From assembly GCF_002240055.1 (NCBI RefSeq), contig NZ_CP016753.1:1550001-1614000 (forward strand): a stretch of 64,000 nt of DNA, read 5' to 3'. Below the pieces are notes generated by a model. The model was not told the origin of the DNA, made no database searches, and worked only from the letters and a program-made list of their open reading frames with translations. This document shows positions 1 through 64,000 of the stretch, piece after piece. The position numbers and the translations under genes are program-made. Source of the stretch: Leptotrichia sp. oral taxon 498. Its GTDB lineage: Bacteria > Fusobacteriota > Fusobacteriia > Fusobacteriales > Leptotrichiaceae. Within the stretch, counting starts at the first letter, position 1. The number at the start of each line of letters is the position of its first letter.

Positions 1-174
1 CTTGAAGAAATTAGCCAAATTGCCACAGCAGTAGCCACAAGTACCGAAAATCCAGACTTATTTCTCGCATGGGGAACAGTCTTTGAAGAAACTAAATTTG
101 AAAATTCTGAAGATTTTGAACAAAAAGGGAGCTGTGTAAAAGTATATTTGATTGCAACAGATTTTCGCAATTAA
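1..174 (+). CDS. C-terminal fragment of an unknown protein (5' end outside window)
   Basis: Frame 1 is open from the first base to a TAA at 172-174 and gives a 57-residue tail. It contains LFLAWGTVFEET and ends VYLIATDFRN. I do not recognise the family. The tail is acidic, with two aromatic-rich segments that could be beta strands. A strong promoter starts about 40 bases after the stop, so this gene is probably not co-transcribed with what follows. Function is unknown; only the open frame and normal codon use support it. Confidence 0.6.
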   Translation, partial: LEEISQIATAVATSTENPDLFLAWGTVFEETKFENSEDFEQKGSCVKVYLIATDFRN

Positions 175-216
175 TAAAAATAATTTAAAAATTTATAAAT
201 AAAAAAAGAAAAAGTA

Positions 217-244
217 TTGACTAATCAATTAGATATGATATAAT
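217..244 (+). promoter_or_regulatory. sigma-70-type promoter, TTGACT-16-TATAAT
   Basis: TTGACT at 217-222 and TATAAT at 239-244 are separated by 16 bases. It is one of the best promoter matches in the window. No open frame starts directly behind it; a terminator hairpin follows about 70 bases later. Confidence 0.7.
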
Positions 245-250
245 TACACT

Positions 251-336
251 GAAAGAAAAGTTTAAAAACAGGTGTTGCACTACCTTAAAATGAAGCAACT
301 TTAAATGCAAAGCTACCAATTATGGTAGCTTTTTGT
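251..336 (+). ncRNA. candidate small RNA of about 85 nt
   Basis: A near-consensus promoter (217-244) and an intrinsic terminator (311-335) enclose about 85 bases without a convincing ORF. The interval has a possible first hairpin, GTTGC at 274-278 pairing with GCAAC at 295-299, followed by the terminator stem. It could be a free small RNA or a transcribed leader that attenuates the gene at 449. I do not recognise a family. The promoter and hairpins are seen directly; the RNA itself is inferred. Confidence 0.4.
311..336 (+). terminator. intrinsic terminator
   Basis: AGCTACC at 311-317 pairs perfectly with GGTAGCT at 324-330 across a six-base loop, and the run TTTTT-G follows. It lies 113 bases before the start codon of the next gene. 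Confidence 0.75.
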
Positions 337-448
337 TATTATTAGAAGAAAAGGCAAAATTGTATGAAAAATAGTAAAAAAATTTAACTGTATTTTGGGA
401 AAATATGTTAAAATATAGAAAATTTTACAATTAAAGGAGATGGAGAAA

Positions 449-1579
449 ATGAGTAATGTAAAATTAGTTAAAAATGATGCTTTTTATAACGCTGAGTTTG
501 ATATCGATATTTTTTTGTACTGGATGATAAAATGGTTAAATGTTGAGACTACAAATAATAGCAGTAAAATGGCTTTAAAAAATATGGCAAAAAAATTTAT
601 TGAGGAAATTTTAGGAGAAAAATTAGATACAGAAGATATTGAGATACATTTTTCAAATAAAAATTATTATTCTGAAAATGGAAGTTTTATTGATAGAATT
701 TTAGGTGATTGTTCGATTTTGTTAATTTTAAATAGGAATCAAAATGGAAACAGAAAATATATATTTTTTAGAGATTTTAGTTATTATGAGTATTCAAAAG
801 ATTTTAATGAATACAATGAGAAATTAATTAAATTATTAAAAAAATATGAGAATTTAAAAGAAAACGAAGAGAATAATGTAAAAATTGTTCATTTTTCATC
901 TGATTTAATTTCTAGGTATGAAAAGGAAGAAGTAGAGGAAATAAGTATTTTATACGATAAAGAAAAATTTTTAACTTTATTTGAAAATTCAAAAAAATAT
1001 ATTGATGACAGTATTTTTGACAGTTATTACAATCAAATTAAACAAGAAAATAAGAAAAATTTCGGTGTAAATATTAACGAAAATTTATCTTTATATTTAG
1101 TTTTAGAAAGTTATATAAATAAAAAATTTGAAGATTATGATGTATATCGTTGTTTTGATTATATAAAATGGTTGAAACATGAATTTTTTATAGAATGCTT
1201 TTGTGTAAATTTAATTGCAGAAGATAAAAAAACAAATAATTATTTTTTGTTAAAATGGTTTAATAATAATAAAGTCGAAGAAAAGACAATAAAATTAATT
1301 CAGAAAGAATTAAAAGATATATTTCCTGATTTTAAGGAAGTTAATTATGAAGATATTGATTGTGAAAATAATGAAATTCCATTAATGTGTTTTACAGTAA
1401 ATCTAGATAGTTCATTAAAAGATATAAAAAAAATGGTTGATAAAATAACGGAAAAAATTGAGAAATTTAATAAAATGAAAAATTGTAGAGACATAAGAGA
1501 GGAATATGTAGAATATTTTGAAGAAAAGAGATTAAAGAAAAGATTTCGAAGTAAAAGAAAAATTAGGAAAAAGTTTTAA
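449..1579 (+). CDS. PD-(D/E)XK-like protein with degenerate active site
   Basis: 376 residues. The start is the ATG at 449, nine bases after AAGGAG at 434-439; an ATG at 440 abuts that site and is less likely. The N-terminus (AEFDIDIFLYWMIKWLN, then KFIEEILGEKL) aligns by eye with the product of the gene at 3365 (SELSQDAFICWLCNWVN, FIEKMLGEKL), so the two are paralogues. Where that protein has the nuclease strand IIEDKV, this one has IFFRDF, so the catalytic Glu and Lys are gone. The C-terminus is very basic (KRFRSKRKIRKKF), which would suit nucleic-acid binding. I infer an inactive, regulatory or immunity-like partner of the nuclease downstream. The exact role is unknown. Confidence 0.6.
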   Translation: MSNVKLVKNDAFYNAEFDIDIFLYWMIKWLNVETTNNSSKMALKNMAKKFIEEILGEKLDTEDIEIHFSNKNYYSENGSFIDRILGDCSILLILNRNQNGNRKYIFFRDFSYYEYSKDFNEYNEKLIKLLKKYENLKENEENNVKIVHFSSDLISRYEKEEVEEISILYDKEKFLTLFENSKKYIDDSIFDSYYNQIKQENKKNFGVNINENLSLYLVLESYINKKFEDYDVYRCFDYIKWLKHEFFIECFCVNLIAEDKKTNNYFLLKWFNNNKVEEKTIKLIQKELKDIFPDFKEVNYEDIDCENNEIPLMCFTVNLDSSLKDIKKMVDKITEKIEKFNKMKNCRDIREEYVEYFEEKRLKKRFRSKRKIRKKF

Positions 1580-1582
1580 ATT

Positions 1583-1610
1583 TTGAAAAAGTGATAAATC
1601 GAGGTATAAT
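1583..1610 (+). promoter_or_regulatory. promoter for the WYL-FtsZ-like-nuclease unit, TTGAAA-16-TATAAT
   Basis: TTGAAA at 1583-1588 and TATAAT at 1605-1610 sit 16 bases apart, just after the stop of the preceding gene and 43 bases before the WYL start codon. The three downstream genes are closely spaced with good ribosome-binding sites, so this promoter probably drives all three. Confidence 0.6.
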
Positions 1611-1653
1611 TAAAACGTTGAGAAGAATTTTTTAGAAAGGCTTAATCTTAATC

Positions 1654-2595
1654 ATGAAAAATGAAAATTCTGAGGAAAAATCGATTAGAATATTAAAAAT
1701 AATGAAAAGATTGAATCAAAAAGAGATAGTGAATAGAAGTGATTTAGCTAATGAATTTAGAGTCGATAAAAAAACGATACAACGAGATATAGCTACTTTG
1801 AGGAATTATTTTTTTGAAGAAGGCGAATCGGATATAAAATATTCTAGTTCAAAAAAAGGTTATTATCTTGAAAAGAATGACAAGATAGCTTTTACAAACG
1901 AAGAACTTTTGGCTATAAGTAAAATTATCCTTGAAAGTCGGGCTTTTAATAAAGAAGAAACTGAAAAATTAATAACAAAACTAGTTAACAATTCTTCAAT
2001 AAACGATAGAGAGATAATAAAAAATTTGATAAATAGTGAAAAGATGAATTATATTCCTTTACAACATGGACAGAAACTACTTGAAAGTATTTGGAAATTA
2101 GCGCAATGTATAAAAAATCAAGAATGGGTGCATTTAAATTATACAAAAAAAGATAAACAATATAAAGAATACAGAATAAAGCCACTGTCAATAATGTTTT
2201 CTGAATATTATTTTTATCTAATTGGATATATTGAAAATAAAGAAGAATATCCTGCAATTTTTAGAATTGATAGAATGAAAAAGATAGAAAATACAGGCAA
2301 GAAGTTTAAAATCCTAAATTATTCTGACAAATTTAAAGATGGAGAATTTAGAAAATACATACACTTTATGCATTCTGGACCTCTCACAAAAATTAAATTC
2401 GAGTACAAAGGTTATATCGAATACGTTCTTGATAAATTTCCAACTGCAAGAATATTAAAAGAGGAGAAAAATGAAAAAGAAAATGGAGAATATACAATTT
2501 ATACGGTTTTAATTGAGGTCTATGGAAGTTTTGGAGCAGAAATGTGGCTAAAAAGTCAAGGAGATTACGTTATTGAATACAAAATTTTAAAATAA
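1654..2595 (+). CDS. HTH-WYL transcriptional regulator
   Basis: 313 residues with the standard order of this family. A DeoR/HTH_11-type winged helix occupies about residues 10-60 (SDLANEFRVDKKTIQRDIATL). A WYL domain covers about 150-215 (WVHLNYTKKDKQYKEYRIKP, then YYFYLIGYIENK and FRIDRMKKI). A WCX-like C-terminal domain lies at about 235-313. WYL domains are ligand sensors and frequently regulate defence and stress loci. This gene opens a transcription unit with the FtsZ-like gene (24 bases downstream) and the nuclease-like gene, so it most likely controls its own operon. The family call is firm; the ligand is unknown. Confidence 0.88.
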   Translation: MKNENSEEKSIRILKIMKRLNQKEIVNRSDLANEFRVDKKTIQRDIATLRNYFFEEGESDIKYSSSKKGYYLEKNDKIAFTNEELLAISKIILESRAFNKEETEKLITKLVNNSSINDREIIKNLINSEKMNYIPLQHGQKLLESIWKLAQCIKNQEWVHLNYTKKDKQYKEYRIKPLSIMFSEYYFYLIGYIENKEEYPAIFRIDRMKKIENTGKKFKILNYSDKFKDGEFRKYIHFMHSGPLTKIKFEYKGYIEYVLDKFPTARILKEEKNEKENGEYTIYTVLIEVYGSFGAEMWLKSQGDYVIEYKILK

Positions 2596-2619
2596 ATTTC
2601 TATAAAAAGGAGAAAATTT

Positions 2620-3327
2620 ATGGAAAAAATACCAAAAATAAAAATTATAAGTTTAGGAGAAACATCTCTAAGCACTATTGAGAAAGAAATAATTACACAT
2701 GAAAATATAAGCATTATTACAATTAAAAATGACTACAAAGATTTAAAAATAAATTTTCAAGATACAGATGTAATTTTGATAATTTTAAACACATATTTTG
2801 AAAATGATAAAAATTTTGCCTTAGAAATAATCATAAACACTCAAAAAAACGACATTTTTACTGGCATTTACGATATTGGAAATGGCTATACTGACCTATT
2901 TGATTCAAAAACAGACTTTATCATAAAATGCAAATCTTCAGAAGATTTAAAAAATGGAATCAATGGAATAACAAAAACTTTAACAGCAAAAGGAATGGTT
3001 ACTCTTGATTTAGCTGACTTAAAAACCGTATTTCAAAAAGCCTCAAAATCTTTTGTAATTTTTGAAAAAGGAAATTTAGAAACTTTTGATGATTTCTTGC
3101 AAACCCTAAAATTAAAGCTGGAAACTTTTGATAAAAATAGAACTTATAAAATATTTTTGAATATAACAGCAGGAAAAAATATCGAATTGACTCTGATAAA
3201 AGATATTGCTAAAATAATGACTAATATTCTTAATGAGCGGACATTTCTTTGGGGACTGCAAATATATCCAGAAAATGAAAATTTCATAAATATTATTGCT
3301 TACATTGTGGAAGATTTAGTTAAATAA
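2620..3327 (+). CDS. FtsZ/tubulin-superfamily-like protein lacking the nucleotide-binding loops
   Basis: 235 residues, against about 350-400 for FtsZ, with a good AAGGAG site upstream. By eye it follows FtsZ end to end. IKIISLGETSLS (7-18) sits where FtsZ has IKVIGVGGGGNN. SIITIKNDYKDL (31-42) matches YIAVNTDAQAL. GINGITKTLTAKGMVTLDLADLKTV (two pieces, 113-137) matches the QGISDLI...GLINLDFADVKT region. KIFLNITAGKNIEL (177-190) matches the VLMNITGGTNLSL segment. The glycine-rich GGGGxN loop and the GGGTGTG signature are absent. The T7-loop aspartates that act on the neighbouring subunit's nucleotide are kept (D130, D133). It is therefore a likely pseudo-GTPase able to touch an FtsZ end without binding GTP. 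Homology is inferred without a database search. Confidence 0.65.
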   Translation: MEKIPKIKIISLGETSLSTIEKEIITHENISIITIKNDYKDLKINFQDTDVILIILNTYFENDKNFALEIIINTQKNDIFTGIYDIGNGYTDLFDSKTDFIIKCKSSEDLKNGINGITKTLTAKGMVTLDLADLKTVFQKASKSFVIFEKGNLETFDDFLQTLKLKLETFDKNRTYKIFLNITAGKNIELTLIKDIAKIMTNILNERTFLWGLQIYPENENFINIIAYIVEDLVK

Positions 3328-3364
3328 ATTAATTAATTAATATTATAGAAAGAAGGGATTTAAA

Positions 3365-4573
3365 ATGGAAAGAAACAATATTTTTAATTTTGCAACGTCA
3401 GAGCTGTCACAGGATGCTTTTATATGTTGGTTATGTAACTGGGTAAATTTTGATGACAATAGTTTATCAGAAGATGAAAAAAAATTAAAATCACTTGCAA
3501 CTGAATTTATTGAAAAAATGTTAGGTGAAAAGCTCGAAGATAGGAAAGTGAATATAAAAAGACAATATCAGAAAATAGACGTACTATTGGAAATTCAGAA
3601 TAAAACAGAATTTATAACTAAAGGGAATAATATAAATCCAATAGTAGACATGTATGTAATAATAGAAGATAAAGTGGGAACAGGTTTACATAGCAATCAG
3701 ATTGAGAAATATAGAGAATTAATATCTGAAAAAAATGAAAAAGATAATGGAAGTAGGGCTAAAATAAAAGTAGTTTATTATAAAATATACGATGAAGATA
3801 ATATGGAAAGATTAAAAGAGAATGGTGTGAATGTAATATTAGGAAGAGAAAACATCCTAGAATTATTAAAAGAATACAAGGATAAGATTAATAATTCAAT
3901 ATTTGAAAATTATCATAATTATTTGAGCAATATAGAAACAGATGTAAATTCATATGAAAAAAAGAACTTGGAAGACTGGAATTCAAACTGTTATATCGGA
4001 TTTTTTAAAGAATTAAAAAACGAAAAAAATTTATTAGAACATGCTATTGGAAGACAAAAAGATTGTAGTTGGGGTTATGTGAATAACTCATCAGGTGGAT
4101 TTATGGGAATGTGGTGGTTTCCTTTAAGTGAAGAAAAAATTAATAAATTAACAGAAACTTCTGATGAAGATATTTATTTACAAATAGAACAATATAATCA
4201 GAAAAATATAATTGCAATAAAATATTCAGTTCCTAAAAAAAATAAAAATAATAAAGAACTTTCAAAAGAAGATTTCGAAAAGAAAGTAACAATTGCTTCC
4301 GAAAAACGTAAGGAACTTTTTTCTAAATTAAAAAATAAATTAGAAAATGAGTCGAAAGATATACTAAAATGCGAAAATAAACCAGAAAATATAAAAAAAT
4401 TTGAAAATATACTAAAAAATGAAAAGTTTCAGAAAAAATATTTTAGAGCAGGTCAGTATATGACAGTAGGATATTTAGAATTTGAAAATATTGATGATTG
4501 TAAAGATAAAATAAAAATCCTTCAATATGCTTTAAATCTTTTGTTAAAAGGGTGTGTAAAAATTTTTGTGTAA
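3365..4573 (+). CDS. PD-(D/E)XK nuclease family protein
   Basis: 402 residues, 38 bases after the FtsZ-like gene, with AGAAGGG ahead of the ATG. The N-terminal half carries a PD-(D/E)XK-type core: a conserved helix with E13 (SELSQDAF), D72 in QKIDVLLEI, and E101/K103 in YVIIEDKVGTG. HSNQIEKYRE then follows, as in PDDEXK_4-type proteins. The C-terminal half, about 210-402, is of unknown fold with GGFMGMWWFPLS and a YMTVGYLEFE strand. It is a paralogue of the protein at 449, but with the catalytic residues intact. Such nucleases are common effectors in restriction and abortive-infection systems. DNase activity is inferred from the motif only. Confidence 0.72.
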   Translation: MERNNIFNFATSELSQDAFICWLCNWVNFDDNSLSEDEKKLKSLATEFIEKMLGEKLEDRKVNIKRQYQKIDVLLEIQNKTEFITKGNNINPIVDMYVIIEDKVGTGLHSNQIEKYRELISEKNEKDNGSRAKIKVVYYKIYDEDNMERLKENGVNVILGRENILELLKEYKDKINNSIFENYHNYLSNIETDVNSYEKKNLEDWNSNCYIGFFKELKNEKNLLEHAIGRQKDCSWGYVNNSSGGFMGMWWFPLSEEKINKLTETSDEDIYLQIEQYNQKNIIAIKYSVPKKNKNNKELSKEDFEKKVTIASEKRKELFSKLKNKLENESKDILKCENKPENIKKFENILKNEKFQKKYFRAGQYMTVGYLEFENIDDCKDKIKILQYALNLLLKGCVKIFV

Positions 4574-4817
4574 ACCTCTAAATAATATATGATAAAATAA
4601 CTATATAATATTTGGAGTTTTTTGTTATGGCTAAAAAGAAAATTGACAATAAAATTTTGACTTCTTAACAGCAAATGAATAAAATTTAGTTTCTGTTTTT
4701 TAAAAGAAAGTTTACCTTTTACAAGTAAAAAATAAATAATAAAACCTGCTTTAGAATTTTTTTTAATAAAAGCAGGCTTTTTATTTTTGATATATCTAAA
4801 TGTTTAGAAGAATGTTG
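4574..4817. other. intergenic region with a 13-codon gene start remnant
   Basis: Behind a TATAAT-like element and a TTGGAG site, an ATG at 4627 opens a frame of only 13 codons (MAKKKIDNKILTS) before a TAA. It looks like the surviving start of a lost gene, though a leader peptide cannot be excluded. The rest is AT-rich and ends in the shared terminator at 4745. Confidence 0.3.
4745..4789. terminator. bidirectional intrinsic terminator
   Basis: CCTGCTTT at 4745-4752 pairs with AAAGCAGG at 4769-4776 and is followed by CTTTTTATTTTT. It sits between the plus-strand nuclease gene and the minus-strand pcp gene and could serve both. Confidence 0.8.
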
Positions 4818-5459
4818 CTAACAAGTAGTTCCGCCAGTTTCTTTAATATCTTTATCATTTTTTACAATAGCTTCAATTGCAGCAATTAAACCTTTTACAA
4901 TAGTATTTAATTCCATTGATGGTGTATTTTTTTTATTAATAACTTGTTCTGGTAAAAATGGAATATGAATAAATCCAGATTTTTTGTTTTTGTATTTTTT
5001 ATTTATTAAATAAAGTGTACCGTAAAGAACGTGATTACATATGAAAGTTCCTGCAGTGTACGAAACTGAAGCTGGAATTTTATTTTTTTGTATGTTTTTT
5101 ACCATAGCTTTTACAGGCAGATCTACAAAATATGCGTTTTCTCCATCTGGAAAAATTGGCTTATCAATAGTTTGGTTTCCTTCGTTGTCAGGTATTCGGA
5201 AATCATCAAGATTTATTCCAACTCGTTCAACGGAAATATCAAATCTTCCGCCTGCTTGTCCGATTGACAAGATAACATCTGGATTGTGCTCTTCAATAGC
5301 TTTTTCAATTTTTTTAATAGATTTTCCTTTTACTGTCGGAATTTCCAATTTGATAATTTGTGCTCCTGCAATATTATCAGGCAATTTTTTAACTGATTCG
5401 ATGGCAGGATTTATGGGCTCACCTCCAAAAGGGTCAAAGCCAGTAACTAATATTTTCAT
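4818..5459 (-). CDS. pcp: pyroglutamyl-peptidase I (pyrrolidone-carboxylate peptidase)
   Basis: 213 residues, the usual length for this cytoplasmic cysteine peptidase of family C15, which removes N-terminal pyroglutamate from peptides. It starts [13 protein letters not shown], the family's signature opening. The catalytic triad is visible: Glu in [17 protein letters not shown], Cys in [11 protein letters not shown] and His in FIHIPFLP. It is the last gene of a minus-strand unit behind a DUF969/DUF979 membrane pair, about 128 bases after the DUF979 stop. No Shine-Dalgarno lies right before its ATG; the only strong one serves a four-codon upstream frame at 5508. Confidence 0.95.
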
Positions 5460-5496
5460 AGTATTTTTTGTATGATTTTATAAAAATAGATTTAAT

Positions 5497-5520
5497 TTAT
5501 AATTTCATACTCTCCTTTCT
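5497..5520 (-). promoter_or_regulatory. strong ribosome-binding site leading into a minimal upstream ORF before pcp
   Basis: Read on the minus strand, AGAAAGGAGA is followed within two bases by ATG AAA TTA TAA (5508 down to 5497). The pcp start lies 37 bases beyond that stop and has no obvious site of its own. Ribosomes may load here and re-initiate on pcp. Confidence 0.3.
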
Positions 5521-5586
5521 AGATTTTTTTTTAATTTACTTGTTTGTAAAAATTTAGAAATCTCAATAAACATAGTATTTTCAGTT

Positions 5587-6528
5587 TTATTTTACTCCAA
5601 ATAACAGCAGCATAAGTATAATATGTGTTACAAGCAGTAATAAAGCCATTGGAGCTTGGACTTTTATAATTCCATATTTATCTTTTATTTCCAAAATTGA
5701 AGCAGGGACAATATTGAAGTTTGCTGCCATTGGAGTCATAAGAGTTCCGCAATAGCCGGCGGTCATTCCTAAAGCACCAATAACAGCTGGATTTCCACCA
5801 TTTTTGATAATAAATGGGATTCCAATTCCTGCAGTTATTACTGAAAATGCAGCAAAGGCATTTCCCATAATCATAGTGAATATAACCATTCCAATAGCAT
5901 AAATAACGATTCCTACAAAGATATTTCCAGTTGGAACAACAGATGAAATGCTGGCGGCTATTACTTTTCCAACTCCAGCTTTAGTGAATACAGCACCTAA
6001 TGCAGCAAGAAGCTGTGGCAAAATGGCAGTTGCACCAATTTGCATAAGAAGTTTTGAAGTATCTTCATTTGTTTCGCTGAATTTTGGTTTTATGATAATT
6101 GCAGCTGCTAGAAGAGCGACAAGTGACCCTCCACCGATACCTAATGCGGGTGGTATAGCAGTTTTTCCAATTTTAAATTGAAGTATTAGAAAAGCGGCAA
6201 TTCCAATTAATACAGCTGGGATGAAAATTTTATTTTTTAATTTTTCACTTTGTGCGATTTTGAATTGTGAAGAAATATTTTCAAATTTTCCAATATGTAA
6301 TTGTTTTGTTACAGTAATTATGGCAAGAATTACAAGAAGTCCGCCAGTAACCTTATATGGAATAGCTTCTCCAAAAATAAATATTATCCCAAGAATAGTC
6401 CAAAACAAAAATGTTCCTATTTTTGCCTTTTCATTTTTCAATCCTCTAATTCCAGTACTTATACTGACAAGTCCGCAAAGAATATAAATAATTTGTGTCA
6501 AAAGTTTTAAAAGAACTTTTATTTCCAT
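5587..6528 (-). CDS. DUF979 family membrane protein (permease subunit)
   Basis: 313 residues, almost entirely hydrophobic, with about eight to ten predicted membrane spans, a GIGGGSLVALLAAA stretch and GMTAGYCGTLMTPMAANFN near the C-terminus, as in DUF979. Its start overlaps the stop of the DUF969 gene by one base (TAATG), so the two are translationally coupled. DUF969/DUF979 pairs recur beside pcp, which suggests a transporter for pyroglutamyl peptides or 5-oxoproline. That substrate is inferred from context and not shown by the sequence. Confidence 0.85.
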   Translation of the reverse strand: MEIKVLLKLLTQIIYILCGLVSISTGIRGLKNEKAKIGTFLFWTILGIIFIFGEAIPYKVTGGLLVILAIITVTKQLHIGKFENISSQFKIAQSEKLKNKIFIPAVLIGIAAFLILQFKIGKTAIPPALGIGGGSLVALLAAAIIIKPKFSETNEDTSKLLMQIGATAILPQLLAALGAVFTKAGVGKVIAASISSVVPTGNIFVGIVIYAIGMVIFTMIMGNAFAAFSVITAGIGIPFIIKNGGNPAVIGALGMTAGYCGTLMTPMAANFNIVPASILEIKDKYGIIKVQAPMALLLLVTHIILMLLLFGVK

Positions 6529-7208
6529 TATTTTTTACCTCCTTTGCTCAAAATTATTTTTTTGTCATAAATATATACTTGAATAAAAGTAAAGATTATT
6601 GCAATTATTCCAATTGGTATTGAAGATAGCGCCAATTGCTTCAAAGATACAGCATATCCATTTTCCTTCAGTGTAGTCTGAATCAAAAGAAGTCCCGATG
6701 CACCGACAAATATGTTTTGTGAAAAGAAATTTCCATAATTTTCAATTGCAGCACTTAAACTTTTTAATTCTTCAGTTTGCTTTTCTGATAAATCCTTATT
6801 TTTATGAGCTTTTGCAGCAGCTTCAGACATTGGGTAAATAAGAGGACGTATAAACTGAATATGCCCACCAATTCTAATTGACAATGCACTCGCAATCGAA
6901 CGGATTACCATATAAAGTCCTAAGATTCTACCAGCAGTTGCATTTTTTAATTTTTCAATTAAAGCTGCACTTCTTTCTCTAAGTCCATATCTTTCAAGCA
7001 CTGCAATAACTGGCAAACTAATCAAAAAAATTGACATAAGTCTATTATCCACAAAAGCCTTTCCAATAATTCCAAGAATTTCAAAAAAATTCATTTTTGC
7101 AGCAATTCCAGTAGCTATACCAGCAGTAAGCACCACAGCCAGCACATCTAGCTTCAAAGAAAATCCCGCTACAATAATAACAATACCAATAAGTATCCAT
7201 AAATTCAT
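6528..7208 (-). CDS. DUF969 family membrane protein (permease subunit)
   Basis: 226 residues. It opens with a strongly hydrophobic segment (NLWILIGIVIIVAGFSLKLD). It contains IRIGGHIQFIRPLIYPMSEAAA and FFSQNIFVGASGLLLIQTTL, typical of DUF969, and has five to six likely membrane spans. TAGGAGG precedes the ATG at good spacing. It is the first gene of the DUF969-DUF979-pcp unit. It probably forms one carrier with the DUF979 protein. Confidence 0.85.
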   Translation of the reverse strand: MNLWILIGIVIIVAGFSLKLDVLAVVLTAGIATGIAAKMNFFEILGIIGKAFVDNRLMSIFLISLPVIAVLERYGLRERSAALIEKLKNATAGRILGLYMVIRSIASALSIRIGGHIQFIRPLIYPMSEAAAKAHKNKDLSEKQTEELKSLSAAIENYGNFFSQNIFVGASGLLLIQTTLKENGYAVSLKQLALSSIPIGIIAIIFTFIQVYIYDKKIILSKGGKK

Positions 7209-7513
7209 AAGTATTCCTCCTAATAAAGTTTATTATTTTTTTAAAATTATCATATAATCTTAATATGATTTTACCTTGAAATAGTGAAAATGCAATAGTT
7301 TTAGAGAAAAAATAGATTTCTAATTTTATACTGCTTTTTAAGTTTTGAAAAATAGACAATAAAATTAGTTTTAAATATTTTAAAGGATTGCATAGTAAAA
7401 TGGGAAAAAAAATCAATATTTAAAAAAAGTTTTGTACTGAAAATAAATTTTATGTGAAACTATGGTATAATATTAACAAAAAATAAATTATGAATAGATA
7501 TAAGGAGAAAGAA
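7209..7513. other. divergent intergenic region between the pcp unit and hsdM
   Basis: About 300 AT-rich bases hold the control regions of two outward-facing units. On the plus side there is the extended -10 at 7463-7471. On the minus side only the AGGAGG site of the DUF969 gene is clear. I see no further gene or hairpin. Confidence 0.5.
7463..7471 (+). promoter_or_regulatory. extended -10 promoter for the hsd operon
   Basis: TG-G-TATAAT at 7463-7471 is an extended -10 element with no good -35. It lies only 19 bases before the ATG at 7490. That makes the GTG start at 7514, which has its own AAGGAG, the more credible hsdM start. Confidence 0.55.
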
Positions 7514-9091
7514 GTGGCAAATACAAAAGAATCAAATGAAACGGCACAAAGAGCAGAATTGCATCGTAAAATCTGGGCAATTGCAGATAATGTGCGTGGA
7601 GCGGTGGATGGTTGGGATTTTAAGCAATATATTTTGGGAATATTATTTTATAGATTTATTTCGGAAAATATGACAGAGTTTTTTAACAAAGCAGAACATG
7701 AAGCTGGAGATTTGGAGTTTAATTATGCGGATATTTCTGATGAAGAAGCCGAAGAAGATTTTAGAGCTGGTACTGTGGAAGATAAAGGATTTTTTATTTT
7801 ACCAAGTCAACTTTTTGAAAATATAGTAAAAACAGCGAGAACCAATGAAAATTTAAATACAGATTTAGCAAATATTTTTAAAGCTATTGAAGCAAGTGCT
7901 GTTGGATTTGAGTCGGAAGATGATATTAAAGGATTATTTGAAGATGTCGACACTACGAGTAACCGTTTAGGTGGAACAGTTGCTGAAAAAAATACAAGAT
8001 TAGCAGATATTTTAACAGGAATTTCTGAAATTAATTTTGGGAGTTTTCAGCATAATGATATAGATGCTTTTGGAGATGCTTATGAGTATCTGATTTCAAA
8101 TTATGCCAGCAATGCAGGTAAATCAGGAGGAGAATTTTTTACTCCACAAACTGTTTCAAAACTTTTGGCACGGCTTGTGATGGAAGGAAAAGACAGCATA
8201 AATAAAGTTTATGATCCAACATGTGGAAGTGGTTCGTTGCTACTACAAATGAAAAAGCAGTTTGAGGAACATATTATTGATGAGGGATTTTTTGGACAGG
8301 AAATAAACATGACTAACTTTAACTTGGCTCGTATGAATATGTTTTTACACAATGTAAACTACAATAATTTTTCAATAAAACGTGGAGATACTTTACTTAA
8401 GCCGTTGCATAATGATGAAAAACCTTTTGATGCAATTGTTTCAAATCCGCCATATTCGATTAAATGGATAGGAGACGGAGATCCGACACTTATTAATGAT
8501 GAACGATTTGCACCAGCAGGAAAACTTGCACCAAAATCTTATGCAGATTATGCGTTTATAATGCATTCATTAAGTTATTTGTCAAGCAAAGGAAGAGCAG
8601 CAATAGTATGTTTTCCAGGTATTTTTTATAGAAAAGGCGCAGAAAAAATTATTCGTAAATATTTAATAGACAACAATTTTGTAGATTGTGTAATACAGCT
8701 TCCAGAAAACCTGTTTTTTGGAACATCAATAGCGACTTGTATTTTAGTAATGGCAAAGAATAAGACAGAAAATAAAACGTTATTTATTGATGCAAGTAAG
8801 GAATTTAAAAAAGAAACGAATAATAATATTTTACAACCTGAAAATATTGAAAAAATAGTAAGTGAATTTAGAGAAAAAACTGATGTAGAATATTTTGCAA
8901 GATTGGTTGATAATAGTGAAATAGCTGAAAATGACTATAATTTGTCAGTTTCAACTTATGTGGAAAAGGAAGATACTCGTGAAAAAATAGACATCGATGT
9001 GTTGAATAAGGAAATTGAGGAAACAGTAAAAAGAATAGATGAATTAAGGGCTTCTATAAATGAGATAGTGAAGGAGCTTGAAAGCGAATAA
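7514..9091 (+). CDS. hsdM: type I restriction-modification system, DNA methyltransferase subunit
   Basis: 525 residues from a GTG start at 7514, chosen because AAGGAG sits at 7502-7507; an in-frame ATG at 7490 lies upstream of that site. An N-terminal HsdM helical domain (about 10-160) precedes an N6-adenine methyltransferase core. The core has the AdoMet motif [13 protein letters not shown] (about 233-245) and catalytic NPPY in [11 protein letters not shown] (about 311). The C-terminus is a coiled coil used to dock HsdS. It methylates adenine at the sequence set by HsdS and forms M2S and, with HsdR, R2M2S. It is the first gene of hsdM-S-R. Confidence 0.95.
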
Positions 9092-9202
9092 GTAAGCAAT
9101 ATTGTGGGTGGGAATTTGTAAAATGTGGTAAAAGACTCTTCTGTTGATTGCCACTCGACAAAATAAAATTGAGGGAAAACGACTAAAAGAGGGAGAGAAA
9201 TA

Positions 9203-11197
9203 ATGAAATTTATGGAAAAACTTTTAGTGGGGGAAAAGGTTGAGTGGAAGAAACTGGGAGAAGTTTGTTTAGAAAAATTTTGGATAATGCCGGCAACTCC
9301 TAAATTTTTAGATAAAGGAATTCCTTATATAACAGGTAAAAATATAAAAAATGGTGAGATTGATTATAAAAATGTCAAATATATATCAAAAGAAATTTAT
9401 CATTTGATAGCACAAAATAGAAATATAAGAAGTGGAGATATATTAGTTAGTATGATAGGAACTATTGGAGAAATAGGGATAGTGAAAAAGAATACAGATT
9501 TTTATGGTCAAAATTTATATCTGCTTAGATTAAATGAAAATTTTATATTAAATAAATATTTCTTTTATTATTTCACACAAATACATATAAAAGATAAACT
9601 TATTTCTAAAAAAAATTCATCAAGTCAAGGATATATTAGAGCAGGGCAATTAGAAGAATTAAAAATCCCAATTCCATCAATAGAAACACAAGAAAAAATT
9701 GTAAAAATACTTGACAATTTCACAAAATGTGTTACAGAATTACAGGCAGAATTACAGGCAAGAAATAAGCAGTATAACTATTATAGAGATATGTTGTTAA
9801 GTGAAGATTACTTGAATAAAATTTCTGAAAAATTTACAGAAAACCAATTTATAGAATGGAAAATATTAGGAGAACTTTTTGAATTTAAAAATGGTTTGAA
9901 TAAAGGAAAGGATTTTTTTGGAAAAGGAACACCAATTATAAATTATATGGATGTCTATAAAAGGAATAAAATTTATTCAAATGATTTGATAGGTTTAGTA
10001 GAAACAACAGAAAATGAACAAAAAAGATATAGTATAAAAAGAGGAGATGTTTTTTTTACTAGAACTTCTGAAACAAAAGAAGAAATAGGAAAAACATCAG
10101 TTTTATTAGATGATGTTGAAAAGGGAGTTTTTAGTGGATTTGTATTAAGAGCAAGACCAATTACAGAATTATTATTACCAGAATATTGTGCTTATTGTTT
10201 TGAAACATATGAATTTAGAAAAAATGTTATCAGATATAGCACGTATACAACTAGAGCATTAACAAATGGGACAACACTTTCAAATTTAAAAATACCAGTC
10301 CCTTCAATAGAAATCCAAAATAAAATTGTAAAAATTTTAGATAGATTTCAGGAACTTCTTTCTGATACAAAAGGATTATTGCCTTTGGAAATAGAACAAA
10401 GAAGAAAACAATATGAATATTATCGAGAAAAACTCTTGACATTTGAAAGTGAAGAAGTGTATGCTCTAAGAACAGAACAGAACAGAACAGAACAGAACAG
10501 AACAGAACAGAACAGAACAGAACAGAACAGAACAGAACAGAACAGAACAGAACAGCGACAAATAACGAGTGAATTTTTTGAATTACTTAAAGAAGCAGCA
10601 AAAATTGCTGGAGTTGATATAAGTGATAAAGTTGAGTGGAAAACATTGAGAGAAATAGCAAAATATTCAAAAGATAGAATATCATTTGAATATTTAAATA
10701 AAAAAAACTATGTTGGAGTAGAAAATTTATTAAAAAATAGATTAGGCAAAATAGATTCAAATAATGTTCCCGCAGAGGGGACTTTAATAAAATTCAATAT
10801 TGGAGATATTCTAATTGGAAATATAAGACCATATTTAAGAAAAATATGGTTTGCTGATGTTGAAGGAGGAACAAATGGAGATGTTTTAGCAATCAAGGTA
10901 AAAAATAAGAATAAAATATTATCTGAATTTCTTTATCAACTTTTATCAGATGAGAAGTTTTTTGATTATAACATCAAATATTCAAAAGGAGCAAAAATGC
11001 CACGTGGGGACAAAGAAAAAATAATGGAATATAAAATCCCGCTACCTCCACTGCCAGTACAAGAATATATCGTATCAATTCTGGATAAATTTGATGCTTT
11101 AGTCAATGATTTATCACAGGGATTACCAAAAGAAATAGAATTAAGACAGAAACAGTATGAATATTACAGGGAAAAATTATTGGATTTTGAAAAATAG
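9203..11197 (+). CDS. hsdS: type I restriction-modification specificity subunit with three recognition domains and an AACAG slippage tract
   Basis: 664 residues, against about 400-450 for ordinary HsdS. Three target-recognition units are visible. Each begins (V/I)EWK-L and ends with an (I/L)P(I/P)PS/LP-Q--IV-ILD motif followed by a helix with YYR: about 13-200, 215-415 and 475-660. Between units two and three lies a run of NRTEQ repeats (about 423-451) encoded by 17 AACAG units. A five-base unit is out of register with codons, so gain or loss of one unit shifts frame. Both other frames stop within 17 bases of the tract, leaving a normal two-domain protein of about 450 residues. In this sequence the long form is in frame. 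Confidence 0.92.
   Translation: MKFMEKLLVGEKVEWKKLGEVCLEKFWIMPATPKFLDKGIPYITGKNIKNGEIDYKNVKYISKEIYHLIAQNRNIRSGDILVSMIGTIGEIGIVKKNTDFYGQNLYLLRLNENFILNKYFFYYFTQIHIKDKLISKKNSSSQGYIRAGQLEELKIPIPSIETQEKIVKILDNFTKCVTELQAELQARNKQYNYYRDMLLSEDYLNKISEKFTENQFIEWKILGELFEFKNGLNKGKDFFGKGTPIINYMDVYKRNKIYSNDLIGLVETTENEQKRYSIKRGDVFFTRTSETKEEIGKTSVLLDDVEKGVFSGFVLRARPITELLLPEYCAYCFETYEFRKNVIRYSTYTTRALTNGTTLSNLKIPVPSIEIQNKIVKILDRFQELLSDTKGLLPLEIEQRRKQYEYYREKLLTFESEEVYALRTEQNRTEQNRTEQNRTEQNRTEQNRTEQRQITSEFFELLKEAAKIAGVDISDKVEWKTLREIAKYSKDRISFEYLNKKNYVGVENLLKNRLGKIDSNNVPAEGTLIKFNIGDILIGNIRPYLRKIWFADVEGGTNGDVLAIKVKNKNKILSEFLYQLLSDEKFFDYNIKYSKGAKMPRGDKEKIMEYKIPLPPLPVQEYIVSILDKFDALVNDLSQGLPKEIELRQKQYEYYREKLLDFEK
10471..10555 (+). 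repeat. pentanucleotide tandem repeat (AACAG)x17 inside hsdS
   Basis: Eighty-five bases of perfect AACAG repeat. In the present frame it encodes the period-five peptide NRTEQ. Directly after it the other frames meet TAA at 10563-10565 and TGA at 10570-10572. Tracts of this sort mutate by slipped-strand mispairing and are hallmarks of phase variation. Confidence 0.97.
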
Positions 11198-11234
11198 ACA
11201 TTTAAAAGGGGGAAGATAAAGGAAGTGAGTTTAA

Positions 11235-14200
11235 ATGTCGGAAAAAAATGCGATTTATGAAACATTAACTATTGCTGAGATGACGAATGGAATTATTTTG
11301 GCTAATTATGAAGAAATACTTCAAGTTCAAGATACATATCAGAGTGAAAAAGAACTTGAAGATGGGATGATAAGGGATTTAGAAAGTCAAGGGTATGAAA
11401 GATTTTATGGGAAGACATCGGAGGAACTTTATAAAAATTTGAAGATTCAAATTGAAAGATTAAATAAAGTTGCTTTTACAGATAAAGAATGGGAAAGATT
11501 TTTAGTGGAATATCTTGATTGTCCAAATGACGGAATGATTGAGAAAACTAGAAAGATTCAGGAAAATTATATCTATGATTTTATTTTTGATGACGGACAT
11601 TTGAAAAATATAAAAATTATTGATAAAAAAAATATACATAATAATATTTTACAGGTTTGTAATCAAATTAAGCAAAAAGGTAAGCATAAAAATCGTTATG
11701 ATGTAACAGTATTGGTTAATGGATTGCCGCTTGTTCATATAGAATTGAAAAAACGTGGAGTAAGTCTTCATGAGGCATTTAGTCAGATTGATAGATACGG
11801 CAAGGAAAGTTTTAATACTGAAAATTCACTTTATAAATTTGTTCAGATTTTTGTAATTTCAAATGGAACGTATACTCGTTATTTTGCAAATACTACGGCA
11901 CAGAATAAAAATCATTATGAATTTACATGTGAGTGGGCAGATGCGAAAAATAAAGTTATTAGAGATCTTAAAGATTTTACAGCAACATTTTTTGAAAAGC
12001 GAACTATTTTAGAAGTTTTGACAAAATATTGTGTTTTTGATTCAAATGATAATTTGCTAATAATGCGACCGTATCAAATAGCAGCAACTGAACGAATTTT
12101 GTGGAAGATAGAATCTAGTTATCAAAATAAGAAATGTGGAAAAATTGAAGCTGGAGGATTTATTTGGCATACTACAGGTTCAGGAAAAACTTTGACTTCT
12201 TTTAAAACGGCAAAACTTGCTACAGAGCTTGAATATATTGATAAAGTGTTTTTTGTGGTTGATAGAAAAGACTTGGATTATCAGACAATGAAGGAATATC
12301 AGAAATTTCAGCCTGATAGCGTAAATGGAAGTAGGGATACAAAGGAACTTAAACGAAGTATAGAAAAACAGGACAATAAAATAGTTGTTACAACAATTCA
12401 GAAATTGAATGAATTTGTCAAAAAAAATCCAAGCCATGAAATTTACGATAAACATTGTGTCATAATTTACGATGAATGTCATCGTTCACAATTTGGAGAT
12501 GCACAAAAAAATATTAGAAAATCTTTTAAAAATTATTATCAGTTTGGATTTACAGGGACACCAATTTTTCCTGAAAATGCTCTTGGAAGTGATACAACAG
12601 CTGGAATTTTTGGAGCTCAATTACATAGTTATGTTATAACAGATGCTATTCGTGATAAAAAAGTTTTAAAATTTAAAGTGGATTATAATGATATTAGGGC
12701 AAAATTTAAAGCGGCTGAAACAGAAACAGATGATAAAAAGCTCAAGGAACTTGAAAAAAGAATGTTGTTACATCCTGAGAGAATTTCTAAAATAGTAGAA
12801 TATATTTTAAAAGTATATAATACAAAAACTCATAGAAATGAATATTATAATATAAAACAGAAACGGCTAAACGGATTTAATGCTATATTTGCTGTTCAAA
12901 GTGTAGAAGCGGCAAAACTTTATTATGAAGAATTTCAAAAACAGCAAGAAAATTTTCCTGAAGAAAAAAGACTGAAAGTAATGACAATTTATAGTTTTGC
13001 TGCGAATGAAGAGCGAAATGCGATAGGAGATATTCCTGATGAAAATTTTGAGCCAAGTGCAATGGAATCGACAGCGAAAGAATTTTTGGATAAAGTGATA
13101 TCTGATTACAACGATTATTTTAAAACAAATTTTTCAACAAATGGAAACGAATTTCAGAATTATTATAAAGATTTGTCTAAAAAGGTTAAGGATAAAAAAA
13201 TTGATATTTTAATTGTTGTGGGAATGTTTTTGACAGGATTTGATGCACCAACATTAAATACTTTGTTTGTTGATAAAAATTTGAGATACCATGGATTAAT
13301 TCAAGCGTTTTCAAGAACAAACCGTATTTTGAATAAAGTCAAAACTTTTGGAAATATTGTATGTTTTAGAGATTTGGAAAAGGCTACAAAAAATGCTATT
13401 AAAACTTTTGGAGATGATAATAGTGTAAATATAATTCTTGAAAAAAGTTATAACGATTATATAAATGGATTTAAAGACGAGGAAACAGGGAAATCAGTAA
13501 AAGGATATATAAATTTGTGTAATGAAATAGTTGAAAAATTTCCAAAGCCTGTTGAAATTGAAAAAAATCAAGATAAAAAGGAATTTGCAGAATTATTTGG
13601 AGAATTACTTAAAACAGAAAATATACTTAAGAATTTCGATGAATTTGAAAATTTTGAGAAAATAATATCAGATAGACAAATGCAGGATATGAAGAGTGTT
13701 TATGTGGATATTTGTGAAGACATAAGAAATACTGGAAAAAATGATGAAAATAAAAATGGAGAAGAAGAAATCGATTTTTCTGATATTGAATTTCAAATTG
13801 ATTTGCTTAAAACAGATGAAATTAATTTAGATTATATTTTAGAGTTAATTTTAGAAAAGACAAAAGAACATGATGATATTGAAACATTGAAATCTGAAAT
13901 AAGAAGAATTATACGTACAAGTTTAGGAACTAGAGCTAAAGAGAATTTAGTTATAAATTTTATTAACAAAACAGATTTAAAAAAATTGAAAAATAATGGA
14001 GAAATTCTTGACGCTTTTTATAAATATGCAAAAGAAGAAAAGAAGGAAAAAATTGATGAATTAGTTAAAGATGAGAATTTAAAGGAAGATTCTAGAAGAT
14101 TTATTGAAAAATCTATAAATAAAGGTTTTGTTGATTATGCTGGTTCTGAATTAGATAGTATTCTTCCGCCGACTTCACGAAGAAAAGGGGCAAGAGAGGT

Positions 14201-14261
14201 TAAAAAAAGGACAATATTGCAGAAAATGCAGAGAATAGTAGAAATTTTTATAGGGATTTAA
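11235..14261 (+). CDS. hsdR: type I restriction enzyme, endonuclease/translocase subunit
   Basis: 1008 residues, full length for HsdR, 37 bases after hsdS. The N-terminal nuclease domain has the PD-(D/E)XK residues, ending in HIELKKRG at about 168-175. It is followed by a superfamily 2 helicase: Walker A TTGSGKT (about 312), DECH box in IIYDECHRSQFG (about 413), motif III FTGTP, and VGMFLTGFDAP with FSRTNRI in the second RecA domain. It cuts and translocates DNA in complex with HsdM and HsdS. All key motifs are intact, so the system looks functional. Confidence 0.96.
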   Translation: MSEKNAIYETLTIAEMTNGIILANYEEILQVQDTYQSEKELEDGMIRDLESQGYERFYGKTSEELYKNLKIQIERLNKVAFTDKEWERFLVEYLDCPNDGMIEKTRKIQENYIYDFIFDDGHLKNIKIIDKKNIHNNILQVCNQIKQKGKHKNRYDVTVLVNGLPLVHIELKKRGVSLHEAFSQIDRYGKESFNTENSLYKFVQIFVISNGTYTRYFANTTAQNKNHYEFTCEWADAKNKVIRDLKDFTATFFEKRTILEVLTKYCVFDSNDNLLIMRPYQIAATERILWKIESSYQNKKCGKIEAGGFIWHTTGSGKTLTSFKTAKLATELEYIDKVFFVVDRKDLDYQTMKEYQKFQPDSVNGSRDTKELKRSIEKQDNKIVVTTIQKLNEFVKKNPSHEIYDKHCVIIYDECHRSQFGDAQKNIRKSFKNYYQFGFTGTPIFPENALGSDTTAGIFGAQLHSYVITDAIRDKKVLKFKVDYNDIRAKFKAAETETDDKKLKELEKRMLLHPERISKIVEYILKVYNTKTHRNEYYNIKQKRLNGFNAIFAVQSVEAAKLYYEEFQKQQENFPEEKRLKVMTIYSFAANEERNAIGDIPDENFEPSAMESTAKEFLDKVISDYNDYFKTNFSTNGNEFQNYYKDLSKKVKDKKIDILIVVGMFLTGFDAPTLNTLFVDKNLRYHGLIQAFSRTNRILNKVKTFGNIVCFRDLEKATKNAIKTFGDDNSVNIILEKSYNDYINGFKDEETGKSVKGYINLCNEIVEKFPKPVEIEKNQDKKEFAELFGELLKTENILKNFDEFENFEKIISDRQMQDMKSVYVDICEDIRNTGKNDENKNGEEEIDFSDIEFQIDLLKTDEINLDYILELILEKTKEHDDIETLKSEIRRIIRTSLGTRAKENLVINFINKTDLKKLKNNGEILDAFYKYAKEEKKEKIDELVKDENLKEDSRRFIEKSINKGFVDYAGSELDSILPPTSRRKGAREVKKRTILQKMQRIVEIFIGI

Positions 14262-15450
<1,189 letters not shown>

Positions 15451-15459
15451 TAAAAATAC

Positions 15460-15485
15460 GAGGGAGATTTCTTCCCTCTTATTTT
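15460..15485. terminator. bidirectional terminator between convergent genes
   Basis: GAGGGA at 15460-15465 pairs with TCCCTC at 15473-15478 and is followed by TTATTTTTT. It serves the aldo/keto reductase gene on the plus strand and the LysR gene on the minus strand. Confidence 0.75.
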
Positions 15486-16346
15486 TTAAAAATTTTTACT
15501 AAAACTATCAAAAAGTTTCTCAATTTCATTTTTTATATTTTTCTTACAGACACAGTAGAAAGTCATTTTTGCTTCCTTGTCAGCAATAGGAATTGAAATA
15601 TTATTTTTGAAATTGTCTTCACGTTCAAGCGTGAAATTTGAACGGAAATGCAGTAGATTTTGCATTTCAGCTAATTCCTGATAAATAATCCTGTCATTTT
15701 GAATAAGGAAGTTCATATTAGGCATTTTTTCTAAAACTACATCCTTCCATATTCCTATTGGATTGAATAAGAGCATTCTGTCATCTGTAATATCTGAAAA
15801 ATGTATTTTCTTCTTTTTAGCCAGCGGATGACTTAGAGGAACTGATAAAAATAATTGTTCAGTTTTATATTTTATGCAGAAAAATTCAGAATTATTAATA
15901 GGCTCAGAAAGTATAATCATCTGATAAATGTCATTTTTAAGTTTTTCAAATAGCTGAAGATTATTTTCTATTTTATGAAGAATATATTTTTCAGGATAAA
16001 ATCTTCCAAATAATGAAATCATATCCCACAATGGAGCGGGAGCACATGAACCAATTGAAAAATTATTTTGAATCTGATTATTTTTATTAACTTTTTCTTC
16101 CATTTCATCTACAAGATTCAATATTTTTTCTGCATACTGGATAACAGTTTTTCCATTTTCATTTAATTCCATCTTATTTTTTTTCCTGTCAAAAAGTTCA
16201 ACCCCTAAAGTTTTTTCTAGCTTTTGTATCGAACGGGAAAGTGCAGGCTGTGAAATATACAACTTTTCAGCAGCTTTTGATAATGTTCCATATGTTGCAA
16301 ACGCAATAAGCTGTTTAAGTTGTTCCAATTCTATCATATTAATCAC
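15486..16346 (-). CDS. LysR family transcriptional regulator
   Basis: 286 residues. A winged helix-turn-helix spans about residues 4-62 (LIAFATYGTLSKAAEKLYISQPALSRSIQKLEKTLG), followed by the linker helix and a periplasmic-binding-like effector domain from about 90. AGGTGATT lies before the start. It diverges from the hydrolase gene at 16485 with 138 bases between them, the classical LysR arrangement. That neighbour, and perhaps the hydrolase series beyond it, is the likely target. The effector is unknown. Confidence 0.92.
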   Translation of the reverse strand: MINMIELEQLKQLIAFATYGTLSKAAEKLYISQPALSRSIQKLEKTLGVELFDRKKNKMELNENGKTVIQYAEKILNLVDEMEEKVNKNNQIQNNFSIGSCAPAPLWDMISLFGRFYPEKYILHKIENNLQLFEKLKNDIYQMIILSEPINNSEFFCIKYKTEQLFLSVPLSHPLAKKKKIHFSDITDDRMLLFNPIGIWKDVVLEKMPNMNFLIQNDRIIYQELAEMQNLLHFRSNFTLEREDNFKNNISIPIADKEAKMTFYCVCKKNIKNEIEKLFDSFSKNF

Positions 16347-16484
16347 CTCATATAATTTTTATTTCTAGTATGCATTTTAATTATAGCACATTTTCTAAAC
16401 GGTATTGTACTTTTATCTTAAATTTTAGTATTATAACTACATGAAGATAAGGAAATAAAAATAAGAAAATGAAGGAGATTATAT

Positions 16485-17549
16485 ATGAAAAAAAATTTAA
16501 TATTATTAATGGCAATAGGGATATTATCAGCAACTGCAAGTTTTGGATTTCAGAAGCCTGTAACAATTAAAGAACAGGGAAGTTTTATGGCAGGGGGAAC
16601 AGTTGTAACATCACCGGGAGAATATAAAGATTCGGAGCCTATGAATTTTGATGGGGAAACATTACATGGAGATCATGCTTATGTATTTTATCAAAAGCCA
16701 GTAAAAACAAAAAAGAATAGTATTGTATTTTTACATGGGTATGGACAGTCAGGAAAAAGTTGGGAAAGTACACCAGATGGAAGAGATGGATTTCAAAATA
16801 TATTTTTGGAAAAAGGATACAGCACATATATTGTTGACCAGCCTAGACGTGGTAGAGCTGGACAGTCAACAGTTCCAAGAAATTTAACAGCAAGACCGGA
16901 TGACCAGCTTTGGTATAACAATTTTCGTATAGGGCAATGGCCAGGAATATATGATAATGTTTCTGTACCAAGAGATAATGAATCTCGTGAGCAATTTTTT
17001 AGACAAATGACTCCTGATACTGGAGATTTTGACCAAAAAGTTATAAGTGATGCGATGGTAAAAGTTTTTGAAAAATCAGGAAATGGAGTTTTAGTAACTC
17101 ATTCTGCTGGTGGAGGACCTGGTTGGGACACTGCCATAGCTTCTGACAAAGTAAAAGGAGTAATTGCATTAGAACCTGGAACTTTCCCATTTCCAAAAGG
17201 AAAATTACCAGAAGTTGAAAAAACAACAAGTCCATTTCCAGCTAGTGGCTATGAAGTGTCTGATGCTGAATTTAAAAAATTAACTAAAATTCCAATAGTT
17301 GTATATTTTGGTGATAATATTCCAACTGAATTAACTGATAACTGGGGTTTAGATAATTGGAGAATAAGAGTAAATTTAGCTAAAAAATGGGAAAAAATGA
17401 TGAATGAAGCAGGTGGAGATGTAAAAGTTGTAATGCTACCTGATATAGGAATAAAAGGAAGTACACACTTTATGATGGCAGATTTAAATAATAGAGAAGT
17501 AGCAAATGCCATGGAAAAATGGATGAAAGAAAAAGGATTAGCAAAATAA
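16485..17549 (+). CDS. exported alpha/beta hydrolase
   Basis: 354 residues with an N-terminal signal peptide (KKNLILLMAIGILSATASFG) and GAAGGAGA before the start. The lipase-type fold is clear: oxyanion region VFLHGYGQSGKSW, nucleophile elbow THSAGGG with Ser at about 207, and a late His in GSTHFMMAD at about 328. YSTYIVDQPRRGRAGQS is typical of a family of periplasmic or secreted esterases. It is divergent from LysR and is the first of four hydrolase genes in the next 6 kb. Substrate unknown. Confidence 0.88.
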   Translation: MKKNLILLMAIGILSATASFGFQKPVTIKEQGSFMAGGTVVTSPGEYKDSEPMNFDGETLHGDHAYVFYQKPVKTKKNSIVFLHGYGQSGKSWESTPDGRDGFQNIFLEKGYSTYIVDQPRRGRAGQSTVPRNLTARPDDQLWYNNFRIGQWPGIYDNVSVPRDNESREQFFRQMTPDTGDFDQKVISDAMVKVFEKSGNGVLVTHSAGGGPGWDTAIASDKVKGVIALEPGTFPFPKGKLPEVEKTTSPFPASGYEVSDAEFKKLTKIPIVVYFGDNIPTELTDNWGLDNWRIRVNLAKKWEKMMNEAGGDVKVVMLPDIGIKGSTHFMMADLNNREVANAMEKWMKEKGLAK

Positions 17550-17659
17550 AAATAGCAGAGTAATAAAAGCACATGAAAATCTTGATAAAGTTCATGTGGA
17601 ATTAAAAAATGCTAAAATAAATAATTTTGACTCTTAAAATAAAATTTGGAAAGAAAAGA
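17550..17659 (+). pseudogene. short 3' remnant of a lost gene
   Basis: Between two intact genes a frame ending at about 17637 reads AHENLDKVHVELKNAKINN and then a TAA, with no start or ribosome-binding site. It reads like the tail of a protein whose body was deleted. The family is not recognised. Confidence 0.3.
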
Positions 17660-18784
17660 ATGAAAAAAATAAAAAAATATATATTAACTTTTATAATTTT
17701 TTTACTGGGAGGAAATTTAATTATGGCAAATTCAGTAAATAATCTAAGTATTACTAAAAAAGAAAATTTAAAATATATCAAAGCAGATCCAAAATATTTT
17801 TCAGGAGAAGCAGAGTTTGCAATCTTACCACAAATTGATATATCTAAGGATAGTGTTGCAATAGTAGATTTTGAAGTTGGAGTAGTTAACAATTGGCATT
17901 CACATTCAAAAGGGCAATATTTATATATAACTGAGGGAGAAGGTAGAGTTCAAGAATGGGGTAAGGAAATTCAATATGTAAAGAAAGGTGATGTTGTATG
18001 GATACCAGCAGATGTAAAACATTGGCATGGAGCTGGGGAAACAACTTCAATGTCCCACTTAGTAATAACACCTGATACTGAAAATAATACAACTACTTGG
18101 TTTGAAAAAGTTGAATTAAATGAAAAACCAACAGAAGAAAGATTGAAAATTTCTATTGAGAAACATAAACAAAATACTTCTTTGACAGAAAAACAACTAG
18201 CTATTGTTTCAATAGCAGCTAATACGGCAAAAGGAGATTTAAATAAATTAAAAGTAGCTTTGAATAAGGGATTAGATAAAGGTTTAACTATTAATGAAAT
18301 AAGAGAAATTTTAAATCATCAATATGCTTATATAGGTTTTCCAAGAGCACTAAATGGAATGCTTACTTTAAATAAAGTGTTAGAAGAAAGAAAAGTTAAT
18401 GGTAAAAAAGATATTGAAGGGAAAGTTCCTACAAATAAGGGGGATATAAATTACTATGAATATGGAACAGAAACTTTAAGTATTTTATCTCAAAGAGATA
18501 GCAGTGGATTATTACAAAATTTTGATGGAGTTGACTATGCTTTAAAGGCACATTTATTTGGTTATTTATTTAGTAGAGATAATTTAAACTATGTAAATAG
18601 AGAATTAACAACAGTTTCAACCATTTCCACAATATCAGGTGGAGAGGCACAATTAGCTTCACATGTTAATTTAATAAGTAATCTAGGAATTAAAAAAAGT
18701 GATTTAGAAAAAGTTGTAAATATTTTAAATAAAGAAGTTGATAGTGATTCATCTAATAGATTAAAAGGAGTTGTTGAAAAATGA
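17660..18784 (+). CDS. exported cupin-carboxymuconolactone decarboxylase fusion protein
   Basis: 374 residues from the ATG at 17660, preceded by GGAAAG; an upstream in-frame start at 17627 has no such site. A signal peptide (KKIKKYILTFIIFLLGG) is followed by a cupin barrel at about 45-140. Its metal-ligand histidines are visible in NNWHSHSKGQYLYITEGEG and VKHWHGAGE. The C-terminal half holds two AhpD/CMD-like helical repeats (EKQLAIVSIAANTAKGD; then HLFGYLFSRDNLNYVNREL). Cupin-CMD fusions are usually linked to redox or aromatic-compound chemistry. No CxxC of peroxidatic AhpD type is visible. It overlaps the next gene by four bases. Confidence 0.82.
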   Translation: MKKIKKYILTFIIFLLGGNLIMANSVNNLSITKKENLKYIKADPKYFSGEAEFAILPQIDISKDSVAIVDFEVGVVNNWHSHSKGQYLYITEGEGRVQEWGKEIQYVKKGDVVWIPADVKHWHGAGETTSMSHLVITPDTENNTTTWFEKVELNEKPTEERLKISIEKHKQNTSLTEKQLAIVSIAANTAKGDLNKLKVALNKGLDKGLTINEIREILNHQYAYIGFPRALNGMLTLNKVLEERKVNGKKDIEGKVPTNKGDINYYEYGTETLSILSQRDSSGLLQNFDGVDYALKAHLFGYLFSRDNLNYVNRELTTVSTISTISGGEAQLASHVNLISNLGIKKSDLEKVVNILNKEVDSDSSNRLKGVVEK

Positions 18785-20454
18785 AAAAAATGTTATTAGT
18801 AGCTTTATTTTTATTACAAATTGGAACTGGAAATTTATTATTTTCTGAAACAAATGAAAATAAAAATGTAGTTAAAAAAATTGAAAATACTGTAAATCAA
18901 AATACTAATACAATAGCTACAACAGAAAGTGGAAAAATACAAGGATTTATTCAAGATGAAATATATACTTACTTAGGCGTACCTTATGCAAGAGCCGAAA
19001 GATTTATGGCACCTAAAAAAGTAGAAAAATGGAATGGTATTAAACAAACTGTAACTTTTGGAACATATTTTTCACAAGGTGAGAGTATGGTTTCAAGTGG
19101 AGGTTGGTTTGCAGGACCTAAATTAGAGATGAGTGAAAATTCTCATAACTTAAATATATGGACTCCTGGTATAAAAGATGGAAAGAAAAGACCAGTAATG
19201 GTATGGTTACATGGTGGAGGTTTTAGAAGCGGTTCATCTGCTGAAAATTATATTTTTGATGGAAAAAATTTAAGTAAAAAAGGAGATGTAGTAGTAGTTT
19301 CTGTAAATCATAGATTAAATTCACTAGGTTTCTTAGATTTATCAGCTTATGGAGAAAAATATAAAAATTCTGCCAATGCTGGAATTATGGATTTAGTTGC
19401 TTCTCTTGAATGGATAAGAGATAACATAGAAGAATTTGGAGGAGATCCTAATAATGTAACTATATTTGGAGAGTCAGGAGGAGGAGCAAAAGTTTTAACT
19501 CTTATGGCAACACCAGCTGCAAAAGGTTTATTCCACAAAGCTATATCTGAAAGTGGTGCAGTGGAAGAAATGGGTATGACACTTTTACCTGAAAAAACAA
19601 CTAGAAGAGTTGCAGAATTAACTCTTGAAAATTTAGGATTAAATGCAAAAAATGTAGATGAAATTCAAAAAATACCTTATGAAAAAGTTATGGAAGCAAC
19701 AGAAAAAGCCTTAGCAAAAACAGCTGAGGAACAAGGTTATAAAAATGTTTTAACTGGACAACCAGGACTTGATTGGGCACCTAAATTAGATAGCTATATT
19801 CCAGTAGAACCTGTAGGAGAAAAATATTCAGAACAATCAAGAGATATTCCTTTATTAATAGGTACTAACTTAACAGAATGGGAAACAATGCCATTTGTAT
19901 TATCAAATAATAAAGTTGAAAATAAAAATACTTTTACTAATGCAGAAATAAAAAAGAAAATGCAAGAAAAATATGGTGATAGAGCAGAAGCAATAGCGAA
20001 AGAATTTAAAAAGGCTTATCCAGAAAGAAAAGCAGTAGATGCACTTTATGTTGATGCTTTATTAAGAAAACAAACATTGAAAACAACAAGATTAAAAGCA
20101 GATCAAAATGGAGCACCAGTATATAGTTATATTTTTGCTTGGGATAATCCTATGATTGATGGTATGGCAATGTCTTTTCATACAGCAGAAATTCCATTTG
20201 TATTTAATAATATAGATAAAGTTGAAGGAACTTTAAAAGGTAGAGGAAAGGATGCCTATAAATTAGCAGGAAAAATTAGTCAAGCTTGGATAAATTTTGC
20301 AAGAACAGGGAATCCTAATGCAGAAGGTTTACCAAAATGGTTACCATATAATACTAAAAATGGAGCAGTTATGATTTTTGATGATAAGTCAGAAGTTAAA
20401 TATAAACATGATGAGGAGTTAATGAAATTATTAGCACCTGACTATAATTTCTAA
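18781..20454 (+). CDS. exported carboxylesterase, type B (pNB-esterase-like)
   Basis: 557 residues with a signal peptide (KKMLLVALFLLQIGTGNLLFS). The type-B carboxylesterase hallmarks are present: YLGVPYA near the N-terminus, oxyanion motif WLHGGGFRSGS, nucleophile elbow FGESGGGAK (Ser about 232), an acidic residue in TNLTEWE, and His in MSFHTAEIPFVF (about 466). The start overlaps the cupin-CMD stop (ATGA), so both are translated from one message. Its last 290 bases recur at 21463-21757 as a gene fragment. Leucine is almost always TTA here, unlike the mixed usage of the housekeeping genes. Confidence 0.92.
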   Translation: MKKMLLVALFLLQIGTGNLLFSETNENKNVVKKIENTVNQNTNTIATTESGKIQGFIQDEIYTYLGVPYARAERFMAPKKVEKWNGIKQTVTFGTYFSQGESMVSSGGWFAGPKLEMSENSHNLNIWTPGIKDGKKRPVMVWLHGGGFRSGSSAENYIFDGKNLSKKGDVVVVSVNHRLNSLGFLDLSAYGEKYKNSANAGIMDLVASLEWIRDNIEEFGGDPNNVTIFGESGGGAKVLTLMATPAAKGLFHKAISESGAVEEMGMTLLPEKTTRRVAELTLENLGLNAKNVDEIQKIPYEKVMEATEKALAKTAEEQGYKNVLTGQPGLDWAPKLDSYIPVEPVGEKYSEQSRDIPLLIGTNLTEWETMPFVLSNNKVENKNTFTNAEIKKKMQEKYGDRAEAIAKEFKKAYPERKAVDALYVDALLRKQTLKTTRLKADQNGAPVYSYIFAWDNPMIDGMAMSFHTAEIPFVFNNIDKVEGTLKGRGKDAYKLAGKISQAWINFARTGNPNAEGLPKWLPYNTKNGAVMIFDDKSEVKYKHDEELMKLLAPDYNF

Positions 20455-20460
20455 AATATT

Positions 20461-21447
20461 ATGAGAAGACTGAGTATATTAATTTTAATTATTATTAACT
20501 TTTTCTATATAAAAACTATAGAAGCAAGTGTTGGAGGAGAAAAAATGTTAAAAAAAGAATACTTAAATAAAGATAGTACAATAAAAGAACTTTTAACTTA
20601 TCCAAGTATAAAAGAGTTTTCAAAATTTATTTTACCTCTTGAACATGGTTACAATCCAAACTCAAAATTAAAAGATATAGCTTATTTATTACCATATCAT
20701 AATAATATAAATACTGATACAACTTTAAAGAGTATTAATTATATAATTGATAGAAGTGAAAAGGGTGAAGAGATATTCTATAAAATTTATACCGATAAAG
20801 AAATAAAAGAAGATAAGAGCAAAGCAAATACAGGAATATTTTTCTTTAAAGGAAATAAAAATGCACCTTTTGCTATAATCAATGCGGGTGGAGGATTTTC
20901 CTATGTTGGTTCTATACATGAGGGTTTTCCTTATGCAATAGAATTAAATAAAAGAGGTTATAATGCTTTTGTTTTACAATATAGAGTTGAAGATGGTTAT
21001 AGGGCAACTCAGGACCTAGCAAGAGCAATATCATATATAATTGAAAATAAAGATTTATTTGAAGTTGATATAAATAATTACTCTTTATGGGGAAGTTCAG
21101 CAGGAGCTAGGATGGTTGCAGCAATTGGCTCAAGAGGTTTAGTTTCTTTTGGAGAAAAAAATTATACTAAACCCAATACAATAGTTATGCTTTACACAGG
21201 ATTAGCTAGTTTTACACTAAATGATCCTCCTACATTTATGGCAGTTGGTGACAGAGATGGAATTGCTAATCCAAGAGTTGTTGAAAATAGATTTAATGAA
21301 ATGAAAAAAGCAGGCTTAAAAGTAGAATTTCATAAATATAAAAATGTAGAGCATGGCTTTGGATTAGGCATTGGAACTTCAGCAGAAAATTGGATAGATA
21401 GTGCTATAAAATTTTGGGAAAAGCAAAGTGTAAGATATGAAAAGTGA
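20461..21447 (+). CDS. exported alpha/beta hydrolase (esterase-like)
   Basis: 328 residues, starting seven bases after the type-B esterase. The N-terminus (RRLSILILIIINFFYIKTIEAS) is a signal peptide. The fold markers are FAIINAGGGFSYVGS (oxyanion strand), SLWGSSAGARM with nucleophile Ser at about 212, Asp in AVGDRDGIANP and His in NVEHGFGLG. It belongs to the BD-FAE/prolyl-oligopeptidase-like esterases. Its 3' end runs directly into a duplicated esterase fragment, which suggests it was inserted into, or recombined with, a second esterase copy. Confidence 0.87.
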   Translation: MRRLSILILIIINFFYIKTIEASVGGEKMLKKEYLNKDSTIKELLTYPSIKEFSKFILPLEHGYNPNSKLKDIAYLLPYHNNINTDTTLKSINYIIDRSEKGEEIFYKIYTDKEIKEDKSKANTGIFFFKGNKNAPFAIINAGGGFSYVGSIHEGFPYAIELNKRGYNAFVLQYRVEDGYRATQDLARAISYIIENKDLFEVDINNYSLWGSSAGARMVAAIGSRGLVSFGEKNYTKPNTIVMLYTGLASFTLNDPPTFMAVGDRDGIANPRVVENRFNEMKKAGLKVEFHKYKNVEHGFGLGIGTSAENWIDSAIKFWEKQSVRYEK

Positions 21448-21757
21448 CTAACTTATGGTTGAGGGTATGGCAATGTCTTTCCACACAGCAGAAATTCCAT
21501 TTGTATTTAATAATATAGATAAGATTGAAGGACTTATAAAAGGTAGAGGAAAGGATGCCTATAAATTAGCAGGAAAAATTAGTCAAGTTTGGATAAATTT
21601 TGCAAGAACAGGGAATCCTAATGCAGAAGGTTTACCAAAATGGGAACCATATAATCGTAAAAATGGGACAATTATGATTTTTAACGATAAGTCAGAAATA
21701 AAACATAAACATGATGAAGAGTTAATGAGATTATTAGCACCTGGCTATAATTTCTAA
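21448..21757 (+). pseudogene. C-terminal fragment of a second type-B carboxylesterase
   Basis: An open frame of 100 codons (MVEGMAMSFHTAEIPFVFNN onward) is over 90 percent identical by eye, in both DNA and protein, to the last 97 residues of the esterase at 18781. It includes the His motif but has no nucleophile or oxyanion region and so cannot be catalytic. No ribosome-binding site precedes it. It is the relic of a tandem duplicate whose 5' three-quarters was lost. Confidence 0.85.
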
Positions 21758-21798
21758 AATTATTATCAATTATGACATTTTTAATAGGAGGTATGGCA

Positions 21799-22791
21799 AT
21801 GGCAAATTATAGAAATAATCCTTTTACATTTGTATATGATGGAGCGATTACAAAAAATGAAAAAGGAAAGGTAAATGTAGAAAAAGTAAGTTATAAAATT
21901 AATGGAATTGATATTGCAGCTAATGTATACAAACCTGCAAGTTATACTCCAAATGGTAAATTTCCAGCAATAGTAGTGGCACACCCAAATGGTGGAGTTA
22001 AAGAACAAGTTGCAGGGTTATATGCACAAAAATTAGCAGAACAAGGATATGTTACAATAGCTTTTGATGCTGCTTATCAAGGAGCAAGTGGAGGAAAACC
22101 TCGTTATGTAGATAAACCTGCAAATCGTATGGAAGATATAAGAGCTGCAGCTGATTTCATAACTCAATATCCTGGTGTAGATAAAAATAGATTAGGTTTA
22201 TTAGGAATTTGTGGTGGAGGTGGCTACTCAATAAAAGTAGCACAAACAGATAAGAGATTTAAAACTGTAGCGACTGTAAGTATGTTTAATACAGGTGATG
22301 TTAGACGTAATGGATATAATCGTACACAAATGGATACTATACAAACTCGTTTAAAAGATGCTTCAGATGCAAGAGCACAAGAAGCAGCAGGTGGAGAAGT
22401 TAGATACACACCAGCTTTTGCAGATGGAATGACAAAAGAAGAAATAGCAGCATTACCATTTGAACTATATAGAGAAGGTTATGAATATTATGGAATAACT
22501 CATAAACATCCAAATTCTCAAACTAATAATACAGTTAGTAGCTTATTAGATTTAATGTCTTTTGATGTTAACACTAATGTAGATTTGATAAATCAACCAT
22601 TATTAATGATAGCTGGAGATAAGGCTGATAGTTTATATATGACAGAAGAAGTTTTTAAAAATGCAACTGGAACAAATAATAAAGAATTATTTTTAGTAAA
22701 AGGTGCAACTCATATTCAAACTTACTGGAAGCCTGAGTTTGTGAAAGAAATTAGTGGAAAATTGACACAGTTTTATAATAAAAATTTATAA
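21799..22791 (+). CDS. alpha/beta hydrolase with cysteine nucleophile elbow (dienelactone-hydrolase-like)
   Basis: 330 residues from the ATG at 21799, seven bases after AGGAGG; ATGs at 21772 and 21793 are too early or too close. The fold is plain: PAIVVAHPNGGVKEQ, LLGICGGGGYS, Asp in MIAGDKADSLY and His at about 304 in GATHIQTYW. The elbow residue is C138 where most family members have Ser, as in dienelactone hydrolases. There is no signal peptide, unlike its neighbours. It resembles the YcjY-like hydrolases. The Cys-Asp-His triad is inferred from spacing. Confidence 0.86.
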   Translation: MANYRNNPFTFVYDGAITKNEKGKVNVEKVSYKINGIDIAANVYKPASYTPNGKFPAIVVAHPNGGVKEQVAGLYAQKLAEQGYVTIAFDAAYQGASGGKPRYVDKPANRMEDIRAAADFITQYPGVDKNRLGLLGICGGGGYSIKVAQTDKRFKTVATVSMFNTGDVRRNGYNRTQMDTIQTRLKDASDARAQEAAGGEVRYTPAFADGMTKEEIAALPFELYREGYEYYGITHKHPNSQTNNTVSSLLDLMSFDVNTNVDLINQPLLMIAGDKADSLYMTEEVFKNATGTNNKELFLVKGATHIQTYWKPEFVKEISGKLTQFYNKNL

Positions 22792-22838
22792 AACAAAGAA
22801 TATAGAGTATATTTAAAAATAAAACAGGAGGCAAAAAA

Positions 22839-23465
22839 ATGAAAAATTTTGTAAATAGAAATAGATTTTGTAAAGTAATTTTAAATATGGCGGTATTATT
22901 TGGATTTATTGCATGTGGAAATAATTCTTCATCAGTAAATAACCAAAATTCAAGAAAAAACGGAAATGCAAAAAAAGGGAACGGAAAAGTCTTAGTTGTA
23001 TATTATTCACAGACAGGTACAACTGAAGGAGTTGCTAAAATTATTGCGAGAGAAACGAATGCAGATTTGGTTAAATTGGAAGTAAAAAACGAGTATACAA
23101 GTGATGATTTGAATTGGACTGATGAAAATAGTAGAGTTAACAGAGAACATGATAACCCAAATAGTAGAAATGTAGAATTGAAAAATGCGGTTATTCCTGA
23201 TTTTTCTTCATATGATACCGTATTTATCAGGTATCCGATTTGGTGGAGAGAGGCTTCCTGGGTTCTGGATGATTTTGTTAAGAAAAATGATTTTACTGGA
23301 AAAACTGTAATTCCGTTTGGTACATCAATGTCAACAGGAGATGGGACTAGCGGAAACAGATTGAAAAAATTGACAAAAACAGGAAACTGGGTTGATGGAC
23401 AAAGATTTTCCAGCAGTTATAATGAATCTGAGGTTGTAGATTGGGTGAAAAGCTTAAAATACTGA
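22839..23465 (+). CDS. flavodoxin-like lipoprotein
   Basis: 208 residues. The N-terminus ends in a lipobox, FGFIAC, with the lipidated Cys at 26, followed by an Asn/Ser/Lys-rich linker. From residue 51 it is a flavodoxin domain: VLVVYYSQTGTTEGVA binds FMN phosphate, and YDTVFIRYPIWWREASWVL and TVIPFGTSMSTGDG are typical of the flavodoxin_4 group. AGGAGG precedes the ATG. It is probably a membrane-tethered electron carrier or NAD(P)H-dependent reductase partner of the cupin and oxidoreductase genes around it. Confidence 0.9.
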   Translation: MKNFVNRNRFCKVILNMAVLFGFIACGNNSSSVNNQNSRKNGNAKKGNGKVLVVYYSQTGTTEGVAKIIARETNADLVKLEVKNEYTSDDLNWTDENSRVNREHDNPNSRNVELKNAVIPDFSSYDTVFIRYPIWWREASWVLDDFVKKNDFTGKTVIPFGTSMSTGDGTSGNRLKKLTKTGNWVDGQRFSSSYNESEVVDWVKSLKY

Positions 23466-23466
23466 A

Positions 23467-23552
23467 TAGAAACTGGAGATGCAGAGTGGTTTGAAGAAGT
23501 TTCAGATAAAGAATATGAAAAACTGAAAATTGAATTTTCTACTGATTTATGA
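23467..23552 (+). pseudogene. cupin C-terminal remnant, copy 1
   Basis: Right after the flavodoxin stop, a frame reads TGDAEWFEEVSDKEYEKLK and ends at a TGA. It is the tail of a small cupin protein, and the same sequence appears longer at 24200-24347. It marks the left end of a tandem duplication of about 700 bases. Confidence 0.7.
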
Positions 23553-23596
23553 TACAATTGTACTATTATTATAAAATCATGGAATGGAGTTTGATT

Positions 23597-24181
23597 ATGA
23601 ATAAGGAAAGACTTGCAGCTTTTATGGATGCCGTACTTGCAATTATTATGACAATTCTTATATTAGAACTGAAAAAACCTGAAACAGCAACTTTAAAAGC
23701 ACTTTGGAATCTGAGAGTAGATTTTTTTGCATATACGCTTTCATTTTTCTGGCTTGGAACAATGTGGGTAAATCTGCATAATGAATGGCATAAAATAAAA
23801 TATATTACACCGTTAATTGTCTGGGTAAATGTAGTACTACTTTTCTTTTCCTCATTTTTTCCATATGTGACTTCTTTTGTCACTTCATATTATAACAGTA
23901 GTGTAGCGCAAGGATTTTATGGCATAATAGTTTTGGCTGTTACATTCTGCAACATAATCTCGTTGTATCTGATAGAAAAGGTGAATAAACATGATAAAGA
24001 ATTGCAGGAATCATTAAAAACAATGATAAGATGGATAAAAGTTGATATAAGTATAAAAATAATTGGGTTAATAATATCGTGTATATTTTATCCGCCAGCA
24101 ATGATGATAAGTGTTTATATTACTTTATTTGGAATTGCATTTCCGGAACAGTATAAGGCAATAAAAAGAAGAAGGGATTAA
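23597..24181 (+). CDS. TMEM175/DUF1211-like membrane protein, copy 1
   Basis: 194 residues from the ATG at 23597 with TGGAG upstream; the in-frame ATG at 23549 falls inside the duplicated cupin tail. The start, MNKERLAAFMDAVLAIIMTI, matches the R-x3-F-x-DAV-AI-x2-T signature of the first helix of TMEM175 proteins, a family that includes bacterial K+ channels. About six membrane helices follow. The product ends in a basic KAIKRRRD. It is 80-90 percent identical by eye to copy 2. Confidence 0.85.
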   Translation: MNKERLAAFMDAVLAIIMTILILELKKPETATLKALWNLRVDFFAYTLSFFWLGTMWVNLHNEWHKIKYITPLIVWVNVVLLFFSSFFPYVTSFVTSYYNSSVAQGFYGIIVLAVTFCNIISLYLIEKVNKHDKELQESLKTMIRWIKVDISIKIIGLIISCIFYPPAMMISVYITLFGIAFPEQYKAIKRRRD

Positions 24182-24347
24182 TAGGAAAATCTAATACTGA
24201 TCATGAAAATGTAAAGCATTGGCATGGAGCAACGAAAGACAGCTGGTTTTCACATATTGCCATTACAGCTGGAGATGCAGAGTGGTTTGAAGAAGTTTCA
24301 GATGAAGAATATGAAAAACTGAAAATTGAATTTTCTACTGATTTATG
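24182..24347 (+). pseudogene. cupin C-terminal remnant, copy 2
   Basis: The frame from about 24205 reads ENVKHWHGATKDSWFSHIAI and continues to EKLKIEFSTDL plus TGA. This is the second half of a cupin barrel with its HWH metal ligands, without start or first strand. It resembles the corresponding part of the cupin-CMD protein at 17660 but comes from a stand-alone cupin gene. Confidence 0.75.
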
Positions 24348-24392
24348 ATACAATTGTACTATTATTATAAAATCATGGAATGGAGTTTGATT

Positions 24393-24974
24393 ATGAATAA
24401 GGAAAGACTTGCAGCTTTTATGGATGCCGTACTTGCAATTATTATGACAATTCTCATATTAGAGCTAAAAAAGCCTGAAACAGCAACTTTAAAAGTCCTT
24501 TGGAATTTAAGAGTAAATTTTTTTGCATATACGATTTCATTTTTCTGGCTTGGAACAATGTGGGTAAATCTGCATAATGAATGGCATAAAATAAAATACA
24601 TTACACCGGCAGTTGTCTGGGCAAACGTAGTTTTACTGTTTTTTTCTTCGTTTTTTCCTTATGTGACTTCTTTTGTCACTTCATATTACAACAGTAGTGT
24701 AGCACAAGGATTTTACGGGATAATAGTTCTGGCTGTTACATTTTGTAATATAATTTCTGGGCATTTGATAGGAAAAGCAAATAGAAACGATGAGAAACTA
24801 CAGGAATCATTAAAAATAAGGATGAGATGGTTAAGTATTGATACAATTATAAAAATTATAGGGTTAATAATATCGTGCACCTTTTATCCGCCTGCAATGA
24901 TGACAAGTGTTTATATTACTTTACTTGGAATTGTACTTCCCGCACAATATAAGGCGGCAAAAAGAAGAAAATAA
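24393..24974 (+). CDS. TMEM175/DUF1211-like membrane protein, copy 2
   Basis: 193 residues from the ATG at 24393. It has the same signature helix and topology as copy 1 and an identical upstream region including the cupin tail, so both derive from one tandem duplication. Differences are scattered and mostly conservative, and both frames are intact, so both copies may be under selection. TMEM175-type channels work as dimers in bacteria; hetero-assembly of the two copies is possible but unproven. Confidence 0.84.
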   Translation: MNKERLAAFMDAVLAIIMTILILELKKPETATLKVLWNLRVNFFAYTISFFWLGTMWVNLHNEWHKIKYITPAVVWANVVLLFFSSFFPYVTSFVTSYYNSSVAQGFYGIIVLAVTFCNIISGHLIGKANRNDEKLQESLKIRMRWLSIDTIIKIIGLIISCTFYPPAMMTSVYITLLGIVLPAQYKAAKRRK

Positions 24975-25132
24975 ACAATAGTATTCTTCTTCTTGACTTC
25001 ACTTTGAAACAAGGATATACTTTATTGAGTAGAAATTAACAAAATGAAGCTGGAATAGATATTATGAGAAAATTACGTAAAGAATGAGGAATGACCTATC
25101 CTGAAGAAGAATAGAAAAGGAGATATTTTGTT

Positions 25133-25317
25133 ATGAGAAAAATAACGAATTTTGTATTGTTTATGGTATGTTTTTTTCATTCAATACTGCTGTGTATGCT
25201 GTAGCTAAGGTAAATTCTGTAATACAGGAAATAAGAAATGAAAATGATTCACAGATGAGAGAAGAAGATGAAGAGATTAGGAGATTTAAATTGAATTTTT
25301 TAGGAAATAGGTTATAA
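25133..25317 (+). pseudogene. small exported protein, frame broken at a T7 run
   Basis: AAAGGAGA precedes an ATG that opens MRKITNFVLFMVCFF, a typical signal peptide, but the frame stops early. If the T7 run at 25171-25177 had eight T's the frame would continue into NTAVYAVAKVNSVIQEI and a charged tail ending LNFLGNRL, giving a 61-residue secreted peptide with a plausible cleavage site after AVYA. It could be a sequencing error, a real mutation or a phase-variable run. The family is not recognised. Confidence 0.5.
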
Positions 25318-25329
25318 GTTTAAAATAAA

Positions 25330-25365
25330 AGTGATATTAGCTTAAAATTTGTAATATCACTTTAT
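25330..25365. terminator. bidirectional terminator
   Basis: AGTGATATTA at 25330-25339 pairs perfectly with TAATATCACT at 25352-25361, followed by TTAT. It lies between the small exported-protein gene and the minus-strand HxlR gene. Confidence 0.7.
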
Positions 25366-25397
25366 AGGGTGTGTACAAAATTTTTGGTGCAGTATAC

Positions 25398-25712
25398 TTA
25401 TTTTTTCTTATATTTATTTCCATATTCGTTCATTAAATCAAAAATAGGTTTTAGTTCACTACCTTTCTTTGTAAGAGAATATTCTACTTTTGGTGGAACA
25501 ACTGGATATACTTTTCTTGTAACTATTCCATCACTTTCAAGTTGTCTTAAGTTTTCAGTTAAAACTTTTGCACTGATTCCAACTATAGATTTTGTTAATT
25601 CATTATATCTTTTTGTACCAGTTAATAAATCCCTCAATATTAGTATTTTCCATTTATTAGCTATCATTGAAGCAGTATATTCAACTGGACATTCTGTATA
25701 TATTTTTCTCAT
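25398..25712 (-). CDS. HxlR family transcriptional regulator
   Basis: 104 residues from the ATG at 25712, preceded on the minus strand by AGAGGTGA; longer in-frame starts lack such a site. The family pattern is clear: CPVEYTASMIANKWKILILRDLL, then RYNELTKSIVGISAKVLTENLRQLESDGIV as the recognition helix and wing, then YSLTKKGSEL. HxlR proteins are homodimeric winged-helix regulators, often of redox or electrophile responses. The cysteine in TECPVEY is in the position used as a sensor in several family members. It lies downstream of a cupin gene on the same strand and may regulate it. Confidence 0.93.
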   Translation of the reverse strand: MRKIYTECPVEYTASMIANKWKILILRDLLTGTKRYNELTKSIVGISAKVLTENLRQLESDGIVTRKVYPVVPPKVEYSLTKKGSELKPIFDLMNEYGNKYKKK

Positions 25713-25777
25713 AAAATCACCTCTTGCATTCATTATACCATCATATGGTACTTTAAGTAAGTACAAAAAAAAGAGCT

Positions 25778-25852
25778 GTCTCAAAATAGTAAAATTTTAA
25801 ATAATTCAAAAATACAGCTCCCACATTATTTTTTAAATTTTCTTTTTGAGAC
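25778..25852 (-). terminator. long inverted repeat between cupin and HxlR genes
   Basis: GTCTCAAAA at 25778-25786 pairs with TTTTGAGAC at 25844-25852 over a 57-base interior. On the minus strand a T-run follows at the far side, so it could end transcription of the cupin gene. The large loop makes this uncertain; a small palindromic element is an alternative. Confidence 0.35.
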
Positions 25853-25860
25853 AAACCCTA

Positions 25861-26211
25861 TTAATATATAATACCATCATTTTCAGTATATGAAGTTAAT
25901 GAATTTTCTTTTACTTGAACACATACATAGCTGATACCTTCATCATCTGCGGCTGCAAATTGTCTTTTACCATTAGGGGATATTTTAATTACATTTCCTT
26001 TTTTTATTTTAACAACTTCACCATCTATTGTCAGAGTACCTTTACCCTCTGTAATTATGTATATTTCCTCATTTTCTTTATGCGAATGAACAAATGGTAC
26101 GCTTACACCTGCAGGTAAACTGTTAAAACTTACTTCCGCTCCTGTTAATCCTAATGTTTGATGGAATTCTGTTCTTGCTCCATCCGCAATTCCTATTGAA
26201 TAATTTTTCAT
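25861..26211 (-). CDS. cupin domain protein
   Basis: 116 residues from the ATG at 26211, with GGAGGAAT upstream on the minus strand; the longer frame to 26271 has no site. It is a single cupin barrel. Motif 1 is VPFVHSHKENEEIYIITEGKG, with two His and one Glu metal ligands. Motif 2 is KKGNVIKISPNGKRQF, where the last ligand His seems replaced. ARTEFHQTLGLTGAEVSF at the N-terminus is common in small stress-linked cupins. It is likely cytoplasmic and perhaps controlled by the HxlR protein next to it. Confidence 0.88.
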   Translation of the reverse strand: MKNYSIGIADGARTEFHQTLGLTGAEVSFNSLPAGVSVPFVHSHKENEEIYIITEGKGTLTIDGEVVKIKKGNVIKISPNGKRQFAAADDEGISYVCVQVKENSLTSYTENDGIIY

Positions 26212-26540
26212 ATATGATTCCTCCTTTTTCTTTTGTATGTTTATTTTATAACATAATGAAACAAATGGCAAGAATGCACTTTTTTGTTATATAGTTACCT
26301 TTTGGTATAAATTGTGGAAATATAAAGAAAAATGATTGAATAAATCTTAAAAATAGCTCTATACACAGATTATATAATATATTACGACAAATAAAAAATG
26401 GAACGAAAAGATTTTCGTTGCAAAAAAAGTAGAAATGAAGTATAATTAATTTATAAAATGTTATTTTAAATTAAATATATGGATTGCAGTTATTTTTATG
26501 AATTTAAATAAAGTTATGATTAGAAGAATGGATGGTTTAA
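26212..26540. other. divergent intergenic region with operator and promoter
   Basis: Holds the cupin ribosome-binding site at its left end and the operator-promoter of the regulator gene at 26402-26446. About 150 AT-rich bases between them show no further structure. Confidence 0.5.
26402..26446 (+). promoter_or_regulatory. palindromic operator overlapping a promoter
   Basis: AACGAAAAGATTTTCGTT at 26402-26419 is a perfect 8+8 palindrome with a two-base centre. Its right end runs into a -35, TTGCAA at 26418-26423, with TATAAT at 26441-26446 at 17-base spacing. The same half-sites recur beyond the gene (27469-27489 and 27499-27516). Confidence 0.65.
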
Positions 26541-27419
26541 ATGAGAAAAGATTATGAGGCAATTGAAATAGAAAATGAGAAATTAGAATTTAAGTTTTTA
26601 GAAAAGAAAATGAAAGAAGTAGTAGGAATAAAAGAACTAAATTTAGATATATTAAAAACATTGAATTTATATGAAAATAAAAAATTTAATATAGCTGCTG
26701 AACTTTTTGCAGACAATAATAATAGAAAATTTTCTGGAATCGATATAGTAGTTTTAGGTGAGAATATAGCAGAGAAAAATAGAAATAGGATATTATTTAG
26801 GAAAAATATTGAAAAAAAGTCAATACTTGAACAATATTTTGAAGTTATTAGTATATTTGAAAGAGGTTATGAATATGAAGAGATAGAAGGTGCTGAGTGT
26901 ATAAAAAAAGAAAAAATTTCAAAAGAGGCTTTCAAGGAATCTGTTGCAAGTGCGATAGTTCATAGACTGTGGGATATAAAAGCAAATATAAAAATAGTAA
27001 TGTCAAATGATAAAATAGAGATTATATTACCAGGAAATTTATCATCGGGAATGTCTGAAGATGAATATATGAGAGGATATACCTCAACTTTGACAAATCC
27101 CATAATAGCAAATATTTTTTATCAGCTAAGAATAATTGAAAAATTTGGAATAGGAATAAAAAAAATAAAATATGAATATCGAGAAAATATTGTAAAACCA
27201 TCTTTTGAGACACATAAAAATAGCATAAGGATAACTTTGCCAATAATTAAAACAGTTCTAAGTAATTTAGTTAATAGAGAAGTAAAAGTTTTTGAAATTC
27301 TTAAAAAATATGAAAAATTAAGTAGGAAAGAAATCGAATATTTAAGTGGATATAGCAAATCAAAAGTCATAAGATCAGTAAATAGCTTAATTGAAAAAAG
27401 TATTGCTGAACAAGTGTGA
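26541..27419 (+). CDS. ATP-binding transcriptional regulator, N-terminally short, with premature stop
   Basis: 292 residues. The central part matches the GHKL-like ATPase found in AlbA_2/RecG-like regulators: ESVASAIVHRLWDIKANI, IEIILPGNLSSGM, then LTNPIIANIFYQLRIIEKFGIGI. A winged helix closes it (LSRKEIEYLSGYSKSKVIRSVNSLIEK). Relatives usually carry a full AlbA_2 domain of about 120 residues; only a short version is present here. The frame ends at TGA, but the next codons read KGRSVKYQLKK before a TAG, the usual end of this family. The stop is therefore probably a nonsense change removing about a dozen residues. Flanking palindromes suggest autoregulation. Confidence 0.7.
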   Translation: MRKDYEAIEIENEKLEFKFLEKKMKEVVGIKELNLDILKTLNLYENKKFNIAAELFADNNNRKFSGIDIVVLGENIAEKNRNRILFRKNIEKKSILEQYFEVISIFERGYEYEEIEGAECIKKEKISKEAFKESVASAIVHRLWDIKANIKIVMSNDKIEIILPGNLSSGMSEDEYMRGYTSTLTNPIIANIFYQLRIIEKFGIGIKKIKYEYRENIVKPSFETHKNSIRITLPIIKTVLSNLVNREVKVFEILKKYEKLSRKEIEYLSGYSKSKVIRSVNSLIEKSIAEQV

Positions 27420-27860
27420 AAAGGACGTTCAGTAAAATATCAATTAAAAAAATAGGACAAAAATTAATTTTTTCGTTGCAAAATGAAACGTAAAATGGAA
27501 TGAAAAACTTTTCGTTGCAAAAATATTATAAAAAAACTTCTACTGAGGAATATTATTTATTTTTCCTAAATTTCAATATTAAATGCAATATTTTTTAAAT
27601 TTCCTTAAATTTAATTTCATGTAAAAATTTTTCAAATGGTGTTACATAGTTTAAACATTATTTTTATTTTAGAAAAATTTTATGTAAATCTATTAATAGA
27701 GATAAATTATCCATAATTAATTTTTAAATATTTCATTTTAAATCAATATTCTAATTAAAAAAATGGACAAATAAAATTTTGTTTGGTATACTTTAAATAT
27801 AGAAAATAAAAATATCTTAAAGTTTATTTACATGCATCTCATAGAGAAAATGAAACGGAA
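27420..27860. other. intergenic region with two further operator-like palindromes
   Basis: TTTCGTTGCAAAATGAAA near 27470-27487 and AATGAAAAACTTTTCGTT at 27499-27516 repeat the half-sites of the operator at 26402. The remaining 340 bases are AT-rich without hairpins or ORFs of note, apart from an open frame that extends the next gene upstream to 27810 without a start codon. Confidence 0.5.
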
Positions 27861-28079
27861 ATGGGAATAGTAGTGTATGAAGATATTCCTGAGATTAAAG
27901 GGATAATCGCATATTCTGATGATGTTAATTCAGCATTGTATTATCGAGGATATACTTATACAATTAACCGATTCATTGCAGATTACGCAGGAGATATAGA
28001 TGGAGAATCTTATGATTGTAGTACAGAATCTTCAAGAGCCTATGTAGAGTTATTAAGTAAAGGAGAGTATTGTAAATAA
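27861..28079 (+). CDS. small acidic protein of unknown function
   Basis: 72 residues rich in Asp, Glu and Tyr (VNSALYYRGYTYTINRFIAD, then YDCSTESSRAYVELLSKGEYC). No Shine-Dalgarno precedes the ATG. The frame is open for another 17 codons upstream (VYLHASHRENETE), which reads like protein, so this may be the 3' part of a longer, truncated gene. It lies 24 bases before the NucS-like gene and may share its message. No family recognised. Confidence 0.45.
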   Translation: MGIVVYEDIPEIKGIIAYSDDVNSALYYRGYTYTINRFIADYAGDIDGESYDCSTESSRAYVELLSKGEYCK

Positions 28080-28103
28080 TAGTTATAATAGGAAAGGAAA
28101 ATT

Positions 28104-29120
28104 ATGTTATACGAAATAGATAAAAATAAAACACTTCAACCACTTGAATTTTATGGTGTTGGGGATTTAAATAAAAATGAAAAAGATTTAGAAAATTTAT
28201 TGGTAAAAAATCTTGAAATTTTATTTACTGAAAATAATCAATTAATGCCAATTTTTCAGGAAAGACAATATCAAGAAGAACCAGATTTATACGCTATAGA
28301 TAAATATGGGGATTTAGTGATTTTTGAGTTAAAGATAGGTAATATCAAGAAAAATACAGTTAATCAAATTATGAGATATGCTCAAAAATTTGGAAAAATG
28401 AAATACAAGAAACTTAATGAATATTTTAAAAAATTTAATAAGAAATTTGATAATGATTTACAAAAGAGTCATCAGGATAATTTTGGACTTGATGAACCTT
28501 TATCTATTGAAAGATTTAATTTACATCAGAAAATGTATATTATTGGAAATTCATCAGATTTAGAATTAATTGAAACTATAGACTATTGGAAAAATAGAAA
28601 AGTAGATATTGATTTTCTTCCTTATAGAATTTATAAGATTAATAATAAAAACTATTTTGAATTTTTTGCTAAACCCTATGATTATAATCAAAATATAAAA
28701 GATAGAAAAGGAATAATATTTGACACTAATAAAACATACAATACTAAAGCTGTTTTTGATATGATGAAAAATGAGAAAATAAGTGCTTATGGAGATGCAA
28801 GAAAATTTATAGATTGTTTTAGAAAAAATGATTATGTTCTGTATTATCATAAAGGTTTCGGAATAATAGTAATTGGACAGATAATTTCTGAAAAACCACA
28901 AGAAAACGAAGAAAATAAAGAAAGATTTCATAAAGTAAGAATTTTAACGACAAAAATTGAAAATGAAAAGGAAATGAAATTTTTAAAACCTAGTGAAATT
29001 ACTCAAATTCTTGAAAAAAATTTTTATTATGCTTCTACTGTTAAAAAGCCATATCTTACAATAGAAGAAGTGAAAGTTCTTGAAGATGAGTTATTAAGAA
29101 AATATCAAGAAAATGAATAA
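28104..29120 (+). CDS. NucS/DUF91-like PD-(D/E)XK nuclease-domain protein
   Basis: 338 residues with GGAAAGGAAA before the start. The N-terminal 110 residues have a nuclease core: E30 in EKDLENLLVKNLEIL, D61 in EEPDLYAIDKYGD, and E75/K77 in LVIFELKIGN. A conserved helix QIMRYAQKFGK follows, which is the order seen in NucS-like and other defence nucleases. The C-terminal 200 residues include a domain with YGDARKFIDCFRKNDYVLYYHKG, possibly an EVE/PUA-like or SH3-like module (KGFGIIVIGQIIS). It is probably a DNA-acting enzyme. Its immediate neighbours are an unknown ORF and a MATE pump, so no operon partner is obvious. Confidence 0.7.
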   Translation: MLYEIDKNKTLQPLEFYGVGDLNKNEKDLENLLVKNLEILFTENNQLMPIFQERQYQEEPDLYAIDKYGDLVIFELKIGNIKKNTVNQIMRYAQKFGKMKYKKLNEYFKKFNKKFDNDLQKSHQDNFGLDEPLSIERFNLHQKMYIIGNSSDLELIETIDYWKNRKVDIDFLPYRIYKINNKNYFEFFAKPYDYNQNIKDRKGIIFDTNKTYNTKAVFDMMKNEKISAYGDARKFIDCFRKNDYVLYYHKGFGIIVIGQIISEKPQENEENKERFHKVRILTTKIENEKEMKFLKPSEITQILEKNFYYASTVKKPYLTIEEVKVLEDELLRKYQENE

Positions 29121-29126
29121 CGAATA

Positions 29127-29168
29127 AAAAGCTGTTTCATAAAATAATTCCTATGAGACAGCTTTTAA
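29127..29168. terminator. bidirectional terminator
   Basis: AAAAGCTGTTTCAT at 29127-29140 pairs with ATGAGACAGCTTTT at 29152-29165 (one G-U) between the convergent NucS-like and MATE genes. Confidence 0.8.
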
Positions 29169-29221
29169 TTCAATAAAAATCTAATTTTCAAATTTCTAAC
29201 TTTTTATAATTTTTCAATTTT

Positions 29222-30610
29222 TTATTTATCTTCATTTACTTTCGGAATGCTCTTCATTTCCCCTTTCAAAACAATCACAGATACAACAAAAGCTATGAAA
29301 TCTGCTATTGGGAATGCGAACATAATTCCATCAATACCCATAAAATATGGTAAAATTATTAGTAATGGTAAAAGTGATATAATTTGTCTTACAAGTGACA
29401 AAAAAGCTCCTTTTGAGGCTCTTCCAATTGATGTTAAAAACATTGTAATAGCACCTTGAATACCATTTAGGAATATGAAGAATAAAAATACTCGCATATA
29501 TTTTGTTCCGTATTGAAAGTAGAGTTTACTTCCGTTACCAAAGACAGAAATTATTTGAACAGGGAAAAGTTCAGCGATTGCAAATGCTACTAAAGAAATA
29601 ATAAAAGCCACTTTTAGAGATAATTTTAAAATTTCTCGAACCCTTGCAAATTTTTTTGCTCCATAATTAAATCCAGCAATAGGCTGAGCTCCTTGCGTCA
29701 ATCCCAATAAAATCGCTATAAATATGACATTTATTTTCATAACAATTCCAGCAACGGCAATAGGAATTTCACTTCCATAAATAGATTTCGCACCATAAAT
29801 TTTCAATAAATTATTTGTCACAATTTGAACAATTAGTGCAGAACATTGGAAAATCAAAGGCGATGTTCCCAACATAAACAAAATCCAAATTTCTCGTATT
29901 TTTATCTTAAAATCCTTCAATTCAAATTTTACACTTTTAAATCTGAAAAAATATAGCCCTAACATAACTGCCGAGATAAATTGCCCAATTACAGTCGCCC
30001 AAGCGGCACCGTCCATTCCCATATCAAATCCAAACATAAACAGCGGATCAAGAATCGTATTTGTAATAGCTCCAACAACTATTGCAAGCATTGAATAAAA
30101 GGAATTTCCATCAGCTCTAACCATAGGATTTGCTCCTATCGAAAATAGTAAAAACGGTATTCCAAGAGATGTAATTTGAGTATATTCAATCGCATAATCA
30201 AAAATTTGATCAGTAGCTCCAAAGGCCGTCAACATTGGTCTTAAAAAAATATTAATTAATATGCACAAAATAATCCCGCTTAAAAGTAGCATTGTAGCCG
30301 CAGTTCCAGCCACGCTTTTTGCCCTTTTCGGACGCTTTCTTCCCAATTCCAAATTAAAATTAGTCGCAGCTCCAACTCCAGTCATAAGCCCAATTGCAAG
30401 ACAAATCGTCGTAAGCGGAAAAGCCACATTTGTAGCCGCATTCCCAAGAAACCCAATTTTTTGCCCAATAAAAATCTGATCCACAACATTGTAAAGAGCA
30501 TTGACCAAGTTAGCAATGATAGCAGGAACCGCAAGTGAAACCAGCAATTTTCCAACTGGTTCTGTACCAAATTTAGTTTTTTGTTCATTTATTGCTTTCG
30601 TTTTTCCCAT
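29222..30610 (-). CDS. MATE family multidrug efflux transporter
   Basis: 462 residues from the ATG at 30610, which has AGGAAGG upstream on the minus strand; the frame reaches 30700 but without a site. Twelve hydrophobic segments form two homologous halves. The family motifs PVGKLLVSLAVPAIIANLV and GVGAATNFNLELGR are near the start, and LTQGAQPIAGFNYGA opens the second half. It exports cationic drugs or metabolites by Na+ or H+ antiport. It is a single gene with its own terminator. Confidence 0.93.
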   Translation of the reverse strand: MGKTKAINEQKTKFGTEPVGKLLVSLAVPAIIANLVNALYNVVDQIFIGQKIGFLGNAATNVAFPLTTICLAIGLMTGVGAATNFNLELGRKRPKRAKSVAGTAATMLLLSGIILCILINIFLRPMLTAFGATDQIFDYAIEYTQITSLGIPFLLFSIGANPMVRADGNSFYSMLAIVVGAITNTILDPLFMFGFDMGMDGAAWATVIGQFISAVMLGLYFFRFKSVKFELKDFKIKIREIWILFMLGTSPLIFQCSALIVQIVTNNLLKIYGAKSIYGSEIPIAVAGIVMKINVIFIAILLGLTQGAQPIAGFNYGAKKFARVREILKLSLKVAFIISLVAFAIAELFPVQIISVFGNGSKLYFQYGTKYMRVFLFFIFLNGIQGAITMFLTSIGRASKGAFLSLVRQIISLLPLLIILPYFMGIDGIMFAFPIADFIAFVVSVIVLKGEMKSIPKVNEDK

Positions 30611-30931
30611 TTTTCCTTCCTTTCCAAAATTTTTAAATATGATAAAATTCTCTTTAATAAAAAGAGAAAAATATTTTTTGTAACAAGAAAACTGAGACAA
30701 AATCCCAGTTTTAAGTCATCATATTAGCATGGTAAAAAATAATAACTTATGAGTATTTTACTACATTTGGTAAAGGTTTTCAAATTTTTTTATTTAATTC
30801 TGAATATTATGGTGAATTTTAGAATAAAAGAATTTATTGTAGCATAAACTGACTTTAAAAATAAAAAAAATTGATATAAAATATGTAGATTTTTTGTCAA
30901 AAATATTGTACAATAAGTAGAGGTGATTAGT
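30611..30931. other. divergent intergenic region between MATE and YefM/YoeB
   Basis: Contains a small hairpin, AAAACTG at 30688-30694 with CAGTTTT at 30706-30712, of unclear role. The rest is AT-rich. A TACAAT element at 30909-30914 is a plausible -10 for the toxin-antitoxin pair. Confidence 0.4.
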
Positions 30932-31189
30932 ATGATAGCTACAAATTATTCAAATGTGAGAAATAATTTAAAAAAATATTGTGATAAGGCAACTGATGAT
31001 TATGAAACAGTCATTATAACAAGAAAAAACGATAAAAATGTGGTACTGATGAGTGAAGAGGAATATAATAATTTGATGGAAAATCTTTACATCATGTCAA
31101 ATAAGAAATACTATAATGAACTGTTAAAAAGTAAAGCGGAAGCGGAAGCGGGGAATGTACAAATACATGATATAATTGAGGTGGAATAA
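30932..31189 (+). CDS. yefM: antitoxin of the Phd/YefM family
   Basis: 85 residues from the ATG at 30932, with AGAGGTG upstream; an in-frame GTG at 30923 overlaps that site. It starts IATNYSNVRNNLKKYCDKATDDYETVIITRK and continues NVVLMSEEEYNNLMEN, the standard YefM N-terminal DNA-binding fold. The C-terminal tail (AEAEAGNVQIHDI) wraps the toxin. It overlaps the toxin gene by one base (TAATG), ensuring coupled expression. YefM with YoeB normally represses its own promoter. Confidence 0.93.
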   Translation: MIATNYSNVRNNLKKYCDKATDDYETVIITRKNDKNVVLMSEEEYNNLMENLYIMSNKKYYNELLKSKAEAEAGNVQIHDIIEVE

Positions 31190-31446
31190 TGAATTTAACA
31201 TGGACAGATATTGCATGGGGGCAATATGAAGAATGGCAGAGACAGGATAAAAAAATAGTCAAAAAAATAAATGAAATAATAAAAGACATCAAAAGAAACG
31301 GAAATGAAGGGATAGGGAAACCTGAGCCTTTAAAGCATGAACTGAATGGATACTGGAGCAGAAGAATTACTGATAAACACAGGTTTATATATAAACTAAC
31401 AGAAACAAGTATACTAGTTATTGCCTGTGCAAATCATCATAAATAA
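31189..31446 (+). CDS. yoeB: YoeB/Txe family mRNA interferase toxin
   Basis: 85 residues, very close to the classical YoeB length. The catalytic residues known for YoeB are in place: E46 (GKPEPLKH), R65 (DKHRFIYKL) and H83 (CANHHK). NGYWSRRIT is also conserved. It cleaves mRNA in the ribosomal A site when not bound by YefM. All key residues are intact, so the toxin is probably active. Confidence 0.95.
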   Translation: MNLTWTDIAWGQYEEWQRQDKKIVKKINEIIKDIKRNGNEGIGKPEPLKHELNGYWSRRITDKHRFIYKLTETSILVIACANHHK

Positions 31447-31483
31447 TAGAAATTACGAAAAATAAAGGCATGATTAAAAAAAC

Positions 31484-31532
31484 AGACTTCTTTAAAATTG
31501 AGAGAAAATCTTAATTTAAGTGGTCTTTTTTT
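31484..31532 (+). terminator. terminator after yoeB
   Basis: AGACTTCTTTAAA at 31484-31496 pairs imperfectly with TTTAAGTGGTCT at 31514-31525, followed by an eight-base T run. Confidence 0.6.
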
Positions 31533-31701
31533 TGTTTTTTTGAAATTTATATAACAAAATTTGTAAATATTATTGTGTAGAGTCATTTTTAAGAAAAATT
31601 CTATTTAAAGAAAATTTATGAAAAAATAGGGTATAATATTACTATATAAAATTTAAAATATAAATTTTGTTAATATTGAAAAAATATAGAAAGGGCAAGT
31701 T

Positions 31702-32679
31702 ATGAAAAAGATAATTTTAATTTTGGTAAGTATATTATTTTTAGTGAGCTGTAGTGGGAATATTCCTTTCTCGGAGGAGGAAAAAGGAGCTTTAAAAAAG
31801 GCAAAAATGGAAATTGCTGAAATGAAGAAAAATCCGACAATGGCAGAAAAGGAAAGAATTTTGCAAAAGGGGATAGAAGTTCAGAGAAAATATTTACGGA
31901 TTGGGGTAGTGTATTTTAAAAGTGTGGAAAAGGATATTCCAATAGCAGATTATTATCTGGCAAGAAATTATAGTGCGAGAGGGGAAAATGAAGAGGCATT
32001 GAAATGGGCAAGAAAAGGCTCGGACAGAGGAGTGAAGGAAGCAAGTGCATTTGCAGGACATATTTATGCTAATCAGAGAGATGAAATGAATGCAAGAAAA
32101 TATTATATAAAAGCAATGAATCAGGGAGATTATAGGGGAGATACCTTGTTTAGAGTGTGGGTATATGGAGAAAGGAAAGAAATTAATAGCGAAGTGGTGG
32201 AAGCATTTAAAAGAAATTTAAATAAAAATATTGAGGTAAAAAATGCTTTGGCTTTTTATTATCAGAGGCACGATCACTTTGATGAAGCTGAAAAACTGTA
32301 CAAGGAGCTTGTCAATGAAAAATATCCGAATGCAGAAAGACTTTTAGGGGAACTTTATATATCAAAAAAAGATTATGGTAAAGCTGAAGAATGGTTATTA
32401 AAGGAATCGGAAAAATTATTTTCACATTCAGAAGACAATGTAAAACGGATTGAAGAAAAAAGAGCAAGATTATTACGTCTGTTAGCAAAAGTTTATGAAA
32501 TGAAAGGAGATTACGGTAAGGCTGAAAATAACCTTTTAAAATCAAAAGAACTTGCACATAAGGAGCTTGCGTTAACGAGCTTGGCAGCGCTGTATGAAAA
32601 GCAAGGGAAATATAATCAAGCTATAAAAATAAATGAAGAATTAGAAGAATTGAAAAAAACAAAGAACAGAAAAAATTAA
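31702..32679 (+). CDS. TPR/Sel1-repeat lipoprotein
   Basis: 325 residues. The signal sequence ends in lipobox LFLVSC, with lipidated Cys at 17. From about residue 70 it is built of TPR/Sel1-type helix pairs (IADYYLARNYSARGENEEALKWARKG; DEAEKLYKELVNEKYPNAERLLGELY; YGKAEEWLLKESE). Such proteins are scaffolds on the periplasmic face. A TATAAT at 31632-31637 and AGAAAGGG before the ATG support expression. A second TPR/Sel1 protein follows at 32993. Function beyond protein binding is unknown. Confidence 0.85.
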   Translation: MKKIILILVSILFLVSCSGNIPFSEEEKGALKKAKMEIAEMKKNPTMAEKERILQKGIEVQRKYLRIGVVYFKSVEKDIPIADYYLARNYSARGENEEALKWARKGSDRGVKEASAFAGHIYANQRDEMNARKYYIKAMNQGDYRGDTLFRVWVYGERKEINSEVVEAFKRNLNKNIEVKNALAFYYQRHDHFDEAEKLYKELVNEKYPNAERLLGELYISKKDYGKAEEWLLKESEKLFSHSEDNVKRIEEKRARLLRLLAKVYEMKGDYGKAENNLLKSKELAHKELALTSLAALYEKQGKYNQAIKINEELEELKKTKNRKN

Positions 32680-32992
32680 ATCATAAAAGAAATAAAAAAT
32701 AGAGAGTTTTATGAGAATAGAAAAAAACGAAAAAGAAATATTTTTAGAATTGCAAATATCTGAGAAAGAATAATTATTTTTTAATGAGGAATATTTTTTA
32801 TAGGGTTTGGAATAGAGCAAGAAACATCATCTTTAGTTGATAATAAAATAGAAAAGAACAAAGGTAAAAAACCAAGAGAACAAACCTATGACAGCATCCG
32901 TGAATGGCTACTATTGTAACTGTAATTTTTAAAAATAAAAAATAAATAATTAGAATAAAAAAATTTAAAATTAGAAAATGAGAGAGAAAATT
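32680..32992. other. intergenic region with short gene remnants
   Basis: A 17-codon frame from 32711 and an open stretch ending EQTYDSIREWLLL at about 32919 have protein-like composition but no usable start. They look like relics. No hairpin or promoter stands out. Confidence 0.35.
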
Positions 32993-34228
32993 ATGAATTT
33001 ATGGAAAATAAGGAACCTTTATATGAAATATTTACCAATACTTTTACTTATAGCAACATTAAATATAGCTATAAAAAAATGTTCTTTACCCGAAGCAGAA
33101 GTAAAGAATAATGAAAGAAGCAGTGATTACAAAAAATATATTGAATTGTCAAATTTGGGAGACGGGGAAATAAAGAAAAAGAATTATAAAAAAGCACTAG
33201 AGTATTATGAAAGAGCTAGAGATTATGATAGTAATATGGCAGATGTAAGCATAGCAAATATATATTATAAATTTATAGATAAAGAAGAAGGTGAGAGACG
33301 ATACAGAAAAGCATACAATAATGGAATTTTTGAAGTTGCTTATACATTAGGGAATATAGCTTATAGAAAAGGAAACTTTAATTTGGCGAAAGAATGGTAT
33401 TTAAAAGGAAGTGAAAAAGGGAATGAAAAATCAAGTATAGAACTAGCAAAATTATTAATAAGTGAAAATAATGAAATAGAAGCTAAAAGATTTTTATTGA
33501 AAGTTGAAAATGGAAACGAAGCTGAAGGATTTTATTATTTAATGACCATTTATTATAAAGAAGGTAATAAAGAAAAAATTTATGAATTGAAAAACAAAAT
33601 GCTTGGAAAAAAAGAAATGAATCAAATATCCGATGAAATGATGCTTAAAATAGGTTTGATGTTAGGAGACAAAAGACAAAATAGGTTATTTGAATCAATT
33701 AATAACGCGGATAGTTTAATAAGAATAAAAAAATATGAAGAAGCTAAAAGAGAGTATGAAAAAAGTTTAGAATATGGTTTTGAAGGGAATTATTTTTTAG
33801 GTAATATGTATAGTGAGTTAAATAAAGAGGCAGAAGCATTAAAATATTATAAAATAGCTTGTGAAAAAGGAAAAATAGGAATTGCTGCATACAAAATAGG
33901 CAATATTTATGAAGAAAATAATAATTTTATAGAAGCTAAAAAATGGTATCAAATAGGGATTGATTTAGGTGATTCACAATCATTAGTTTCATTAGGAACG
34001 TTAGAAATGAAAGAAGGGAATGATAAGGAAGCTAAAGAATTATTTTTAAAAGACACTAATAAAAAAAATGCGGAAGCTATACTTGGGATGATAGCATATT
34101 ATCAAAAAAATAATGATGTTCAAAAAGCTAAAGAAATGAAAGAAAAAATAATAACAGAGAAAGGGTTATACTATAATGATTCAGATATACAGTATGCAGC
34201 ATTACTAGCCATTTTACCTTATAATTAA
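32993..34228 (+). CDS. membrane-anchored TPR/Sel1-repeat protein
   Basis: 411 residues from the ATG at 32993, preceded by GAGAGA; an ATG 15 bases upstream has no site. A hydrophobic N-terminal segment (YLPILLLIATLNIAI) may be an anchor or signal peptide. The body is a long series of TPR/Sel1 repeats (YKKALEYYERARDYDSN; LAKEWYLKGSEKGNEKSSIELAKLL; EAKKWYQIGIDLGDSQSLVSLGTL). It is related in design to the lipoprotein upstream. In this group such proteins sit beside small, fast-evolving ORFs, as here. Function unknown. Confidence 0.82.
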   Translation: MNLWKIRNLYMKYLPILLLIATLNIAIKKCSLPEAEVKNNERSSDYKKYIELSNLGDGEIKKKNYKKALEYYERARDYDSNMADVSIANIYYKFIDKEEGERRYRKAYNNGIFEVAYTLGNIAYRKGNFNLAKEWYLKGSEKGNEKSSIELAKLLISENNEIEAKRFLLKVENGNEAEGFYYLMTIYYKEGNKEKIYELKNKMLGKKEMNQISDEMMLKIGLMLGDKRQNRLFESINNADSLIRIKKYEEAKREYEKSLEYGFEGNYFLGNMYSELNKEAEALKYYKIACEKGKIGIAAYKIGNIYEENNNFIEAKKWYQIGIDLGDSQSLVSLGTLEMKEGNDKEAKELFLKDTNKKNAEAILGMIAYYQKNNDVQKAKEMKEKIITEKGLYYNDSDIQYAALLAILPYN

Positions 34229-34246
34229 TCAGGAATGGAGTTTATT

Positions 34247-34489
34247 ATGGAAACAATAAAAAGAATTAAACGATTTAAATGTTTAAAAAATGAAATTTAT
34301 GAAATTAAAGATAAATCAAAAAAAATTGGAAATAGAAATTTTGTTATAATGGCATGTCGTTCTGGAAGTAAAGAAAAATCGAAAAAATTTGTAGAAGATA
34401 ATTTAGTAGAAAATTTAGGAGAAAATATTAAAATTGGTGATGTTATAGGTGTAAGAAGAAATAAGGAGACAAGTGTCTGTATGACCTAA
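34247..34489 (+). CDS. small basic protein, probably shortened by a frameshift
   Basis: 80 residues from the ATG at 34247, eight bases after ATGGAG; an in-frame ATG at 34235 overlaps the previous stop region. It has RNFVIMACRSGSKEKSKKFVED and then NIKIGDVIGVRRNKETSVC. Immediately past the stop another frame reads PKCQGNYSKDKFIEGILYE and GGPWDEKYK to a TGA. Joined to the first, this would create a Cys-x2-Cys-like tail. I suspect one protein broken by an indel near 34484. Family not recognised. Confidence 0.45.
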   Translation: METIKRIKRFKCLKNEIYEIKDKSKKIGNRNFVIMACRSGSKEKSKKFVEDNLVENLGENIKIGDVIGVRRNKETSVCMT

Positions 34490-34557
34490 ATGTCAAGGAA
34501 ATTATTCAAAAGATAAGTTTATAGAAGGAATTTTATATGAAGCAGGAGGTCCGTGGG

Positions 34558-35004
34558 ATGAAAAATATAAATGATGAAAAATTATTAAGTTTTGTAGAAA
34601 ATGAAATTTTAAAGCATAAAGAGGATTATTCAGAAAAGGAAATAAAAAAATTATTAGAGATTTTCAATGAAATTATGAATGTTGTTCCTAAAAAAGCAAA
34701 TAGCATAGGAGACATGTATATAAATTTCATAGGAAGTGATCATATGGCGGTGTATTATTTTGAATATATATGGACTATGGAATTATTAATTAAAATTTTA
34801 GAAAATTCATCAAAAAACAGGGCAAGAATTATATTTTGTTTATCTGTATTAAATGATTTGTATTATTTTGTACTTGATGATTCAGATAAATTTAGTAAAG
34901 ACGAGTACTGGTCTGAATTTAGAAAAGTAAAAAAATTATTATATCCCTATTCAGATAAATTTTATGATGGATTACTTGAAAAAAATGTTGGGAATTGTTG
35001 TTGA
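34558..35004 (+). CDS. small acidic protein, immunity-like, family unknown
   Basis: 148 residues from the ATG at 34558, nine bases after AGGAGGT at 34542-34548; an ATG at 34537 lies before that site. It is all-helical in appearance (EKLLSFVENEILKHKEDYS; YYFEYIWTMELLIKILENSS; ARIIFCLSVLNDLYYFVLDD). Small acidic helical proteins like this often act as immunity proteins, but no toxin is visible beside it. The frame ends at NVGNCC; a one-base change in the A7 run at 34979-34985 would extend it into the next frame. Confidence 0.55.
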   Translation: MKNINDEKLLSFVENEILKHKEDYSEKEIKKLLEIFNEIMNVVPKKANSIGDMYINFIGSDHMAVYYFEYIWTMELLIKILENSSKNRARIIFCLSVLNDLYYFVLDDSDKFSKDEYWSEFRKVKKLLYPYSDKFYDGLLEKNVGNCC

Positions 35005-35197
35005 AGATGAAGTTGTGGAAAAGATGGAGGAAAAAGAAGTAGAAGAAGAAAAGAAACTTACACCACAGCAGTTGAGAAAAAAATATTTTATTAAAAGAAT
35101 GAAAAGGGAAGATAAGAAAGCGTGGATAAATGGAAATAGAGAGATGGGAATCAGTAACGTTTCAAGAATTTTCATAATGAATTATATTAGATATTGA
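34964..35197 (+). pseudogene. overlapping open frame, probable continuation or remnant
   Basis: An open frame of 77 codons overlaps the end of the preceding gene by 41 bases and has no ribosome-binding site. It is strongly charged (EKMEEKEVEEEKKLTPQQLR, then KKYFIKRMKREDKKAW). It may be the displaced C-terminus of the preceding gene, joined through the A7 run at 34979-34985. A further fragment in another frame, FLNDYMVEFMEDEKTLDILV, ends at 35300. Confidence 0.35.
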
Positions 35198-35339
35198 CAA
35201 TAAAGGAAATCAGATATTTTCTGAATTTCTAAATGATTATATGGTAGAGTTTATGGAAGATGAGAAGACTTTGGATATTTTAGTTATTAAGGGGGATTGA
35301 AAAAATAATAAAATTTGTAAACACAAATACTCTTGTTTT

Positions 35340-35367
35340 TTTACAAAAAATGTGGTACTCTTATAAT
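35340..35367 (+). promoter_or_regulatory. promoter for the RclA-like gene, TTTACA-16-TATAAT
   Basis: TTTACA at 35340-35345 and TATAAT at 35362-35367 are 16 bases apart, about 70 bases before the start codon. Confidence 0.6.
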
Positions 35368-35436
35368 ATAAAAATTAATTTTATAATAAATACAATTATG
35401 TAACTATAATTGTATAAAATGGAAAGGACGAAGAAA

Positions 35437-36810
35437 ATGAAAAAATACGATGCAATAATAATTGGATTTGGAAAAGGTGGAAAAACTTTGGCAGGATTTT
35501 TGGCTGGGAAAGGTCAAAATGTGGCTTTGATTGAGAAATCGGATAAGATGTATGGAGGAACTTGTATAAATATTGGATGTATTCCTACGAAAAAGCTTGT
35601 TGACAGTACAAAAGTTCTTAAAAATAAAGGGTTAAATGGTATTGGGGAAAAGGAAAGATTTTATACAGAAAGTATAAATAATAAAAATACATTAATTGGT
35701 GCATTACGTGGAAAAAATTATGAAATGCTGGCTACAAAGGAAAATATTGATATTTACGATGGATTTGGAAGTTTTGCTTCAAAAAATGTAGTTAATATTG
35801 AAAGTAATGGGGAAAATGTTCAGATTGAAGGGGAAAAAATATTTATAAATACAGGTTCGACTACAATAATTCCTGGTATAAAAGGGCTCAAAGAAAGTAA
35901 TCATGTATATACAAGCACTTCAATTATGGAACTAAAAGAACTTCCTAAAAAATTGACTATTTTGGGAGCAGGGTACATTGGACTGGAATTTGCTTCGATG
36001 TATGCTGATTTTGGGTCAGAAGTTACGGTTATTGATTTGGCACAAAGACTTATGCCTAGAGAAGATGAAGAAATTGCTGAAAGGGCAAAGGCTATATTTG
36101 AGGCAAAAGGGGTTAAATTTTTACTGGAATCAAAAATTGAGGAAATTGTTGATAAAAATGGAAAAGGATATGTGCAAATTTCGCAAGGAGCAAGCAAGAG
36201 TGAAATTGAATCAGACGCAATTCTTGTGGCAATTGGAAGAAAGCCTAATACAGAAGGTCTTAATTTAGAAGCGGCAGGAGTAAAAACCGACGAAAAAGGT
36301 GCGGTTGTAGTTGATGAAACATTGAAAACAACAGCTGATAATATTTGGGCAATGGGAGATGTGAAAGGCGGACTTCAATTTACGTATATTTCTCTTGATG
36401 ACTTTAGAATAATAAGGGATAATCTTTACAATGGAGGAAACAGAACGGTAAACGACAGAAATGTAATTCCATACGGTGTATTTGTAAATCCGCCATTATC
36501 AAGAGTTGGAATGACTGAAAGCGAAGCGATTGCCAAAGGATATGAAGTAAAAACAGGAAGACTTGAAGCAATGGCAATTCCAAAAGCAAAAATAGAAGGT
36601 GTAACAGATGGACTGCTTAAAGCAGTTATAGATGCAAAAACAGATAAAATATTGGGATGTACTTTACTATGTAACACTTCCCACGAAATGATAAACATTG
36701 TTGCGGCGGCTATGAAAGCTGAACAAAAATATACATTCTTAAAAGATATGATATTTACTCATCCGACAATGAGCGAAGCTTTGAATGATTTATTTGGAAG
36801 CGTGAAATAA
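35437..36810 (+). CDS. rclA: RclA-like pyridine nucleotide-disulfide oxidoreductase
   Basis: 457 residues from the ATG at 35437 with AAGGACG upstream. It is a flavoprotein with FAD motif IIIGFGKGGKTLAG (7-20), redox pair C43/C48 in GGTCINIGCIPTK, NAD(P)H motif LGAGYIGLEFASM, and AMGDVKGGLQFTYISLDDFRI. It closes with THPTMSEALNDLF. Alignment by eye with E. coli RclA is close along the whole length. That enzyme reduces Cu(II) and protects against hypochlorous acid. The same role is likely here, relevant to an oral or mucosal host with neutrophils. Mercuric reductase is less likely, since the C-terminal Cys pair is missing. Confidence 0.9.
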   Translation: MKKYDAIIIGFGKGGKTLAGFLAGKGQNVALIEKSDKMYGGTCINIGCIPTKKLVDSTKVLKNKGLNGIGEKERFYTESINNKNTLIGALRGKNYEMLATKENIDIYDGFGSFASKNVVNIESNGENVQIEGEKIFINTGSTTIIPGIKGLKESNHVYTSTSIMELKELPKKLTILGAGYIGLEFASMYADFGSEVTVIDLAQRLMPREDEEIAERAKAIFEAKGVKFLLESKIEEIVDKNGKGYVQISQGASKSEIESDAILVAIGRKPNTEGLNLEAAGVKTDEKGAVVVDETLKTTADNIWAMGDVKGGLQFTYISLDDFRIIRDNLYNGGNRTVNDRNVIPYGVFVNPPLSRVGMTESEAIAKGYEVKTGRLEAMAIPKAKIEGVTDGLLKAVIDAKTDKILGCTLLCNTSHEMINIVAAAMKAEQKYTFLKDMIFTHPTMSEALNDLFGSVK

Positions 36811-36953
36811 ATTGAAAGAATTGATTGTGCTTATATTTTTGAATTTATTGATGCTTTATAGCTTATTTAGATTATTTTTTGGTTTTCATAAATTACAATA
36901 TTGAAATTAAGGGAATTTTAGAAAAAAATAACATTTGAAATTATATAAAAATT

Positions 36954-37019
36954 TTGATACAATAAATTTAAATTATTTTGTATCAATTGTTTCTATTTTA
37001 TGAACTATAAAAATAGAAA
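36954..37019 (+). promoter_or_regulatory. two adjacent palindromes upstream of the DUF3290-DUF421 genes
   Basis: TTGATACAA at 36954-36962 pairs with TTGTATCAA at 36978-36986. Directly after it TTTCTATTTT at 36990-36999 pairs with AAAATAGAAA at 37010-37019, just before the GGAGGAG ribosome-binding site. The first looks like a repressor operator; the second could be an RNA hairpin covering the translation start region. Confidence 0.45.
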
Positions 37020-37037
37020 AGGAGGAGATGTTAAAAT

Positions 37038-37481
37038 ATGGAATTTTATAATTTTACTTATTTAGAAAACCAAAAATTTGTAACAGATAAATTTTTTCTT
37101 GTTATAATAATTTTAGTGATAGCGTTTATATTGTTTGCATTTTGGAAATGGTTTAAAGGAAGCATTTCGCTTAGAGATAAACAGCTTAGTTTGCTTGGAT
37201 TGATGTTTATTTTCTTATTTGCATTATATCATTATGATAATTATAGAGCTAGAAATAATGAAGAAAAAGTTTATAAAAATTCGGCAAGTGTTATAAAAAA
37301 ATTATCTGAAAAATTTAAAGTTAGCGAAAATGATATTTTTATAAACACGCCTGAAATAACAGAGGACACTGTTTATAAAATAAAAGACAAATATTATCAA
37401 ATTCACTGGGTAGGAACTAATATTTTAGTTGAACAAATGACAGTTCCTTATGTGGATGAAGTAAAAATGCTTAAAGAATAA
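37038..37481 (+). CDS. DUF3290 family membrane protein
   Basis: 147 residues with two N-terminal membrane segments (FFLVIIILVIAFILFAFW; LSLLGLMFIFLFALY) and a soluble C-terminal domain with DKYYQIHWVGTNILVEQM. The order and HYDNYR after the second helix fit DUF3290. It is nearly always found directly before a DUF421 gene, as here (43 bases apart). GGAGGAG precedes the start. Function is unknown; the pair is presumed to act together in the membrane. Confidence 0.85.
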   Translation: MEFYNFTYLENQKFVTDKFFLVIIILVIAFILFAFWKWFKGSISLRDKQLSLLGLMFIFLFALYHYDNYRARNNEEKVYKNSASVIKKLSEKFKVSENDIFINTPEITEDTVYKIKDKYYQIHWVGTNILVEQMTVPYVDEVKMLKE

Positions 37482-37523
37482 TAGCATGGAAAAAAATATA
37501 AAAGAAAGGAAGATGATGTAATT

Positions 37524-38156
37524 TTGGATTTCATAATTCTTGTAGCAATAAAACTTACAATTGGATTTATTGCGTTAGTTTTGTTCATGAATTTAAATGG
37601 ACGGAGCCAATTGGCACCAACATCAACAGAAGATCAAATAGGTAACTATGTTCTTGGGGGAATTATCGGTGGTGTAATTTATAGTCCAAGTATATCAATA
37701 GTTCAATTTTTGATAGTTCTTTTAATATGGGGACTTTTAATGACAGTAACTGATTTTCTAAAAAATACAAATAAACGCGTAAAAAAAATGATAGATGGAC
37801 AAGTTGTGTATTTAATAAGAGATGGAAAAATGCTGACAGAAAATTTCGCACAAGCGACACTTTCAATTCCTGATTTTTACACAAAATTGAGAACAAAAGG
37901 AGTTACACAAATATCAGATATAGAAGAAGCTTTTATGGAATCAAATGGACAGCTTATCATTATACAAAAAGGTGAAAATGGTTACTCAAATTTATTGGTT
38001 TCAGAAGGAAATATACAGGAAGATAACCTGAAACATATTGGAAAAGATGAGAAGTGGTTAAAGGATGAATTAGCTAATTATAATGTTACAGATCTTAGTG
38101 AACTTTTCATTGTTGAATATGGTAGTGATGGGAAATTATTTATTGTTAAAAAGTAA
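37524..38156 (+). CDS. DUF421 (YetF-like) membrane protein
   Basis: 210 residues. The only start that fits is TTG at 37524, 11 bases after AGGAAG. Three membrane segments (FIILVAIKLTIGFIALVLFM; YVLGGIIGGVIY; FLIVLLIWGLLMTVTDFL) are followed by a cytoplasmic DUF421 domain (KKMIDGQVVYLIRDGKMLTE; then DIEEAFMESNGQLIIIQKG). YetF-type proteins are conserved but poorly characterised, with links to spore or stress membranes in Firmicutes. It is paired with DUF3290 upstream. Confidence 0.87.
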   Translation: MDFIILVAIKLTIGFIALVLFMNLNGRSQLAPTSTEDQIGNYVLGGIIGGVIYSPSISIVQFLIVLLIWGLLMTVTDFLKNTNKRVKKMIDGQVVYLIRDGKMLTENFAQATLSIPDFYTKLRTKGVTQISDIEEAFMESNGQLIIIQKGENGYSNLLVSEGNIQEDNLKHIGKDEKWLKDELANYNVTDLSELFIVEYGSDGKLFIVKK

Positions 38157-38175
38157 TGGATAATCAAAAGAAGAA

Positions 38176-38219
38176 AAATACTCAAACAGCGATGGAATTT
38201 GCTATCTGAGTATTTTTTA
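38176..38219 (+). terminator. terminator after the DUF421 gene
   Basis: AAATACTCA at 38176-38184 pairs with TGAGTATTT at 38207-38215 with extra inner pairs, followed by a T run. Confidence 0.75.
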
Positions 38220-38247
38220 TTTATTTTGTTAAAAAAATTAAATTTAT

Positions 38248-38276
38248 TTGACAATAATTGACTCGTTTGATAAAAT
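38248..38276 (+). promoter_or_regulatory. promoter for the mgtE leader, TTGACA-17-TAAAAT
   Basis: A consensus -35, TTGACA at 38248-38253, and TAAAAT at 38271-38276 are spaced 17 bases apart. Transcription would begin about 210 bases before the first mgtE start codon, leaving a long leader. Confidence 0.7.
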
Positions 38277-38327
38277 TTTATAGATAAGAAGCTTTAAATA
38301 AAAATTTATAATTTGGAGGTGGATGTT

Positions 38328-38405
38328 TTGAACGAGGAAGTCCCGGAAGAGAGATTTGAAAATTTAAATAATTTAAAATTTATGAATTTATGCAAATATG
38401 GATAA
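38328..38405 (+). CDS. candidate leader peptide upstream of mgtE (25 residues, acidic)
   Basis: GGAGG at 38315-38319 lies eight bases before a TTG start. An ATG at 38323 would give only MF. The frame encodes 25 residues beginning MNEEVPEERFENLNN and ending MNLCKYG, stop TAA at 38403-38405. The acidic, proline-containing start resembles the E. coli MgtL leader (EPDP), whose synthesis destabilises ribosomes at low Mg2+ and so controls mgtA. Because it precedes a Mg2+ transporter gene, I propose the same logic here. The peptide is short, so coding potential alone cannot prove it. Confidence 0.5.
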   Translation: MNEEVPEERFENLNNLKFMNLCKYG

Positions 38406-38450
38406 AGGGAATATCTTCGTATTGTTATTCTCCTGATTTTTATTTGCATA
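38389..38450 (+). promoter_or_regulatory. hairpin overlapping the end of the leader ORF
   Basis: TATGCAAATA at 38389-38398 pairs perfectly with TATTTGCATA at 38441-38450 (10 pairs). An inner stem GGGAAT/ATTCTCC near 38408-38433 adds to it. The leader stop codon is inside the structure, so ribosome position on the leader would decide whether the hairpin forms. mgtE starts 43 bases further on. Confidence 0.5.
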
Positions 38451-38492
38451 TAAAGTTAAAAAATTGAAAATGCAAAAGAGAAAGGAGATTTA

Positions 38493-39842
38493 ATGATGGA
38501 AAACAACATTATTCAAAAACTTATAGATGAAAAAAAATATTTTGAAATTAGAAAATATTTAAACGATTTAAACATTGTGGAAGTTTCAGAGCTGCTAAAT
38601 CAGTTTGAATCTTCTGAATTAATAATGATTTTTAGGTTACTTTCCAAAAATAGGGCAGCTGATGTATTTTCGTATCTGGACAGTGAACATCAGGAAATGA
38701 TTATTAAAACCATGACAGATGTGGAAACAAAAAATATATTTGATGAGCTTTATTTTGACGATATTGTCGATATTATCGAGGAGATGCCATCAAATGTGGT
38801 CAAAAAGATACTAAAGAATACCGATGCAAAAGATAGACACACAATAAATCTTTTGTTAAAATATCCTGAAAATTCAGCTGGAAGCATTATGACAACTGAA
38901 TACATGGATTTGAAAAAGAATATGACAGCTTCTTCTGCAATTTTTAAAATTAGGGATGTTATGGAAGATATGGCAAATGTCTATACCTGCTATGTGATTG
39001 ACGAAGGTAGAAGGCTGGAAGGAGTAATTTCCCTAAAAGAACTTATTACGAGCAAGGATGATGAACCGATTCAAAATCTTATGAATAAAAATGTGATAAG
39101 TGTTCATGCAAATGATGATCAGGAAAAGGTTGCGGAAATAATAAAAAAATATAATCTTATCGTACTTCCTGTGACTGATGATGAAAATAGACTCTTAGGA
39201 ATCATTACGATTGATGATGTAATGGATGTTGTGGAACAGGAAGCGACAGAGGATTTTCATAGAATGGCTGGGATTTCGCCTGTGGAGGAGTCTTATTTAA
39301 AAACAAGCGCCTTTACAATGGCAAGACAAAGAATTAGCTGGCTTATTGTGCTTATGATTTCTGCTACATTTACTGGAAGAATTATAAGTAAATATGAAGA
39401 TGTGCTGCAGTCTGTAGTTATACTTTCTTCATTTATTCCTATGCTAATGGATACTGGAGGAAATGCAGGTGCACAGTCTTCGACAATTGTAGTCCGTGCT
39501 TTGGCATTGGGGGAAGTTGATACAAAAGATACTTTTAAAATATTAAAAAAAGAATTTCTTATTTCATTTATAGTAGCTATTGTTTTGGCGGCAATAAATT
39601 TTTTAAGAATTATAACTTTGACAAAAACACCTTTAAATGTTGCAATGACAGTTTCAGTAACTTTAATTTTTGTAGTTATAATTTCTAAAATAATAGGTGC
39701 TTTTTTACCTGTTATCGCTAAAGCCTTTAAAATGGATCCGGCAATAATGGCAGGACCTTTAATAACTACGATTTTAGATGCGCTTACTCTTACTATTTAC
39801 TTTAGATTTGCAACTATGTTTTTAAGTAATGTTATAAAGTAA
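38493..39842 (+). CDS. mgtE: magnesium transporter MgtE, copy 1
   Basis: 449 residues, AAGGAG before an ATG-ATG start. MgtE N-domain at about 15-130 (YLDSEHQEMIIKTMTDVET; FDDIVDIIEEMPSNVVKKIL). Two CBS domains follow at about 130-255 (PENSAGSIMTTEYMDL; LPVTDDENRLLGIITIDDVMDVVEQEATEDFHRMAG). Five membrane helices make up the C-terminal pore, with PMLMDTGGNAGAQSSTIVVRAL and MAGPLITTILDALTLTIYF. The cytoplasmic domains bind Mg2+ and close the channel when it is plentiful. The pore Asp in the last helix is present. Its leader is described separately. Confidence 0.96.
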   Translation: MMENNIIQKLIDEKKYFEIRKYLNDLNIVEVSELLNQFESSELIMIFRLLSKNRAADVFSYLDSEHQEMIIKTMTDVETKNIFDELYFDDIVDIIEEMPSNVVKKILKNTDAKDRHTINLLLKYPENSAGSIMTTEYMDLKKNMTASSAIFKIRDVMEDMANVYTCYVIDEGRRLEGVISLKELITSKDDEPIQNLMNKNVISVHANDDQEKVAEIIKKYNLIVLPVTDDENRLLGIITIDDVMDVVEQEATEDFHRMAGISPVEESYLKTSAFTMARQRISWLIVLMISATFTGRIISKYEDVLQSVVILSSFIPMLMDTGGNAGAQSSTIVVRALALGEVDTKDTFKILKKEFLISFIVAIVLAAINFLRIITLTKTPLNVAMTVSVTLIFVVIISKIIGAFLPVIAKAFKMDPAIMAGPLITTILDALTLTIYFRFATMFLSNVIK

Positions 39843-39946
39843 ATATTTTTATAAAATAATGTTTTATAAAATTTAAGAATATAAAAATTGATTGTCTAAT
39901 CGAAGTTATATGATAACTAATATAGGAAAAATGAGGTGAGAAAAAA

Positions 39947-41296
39947 ATGAAAAAAATAAAAAGAATAATTGAAGATCTTTTGAAAGAAAAAAAATATTTT
40001 GAGATAAAAAAAGAATTAGATAAATTAAATGCAGTTGAAATTTCAGATGTGATAAATTTATTTAAACTGCCAGAGCTTGTAATAATGATTTTTAGACTTT
40101 TAAAAAAGGATAAAGCAGCCGATGTATTTTCATATTTGGACAGCGAACATCAGGAAATGATTATTCACGCTTCAACTGATGTTGAAACACGAGAAATATT
40201 TGATGAACTGTATTTTGATGATATTGTCGACATTATCGAGGAAATGCCGTCGGATATTGTAAAAAAAATCTTGAAAAATACAGATAGAAAAGATAGACAC
40301 TTGATAAATCAGCTTCTAAAATATCCAGATAATTCAGCTGGAAGCATTATGACGACTGAATATGTGGATTTTCAGAAAAATATGACAGTTCAAGAGGCGA
40401 TAGGACAGCTTAAAAAAACTGGGAAAGACAAGGAAAATATTTATACTTGCTATGTTACTGACAAAAGCGGGAAATTGGAAGGCGTACTTTCATTAAAGGA
40501 ATTAATTTCTAAAAAGGACAGTGCTGTAATTGAAGATATTATGAATACAAATTTTGTAAGTGTAAATACACATGATGATCAGGAAAAAGTTGCAGATTTA
40601 TTTAAAAAGTACGATTTTATCGTTATGCCAGTTGTTGACCATGAAAATAGGCTTTTGGGAATAATTACGGTGGATGACGTTTTGGATGTTGTGGATCAGG
40701 AAGTTACGGAAGATTTTCACAAAATGGCTGGAATTACTTCACCTACTGATGATTCTTATTTAAAGACAAGTGTCTTTACGATGGCAAGACAAAGAATTGG
40801 GTGGCTTGCAGTTCTTATGATTTCTGACACAATTTCTGGAAATATAATACAAGGCTATGAAAAAGTTTTGGCAAAGTCAATAATTTTAACGGCATTTATT
40901 CCAATGCTTATGTCAAGCGGTGGAAATGTCGGTTCACAATCTTCAACGGTTGTAATCCGTTCACTTGCACTTGGGGAAATTTCTCCAAAAGATGCCTTTA
41001 AAGTGATTAAAAAGGAATTTTCAATTGGAATAATGGTTTCAATAGTTTTGGCGATATTAAATTTTATAAGACTTGTAACACTTGAAAAAACTAATTTTAT
41101 AATTGCTTTTGTCGTTTCATTGACACTTGTATTTACAGTAATAGTTTCAAAGCTAGTAGGAGCACTGCTTCCACTTGGGGCAAAAATTGTGAAGGCTGAT
41201 CCGGCGGTTATGGCAACACCTTTGATAACAACGATTTCTGATGCTGTAACACTTATAATTTATTTTAATTTTGCAACAATGTTTTTGAAACTTTAG
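39947..41296 (+). CDS. mgtE: magnesium transporter MgtE, copy 2
   Basis: 449 residues, 104 bases after the first mgtE and strongly similar to it throughout, so a tandem duplication. ATGAGGTGAG precedes the start. All domains and the pore motif (PMLMSSGGNVGSQSSTVVIR; MATPLITTISDAVTLIIYF) are retained. No leader ORF or hairpin comparable to copy 1 is visible in the short spacer, so it is probably read through from copy 1. Two MgtE dimers with different Mg2+ set points, or heterodimers, are possible. Confidence 0.96.
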   Translation: MKKIKRIIEDLLKEKKYFEIKKELDKLNAVEISDVINLFKLPELVIMIFRLLKKDKAADVFSYLDSEHQEMIIHASTDVETREIFDELYFDDIVDIIEEMPSDIVKKILKNTDRKDRHLINQLLKYPDNSAGSIMTTEYVDFQKNMTVQEAIGQLKKTGKDKENIYTCYVTDKSGKLEGVLSLKELISKKDSAVIEDIMNTNFVSVNTHDDQEKVADLFKKYDFIVMPVVDHENRLLGIITVDDVLDVVDQEVTEDFHKMAGITSPTDDSYLKTSVFTMARQRIGWLAVLMISDTISGNIIQGYEKVLAKSIILTAFIPMLMSSGGNVGSQSSTVVIRSLALGEISPKDAFKVIKKEFSIGIMVSIVLAILNFIRLVTLEKTNFIIAFVVSLTLVFTVIVSKLVGALLPLGAKIVKADPAVMATPLITTISDAVTLIIYFNFATMFLKL

Positions 41297-41335
41297 TAAA
41301 TTACGGAAATTAAATGTTTTAAAAATATAATTAAG

Positions 41336-41364
41336 TTTACAAAGCAGAAAAAATGTAGTATAAT
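41336..41364 (+). promoter_or_regulatory. promoter ahead of mreC, TTTACA-17-TATAAT
   Basis: TTTACA at 41336-41341 and TATAAT at 41359-41364, spacing 17. It leaves a leader of about 180 AT-rich bases before mreC in which I see no ORF or strong hairpin. Confidence 0.65.
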
Positions 41365-41551
41365 AAAAAAGTGAGTTTATTGGTATAGTACAATATAAAA
41401 ATAAGCATATTTCAAATCGTGCAAAAATAAAATTAACTATTGATAAAGTGCGATAAATGTGTTATATTTAGATTGTAGGTATGTTATAAACTTATAGGTA
41501 AAATTAACATTTTGAAAGTTGGTTTTATTACAAATTTATGAGAGGAAATAA

Positions 41552-42475
41552 ATGATGAAAATAGGTAGAGAGTTTTCTGATAAAAAAAGCACCGGGAGGA
41601 ATATTTTAATACTGATAGTCATAATAATTATACTATTCGCACTAAAAAATAGAATTTCCAGTTCATTTTCCTTTTTGGACGGGATTACTAAAGAAATAGA
41701 TTTTAAGCTTGTAAAAGTTAAAAGTATGTTATATACTCAAACTTTAAAATTAAAATCTAGAGTACAGGACATCAGTTACATCGAAGAATATGTAAAAAAC
41801 AATAAGACAAGAGATTTTGAACTGCAAAAAAATAAGGTTCAAAACACAGAATTAGCATATTTAAAAGTTGAAAATGAAAATTTGAGAAAAATGCTTGATA
41901 TGCGTCAAAAAAATCCCGCTGAGTTTATTGCGGCAGATGTTGCATTAGTGGAAAATATAAATTATTCAGAGAAGTTTTTTATCAATAAAGGTCAAAATCA
42001 AGGAGTAAAATTAAATTTACCAGTTATGTACAATGGTTATTTAATCGGAAAAATCTCAAAAGTTGATGCGGAATATTCAGAAGTTACTCTTTTGACAAGT
42101 AAAAACTCAAAATTAAGCGTAACTTTGAATGGTACGAATTTACAGATTTTGCGTGGAAATGGAGATGGAACCTTTTCAGTACAAAACTTTAATGAAGGTT
42201 CAGTTAACGAAAAGACATTATTTAACATAGAAACTTCAGGTGTGAGTGATGTTTTTCCAAAAGGAATAAAAGTGGGGACGTTTAAATTAAAAGATTTAAA
42301 TGCGTTCAAAAAAATAAAAGAAATCAGATTTACACCAGAATATGATATTTTTCAAATCCAAAATGTAATGGTTTATAAATGGAGCAGAAACGATGTAATT
42401 GACAGTCAAATTCAGACTCAGGTAAATTTGGAAAAAGAACAGGATTCAGAGAAATCTCACGATTCAGTGCAATAA
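41552..42475 (+). CDS. mreC: rod shape-determining protein MreC
   Basis: 307 residues with AGAGGAAA upstream. It has a single N-terminal membrane helix (NILILIVIIIILFALKN), a coiled coil at about 65-120 (ELAYLKVENENLRKMLD), and the periplasmic beta domain (NYSEKFFINKGQNQGVKLNL; GYLIGKISKVDAEYSEVTLL; VSDVFPKGIKVGTF). This is the normal MreC layout. MreC is a bitopic scaffold of the elongasome. mreB and mreD are not adjacent. It begins a run of envelope and housekeeping genes. The Ser/Glu-rich C-terminal tail is dispensable in relatives. Confidence 0.93.
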   Translation: MMKIGREFSDKKSTGRNILILIVIIIILFALKNRISSSFSFLDGITKEIDFKLVKVKSMLYTQTLKLKSRVQDISYIEEYVKNNKTRDFELQKNKVQNTELAYLKVENENLRKMLDMRQKNPAEFIAADVALVENINYSEKFFINKGQNQGVKLNLPVMYNGYLIGKISKVDAEYSEVTLLTSKNSKLSVTLNGTNLQILRGNGDGTFSVQNFNEGSVNEKTLFNIETSGVSDVFPKGIKVGTFKLKDLNAFKKIKEIRFTPEYDIFQIQNVMVYKWSRNDVIDSQIQTQVNLEKEQDSEKSHDSVQ

Positions 42476-42516
42476 AACTTAGTTTAACTTTTAAAATAAT
42501 TTTTGGAGGATAAAAG

Positions 42517-43056
42517 ATGTTTAAAAAATTAACAATGAGTAAATTAGTAATATTAATGACAATTTTTATTTCAGTTTTTTCTTTTTCAAAAGATTTTTGG
42601 GAAAAGAGAAATTTTACCGTAAATGTGACTGAAGATGTGACAATTAATGGTCAAAATAGAAGCAAAAGATATATAATGAGCTACAATTCAGGAACATTAA
42701 AATTGCAAATTACAGCTCCTAGCGTGAATCGAGGTGAAATTTACACATTTAGCGGAAACACAAAAACTGTTTATTATCCTTCTTTAAAACAAACTGTTAA
42801 ACAAAAAGTTGAAAAAGATGAAGCAAATATTTTGGCAGTATTTAACAAAATAGCGAGAATAAATGGTAAAAAAACGCAGACTAAAAATGGAGATACATTT
42901 CATTTTTCAGGAAATTGGCTAACTTCAATTACTAGCAAAGGATATACAGTAAATTTCAGCGATTATAAGTTGTCAAATGGCTATTATTTCCCAACAAAAA
43001 TTTCTGTAAAAGACGGAAATTCACAAGTGATTTACAGATTATCAAATTTTAAATAA
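42517..43056 (+). CDS. LolA-like periplasmic lipoprotein carrier
   Basis: 179 residues with a signal peptide (MSKLVILMTIFISVFSFS) and TTGGAGGA upstream. The mature part is an open beta barrel of LolA/LolB type (RSKRYIMSYNSGTLKLQITA; EIYTFSGNTKTVYYPSLKQ; DTFHFSGNWLTSI; YYFPTKISVKDGNSQVIYRL). LolA carries lipoproteins across the periplasm. A LolC/E-D-like ABC transporter lies 2.5 kb downstream, which supports the role. Sequence identity to proteobacterial LolA is low, so the call rests on fold pattern and context. Confidence 0.68.
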   Translation: MFKKLTMSKLVILMTIFISVFSFSKDFWEKRNFTVNVTEDVTINGQNRSKRYIMSYNSGTLKLQITAPSVNRGEIYTFSGNTKTVYYPSLKQTVKQKVEKDEANILAVFNKIARINGKKTQTKNGDTFHFSGNWLTSITSKGYTVNFSDYKLSNGYYFPTKISVKDGNSQVIYRLSNFK

Positions 43057-43064
43057 AGGTTTTT

Positions 43065-43739
43065 ATGAAAATTTTTAAAATAAATGGAATAATTTTAAAA
43101 AAAAAGGAATATGGAGAAAATAATTTATTAGTTACTATTTTTTCTAAAGAAATTGGTAAAATTGTGGCAATGTCATTTGGAATAACAAAGTCCAAAAAAA
43201 GAAATTTAGCCGCATATAATCCGATGAATGTTGTCGAATTTACCATTTCTAAAAGAAATAATTTTTATTCAATAAAAGAGGCAAATATAACAAAAGTTTT
43301 TAAAAATATTTTGATTGACATTGAAAAATTGGAAATTTCGTTATATATTCTAGATAGTATAGATAAAATTTATGATGAAGTTGTGGAAAATGAAAGATTT
43401 TTTTTAAAATTGATAAATATTTTGAACTATATAAACGAAGCGATTAATCTAAAAAGAGGATATAAATATTATATTGTTTTGGCGTTCTTGCATAGAATTA
43501 TGACTGAACACGGAATTTATGAAATTAGTGAAGTAAAATCACTATTAAAAAAAGAATTGTTTTTAGAATATAAAAAAATATTAGCTTTAAATAAAGATTT
43601 AAATTTTCAGAAAAAAGTTGAAGAGCATAAAAAAAATTTAAAAAAAATAGTTATTATTTTTGAAAAATACATAAATATGCAGTTGCAAGTGGAACTAAAT
43701 GTACAAAAATTTATTTTGGAGGGAATTTATGGAAAATAA
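43065..43739 (+). CDS. recO: DNA repair protein RecO
   Basis: 224 residues. The N-terminal OB fold is evident (KINGIILKKKEYGENNLLVTIFSKEIGKIVAMSFG, followed by a basic KSKKRN). A helical domain follows. The C-terminal zinc-finger cysteines found in many RecO proteins are missing, and the protein is slightly short. RecO loads RecA on SSB-coated gaps with RecR. It starts eight bases after the LolA-like gene and overlaps the next gene by 11 bases. Confidence 0.85.
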   Translation: MKIFKINGIILKKKEYGENNLLVTIFSKEIGKIVAMSFGITKSKKRNLAAYNPMNVVEFTISKRNNFYSIKEANITKVFKNILIDIEKLEISLYILDSIDKIYDEVVENERFFLKLINILNYINEAINLKRGYKYYIVLAFLHRIMTEHGIYEISEVKSLLKKELFLEYKKILALNKDLNFQKKVEEHKKNLKKIVIIFEKYINMQLQVELNVQKFILEGIYGK

Positions 43740-44193
43740 AAAGATAGCTGATTATATTCAGACGGACACGATTTGTTTGAATTTAAAATCAACCAGTAAG
43801 AATTCGGTTATAAAAGAACTTTTTGAAAATTTAAAGAAATGTGGTTTGGTAAAAGATGAAGAATTGGCGCTAAATGATATTTTTTTGCGTGAAAAAATGG
43901 GAACCACGGGAATTGGAAGGAAAATTGCTCTGCCTCATGCTAAAACTAAAGCTGTCAATGAGTTAATAATAACTTTGGGGATTTCTAAGGATGGAATTGA
44001 ATATGAATCACTTGACGAAGATAAAGTAAATATTTTCTTTATGTTCTTATGTCCTGAAAATCAAACTCAGGAATACTTGAGAATACTTGCGAGAATCTCT
44101 AGATTTATTAGGGAAACAAGGTTTGTTGATTCTTTGTTAAGAGCAAGGTCAAATGAAGAAATTGAAAAAATAATAAGAGAAGAAGAAAATTAG
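43729..44193 (+). CDS. PTS EIIA-type (PtsN-like) protein
   Basis: 154 residues from the ATG at 43729, which follows TGGAGGG; the longer frame to 43699 lies inside recO. It is an EIIA-fructose/nitrogen fold with phospho-acceptor H70 in KIALPHAKTKAV and FLREKMGTTGIG before it. No EIIB/EIIC genes are nearby. It is therefore likely a regulatory PtsN-like protein and not part of a sugar transporter, though a fructose IIA cannot be excluded. Confidence 0.87.
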   Translation: MENKKIADYIQTDTICLNLKSTSKNSVIKELFENLKKCGLVKDEELALNDIFLREKMGTTGIGRKIALPHAKTKAVNELIITLGISKDGIEYESLDEDKVNIFFMFLCPENQTQEYLRILARISRFIRETRFVDSLLRARSNEEIEKIIREEEN

Positions 44194-44201
44194 GTGAAAT
44201 T

Positions 44202-44690
44202 ATGAGATGTCCGTTTTGTGGGAATGAAAATACTAAAGTAGTTGACAGTCGTGCATATTTTGAGGGGAATTCAATCAAAAGAAGAAGAGAGTGCGAAAAA
44301 TGCGGTAAAAGATTTACTACACACGAAAAGGTGGCAGAGTTGTCGCTAAAGGTGATAAAAAAGAGCGGAGAAAAGCAAGTTTATTCTCGAGAGAAAGTCT
44401 ATAATGGAATTATTCGTGCATTTGAAAAGAGATATTGCAATACTGAAAAAATTGAAGAAATTATAGATAGGATTGAAAGAGAAATTTTGACAGAGTATTC
44501 TGGTGAAATAAAATCGAGCATCTTGGGCGATAAAATACTTTCATATTTGATTGATCTGGATGAAATAGCGTATGTTAGATTTGCTTCTGTCTATAAAAAG
44601 TTTGATAGTTTGGACAGTTTTATTTTTGAAATTGAAAAAATTAGAAACGACAAAAAAATAAAAAATATAAAAAGTTGGGAGAGTAAATGA
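44202..44690 (+). CDS. nrdR: transcriptional repressor NrdR
   Basis: 162 residues, the typical NrdR length. Zinc ribbon C3, C6, C31 and C34 (MRCPFCGNENTKVVDSR; RRRECEKCGKRFTTHE) is followed by an ATP-cone (KKSGEKQVYSREKVYNGIIRAFEKR). It senses dATP/ATP and represses ribonucleotide reductase genes by binding NrdR boxes. It sits in a housekeeping run with nine bases to the upstream PTS IIA gene and a four-base overlap (ATGA) with the next. Confidence 0.97.
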   Translation: MRCPFCGNENTKVVDSRAYFEGNSIKRRRECEKCGKRFTTHEKVAELSLKVIKKSGEKQVYSREKVYNGIIRAFEKRYCNTEKIEEIIDRIEREILTEYSGEIKSSILGDKILSYLIDLDEIAYVRFASVYKKFDSLDSFIFEIEKIRNDKKIKNIKSWESK

Positions 44691-44950
44691 AAAGATTGAT
44701 TTTTTTGTGGAATATTATTTTTGGATTGATTGTAGCGTATCAACTTTATGATAGTATAATAAGATATTCTGGTAGAAAAGAAATACAAAAAAATATTGCA
44801 TCAGTTAACAAGGATATAAAAAAAGCTACTGAGCAAAAGAATAAAATTATCCAAAATACAAATGATCTTACAGATGAAGATAAATTTGAAAGATATGCGA
44901 GAGATAATTTGAATTTTAAGAAAAAAGGAGAAGTTGCTTACAAATATTAA
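44687..44950 (+). CDS. septum-formation initiator (FtsB/DivIC-like)
   Basis: 87 residues overlapping nrdR by four bases. It has one N-terminal membrane helix (LIFLWNIIFGLIVAYQLY), a coiled coil (IASVNKDIKKATEQKNKIIQ) and the conserved end DKFERYARDNLNFKKKGEVAYKY, as in FtsB/DivIC. It would act in the divisome with FtsL and FtsQ/DivIB. The pattern is strong despite its small size. Confidence 0.87.
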   Translation: MKRLIFLWNIIFGLIVAYQLYDSIIRYSGRKEIQKNIASVNKDIKKATEQKNKIIQNTNDLTDEDKFERYARDNLNFKKKGEVAYKY

Positions 44951-44965
44951 GTAATATTGCGAAAT

Positions 44966-45465
44966 ATGGGAAATTTATTTGATTCAAAAAGTTTAAGTGA
45001 AGAAGTGGAAAAATATAAAATAGAAGATGAAAAGAAAAAATATATTTTTAGAGCCAATACAAAATATATATTTTCATCGTCTATTTTTTTATAGTAATTG
45101 TATTTATTGCATCAAATTCATTGTATAAAGGAATTACAGGAATTGAAAAATTATCAGGATTAAAAATTATTTTGATTTTAATTTTGTTTTTGTATGTTTT
45201 TATTTCTATTTTTTTGATATTTAGCTATAAAATCGTATTTGAAAATGGCGCTATTTTTGTAAAAAATTTGAAAATAGAAGTTTCAAATATAGAAAGCGCA
45301 ACTGTAAAAGTGGCAAAAGTGAGTGCAGCAAAAATTGATAAAGTCTTGGAAATAATAACTTTTGATAATAAAAGAGTACAAATTAGATTAAATATAAAAA
45401 ACGAAATACTGTTATTAAAATTATTAAAAAATCGAATTGGTAATAAATTGATTTTTAAAATATAA
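44966..45465 (+). pseudogene. two-helix membrane protein, frame broken at a T7 run
   Basis: The frame from ATG 44966 (MGNLFDSKSLSEEVEKYK) stops at 45092-45094, just inside the first membrane helix. From 45091 another frame continues (IVIVFIASNSLYKGI, then a second helix LILILFLYVFISIFLIF and a PH-like domain KIVFENGAIFVKNLKIEVSN) to a TAA at 45465. One extra T in the run 45084-45090 would make a single 166-residue protein. The ORF therefore looks real, with a missing base by mutation or sequencing error. Function unknown. Confidence 0.6.
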
Positions 45466-45572
45466 AAAATAAAAAAATAAAAAAATAAATTTTAAAAATA
45501 TAAAATAAAAATCAAAAAAATTAAAAAAAAATAAGAAAAATATTTAAAAGAAAGGAAAGTGAGAAAGAAAAA
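45466..45572. other. A-rich low-complexity spacer
   Basis: Over 100 bases composed almost only of A-runs broken by T, G or C, ending in the AAAGGAAAG site of the permease gene. No hairpin or ORF. Confidence 0.7.
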
Positions 45573-46742
45573 ATGGTGGAATTTTTTATTGCGTTTAGGC
45601 ATATTGTGGAGAGAAAATTTCAAAGTATATTTTCCACGCTTGGGATTGCGATTGCTGTGACAGTTTTTATTGTGTCCCTGACAGTTTCAAATGGACTTGG
45701 AAGAAATATGATTAGTTCACTTCTTACAATGAGTCCGCATATTCTGATAAAGCACAAGCAAAAGAATTTTTTTGAAAATTATGACGAAGCAGTGGAGAAT
45801 CTAAAAAAAGTTGACGGCGTAAAAGCGGTTATTCCAAAAATAAACAGTCAATCGATTATAAAGTCGCAAGGATTTGCAAGAGGAGTTTTGGCTTACGGGA
45901 TTATGCCAAATAATGTAAAAAATGACTTAGATTTGAGAATAATTTCTGGAAATAATAATATTGAAGAACTAAATTCAATTTTGGTCGGAGAAGAGTTGGC
46001 AAAAGGAATGGGACTTAAAGTCGGTCAAGAAGTAAGTCTTGTTTCAGCGGAAAATAAAGAGATAAAGTTAATTGTACGTGGAATTTTTAAAACAGGATTT
46101 TTGGAGTATGATACAAATCTTGCCATTGTACCAATGAAAACTATGCAAATATTGGCAGAACAAGGAGAAGTGGCAACGGATATTTGGTTAAAAACGATTA
46201 ATCCGCAGAAAGTTGAAAATGTTGAGAAAAAAATAATCTCAAATAATGTAATTCCTCATTCAGAATATGGAATTATGGATTGGAAAATGATTAATCAAAG
46301 TCTTTTGAATGCAGTTAGATTTGAAAAATTTGTTTTGGTCGCCATTTTAAGTCTTTTGCTGTTAATCGCAAGTTTCGCCGTATCGGTTATTTTAAATATG
46401 GTTGTCAGGGAAAAAATTAAAGATATTGGAATTTTAAAATCAATTGGCTATACAAATAAAAATATTCGTAGAATTTTTATGATAGAAGGACTTTTGTTAG
46501 GATTTTTTGGAATGGTAATGGGGAGCATACTTTCACCGATTGTTTTATTTATACTAAAAATATTGTTTAAAGTGTTTATGAGAAATGGAACTTATTATTT
46601 GGAAGAGTTGCCACTTTATATTTCAGCAAATGAATTAATTATAATATATGTCGTTACAGTCATAGTAATATTTATTTCAACTATTTTTCCAGCGTCAAGA
46701 GCAGCAAAATTAAAACCTGTGGAGGCTTTAAAATATGAATAA
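45573..46742 (+). CDS. LolC/LolE-family ABC transporter permease
   Basis: 389 residues with the MacB/LolCE layout: one N-terminal membrane helix (FSTLGIAIAVTVFIVSLTVS), a large periplasmic domain (about 45-260) and three C-terminal helices. The last part has VREKIKDIGILKSIGYTNKNIRRIFMIEG, the coupling helix of this family. Its gene overlaps that of the ATPase by eight bases. Together they probably extract lipoproteins from the inner membrane for the LolA-like carrier upstream. A single permease would act as a homodimer (LolF-like). A peptide exporter is the alternative. Confidence 0.82.
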   Translation: MVEFFIAFRHIVERKFQSIFSTLGIAIAVTVFIVSLTVSNGLGRNMISSLLTMSPHILIKHKQKNFFENYDEAVENLKKVDGVKAVIPKINSQSIIKSQGFARGVLAYGIMPNNVKNDLDLRIISGNNNIEELNSILVGEELAKGMGLKVGQEVSLVSAENKEIKLIVRGIFKTGFLEYDTNLAIVPMKTMQILAEQGEVATDIWLKTINPQKVENVEKKIISNNVIPHSEYGIMDWKMINQSLLNAVRFEKFVLVAILSLLLLIASFAVSVILNMVVREKIKDIGILKSIGYTNKNIRRIFMIEGLLLGFFGMVMGSILSPIVLFILKILFKVFMRNGTYYLEELPLYISANELIIIYVVTVIVIFISTIFPASRAAKLKPVEALKYE

Positions 46743-47433
46743 AATAATAGAATTAAAAAATATTAATAAAATTTATAAGACGAAAGTTGAAGAAATTCAC
46801 GTATTAAAAGATATTAGTTTAACATTTAATAAAGGAGATTTTGTTTCCATTCAAGGAAAATCTGGAAGTGGAAAAACTTCACTTTTGAACATCGTGGGAC
46901 TTTTGGATGAGCCGACAAATGGTGAGATTATAATTCATGGTGAAAAGGTTGACTATAAAAATGAAAATATGAAAAATATCATAAGAAATGAAAAAATAGG
47001 TTTTGTCTTTCAATTTCACTATTTATTAAATGAGTTTACAGCACTGGAAAATGTCATGATGCCGTCTTTAATAAATAAAAATATGACTCACGAAAAAGCT
47101 AAAAAGAAAGCGAAAGAGCTTTTGTCCCTTGTAAATTTGTCAAATAGAACTAAACACAAGCCAATGGAGCTATCTGGCGGAGAAAAGCAAAGAGTTGCTA
47201 TAGCTAGAGCTATGATGAATGATCCAGACATAATTTTGGCGGATGAACCGACAGGAAATCTGGACACGGAAACGAGTAATATAATAAATGACTTGTTTAT
47301 CAAAATAAATAAAGAAAGACAGCAGTCAATAATAATTGTAACTCACAGCTTGGAACTTGCAAATTTGGCAAAATATAAATATAAAATTGAAAATGGTAAA
47401 TTTAATATGATTTTGCCGACGATAAAATTATAA
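46735..47433 (+). CDS. LolD-family ABC transporter ATPase
   Basis: 232 residues. Walker [10 protein letters not shown] at 41-49, Q-loop [18 protein letters not shown], signature [14 protein letters not shown], Walker [13 protein letters not shown] and H-loop VTHS are all intact. The [14 protein letters not shown] region is typical of LolD/MacB-type ATPases. It overlaps the permease gene and is probably translated with it. Confidence 0.93.
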
Positions 47434-47449
47434 AAAATGGTAGCTGATT

Positions 47450-48535
47450 ATGAATAACAAGATATATCTTCATTATGATATGGACGCATTTTTTGCTTCA
47501 ATTGAGCAGAGGGATAATCCAAATTTACGTGGGAAAGCGATTGCAGTGGGAAGTGGCGTTGTCACAACGGCAAGTTATGAAGCTAGAAAGTTTGGAATAA
47601 AATCGGCTATGGCGATGGCAAATGCAAGAAAATTGTGTCCACATTTAAAAGTAGTTTATCCCAGAAAAAATTTCTATTTTGCTGAAGGAAAAAAAATACA
47701 GGATTTAATAAGAAAAATCATTAAAATTTATGAATTTACTTCGGTAGATGAAGGTTATTTGGATATTACACAATTCATTTTTGCAGAAAATCAGACGGAA
47801 ATAAAAAAAATTTCCAAAATTAAAAGATTTATAAAAAAATTTAAGGAATATATATACAAAAATGTGAATTTAACTTGTTCAGTTGGAATAGGTTTTAGCA
47901 AAGTTAGTGCGAAAATTGCAAGTGACGCTAACAAACCAAACGGATTTTTTATTTTTAAAAATAAAAATCATTTTATGAATTATATTTCTGAAAAAGATTT
48001 TTCAATAATTCCTGGAATTGGAAAAAAAACGAAAGAAATTTTAAACTTTCATTTTGGAGTGACAAAAGTTTCGCAACTTTATGAAATCTCAAAAGATGAA
48101 TTAATTAAAAAATTTGGTGCAAGTAAAGGCGAATATATTTATGATGTCATTCGGGGAGAACATTTTGCTAAAATTAATGTTGACAGAAAGAGAAAGTCTT
48201 ATGGCTATGAGATAACTTTTAGTCAAAATGTTGATGAAATTTATGAGTTGCAGGAAGAAATAAAAGCGCAAGTAAAAAAGATTTGTCAAAAGTTAAAAGA
48301 GCAAAAAGAATTCGTAAAAACGGTTACAGTAAAAATAAAATACTCTGATTTTGCTGTTCACACTCGTTCAAAGACACTGGAAAATGTAACAAATGATGAA
48401 AAATTAATGTATAAAATTGCGCTTGAAAATTTTAATTATCTTATAAAAAAAGATGAAGTGAGACTCATCGGAATTTATGTGAGCAACATTTTTAAAAGAA
48501 GCTATATCCAGTTAAAACTGATTGATGCAACTTGA
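47450..48535 (+). CDS. dinB: DNA polymerase IV
   Basis: 361 residues, normal Y-family length. The palm domain shows D10 and D12 in LHYDMDAFFASIEQRDNP, and the second metal-binding pair in FTSVDEGYLDIT. The thumb has IPGIGKKTKEIL, and the little finger lies at about 240-350. It performs error-prone translesion synthesis. It has no LexA-like box that I can see. Its stop codon lies within the -35 of the V-ATPase promoter. Confidence 0.95.
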   Translation: MNNKIYLHYDMDAFFASIEQRDNPNLRGKAIAVGSGVVTTASYEARKFGIKSAMAMANARKLCPHLKVVYPRKNFYFAEGKKIQDLIRKIIKIYEFTSVDEGYLDITQFIFAENQTEIKKISKIKRFIKKFKEYIYKNVNLTCSVGIGFSKVSAKIASDANKPNGFFIFKNKNHFMNYISEKDFSIIPGIGKKTKEILNFHFGVTKVSQLYEISKDELIKKFGASKGEYIYDVIRGEHFAKINVDRKRKSYGYEITFSQNVDEIYELQEEIKAQVKKICQKLKEQKEFVKTVTVKIKYSDFAVHTRSKTLENVTNDEKLMYKIALENFNYLIKKDEVRLIGIYVSNIFKRSYIQLKLIDAT

Positions 48536-48560
48536 CAAAACATAAAAAAACTGATAGTAT
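48532..48560 (+). promoter_or_regulatory. promoter for the V-ATPase operon, TTGACA-17-TAGTAT
   Basis: A consensus TTGACA at 48532-48537 overlaps the dinB stop. TAGTAT at 48555-48560 is at 17-base spacing. The first V-ATPase gene starts about 100 bases later with GAAGGAGG. Confidence 0.65.
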
Positions 48561-48665
48561 TATAAGAGTGGTTAATGACTTTTTGGTCATAAATAAACAT
48601 TAAAATATCATAATTTTGAAAATGAAATGTTTTAATGATTTTTTTAAAAAGAAGGAGGTTACATC

Positions 48666-48977
48666 TTGGCAAGAGAAATTTTAGAAAAAATAAAAAATGC
48701 TGAAAGAGAAGCTGACAGTATTATTTTAAACTCCAATGAAGCTGCAAAAGATATTTTAAAAAATATTGACGCGAAAATAAAAGCTGATAGTGAAAAAATA
48801 CTTTTGGAAGCATCAAAAGAAGCGGAAAGCATAAAAAAATCTTCAGTGGAAAAAGCCGAAGAAAAAGTTAAGTTTCTTTTAGACAGCGAAGCGGAAAACA
48901 TAAAAAAAATTCTTGAAATTGATGACATAAAAATAGACAAAGTCGTTGATTTATTGGCAGAGAGGATTGTAAAATAA
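48666..48977 (+). CDS. ntpF: V-type ATP synthase subunit H/G (peripheral stalk)
   Basis: 103 residues from a TTG start at 48666, eight bases after GAAGGAGG. It is almost wholly a long charged helix (EKIKNAEREADSIILNSNEA; KEAESIKKSSVEKAEEKVKF), as expected for the NtpF/AhaH stalk that pairs with subunit E. It is first in the nine-gene ATPase operon and overlaps subunit I by one base. Confidence 0.85.
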   Translation: MAREILEKIKNAEREADSIILNSNEAAKDILKNIDAKIKADSEKILLEASKEAESIKKSSVEKAEEKVKFLLDSEAENIKKILEIDDIKIDKVVDLLAERIVK

Positions 48978-50958
48978 TGGCAATAGTAAAGATGAGTAAA
49001 TTTGATTTGGTCATTTTTAATTCTAAGAGAGCGGAAATACTAAAAAGACTTCAGAGATTTAAAGAAGTCAATTTTGTCGATATAAATTTAAGTGACAGTG
49101 AAGATGAAAATGATGAAATCAACGAAAATAAAATTGAAGATGTAACAAAATATGTGAACAATGAAGAATTGACACATATTGAAGAAAGACTTCATCAAGT
49201 GAGAAGTGCAATTTCTCTGATAAAAAAATATGATGTGAAAAAGACTCGTTTAAGAGATGTTATTAAGGGAAATGAAAATTACACATTTGATGAATTGTAT
49301 AAAAAAGTTTTGTCGTATGACTGGAAAAAAGTATCTTCTGAATTAAATGATATTGGAGCTCAATATGCCAATATTAAGAGCAGAATTTCTAAAAAATACA
49401 GCAAGTACGATGAAATTGATTTATGGGAAAGACTTGATGTCAATCCGAAAGAATTAAAGCAATTAAAAAAAGTTAATTCTTATTTAGGAACTGTACCGTT
49501 AAAATTAAAAGGCACATTTATTGAGCAAATTTCAAAATTGAATAATACTTATTATGAAGAATTGAAAATTGTAAAAGATGAAGTTTATTATCTTGTAATC
49601 TCACTTATTGAAGAAAATGAAGCCAAAAAACTGTCTGAAGTATTTAGAGATAGCAGTTTTACTGTGGCAAATCTTGATATAGATGCAGTTCCTCAGGATT
49701 ACAAAGATAAGCTGCAAAAAGAAATTTCTGAACTAAAAAAGAAAAAAGAAAATTAAAATCAAAAATCAAATCATATGGTGAAGATTTAACAGATTTGGAA
49801 GCAATCTATGAATATTTACAAAATAAAAAATTGAGAATCACCGAATCTGAAAAATTGGCACAAACAGAAAATACTAATATTATTAATGGTTGGATACCAA
49901 CAGCAAAAAAAGATGAATTTGAAAAATTGATAAGAGAAGAAACAGATGGAAATTATTATTTAAGTTTTGAAGAAGCTAAAAAAGACGACGAAACGGTTCC
50001 AATCAAATTAAAGAATGGAAAAATTTCAACTAATTTTGAAACTCTTACACAGATGTATGCTTATCCGAGATACAATGAAATTGATCCAACGCCGTTATTT
50101 ACACCATTTTACATCTTGTTCTTCGGTATGATGGGAGCTGATGTCGGATATGGATTAGTTCTTTTACTTGCAACAGCCATCACTTTAAAAATTGTTAATT
50201 TAAATGACAGTATGAAAAAATCAGTTAAATTTTTCTTTTACTTGAGTTTTTCAGTTATCTTTTGGGGATTTTTATACGGTTCGTATTTTGGTGCAACAAT
50301 ACCAAAAATGTGGCGTTTAATTGATCCTTCCAGCGAATATAATACACTTCTTATAGGTTCTATTGCATTTGGAGTTGTCCATATTTTTGTAGGACTTGGA
50401 ATAAAAGCGTATATGTTGATTCGTGATGGAAAATCGCTTGAAGCAGTTTATGATGTATTATTTTGGTATATGGCACTTGCAGGTGGAATTGTATTTTTAA
50501 TTTTCAAATTAAAGAATTTGTCGCCTGTCGTAACTCAAGTTTCAATGTGGGTAATGATTTTAGGAATGGCTGGAATTATACTTACGGGTGGAAGAGAAGC
50601 TAAAAGTGTCGGTGCAAAACTAGGTGGCGGACTATACAGTCTTTATGGAATCTCAAGTTATATCGGGGATTTCGTATCTTATTCAAGACTTATGGCGCTA
50701 GGGCTTTCTGGTGGATTTATCGCTTCAGCAATTAATATGATTGCAGGAATGATTGCGGGAAATTGGGCTGGAATGATATTTGTGCCTGTGATTTTGGTAT
50801 TTGGACATCTATTTAATATGTTTTTATCATTCTTAGGTGCATATGTTCATACATCAAGACTTATGTATGTAGAATATTTTGGAAAATTTTACGAAGGTGG
50901 AGGAAGACCTTTTAAAGATTTTAGAACAGAAACTAAAAAAATAAATTTAAAAGACTAA
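48977..50958 (+). CDS. ntpI: V-type ATP synthase subunit I, interrupted by a -1 frameshift
   Basis: The frame from 48977 ends at 49756 after the soluble N-terminal arm. The remaining two-thirds continues in the -1 frame through 50958, with eight membrane helices (PLFTPFYILFFGMMGADVGY; FFYLSFSVIFWGFLYGSYFG; SYSRLMALGLSGGFIASAIN). Joined, they make about 660 residues, the usual NtpI length. The switch point contains A-AAA-AAG at 49735-49741, a classical -1 slippery heptamer, in an A-rich stretch where a lost base would have the same effect. Subunit I forms the static half-channel for Na+/H+ and anchors the stalks. A base-calling error is more likely than true frameshifting. Confidence 0.85.
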
Positions 50959-50994
50959 AAAATTAGAGAATTAATCTATAAATAAAAATAATAA

Positions 50995-51495
<501 letters not shown>

Positions 51496-51543
51496 TTAAA
51501 GAAAAAAGTTAATTAAAAAATTTGCAAAAAAAGGAGGCAGACA

Positions 51544-52095
51544 ATGTCTAACATTGACAATTTGACATCGAAGATTTTAAGTGATGCGAAAGCTGCTGGA
51601 GAGCAGATTGTGAGTGAAGCACAAGAAAAAGCTGATGAAAAATATGAAAAAAGCATGAAACAAGTTTCACAAAAAAAAGAAAAAATTCTTGAATCAGCAA
51701 AAAAAGAACAAGTACTTTTAACTGACAGAATAAAATCAAGTGCAAATTTGAAAATAAGAAATGAAAAATTAAAAGCAAAACAAATAGTAATTGATAAAGT
51801 TATAGAAAAGTTAAAAGAAAAATTAGCAAATATGAAAAAAGAAGATTATATGGCATATTTAAATAAAAATATTGATAAAAATTCGATTTCTTCAAAAGAA
51901 TTAATTGTAAAAAAAGAGTTTTTACAAGATGTGAAAAAAGAATTTAAAAACGCTAAAATTAAAGAAAATGAATTTGTAAGTTCAGGATTTATCATTGAGG
52001 AAAATGGTGTTCAAAAGAATTATACTTTTGAAGTAAAAATAGATTTTATGAGAGACGAATTGGAAGTTGAAATTTCAAAACTTCTTTTCTCATAA
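51544..52095 (+). CDS. ntpE: V-type ATP synthase subunit E (peripheral stalk)
   Basis: 183 residues, AAGGAGG upstream. The N-terminal half is a long charged helix (LTSKILSDAKAAGEQIVSEA; KKEKILESAKKEQVLLTDRI). The C-terminal half is a small alpha/beta domain that caps the catalytic head. With subunit H/G it forms the stator stalk. Confidence 0.88.
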   Translation: MSNIDNLTSKILSDAKAAGEQIVSEAQEKADEKYEKSMKQVSQKKEKILESAKKEQVLLTDRIKSSANLKIRNEKLKAKQIVIDKVIEKLKEKLANMKKEDYMAYLNKNIDKNSISSKELIVKKEFLQDVKKEFKNAKIKENEFVSSGFIIEENGVQKNYTFEVKIDFMRDELEVEISKLLFS

Positions 52096-52180
52096 AAAGT
52101 AAACTTAGCTATGAATTACTTTAAAATTGCAAATTTAAAATATTTTTGCAATTTTAAGTAAAATTAAGGGAGAAAAAAAT

Positions 52181-53173
52181 ATGGATAGAATGGATTACGG
52201 TCAAAGTGTCGTAACTATTAGGGTATTAGAAAAAAGACTCTTAACTAAAAATAGGATTGAGCGAATGATAGAATCTGAAACTTGCGAAGAGGTTTTAAAA
52301 TTATTGTCAGAAACTGAGTATTCTCAAGATATGACGGACATTCAAAATAGCAGAGATTATGAAAAAATTTTAAAAAGAGAAACAGAAAGAGTTTTTTCAC
52401 TAGTTCGCAATATGTCTAAAAATAAAGAAGTTGTTGATATTTTGTCACTAAAATACGACTATCACAATTTGAAAGTATTGATAAAAAGCAAAGTTTTTGA
52501 AAAAGATAACACAAATTTATTGATGAATGCTGGAACGATTGATATAACAAAATTTAAGACAAAATCTGAAACTCAAAGTTTAGATTTGCCAGAAGAAATT
52601 TTAGAAGCAATTGCAGAAATAAAAAAAGAGGAAAATCTTACTCCGCAAAAAATTGATATTATTGTAGAAAAATATTATTTCAAAAATTTAGTAAATTTAT
52701 CAAAAAAAATTGATGTGAAAGTTATAACAGATTATGTCAAAGGACTTATTGATTTTCAAAATATAATAACCTTATTTAGAGTTCAAAAACAAAATAGAGA
52801 TGCAAAATTTCTGGACAGCGTAATATTTGAGGGCGGAACAATTTCAAAAGATAAAATTGTGGCGTCATTAAATGACAGTTCAGAAACAATTTTGAATAAA
52901 TTTAAAAAAGAAAAATTGGGACCATATTTAGTAAAAGGTGTAGAAGTTTTTAACGAAACAAAAAGATTATCGGAATTTGAAAAAATATCGGATAATTACT
53001 TGATGGAATTAAATAAAGAATCTAAATACATTGTATTTGGACCTGAACCGCTATTTACATATCTTGTTGCAAAAGAGAGGGAAATTAATGCAATTAGACT
53101 TATTATGGTCAGCAAAATTAATAATATAAGTTCAGAGAAAATAAGGGAAAGGCTGCGTGATACATATGCATAA
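52181..53173 (+). CDS. ntpC: V-type ATP synthase subunit C
   Basis: 330 residues, AAGGGAG upstream. It has the mostly helical funnel fold that links the central shaft to the rotor ring; it starts YGQSVVTIRVLEKRLLTKNR and has DILSLKYDYHNLKVLIKSK, both diagnostic. It ends REINAIRLIMVSKINNISSE and RERLRDTYA, where the final helices are well conserved. Its end overlaps the start of subunit F. Confidence 0.93.
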   Translation: MDRMDYGQSVVTIRVLEKRLLTKNRIERMIESETCEEVLKLLSETEYSQDMTDIQNSRDYEKILKRETERVFSLVRNMSKNKEVVDILSLKYDYHNLKVLIKSKVFEKDNTNLLMNAGTIDITKFKTKSETQSLDLPEEILEAIAEIKKEENLTPQKIDIIVEKYYFKNLVNLSKKIDVKVITDYVKGLIDFQNIITLFRVQKQNRDAKFLDSVIFEGGTISKDKIVASLNDSSETILNKFKKEKLGPYLVKGVEVFNETKRLSEFEKISDNYLMELNKESKYIVFGPEPLFTYLVAKEREINAIRLIMVSKINNISSEKIRERLRDTYA

Positions 53174-53474
53174 AATAGGTGTTGTTGGAGATAAAGATAC
53201 AATTTTACCATTTAAAGCACTAGGACTTTGCGTGTATCCTGTAATAACTAAAGAAGAGGCAAGACATTCCATAGATGAAATGGCAAAAAATAACTTTGGT
53301 ATTATTTTTGTAACTGAGCAGACAGCCATTTTGGTAAAAGAAACGATTGAAAGATATACAGATAAAATAGTACCGGCGATTATTGTCATTCCTAATAATC
53401 AAGGAACACTTGGATTAGGATTAAATAAAATAGATGAATATGTAGAAAAAGCAATAGGCTCTAACATATTTTAA
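53166..53474 (+). CDS. ntpG: V-type ATP synthase subunit F (central shaft)
   Basis: 102 residues from the ATG at 53166, overlapping the subunit C stop; a GTG at 53157 is in frame but less likely. It has a Rossmann-like fold (KIGVVGDKDTILPFKALGLCV; FGIIFVTEQTAILVKETIER; AIIVIPNNQGTLGLGLNKID). It binds subunit D and activates ATP turnover. Confidence 0.93.
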   Translation: MHKIGVVGDKDTILPFKALGLCVYPVITKEEARHSIDEMAKNNFGIIFVTEQTAILVKETIERYTDKIVPAIIVIPNNQGTLGLGLNKIDEYVEKAIGSNIF

Positions 53475-53532
53475 TTTTTTGAATAGTTAAATTAAAATAG
53501 TTTTCAAAATTTAAAGAAAGAAGGTAGATTAG

Positions 53533-55305
53533 TTGAAAACAGGAAAAATTATTAGAGTATCAGGACCTCTTGTGGTTGCAGAAGGTATGGAAAACGCCAA
53601 TGTTTATGATGTGGTAAGAGTTTCTGATAGTAAACTTATAGGTGAAATTATCGAAATGAGAGGGGACAAGGCCTCTATTCAAGTATATGAAGAAACAGTA
53701 GGAATAGGTCCAGGAGAGCCTGTTTATACAACAGGAGAACCTTTGAGCGTGGAGTTGGGACCAGGATTACTGGAAGCGATGTTTGATGGGATTCAAAGAC
53801 CGTTAAAAGAATATCAAAATATTGCTGGAGATTTTTTGACTAAAGGAGTGGAAGTTGCTCCATTAAACAGAACGAAAAAATGGGAATTTGAGCCGGTGCT
53901 AAAAGTTGGAGAAAAAGTGCAAGAAGGAGATATTTTAGGAGCTGTTCAAGAGACATCGGTTGTAAGTCATAAAATAATGGTGCCATTTGGAATAAAAGGG
54001 ACGCTAAAATCAATAAAAGCAGGAAATTTCACAGTAACTGAAACAGTTGCAGTAATTGAAACTGAAAAAGGTGATGTAGAAGTTCAAATGATGCAAAAAT
54101 GGCCAGTTAGAAGAGGTAGAAAATACGCAAAAAAATTAAATCCAGAAGCTCCATTGATAACAGGACAAAGAGTAATTGATACATTTTTTCCTGTAACAAA
54201 AGGTGGAACTGCTTGTGTACCAGGACCATTTGGTTCAGGGAAAACAGTTGTGCAGCACCAGATGGCAAAATGGGCGGATGCTGAAATTATTGTCTATGTA
54301 GGTTGTGGGGAACGTGGAAACGAAATGACAGATGTTCTTATGGAATTTCCAGAAATTGTCGACCCTAAAACAGGGGAATCACTTATGAAAAGAACAGTAC
54401 TTATAGCAAATACTTCAAATATGCCAGTTGCAGCAAGGGAAGCTAGTATTTATACTGGAATTACGATTGCTGAGTACTTTAGGGATATGGGATATTCAGT
54501 TGCAATAATGGCGGATTCTACATCGAGATGGGCAGAAGCGCTAAGAGAAATGTCAGGGCGTCTTGAAGAAATGCCGGGAGATGAAGGTTACCCAGCATAT
54601 CTTGGTTCGAGGGCTGCTGAATTTTATGAAAGAGCTGGACATGTCGTTTGTTTAGGAAAAGATGGAAGAGAAGGTGCGCTAACTGTAATTGGTGCGGTAT
54701 CGCCTCCAGGTGGAGATATTTCTGAACCAGTATCACAGGCAACTTTGAGAATCGTTAAAGTGTTCTGGGGGCTTGACGCAAACCTAGCTTACAGAAGACA
54801 TTTCCCAGCGATTAACTGGTTAAATTCTTATACTTTGTATCAAACAAAAGTCGATGGATGGATGGACAAAAATGTAGGACCTGAATTTTCTAAAAATAGA
54901 TCAAAAGCTATGTCGTTACTTCAAGAAGAATCTAGTTTGCAAGAAATTGTAAGACTTGTAGGAAAAGATACTTTGTCAGAGAAAGATCAATTGAAACTGG
55001 AAGTTGCAAAATCAATAAGAGAAGATTATTTGCAGCAAAATGCATTTATGGAATCTGACACTTATACTTCTCTTGAAAAACAAGATAAAATGTTAGCATT
55101 AGTTTTAAAATTTTATGATGAAGGAATAAGAGGTTTGGATAACGGAGCGTATCTAAACGAAATTTCAGAGTTAGCAGTAAGAGAAAGAATTGCCAGAGCA
55201 AAATATTTGCCAGAATCTGAATTAAATAAAATTGACGAAATTTCAAAAGAGTTGACTGAACAAATTGATAATTTAATTAACAAAGGAGGTGCATTAAATG
55301 CTTAA
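53533..55305 (+). CDS. ntpA: V-type ATP synthase catalytic subunit A
   Basis: 590 residues from a TTG start at 53533 after AAGAAGG. P-loop [13 protein letters not shown] (about 233-245), catalytic Glu in [15 protein letters not shown], and [27 protein letters not shown] are present. The long non-homologous insertion before the P-loop distinguishes A from F-type beta. It is the ATP-hydrolysing subunit. It overlaps subunit B by eight bases. Confidence 0.98.
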
Positions 55306-56677
55306 AGAATACAAAACTATAAAAGAAATAGTGGGACCGCTTATGGTAGTTGAGGGAGTTGAAGGAATTACTTATGAAGAATTGGTAGAAATTCAAACTC
55401 AAACTGGAGAACTTCGTCGTGGTAGGGTCTTGGAAGTTAGTGGAGATAAAGCGGTTGTGCAATTATTTGAAAATTCAGCCGGAATTAACTTAAAAGACTC
55501 AAAAGTTAGATTTTTGGGAAGACCATTATCCCTTGGAGTTTCTGAAGATATGATAGGACGTGTATTTGATGGGCTTGGAAGACCAAAAGACAACGGTCCT
55601 AAAATTATACCAGAACAGACACTAGATATTAACGGAGTTGCGATAAATCCAGTTGCTCGTGATTATCCATCAGAGTTCATTCAAACTGGAGTTTCAGCAA
55701 TTGACGGGTTAAATACGCTTGTAAGAGGGCAAAAATTGCCGATATTCTCTGGTTCAGGTCTGCCACACGCTGATTTGGCGCTGCAAATTGCAAGACAGGC
55801 GAAAGTTTTAGGAAAAGATGAAAAATTTGCGGTTGTATTTGGTGCAATTGGGATTACATTTGAAGAAGCGCAGTTCTTTATTGATGACTTTACAAAAACG
55901 GGTGCGATTGATAGAGCGGTGTTATTTATGAACTTGGCAAACGATCCTGCGATTGAAAGACTTGCAACTCCTAAAATGGCTCTTACTTGTGCTGAATATT
56001 TGGCATTTGAAAAGGGAATGCATGTGTTGGTAATACTTACTGACTTAACTAACTATTGTGAAGCGTTAAGGGAAGTTTCGGCTGCAAGAAAAGAAGTTCC
56101 AGGTCGTCGTGGTTATCCAGGATACCTTTATACCGATTTATCGACAATTTATGAAAGAGCTGGAAGAATTAAAGGAAGAAAAGGTTCAATTACACAAATT
56201 CCTATTTTGACAATGCCTGAAGATGATAAGACTCACCCAATTCCAGATTTAACTGGATATATTACAGAAGGACAGATTATTTTATCAAGAGATTTGTATA
56301 AGCAAAATTTGATGCCTCCAATTGATGTTTTACCGTCACTTTCGAGATTGAAAGATAAAGGGATTGGAAAGGGGAAAACTAGAGAAGATCACGCTGATAC
56401 GATGAATCAATTATTCGCAGCTTATGCGACTGGAAAAGAAGCTAAAGAACTTGCGGTAATTTTGGGAGAATCGGCGCTATCTGAAACGGATAAAGCGTTT
56501 GTTAAATTTACAAATGCGTTTGAGTCGCAATACGTGGCACAAGGATTTGAAAATAATAGATCAATTGAAGATACACTAAATTTAGGATGGGATTTGTTAA
56601 AAATATTACCAAGAACAGAGCTTAAGAGAATTAGAGACGAATATTTGGAAAAATATTTACCAAAAGGTGATGAATAA
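55298..56677 (+). CDS. ntpB: V-type ATP synthase subunit B
   Basis: 459 residues, AAAGGAGG upstream inside the end of ntpA. It is the non-catalytic nucleotide subunit: the P-loop position reads [19 protein letters not shown] and lacks the GKT lysine, as is normal for [36 protein letters not shown] is intact. It alternates with A in the hexameric head. Two bases separate it from subunit D. Confidence 0.98.
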
Positions 56678-56679
56678 TT

Positions 56680-57321
56680 ATGGCAAAATTAAATGTAAAT
56701 CCCACTAGAATGGAGTTATCAAAACTAAAAGTCCGTCTAAAAACTGCAACAAGTGGACACAAACTTTTAAAAGATAAGCAAGATGAACTTATGCGGCAAT
56801 TCATAGGCTTAGTGAAAGAAAATAGAAAATTGAGGTTAAAAGTTGAAGGTAAATTACAGGATTCGTTCAGGGACTTTTTATTAGCTCGTGGAGTTATGTC
56901 AGATGAGATGCTGGAAGATGCGATTACTTTTTCACAGCAGGAATTAGGTGTAGATATTAAGACTAAAAATGTGATGAGTGTAAATGTACCTAAAATGACT
57001 TTTAATCAAACTGAATCTGAAGAAATTGCCTACCCTTATGGATATGCACAGACTTCGGCGGATTTAGATGATGCAATTGAAGGTTTAAGTAAAGTTATGA
57101 GAAATTTACTGGAGTTAGCAGAAGTGGAAAAAGCGTGTCAATTGATGGCGGATGAAGTTGAAAAGACAAGACGGCGTGTTAATGCGCTAGAATATATGAC
57201 AATTCCGCAATTAAAAGAAACTATCAGATTTATCCAAATGAAACTGGATGAGAATGAAAGAGGAAGCATAACAAGACTTATGAAAGTCAAAGATATGATG
57301 GCAAAAGATAAAGAAGCATAA
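56680..57321 (+). CDS. ntpD: V-type ATP synthase subunit D (central shaft)
   Basis: 213 residues. It starts [20 protein letters not shown] and [17 protein letters not shown], the diagnostic coiled-coil opening. It ends with a second long helix ([20 protein letters not shown]). It forms the rotating shaft with subunit F. It is the last gene of the operon, and a perfect terminator follows. Confidence 0.96.
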
Positions 57322-57333
57322 TTTTATTAAATG

Positions 57334-57380
57334 CGCTAAAATATTAAAATTATAAAAATAATATTTTAGCGTAATTTTTA
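57334..57380 (+). terminator. terminator of the V-ATPase operon
   Basis: CGCTAAAATATTA at 57334-57346 pairs perfectly, 13 bases, with TAATATTTTAGCG at 57359-57371, followed by TAATTTTT. Confidence 0.85.
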
Positions 57381-57587
57381 AATATAAAAAATAAATATTA
57401 TCGGACTTATTTTGTAATTTTACAAAAAAATTTTTTAAAATAATTAATTTTGATTTCTTTAATTTAAGAAATTATTTAAATTAATAAATTAATTGACTAA
57501 AAAAGAAGAAATGAAAAAATATAAAATATAAAAAATAATAGAATAGAATAAAAAGAAAAGAAAAAAAGAAAGGAAAGAAAAAATAAA

Positions 57588-58406
57588 ATGGTAAAGTTAA
57601 TAGCGATAGATATGGATGGAACTTTATTAAGTGAAAAAAAACACATTGAAGAACCGCAAAAAAAAGCAATTCACAAAGCGATAGAAGCTGGAGTGAAGGT
57701 CGTTCTTTGTACAGGAAGACCACTTTTTGGGATATTGCCACCTTATAAGGAATTGGAGCTGGAAAAATATAATTTGGATGAATATGTGCTTTTAAACAAT
57801 GGATGTTCAGTTCATAAAACTACAGATTGGGAATTACTTGCTTTTGAAGAAATTACAAAAGAAGATGTCGTATATTTGAATGAGTTGAGAAAAGGTTATG
57901 ATTTGGATTTTACGGTTTCAAATGATAAAGATTACTTTGTAATTGGCGAGAGAGCAAATGAATATACAAAAGAAGATGGAAAATTAGTGTATGTTGAAGT
58001 TCAGCCAATTTCAATTGAAGAAGCGACAAGTGGAAAGCATACATTTTTTAAATCAATGTTTTTAGGTAATGAAAATGAAATCACAAGATTTGTAAAAGAC
58101 AAGGGAGAATTGATAAATAGCAGATACAGTGGCGTATTAAGCCAAAAATATATTTATGAAACATTGCCAAAAGGTGCAAATAAAGGTGTGGCATTAAAAA
58201 AATTAGCAGAAAAGTTAAATATTCCAAGAGAAGAAGTTATGGCAATTGGAGATGGAAATAATGACATTGAAATGCTAAAATTTGCTGGAGTTGGAGTTGC
58301 TATGGGAAATGGAACTAAAATGGCTAAAGATGCGGCAAATTATATAACTGACACAAATGAAAATAATGGAGTGGCGAAAGCTATAGAAAAATTTTTGGGG
58401 GAATAA
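57588..58406 (+). CDS. HAD superfamily (Cof-type) phosphatase
   Basis: 272 residues. Nucleophile D8 and acid D10 in LIAIDMDGTLLSEKK, motif II TGRP, and late motif GDGNNDIEMLKFAGVGVAMGNG with Lys in GANKGVALKKLAEKL are all intact. The large C2 cap places it with Cof/YidA-type sugar-phosphate or flavin-phosphate phosphatases. GAAAGGAAAG is upstream, in a purine-rich stretch. Substrate not predictable. Confidence 0.93.
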   Translation: MVKLIAIDMDGTLLSEKKHIEEPQKKAIHKAIEAGVKVVLCTGRPLFGILPPYKELELEKYNLDEYVLLNNGCSVHKTTDWELLAFEEITKEDVVYLNELRKGYDLDFTVSNDKDYFVIGERANEYTKEDGKLVYVEVQPISIEEATSGKHTFFKSMFLGNENEITRFVKDKGELINSRYSGVLSQKYIYETLPKGANKGVALKKLAEKLNIPREEVMAIGDGNNDIEMLKFAGVGVAMGNGTKMAKDAANYITDTNENNGVAKAIEKFLGE

Positions 58407-58414
58407 TCCCCCAA
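58395..58414. terminator. terminator embedded in the stop region of the HAD gene
   Basis: TTGGGGG at 58395-58401 pairs with CCCCCAA at 58408-58414. The HAD stop codon lies in the loop. The convergent prfB gene ends three bases away, so the hairpin probably serves both. Confidence 0.75.
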
Positions 58415-58416
58415 CT

Positions 58417-59514
58417 TTATTTAGATTTATTAAAGTTCAAAAATTCATTTATAAATAAGTCAATATCCCCGTCCATAACTTTTTCAATATTTCCTTCCTC
58501 AGCTTTTGTTCGGTGGTCTTTAACCATTTTATAAGGCTGAAATACATACGAACGAATTTGGCTTCCCCATTCAATTTTTGATTCTGCGCCTTTTATATCG
58601 GAAATTTCTTTTTCCCGTTTTTCCATTTCCAGTTCAAATAGTTTCGCTTTTAATATTTTCATCGCCGTCTCTTTATTTTTTAGTTGAGAACGCTCATTTT
58701 GGCAAGTTACGACTGTATTTGTGGGAAGATGTGTGATTCTAACAGCTGAATCAGTTGTATTTACATGCTGTCCTCCAGCACCACTTGCACGATAAGTATC
58801 AATTTTCAAATCTTCACTGCGAATATCAATTTCCACCTCGTCGTCAATTTCTGGAATGACATTTACAGCGGCAAATGAAGTGTGTCTTCGAGCATTTGAA
58901 TCAAATGGCGAGATTCTAACAAGTCTGTGAACTCCTTTTTCTCCTTTTAAATAACCATATGCGTAATTTCCTTTAATATTTAGCGTGATACTTTTAATTC
59001 CAGCTTCTTCTCCAGCAAGTGAGTCTAAAATTTCAACTTTAAATTTATGATGGTTCGCCCATCTGTCGTACATTCTGTAGAGCATTTGTGCCCAATCACA
59101 TGCTTCAGTTCCACCAGCACCAGCATTTATCGTAAGAATTGCACTGTTCATATCATATTCTTCGTTTAAAAGTAATTTTGTCTTAAAATTTTTTATTTCT
59201 TTGTCTAAATCCAATATTTTAGGTTCTAACTCGGTTTCAAAAGAGTTGTCGCCCATCTCAAGAAATTCTACAATTGTATCAATTTCTTCGTAAGCATTTT
59301 TTAGAATATCGTATTCTTCCAATAATTTTTTTTATTATTTAAATTTTTTAATATTTCTTTACTATCTTTTCTATTCCAAAAATCATTTTCAAAAGTCTTT
59401 TTTTCCAAGTTATCAATTTCGTTTTTTAAATTTTCTGGGTCAAAGATGCCTCCTAATTTCTTCAATATCAATATTATTTTGTTCCTGTTGTTTTTTTATT
59501 TCAAACAAATCCAT
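58417..59514 (-). CDS. prfB: peptide chain release factor 2, with programmed +1 frameshift and a second frame break
   Basis: The ATG at 59514 follows AGAGAGGT and opens a 24-codon frame ending at UGA (59442-59440). The site reads AGG-AGG-CAT-CTT-TGA-C, the autoregulatory +1 frameshift signal of RF2 with its internal Shine-Dalgarno. After the shift the frame continues [15 protein letters not shown] and on to an A8 run (T8 at 59326-59333, plus strand). There it would need one more A to enter the main frame ([16 protein letters not shown] onward). The body has [17 protein letters not shown], with the GGQ of release factors. Total length of about 365 residues is normal. The second break is probably a missing base. 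Confidence 0.93.
59440..59454 (-). promoter_or_regulatory. RF2 programmed +1 frameshift site
   Basis: On the minus strand AGGAGG (59454-59449), three bases, then CTT TGA C. Low RF2 levels stall termination at UGA and let the ribosome slip to CUU-(U)-GAC, giving full-length RF2. Confidence 0.92.
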
Positions 59515-59687
59515 ATTTTTACCTCTCTTTTTTCTTTTTTATTAATAAAATTGTTAAAAAAACATAAATCATGTTTTATTTACTGACAAGAGCTCAAGAC
59601 TTCTTATTGGGAAAATATAAATATTAAAAGAAGCTGCTCTTCCAAAAAAACAGCCTCTCATTAATTTCTTAAAAAATTGAATAATAA
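59515..59687. other. intergenic region between prfB and ldhA
   Basis: Contains the prfB ribosome-binding site at its left end and the ldhA terminator hairpin at the right. No ORF. Confidence 0.5.
59626..59657 (-). terminator. terminator after ldhA
   Basis: On the minus strand GAGGCTG (59657-59651) pairs with CAGCTTC (59636-59630), one G-U, followed by TTTTAAT. Confidence 0.65.
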
Positions 59688-60722
59688 TTATTTTCTCAAA
59701 CCTTCAACAACTTTACCAGTTTCTTCGTTGTACCAAACTTCGTTTACTAATGGTTCTTCTTTAACGTAAGATAAAATATTGTTAAATGTTGCTTCAGCAA
59801 TGTTATCTAGTGCTTCTTTTGTCAAGAATGCTTGGTGAGAAGTTAGTACAACATTGTTAAATGACAACAATCTAGCTAATAAATCATCTTCTAACACACT
59901 TGCTGATTCATCTTCAAAGAAATAGCTACTTTCATTTTCGTAAACATCAAGTCCTGCTCCACCGACTTTTTTATCTTTTAATCCTTCGACTAGTGCTTCT
60001 GTGTCAATTAATCCACCTCTGGCAGCATTAATTATGATAACACCGTCTTTCATCTTAGCAATAGTTTCTTTGTTAATTGTGTGTCTTGTTTCAGGGAATA
60101 ATGGGCAATGTAATGAAATTACATCAGATTTTGCAAATATTTCATCTAATGTCACATAAGTGAAATTTCCTTCTTTTGCAGCTTGTTCATTAGGGAATTT
60201 ATCATAACCAATAACTTTCATTCCTAATCCATTCAAAATTCTTATGAAAATTCTTGCTATTCTACCAGTTCCAATAATTCCAGCAGTTTTTCCGTTTAAA
60301 TCCATTCCAGTTAATCCTGCTAGGCTGAAGTTTCCTTCTCTTGTTCTGTTATAAGCTTTGTGAGTTTTTCTATTTACTGACATAAGTAGAGCTAGTGCAT
60401 GTTCAGCAACAGCATATGGAGAGTAAGCTGGTACTCTTAAAACAGTAATTCTATTTTCACGAGCTGCTTTTAAATTAATGTTGTTGTAACCAGCACATCT
60501 TGCTGCAACCACTCTTACTCCATTTTTTGAAAGTATGTTTAATACTTTTTCGTTTAAATCATCATTTACAAATGTACAAACAACATCTTGGTATTTTGTA
60601 AGCATTACATTTTTTAAACTTAATTTTTCTTCAAAATATGTAATTTGCGCACCAAATTCTTTGTTCCATTTGTTAAAAAACTCAATGTCATATGGTTTTG
60701 CATCGAAAACTACAATTTTCAT
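59688..60722 (-). CDS. ldhA: D-lactate dehydrogenase (D-2-hydroxyacid dehydrogenase)
   Basis: 344 residues with AGGAGGAA upstream. NAD motif GKTAGIIGTGRIARIFIRI and catalytic residues Arg (INAARGGLID), Glu (LDVYENES) and His (LTSHQAFLT) are present. VRVVAARCAGYNNINLKAA and VPAYSPYAVAEHALALLM are typical of D-LDH rather than phosphoglycerate dehydrogenase. It reduces pyruvate to D-lactate, a main fermentation end product of Leptotrichia-like organisms. A strong promoter (60755-60783) suggests high expression. Confidence 0.94.
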   Translation of the reverse strand: MKIVVFDAKPYDIEFFNKWNKEFGAQITYFEEKLSLKNVMLTKYQDVVCTFVNDDLNEKVLNILSKNGVRVVAARCAGYNNINLKAARENRITVLRVPAYSPYAVAEHALALLMSVNRKTHKAYNRTREGNFSLAGLTGMDLNGKTAGIIGTGRIARIFIRILNGLGMKVIGYDKFPNEQAAKEGNFTYVTLDEIFAKSDVISLHCPLFPETRHTINKETIAKMKDGVIIINAARGGLIDTEALVEGLKDKKVGGAGLDVYENESSYFFEDESASVLEDDLLARLLSFNNVVLTSHQAFLTKEALDNIAEATFNNILSYVKEEPLVNEVWYNEETGKVVEGLRK

Positions 60723-60754
60723 CTTAAATTCCTCCTAAATATTATTATAATATT

Positions 60755-60783
60755 ATTATAGTAGAAAAAATCGATTAAGTCAA
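60755..60783 (-). promoter_or_regulatory. promoter of ldhA, TTGACT-17-TATAAT
   Basis: On the minus strand TTGACT (60783-60778) and TATAAT (60760-60755) are 17 bases apart, close to consensus. Confidence 0.8.
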
Positions 60784-60832
60784 ATAATTTTTAGGCTTTA
60801 ATAAAATAAAAAAATTTTTATAAATATAAAGT

Positions 60833-60861
60833 TTGAAATAAAAAAATTTTAGTGATATAAT
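60833..60861 (+). promoter_or_regulatory. promoter of the PHP gene, TTGAAA-17-TATAAT
   Basis: TTGAAA at 60833-60838 and TATAAT at 60856-60861, spacing 17, 38 bases before the start codon. Confidence 0.7.
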
Positions 60862-60898
60862 TAAAATTATAAAAAAATATAGAAAGCGAGGATTTTTT

Positions 60899-61753
60899 AT
60901 GCTAAACGATTATCATATGCACTTTGAATATGGAAGTTACAAGGATGAATTCGCAAATCCTTTTTTTGAACAGGCTAAAAAAATGGGACTTAATGAAATT
61001 GGAATAACGGAGCATACACACGGGTTTAAAGAGTTTAAGGACTTGTATTATGAAGAGTTGATTCTAGATGACAGTGAAGTTGGAAATTTTCAGAAAAAAT
61101 GGCTTGAGCAGAAGACGAAGTTTGTTCACACGCTCGATGAATACAAAGATTACATAGATTCGTTAAAAAAACGAGGTTATCCTGTAAAATGGGGGATTGA
61201 AGTTTGTAATTTCAAAAATCAAAAAAAAGCTCAAGAAATTTTGTCAAAATATGAATTTGATTATTTAATAGTCTCAATTCATTTTATAAAAGGCTGGGGA
61301 TTTGATTTTAGCGCGTTAAAACATAAATTTACAGATGAAAATCTAACTCAAATTTGGCGTGATTATGCAAAAGAGATTGAAAATGTGGTAAATACTGGAT
61401 ATTACGATGTTTTAGGACATCCTTTTAATTTGAGATTATTTAAAAATATTCCAAATCCAAATGAAGTTGAAGATTTACTTGAAAATACAGCAAAAGTTTT
61501 GAAAAAAAATAATATGATTGTGGATGTGAATACGGGGACTTCTTATCGTTATCCAATAAAAGAAATTACACCATATGAAGATTTTATGAAATATGTGAAA
61601 GAATATGATATTCCAGTGATTTTGTCAAGTGACGCTCATTACAGCGAACATGTTGGAATGAATATAAAGGAAGCGGCAGAATATGTAAAAAAATTTGGAA
61701 TAGATGAAATTGTAACATTTGATAGGAGAAAAAGAACTTTGGAAAAGATATAA
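60899..61753 (+). CDS. PHP-domain phosphatase (histidinol-phosphatase-like)
   Basis: 284 residues. Metal ligands of a PHP TIM-like barrel are visible: H6 and H8 in NDYHMHFEYGS, EHTHGFKEF, Glu/Cys region WGIEVCNF, His in YLIVSIHFIKGWGFDF, GHPFNLRLF and SSDAHYSEHVG. This order fits the HisJ/HisK family, which removes phosphate from histidinol phosphate. No other his genes are in view, so the substrate may differ. Confidence 0.85.
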   Translation: MLNDYHMHFEYGSYKDEFANPFFEQAKKMGLNEIGITEHTHGFKEFKDLYYEELILDDSEVGNFQKKWLEQKTKFVHTLDEYKDYIDSLKKRGYPVKWGIEVCNFKNQKKAQEILSKYEFDYLIVSIHFIKGWGFDFSALKHKFTDENLTQIWRDYAKEIENVVNTGYYDVLGHPFNLRLFKNIPNPNEVEDLLENTAKVLKKNNMIVDVNTGTSYRYPIKEITPYEDFMKYVKEYDIPVILSSDAHYSEHVGMNIKEAAEYVKKFGIDEIVTFDRRKRTLEKI

Positions 61754-61790
61754 AAATAAAATTTTTTAGTATTTCAATTTAAATATTTAG

Positions 61791-61812
61791 CAAGGGGATA
61801 TTTCCCCTTGTT
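61791..61812. terminator. bidirectional terminator
   Basis: CAAGGGGA at 61791-61798 pairs with TCCCCTTG at 61803-61810 between the convergent PHP and polA genes. Confidence 0.8.
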
Positions 61813-61831
61813 ATTAAACAAAATTTATTTT

Positions 61832-64000
61832 TTATTTCAAAAGTCCCCAATTTTTAGCAATATTCCCATTTGCTTTTAACGGCACTTTTTCAAATTTTAC
61901 TGTGTTTTCCATAATATCTTTAATTTTTGTCATATAAGTTTCTTCAAATCCATCTTTTACTTCAAAAATTAATTCATCGTGAACTTGCAGCAGCATTTTT
62001 ATATTTTCATCGTTTTTCAATTCTTCGTGAAGTTTTATCATGACAATTTTTATAACATTTGCCGCAGTCCCTTGAACGACAGTATTTACAGCCATTCTAA
62101 TTGCCTGTGCCAAAATATTTTTATTTTGTGAGTCAATTCCCTTTATATATCTTCTCGTTCCGAAAAAAGTTTCTACAAAACTATGAAGTTTAGCAGTTTC
62201 AGTCACAATATCCAAAAATTTCTGAACTCTTGGATATTCTTCAAAATAAGTTTTTATATATTGTGCGGCATCTCCAACTGAAATATTTAGCTCTTTGGAC
62301 AATCCAAAGTTAGTTTTTCCATAAAGAATACTAAAATTAATAACTTTTGCAATACTTCTCTCTTCTCTTGAAACTTTCTCGCCGTCATTTTTTAAAAATA
62401 TTTTTCTTGCAGTTAAATCATGTAAATCTTTGTCTTCTTTGTAAGCGAAAATTAAATTTTTATCTTTTGAAAGTTCAGCAAGGACTCTTAACTCAATTTG
62501 CGAATAGTCAAATGAAATCAAGCTATGTCCACTTTTTGCAACAAATCCAGTTCTGATTCTAATTCCATCATCGGTTCTCACAGGAATGTTTTGCAAATTT
62601 GGATTAGCCGAAGAAAGTCTTCCAGTTGCAGTTCCATTTTGATTAAAAGTCGTGTGAATGCGGTCGTCTTTGTCGGCATACTGCGGAATAGGCTCAATGT
62701 AAGTTGAAAGTAGCTTTTTAAATGCTCTGTATTCCAGCAAATTTTTTGCAATTTCCCGTTTTTCATCGCTTAGTTCTTCATTATTTGCAATTTTCTCCAA
62801 AACTTCAACATCGGTTGAATATCTCGTCTTTGTCTTTTTCACGACTGGAATTTGCATTTTTTCAAATAAGATTTCTCCTAGCTGTTGCGAAGAATCTATG
62901 TTAAATTCTTCATTTGCGATCTTGTGAATATTTGAAATCAATTTATCAATTTTTTCATTTAGTTCATTTTCAAAATCTTTAAAATATTTTTTATCAATTT
63001 TAATTCCATTTTCTTCCATTTGTGCAAGTACGGGAATTAGCTTACTTTCCAAATGTTCGTACACATCAAATAATCCGTTGTTTTTAAGTTCAATTTTTAA
63101 TATCTTTTCAAGATGATAGATGTAAAATCCACGAATTACTAAAAAATTAGCTTTTATTTCATCGCTCAGTTCACTAAAATTTCTTTTTCTTCTCTCTTTT
63201 TGAAATTCAGTTTCAAATGGCATAATTTCAACTTCTATCTCATTTTTTATGATATTTTCAATTTCATTTTCTCCTTCAGTTTGAAGGACATACGAAGCAA
63301 TCATAATATCAAAATAATTTTCACATCTAATTGTGTAGTCAATTTCAGTATCTTTATTCCTTAAAGGCGAAAAAGAATAACTTTTTCCAGAAATAATGAC
63401 ATCAAAATAATTTGAGTGCTTTTTCATATATTCTTTTATATTGTAAGCGATAATTTCTTTTTTATTCAGTTCTTCATAAATTTTAAAAACATTTTCAGAA
63501 TCGTTATTCTCCATTTTTTCAAACAAATTAATTTGAACAGTTTTTTCGCCGTTTAAAACTTTTTCTAAATCGCTGTTTAAAAGAACAATATTTTCGCTTC
63601 CGTCAGAAATTGAAAGTCCAAATATATTTTCAAAAATAGAAACTTTGTTTTCCATTTTTTTTATTATTTCGTGGGCTTCATTCCAATTCACAATTTTATA
63701 GTCTATATTTTTTTGCGAAATTTCTTTTTTTATATCCAAAATATTCAAAATATCAAATTTTTCTGAATTATTTTTATTTGAATAAAAACTTGAAATTCCA
63801 TTGTAAATAGGATTTTCTCTGTCATATTTAGCTTCTTCTTCCAAAATTCTTTTTTTCTTTTCTTTCATTTCTTCAAGTTCTTTTTGTAATTTAAGCTGAA
63901 TTTCTTTTTCTTCTTCACTGATTTTATCAGAATTTTTTAAATTTTGGTTTAAAACTTTTTTTCTTTCTTCTTCTAGATTTGCACTAAATTTTTTAAATTC
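61832..64000 (-). CDS. polA: DNA polymerase I, C-terminal 722 residues (5' end outside window)
   Basis: The frame is open to the window edge; an internal Met at 63868 is not the start, since 44 further codons read through in frame. A highly charged linker (FKKFSANLEEERKKVLNQNL onward, rich in Lys/Glu) precedes a 3'-5' exonuclease-like domain that lacks a clear DxE pair. The family-A polymerase domain is complete: ATGRLSSANPNLQNIPVRTD, motif A SFDYSQIELRVLAELS, motif B RSIAKVINFSILYGKTNFGLS, and motif C LLQVHDELIFEV. It fills gaps in repair and Okazaki maturation. The N-terminal 5' nuclease, if present, lies beyond the window. Confidence 0.96.
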   Translation of the reverse strand, partial: EFKKFSANLEEERKKVLNQNLKNSDKISEEEKEIQLKLQKELEEMKEKKKRILEEEAKYDRENPIYNGISSFYSNKNNSEKFDILNILDIKKEISQKNIDYKIVNWNEAHEIIKKMENKVSIFENIFGLSISDGSENIVLLNSDLEKVLNGEKTVQINLFEKMENNDSENVFKIYEELNKKEIIAYNIKEYMKKHSNYFDVIISGKSYSFSPLRNKDTEIDYTIRCENYFDIMIASYVLQTEGENEIENIIKNEIEVEIMPFETEFQKERRKRNFSELSDEIKANFLVIRGFYIYHLEKILKIELKNNGLFDVYEHLESKLIPVLAQMEENGIKIDKKYFKDFENELNEKIDKLISNIHKIANEEFNIDSSQQLGEILFEKMQIPVVKKTKTRYSTDVEVLEKIANNEELSDEKREIAKNLLEYRAFKKLLSTYIEPIPQYADKDDRIHTTFNQNGTATGRLSSANPNLQNIPVRTDDGIRIRTGFVAKSGHSLISFDYSQIELRVLAELSKDKNLIFAYKEDKDLHDLTARKIFLKNDGEKVSREERSIAKVINFSILYGKTNFGLSKELNISVGDAAQYIKTYFEEYPRVQKFLDIVTETAKLHSFVETFFGTRRYIKGIDSQNKNILAQAIRMAVNTVVQGTAANVIKIVMIKLHEELKNDENIKMLLQVHDELIFEVKDGFEETYMTKIKDIMENTVKFEKVPLKANGNIAKNWGLLK

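Follow-up and report, generated by a model that had tools for sequence, protein, structure and literature searches.

A pentanucleotide array in hsdS of a Leptotrichia Type I restriction-modification locus: a probable switch between two and three target recognition domains

The Type I locus and its specificity gene

The window analyzed here, 64,000 nucleotides from the single-contig, 2.15-Mb genome of Leptotrichia sp. oral taxon 498 (G000), contains an entire Type I restriction-modification locus, in which hsdM, hsdS, and hsdR stand together in the order M-S-R and each fits its own family model (Table 1). The TIGR00497 and TIGR00348 matches of hsdM and hsdR both exceed the curated cutoffs, hsdR starts 37 bp past hsdS, and the genome has one such hsdS only. 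The nearest solved relative of HsdS by sequence is EcoR124 (7bst, E = 1e-31), and because HsdR also carries the EcoR124_C domain and the first conserved region (CR1) of HsdS contains four-residue repeats (TELQ/AELQ), the system is, by kinship of sequence, EcoR124-like (Type IC-like). Foldseek searches with predicted models confirmed the HsdS fold and nothing beyond it. An unlabelled PADLOC specificity model (PDLC03126, 690 positions) covers the entire ORF with its three target recognition domains (TRDs) at 1267 bits, which indicates that three-TRD proteins are already present in the databases with their third domain uncommented. The idea that this model is the trace of an isolate with a longer array was rejected, since separate matching of fragments showed that its array part has the same length as here (30 positions) and that the extra positions fall in the TRDs. 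Upstream of the locus, a 235-aa protein (2620-3327) with a sub-threshold FtsZ match (TIGR00065, E = 3e-8) adjoins a WYL-domain gene (1654-2595), and the two form a possible uncharacterised defence cluster. Also near the locus, a 402-aa protein (3365-4573) weakly matches the PADLOC candidate PDC-S26 (E = 7e-6).

Table 1. Features of the Type I locus, in positions of the window.
Feature	Position	Strand	Basis or remark
hsdM	7490..9091	+	TIGR00497 hsdM equivalog, 700 bits versus cutoff 243
hsdS, three-TRD form in the present phase, 664 aa	9203..11197	+	Methylase_S x3
TRD1 with CR1	9203..9805	+	Central (EcoR124-like) class; TELQ/AELQ repeats (12-bp repeat 9735-9760)
TRD2 with CR2 (RFQELLSDTKGLLPLEIEQRRKQYEYYREKLLTF)	9806..10444	+	Diverged terminal-like class
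Pentanucleotide array, 17.4 x AGAAC, encoding (RTEQN)n; putative frame switch	10469..10555	+	Tandem Repeats Finder
Stops of the two other frames	10563..10572	+	TAA 10563-10565, TGA 10570-10572
Leader (FFELLKEAAKIAG), TRD3, and CR3	10556..11194	+	Canonical terminal class; expressed in frame only
hsdR	11235..14261	+	TIGR00348 hsdR; Pfam EcoR124_C

The array lies inside the hsdS ORF between the second and third TRDs, where 17 AACAG units exactly fill positions 10471-10555, as originally predicted. Pfam Methylase_S matches the whole ORF in three stretches and the portion upstream of the array in two. Tandem Repeats Finder gives a period of 5 and 17.4 copies with 100% matches, and the score of 174 is the highest in the window, in which the longest period-5 run measures 87 nt; 60 sequences simulated from the same stretch with a first-order Markov model reached 20 nt at most. 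Elsewhere in the genome the pattern is absent even when 2 mismatches in 20 bases are allowed, and the array contains no slippery motif for ribosomal slippage. As the unit is 5 bp long, one third of the unit counts reads into the third module. In the other two frames a stop follows no more than 10 and 17 bases past the array, and changes of -2, -1, +1, and +2 units yield two-TRD ORFs of 450, 454, 455, and 459 aa that terminate in NSDK or TATNNE, the three-TRD product arising at every third unit count only. It had been claimed that any single gain or loss of a unit shifts the frame into a stop within 17 bases and that the present frame adds a third domain, and both statements agree with the sequence. 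The short product had further been described as a complete, conventional two-domain HsdS: it does look complete, with two TRDs, but its terminal region CR2 belongs to a diverged class.

This class assignment comes from a comparison of the conserved regions, which fall into three position-specific classes common to several genera and share identities of 0.46 (CR1-CR2), 0.47 (CR1-CR3), and 0.60 (CR2-CR3). A set of two-TRD HsdS proteins served as reference; it was drawn from viral contigs, which gave one locus when scanned with CR2, 53 loci with CR3, and no match with the whole protein. Against 30 ordinary two-TRD HsdS of this set, CR1 is of the central class (62% versus 47%), CR3 of the terminal class (64% versus 49%), and CR2 terminal-like but diverged (54% versus 46%). 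The region following TRD3 thus fits the ordinary terminal region of an EcoR124-like HsdS. Within the window hsdS, TRD2 and TRD3 show no BLAST match to one another at E <= 1e-8.

Arrays at the homologous place in Fusobacteriales

Conserved placement of the tract in relatives had been proposed as a check, and it was pursued across species: related loci were sought first among 13 genomes from the genus, then among 96 from the order, fetched with their flanks, and read directly. A whole-protein scan of the genome contigs returned distant HsdS only. At nine loci, the window included, an array lies at the homologous place, 5-8 codons downstream of CR2, between the CR2 motif YYREKLLTF and the leader FFxLLKEAA. 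The units are AGAAC, AGCAC, ACACG, GCCT, AC, and AAGC, in counts from 6 to 35, and all nine have a simple-sequence tract within the ORF, a unit that is not a multiple of 3, and one long frame beside two short ones. Besides the window, G012 (8 AGCAC) and G084 (7 GCCT) are in the long, three-TRD phase; the short, two-TRD phase is found in G003 (28 AGCAC), G009 (11 units, one of them AGCAT), G083 (12 AC), G049 (9 ACACG), G029 (6 GCCT; TRD1 beyond the contig end), and Fusobacterium vincentii SB055 (35 AAGC; a 2.1 Mb record filed as plasmid), the last of which ties the series to the Fusobacteriales. One phase in three yields the long ORF at each locus, and the observed division, three of nine long and six short, is the one that random phase predicts. 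Array lengths and phases vary between the species compared, and none of the seven two-TRD hsdS loci of the same order has an array.

Among the window genome, G012, and G009, HsdM is 98-99% identical and the unit counts are 17, 8, and 11. All 17 units of the window read AGAAC versus AGCAC in its genus-mates, and since one substitution runs through every unit, the array has turned over by repeated loss and gain of units, a statement that applies between species and not within a culture.

A different role for the third module would be that of a silent cassette, a recombination donor to TRD1 or TRD2, next to which the array is incidental. TRDs do travel from species to species and from one position to another: G003 and G009 have TRD2 sequences 96% identical to each other but differ in TRD1 and TRD3, relatives of TRD3 occupy the first or second position in other HsdS proteins, and the modules lie between direct repeats of about 50 nt. 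A donor role leaves unexplained, however, that arrays of different units recur at one place and only in TRD3-bearing loci, as well as why three of nine are in frame, and we regard it as quite improbable. Shuffling of the inversion type was also considered and rejected, as there are no strong inverted repeats within the locus.

Some lineages live without a switch, since in G028 the array is almost gone and the frames are split, and G082 (L084, 5279-5303) has TAACA units with stops in all three frames and is locked in the two-TRD form, TRD3 still being open. In G007 there is no array, and hsdM and hsdR are broken too. The hsdM of G005 (L086) is 92% identical to that of the window and is followed by ORFs of 314 and 1359 aa at the place of hsdS, so the specificity gene seems to have been displaced by an insertion. 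In F. vincentii SB055 (L092), the hsdM region of the locus contains a G13 run (3130-3142), and to judge from this run hsdM may be phase-variable by itself, besides hsdS.

Selection on the third module and its translation

TRD3 is open in the out-of-frame loci, its other two frames carrying 18-33 stops. Its dN/dS is 0.20 for the window genome compared with G009, and 0.15 for the pair G029/G049, both of which are out of frame; for TRD1 and TRD2, which are translated in all phases, values range from 0.15 to 0.26. By these ratios purifying selection acts on TRD3, even where both of the genomes compared are out of frame.

An alternative is that TRD3 is translated alone as a half-S subunit whenever the array is out of frame, both phases then containing TRD3, fused or free. 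In other systems, half-S subunits with a single TRD work as dimers (PMC3936762), and a promoter-like TTGACA-18-TATGCT lies just upstream of the array. Against this, ATG, GTG, and TTG are absent from the first 30 codons of TRD3 in the window, the first 80 codons in G003 have no start codon either, and the compared loci do not share a conserved start codon accompanied by a ribosome-binding site. TRD3 has no usable start of its own, so ribosomes must enter it by reading on from TRD2, which the long phase allows. Judged from these codons, independent translation of TRD3 as a half-S subunit is unlikely, and we give very little credence to an arrangement in which it explains both phases.

The DNA just upstream of the array (10406-10446, AAACAATATGAATATTATCGAGAAAAACTCTTGACATTTGA) is more conserved between genera than coding requires. 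Synonymous difference is 0.29 in the CR2 block versus 0.58 in the CR3 block, a rare CTC codon is kept in this DNA and its relatives, and the promoter-like motif (10436-10465) is found in four members of the genus and in F. vincentii. Candidate explanations are a promoter, a recombination anchor, or a recent exchange.

The motif also bears on the idea that the main effect of the array is polar, in which case the short phase, leaving about 620 untranslated bases before hsdR, would lower restriction while methylation goes on. Gene order and the 37-bp gap before hsdR fit such an effect, but selection on the amino-acid sequence of TRD3 would be unexplained and the promoter-like site could itself supply hsdR; polarity as the principal outcome is hardly credible.

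The proposed switch and its place among known systems

The original prediction that the tract toggles the domain number of HsdS is supported by nine homologous arrays, the occurrence of both phases, purifying selection on TRD3, and turnover of the array, and taken together the compared loci argue strongly that the switch is genuine. The interpretation has support as far as architecture, conservation, and selection are concerned, and a slipped-strand phase switch in the hsdS of an EcoR124-like Type I system, alternating between two- and three-TRD forms, is the likely explanation of the locus. The array would gain and lose units by slippage, which we infer to take place within cultures as well. 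One third of the counts, among them the 17 units present here, would read through into the leader, TRD3, and CR3 to give the three-TRD HsdS, and the remaining counts would stop just past the array to give TRD1-CR1-TRD2-CR2. The two-TRD form would methylate a TRD1/TRD2 site; the three-TRD form would, also or instead, methylate a TRD1/TRD3 site through CR1-CR3 pairing, or a TRD2/TRD3 or TRD3/TRD3 site, in the manner of JHP1422 of Helicobacter pylori. Each population would then hold cells that differ in methylome and restriction specificity.

The antiparallel helices that hold both TRDs of a two-TRD subunit are made by its central and terminal regions (PMC3510504). For this reason the short form can be expected to assemble TRD1 with TRD2, and CR3 would in the long form be an additional, better-matching partner of CR1. 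Because CR2 is diverged and CR3 is an ordinary terminal region, the addition of TRD3 may change the partner of TRD1 and not just append a domain. It is conceivable, and we propose it tentatively, that the frame picks the partner: CR1-CR2 pairing in the short form would give TRD1/TRD2, and in the long form CR3, reaching CR1 via an array-encoded linker adjustable in three-unit steps, would compete to give TRD1/TRD3, alone or also. Two AlphaFold models, with the terminal region of the alignment set on CR2 or CR3, reached a pTM of 0.48-0.49, with TRD1 and TRD2 confident and TRD3 weak, and around TRD3 they are too weak to show which conserved regions pair.

The expected outcome of a phase change is an altered or added methylation specificity. 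The three-TRD form could also be inactive or inhibitory, so that the array would switch methylation between on, with two TRDs, and off, with three, specificity being unchanged. CR1 would indeed have two competing partners, and the NgoAV loci include genomes for which no active form is predicted (PMC9577141). A merely blocking tail, however, would not need purifying selection like that on TRD1 and TRD2, and JHP1422 is active on two sites with three TRDs, which leaves an on/off switch as an unlikely alternative.

If the two- and three-TRD forms do alternate as proposed, phase variation of the number of recognition domains would be a conserved design and not one odd allele, with changing units at a kept position. 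If the frame in addition picks the partner of TRD1, one tract would swap half-site recognition without DNA rearrangement, an arrangement standing in several families of Fusobacteriales. The two phases would provide natural isogenic pairs for studying the assembly of a three-TRD HsdS with HsdM and the bipartite sites that it modifies. In F. vincentii and related bacteria mixed methylomes would be likely, with consequences for transformation barriers and for resistance to phages. Out-of-frame genomes, whose hsdS looks broken or split in annotation, probably represent the other phase instead.

EcoR124 (Type IC) resembles the window system in sequence, in the CR1 repeats, and in HsdR, but its HsdS has two TRDs. 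In EcoR124, the length of the central repeat changes the spacer of the target and not the domain number, whereas the array of the window would alter the domain number. The CR1 repeats of the present series (9735-9760 and relatives; TELQ/AELQ, TAEL in G028) number two or three copies depending on the locus, and by analogy with the EcoR124 spacer this copy number may be a second, independent source of specificity change.

Closer in principle is NgoAV of Neisseria gonorrhoeae, in which a polyG tract in hsdS switches between one and two TRDs and specificity changes (PMC9577141). Both systems have a simple-sequence tract in hsdS just past a conserved region, where a frameshift alters the TRD number. 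The tract of NgoAV is a homopolymer after the first TRD, whereas the pentamer array of the window hsdS, choosing between two and three, follows TRD2-CR2. In at least four viral contigs a repeat lies right after CR1 of HsdS (polyG in L106/L157; AAGC/GCAA units in L107, L109, and L114), and by position these are candidate NgoAV-like one/two-TRD switches. The REBASE survey of Atack et al. (2020), as cited in PMC7394358, reports simple repeats in 7.9% of hsdS genes, and the window gene belongs to the same class of potentially phase-variable hsdS. Given the NgoAV precedent, a change of domain number by slippage is not new in principle. The literature searched, mostly outside subscription papers, contained no description of a tract switching between two and three TRDs whose position is conserved across families while its units change, and no publication on a three-TRD tract switch in Fusobacteriota.

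In the Type IIG enzymes JHP1272 and HP1353-HP1354 of H. pylori, a homopolymer near the C-terminus adds a recognition domain and alters specificity (PMC3936762). A frameshift at a repeat tract thus adds an extra recognition domain there as well, although these are single-chain Type IIG enzymes and not HsdS, and the domain they gain is similar to part of a TRD. Three-TRD HsdS proteins are also present in Mycoplasma agalactiae (PMC3077401) and in H. pylori J99, where JHP1422/JHP1423 (M.Hpy99XV) combines an HsdS of three consecutive TRDs with one HsdM and methylates two sites; in constructs of JHP1422, TRD1+TRD3, TRD2+TRD3, and TRD3 alone each suffice for one site (PMC3936762). The window hsdS likewise has, in its present phase, three TRDs in one frame. 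In JHP1422, however, TRD2 and TRD3 are identical, whereas those of the window differ, and its variation is ascribed to repeat recombination with no frame-switching tract described, where the window hsdS has its array. Since JHP1422 methylates two sites, extra TRDs are compatible with activity.
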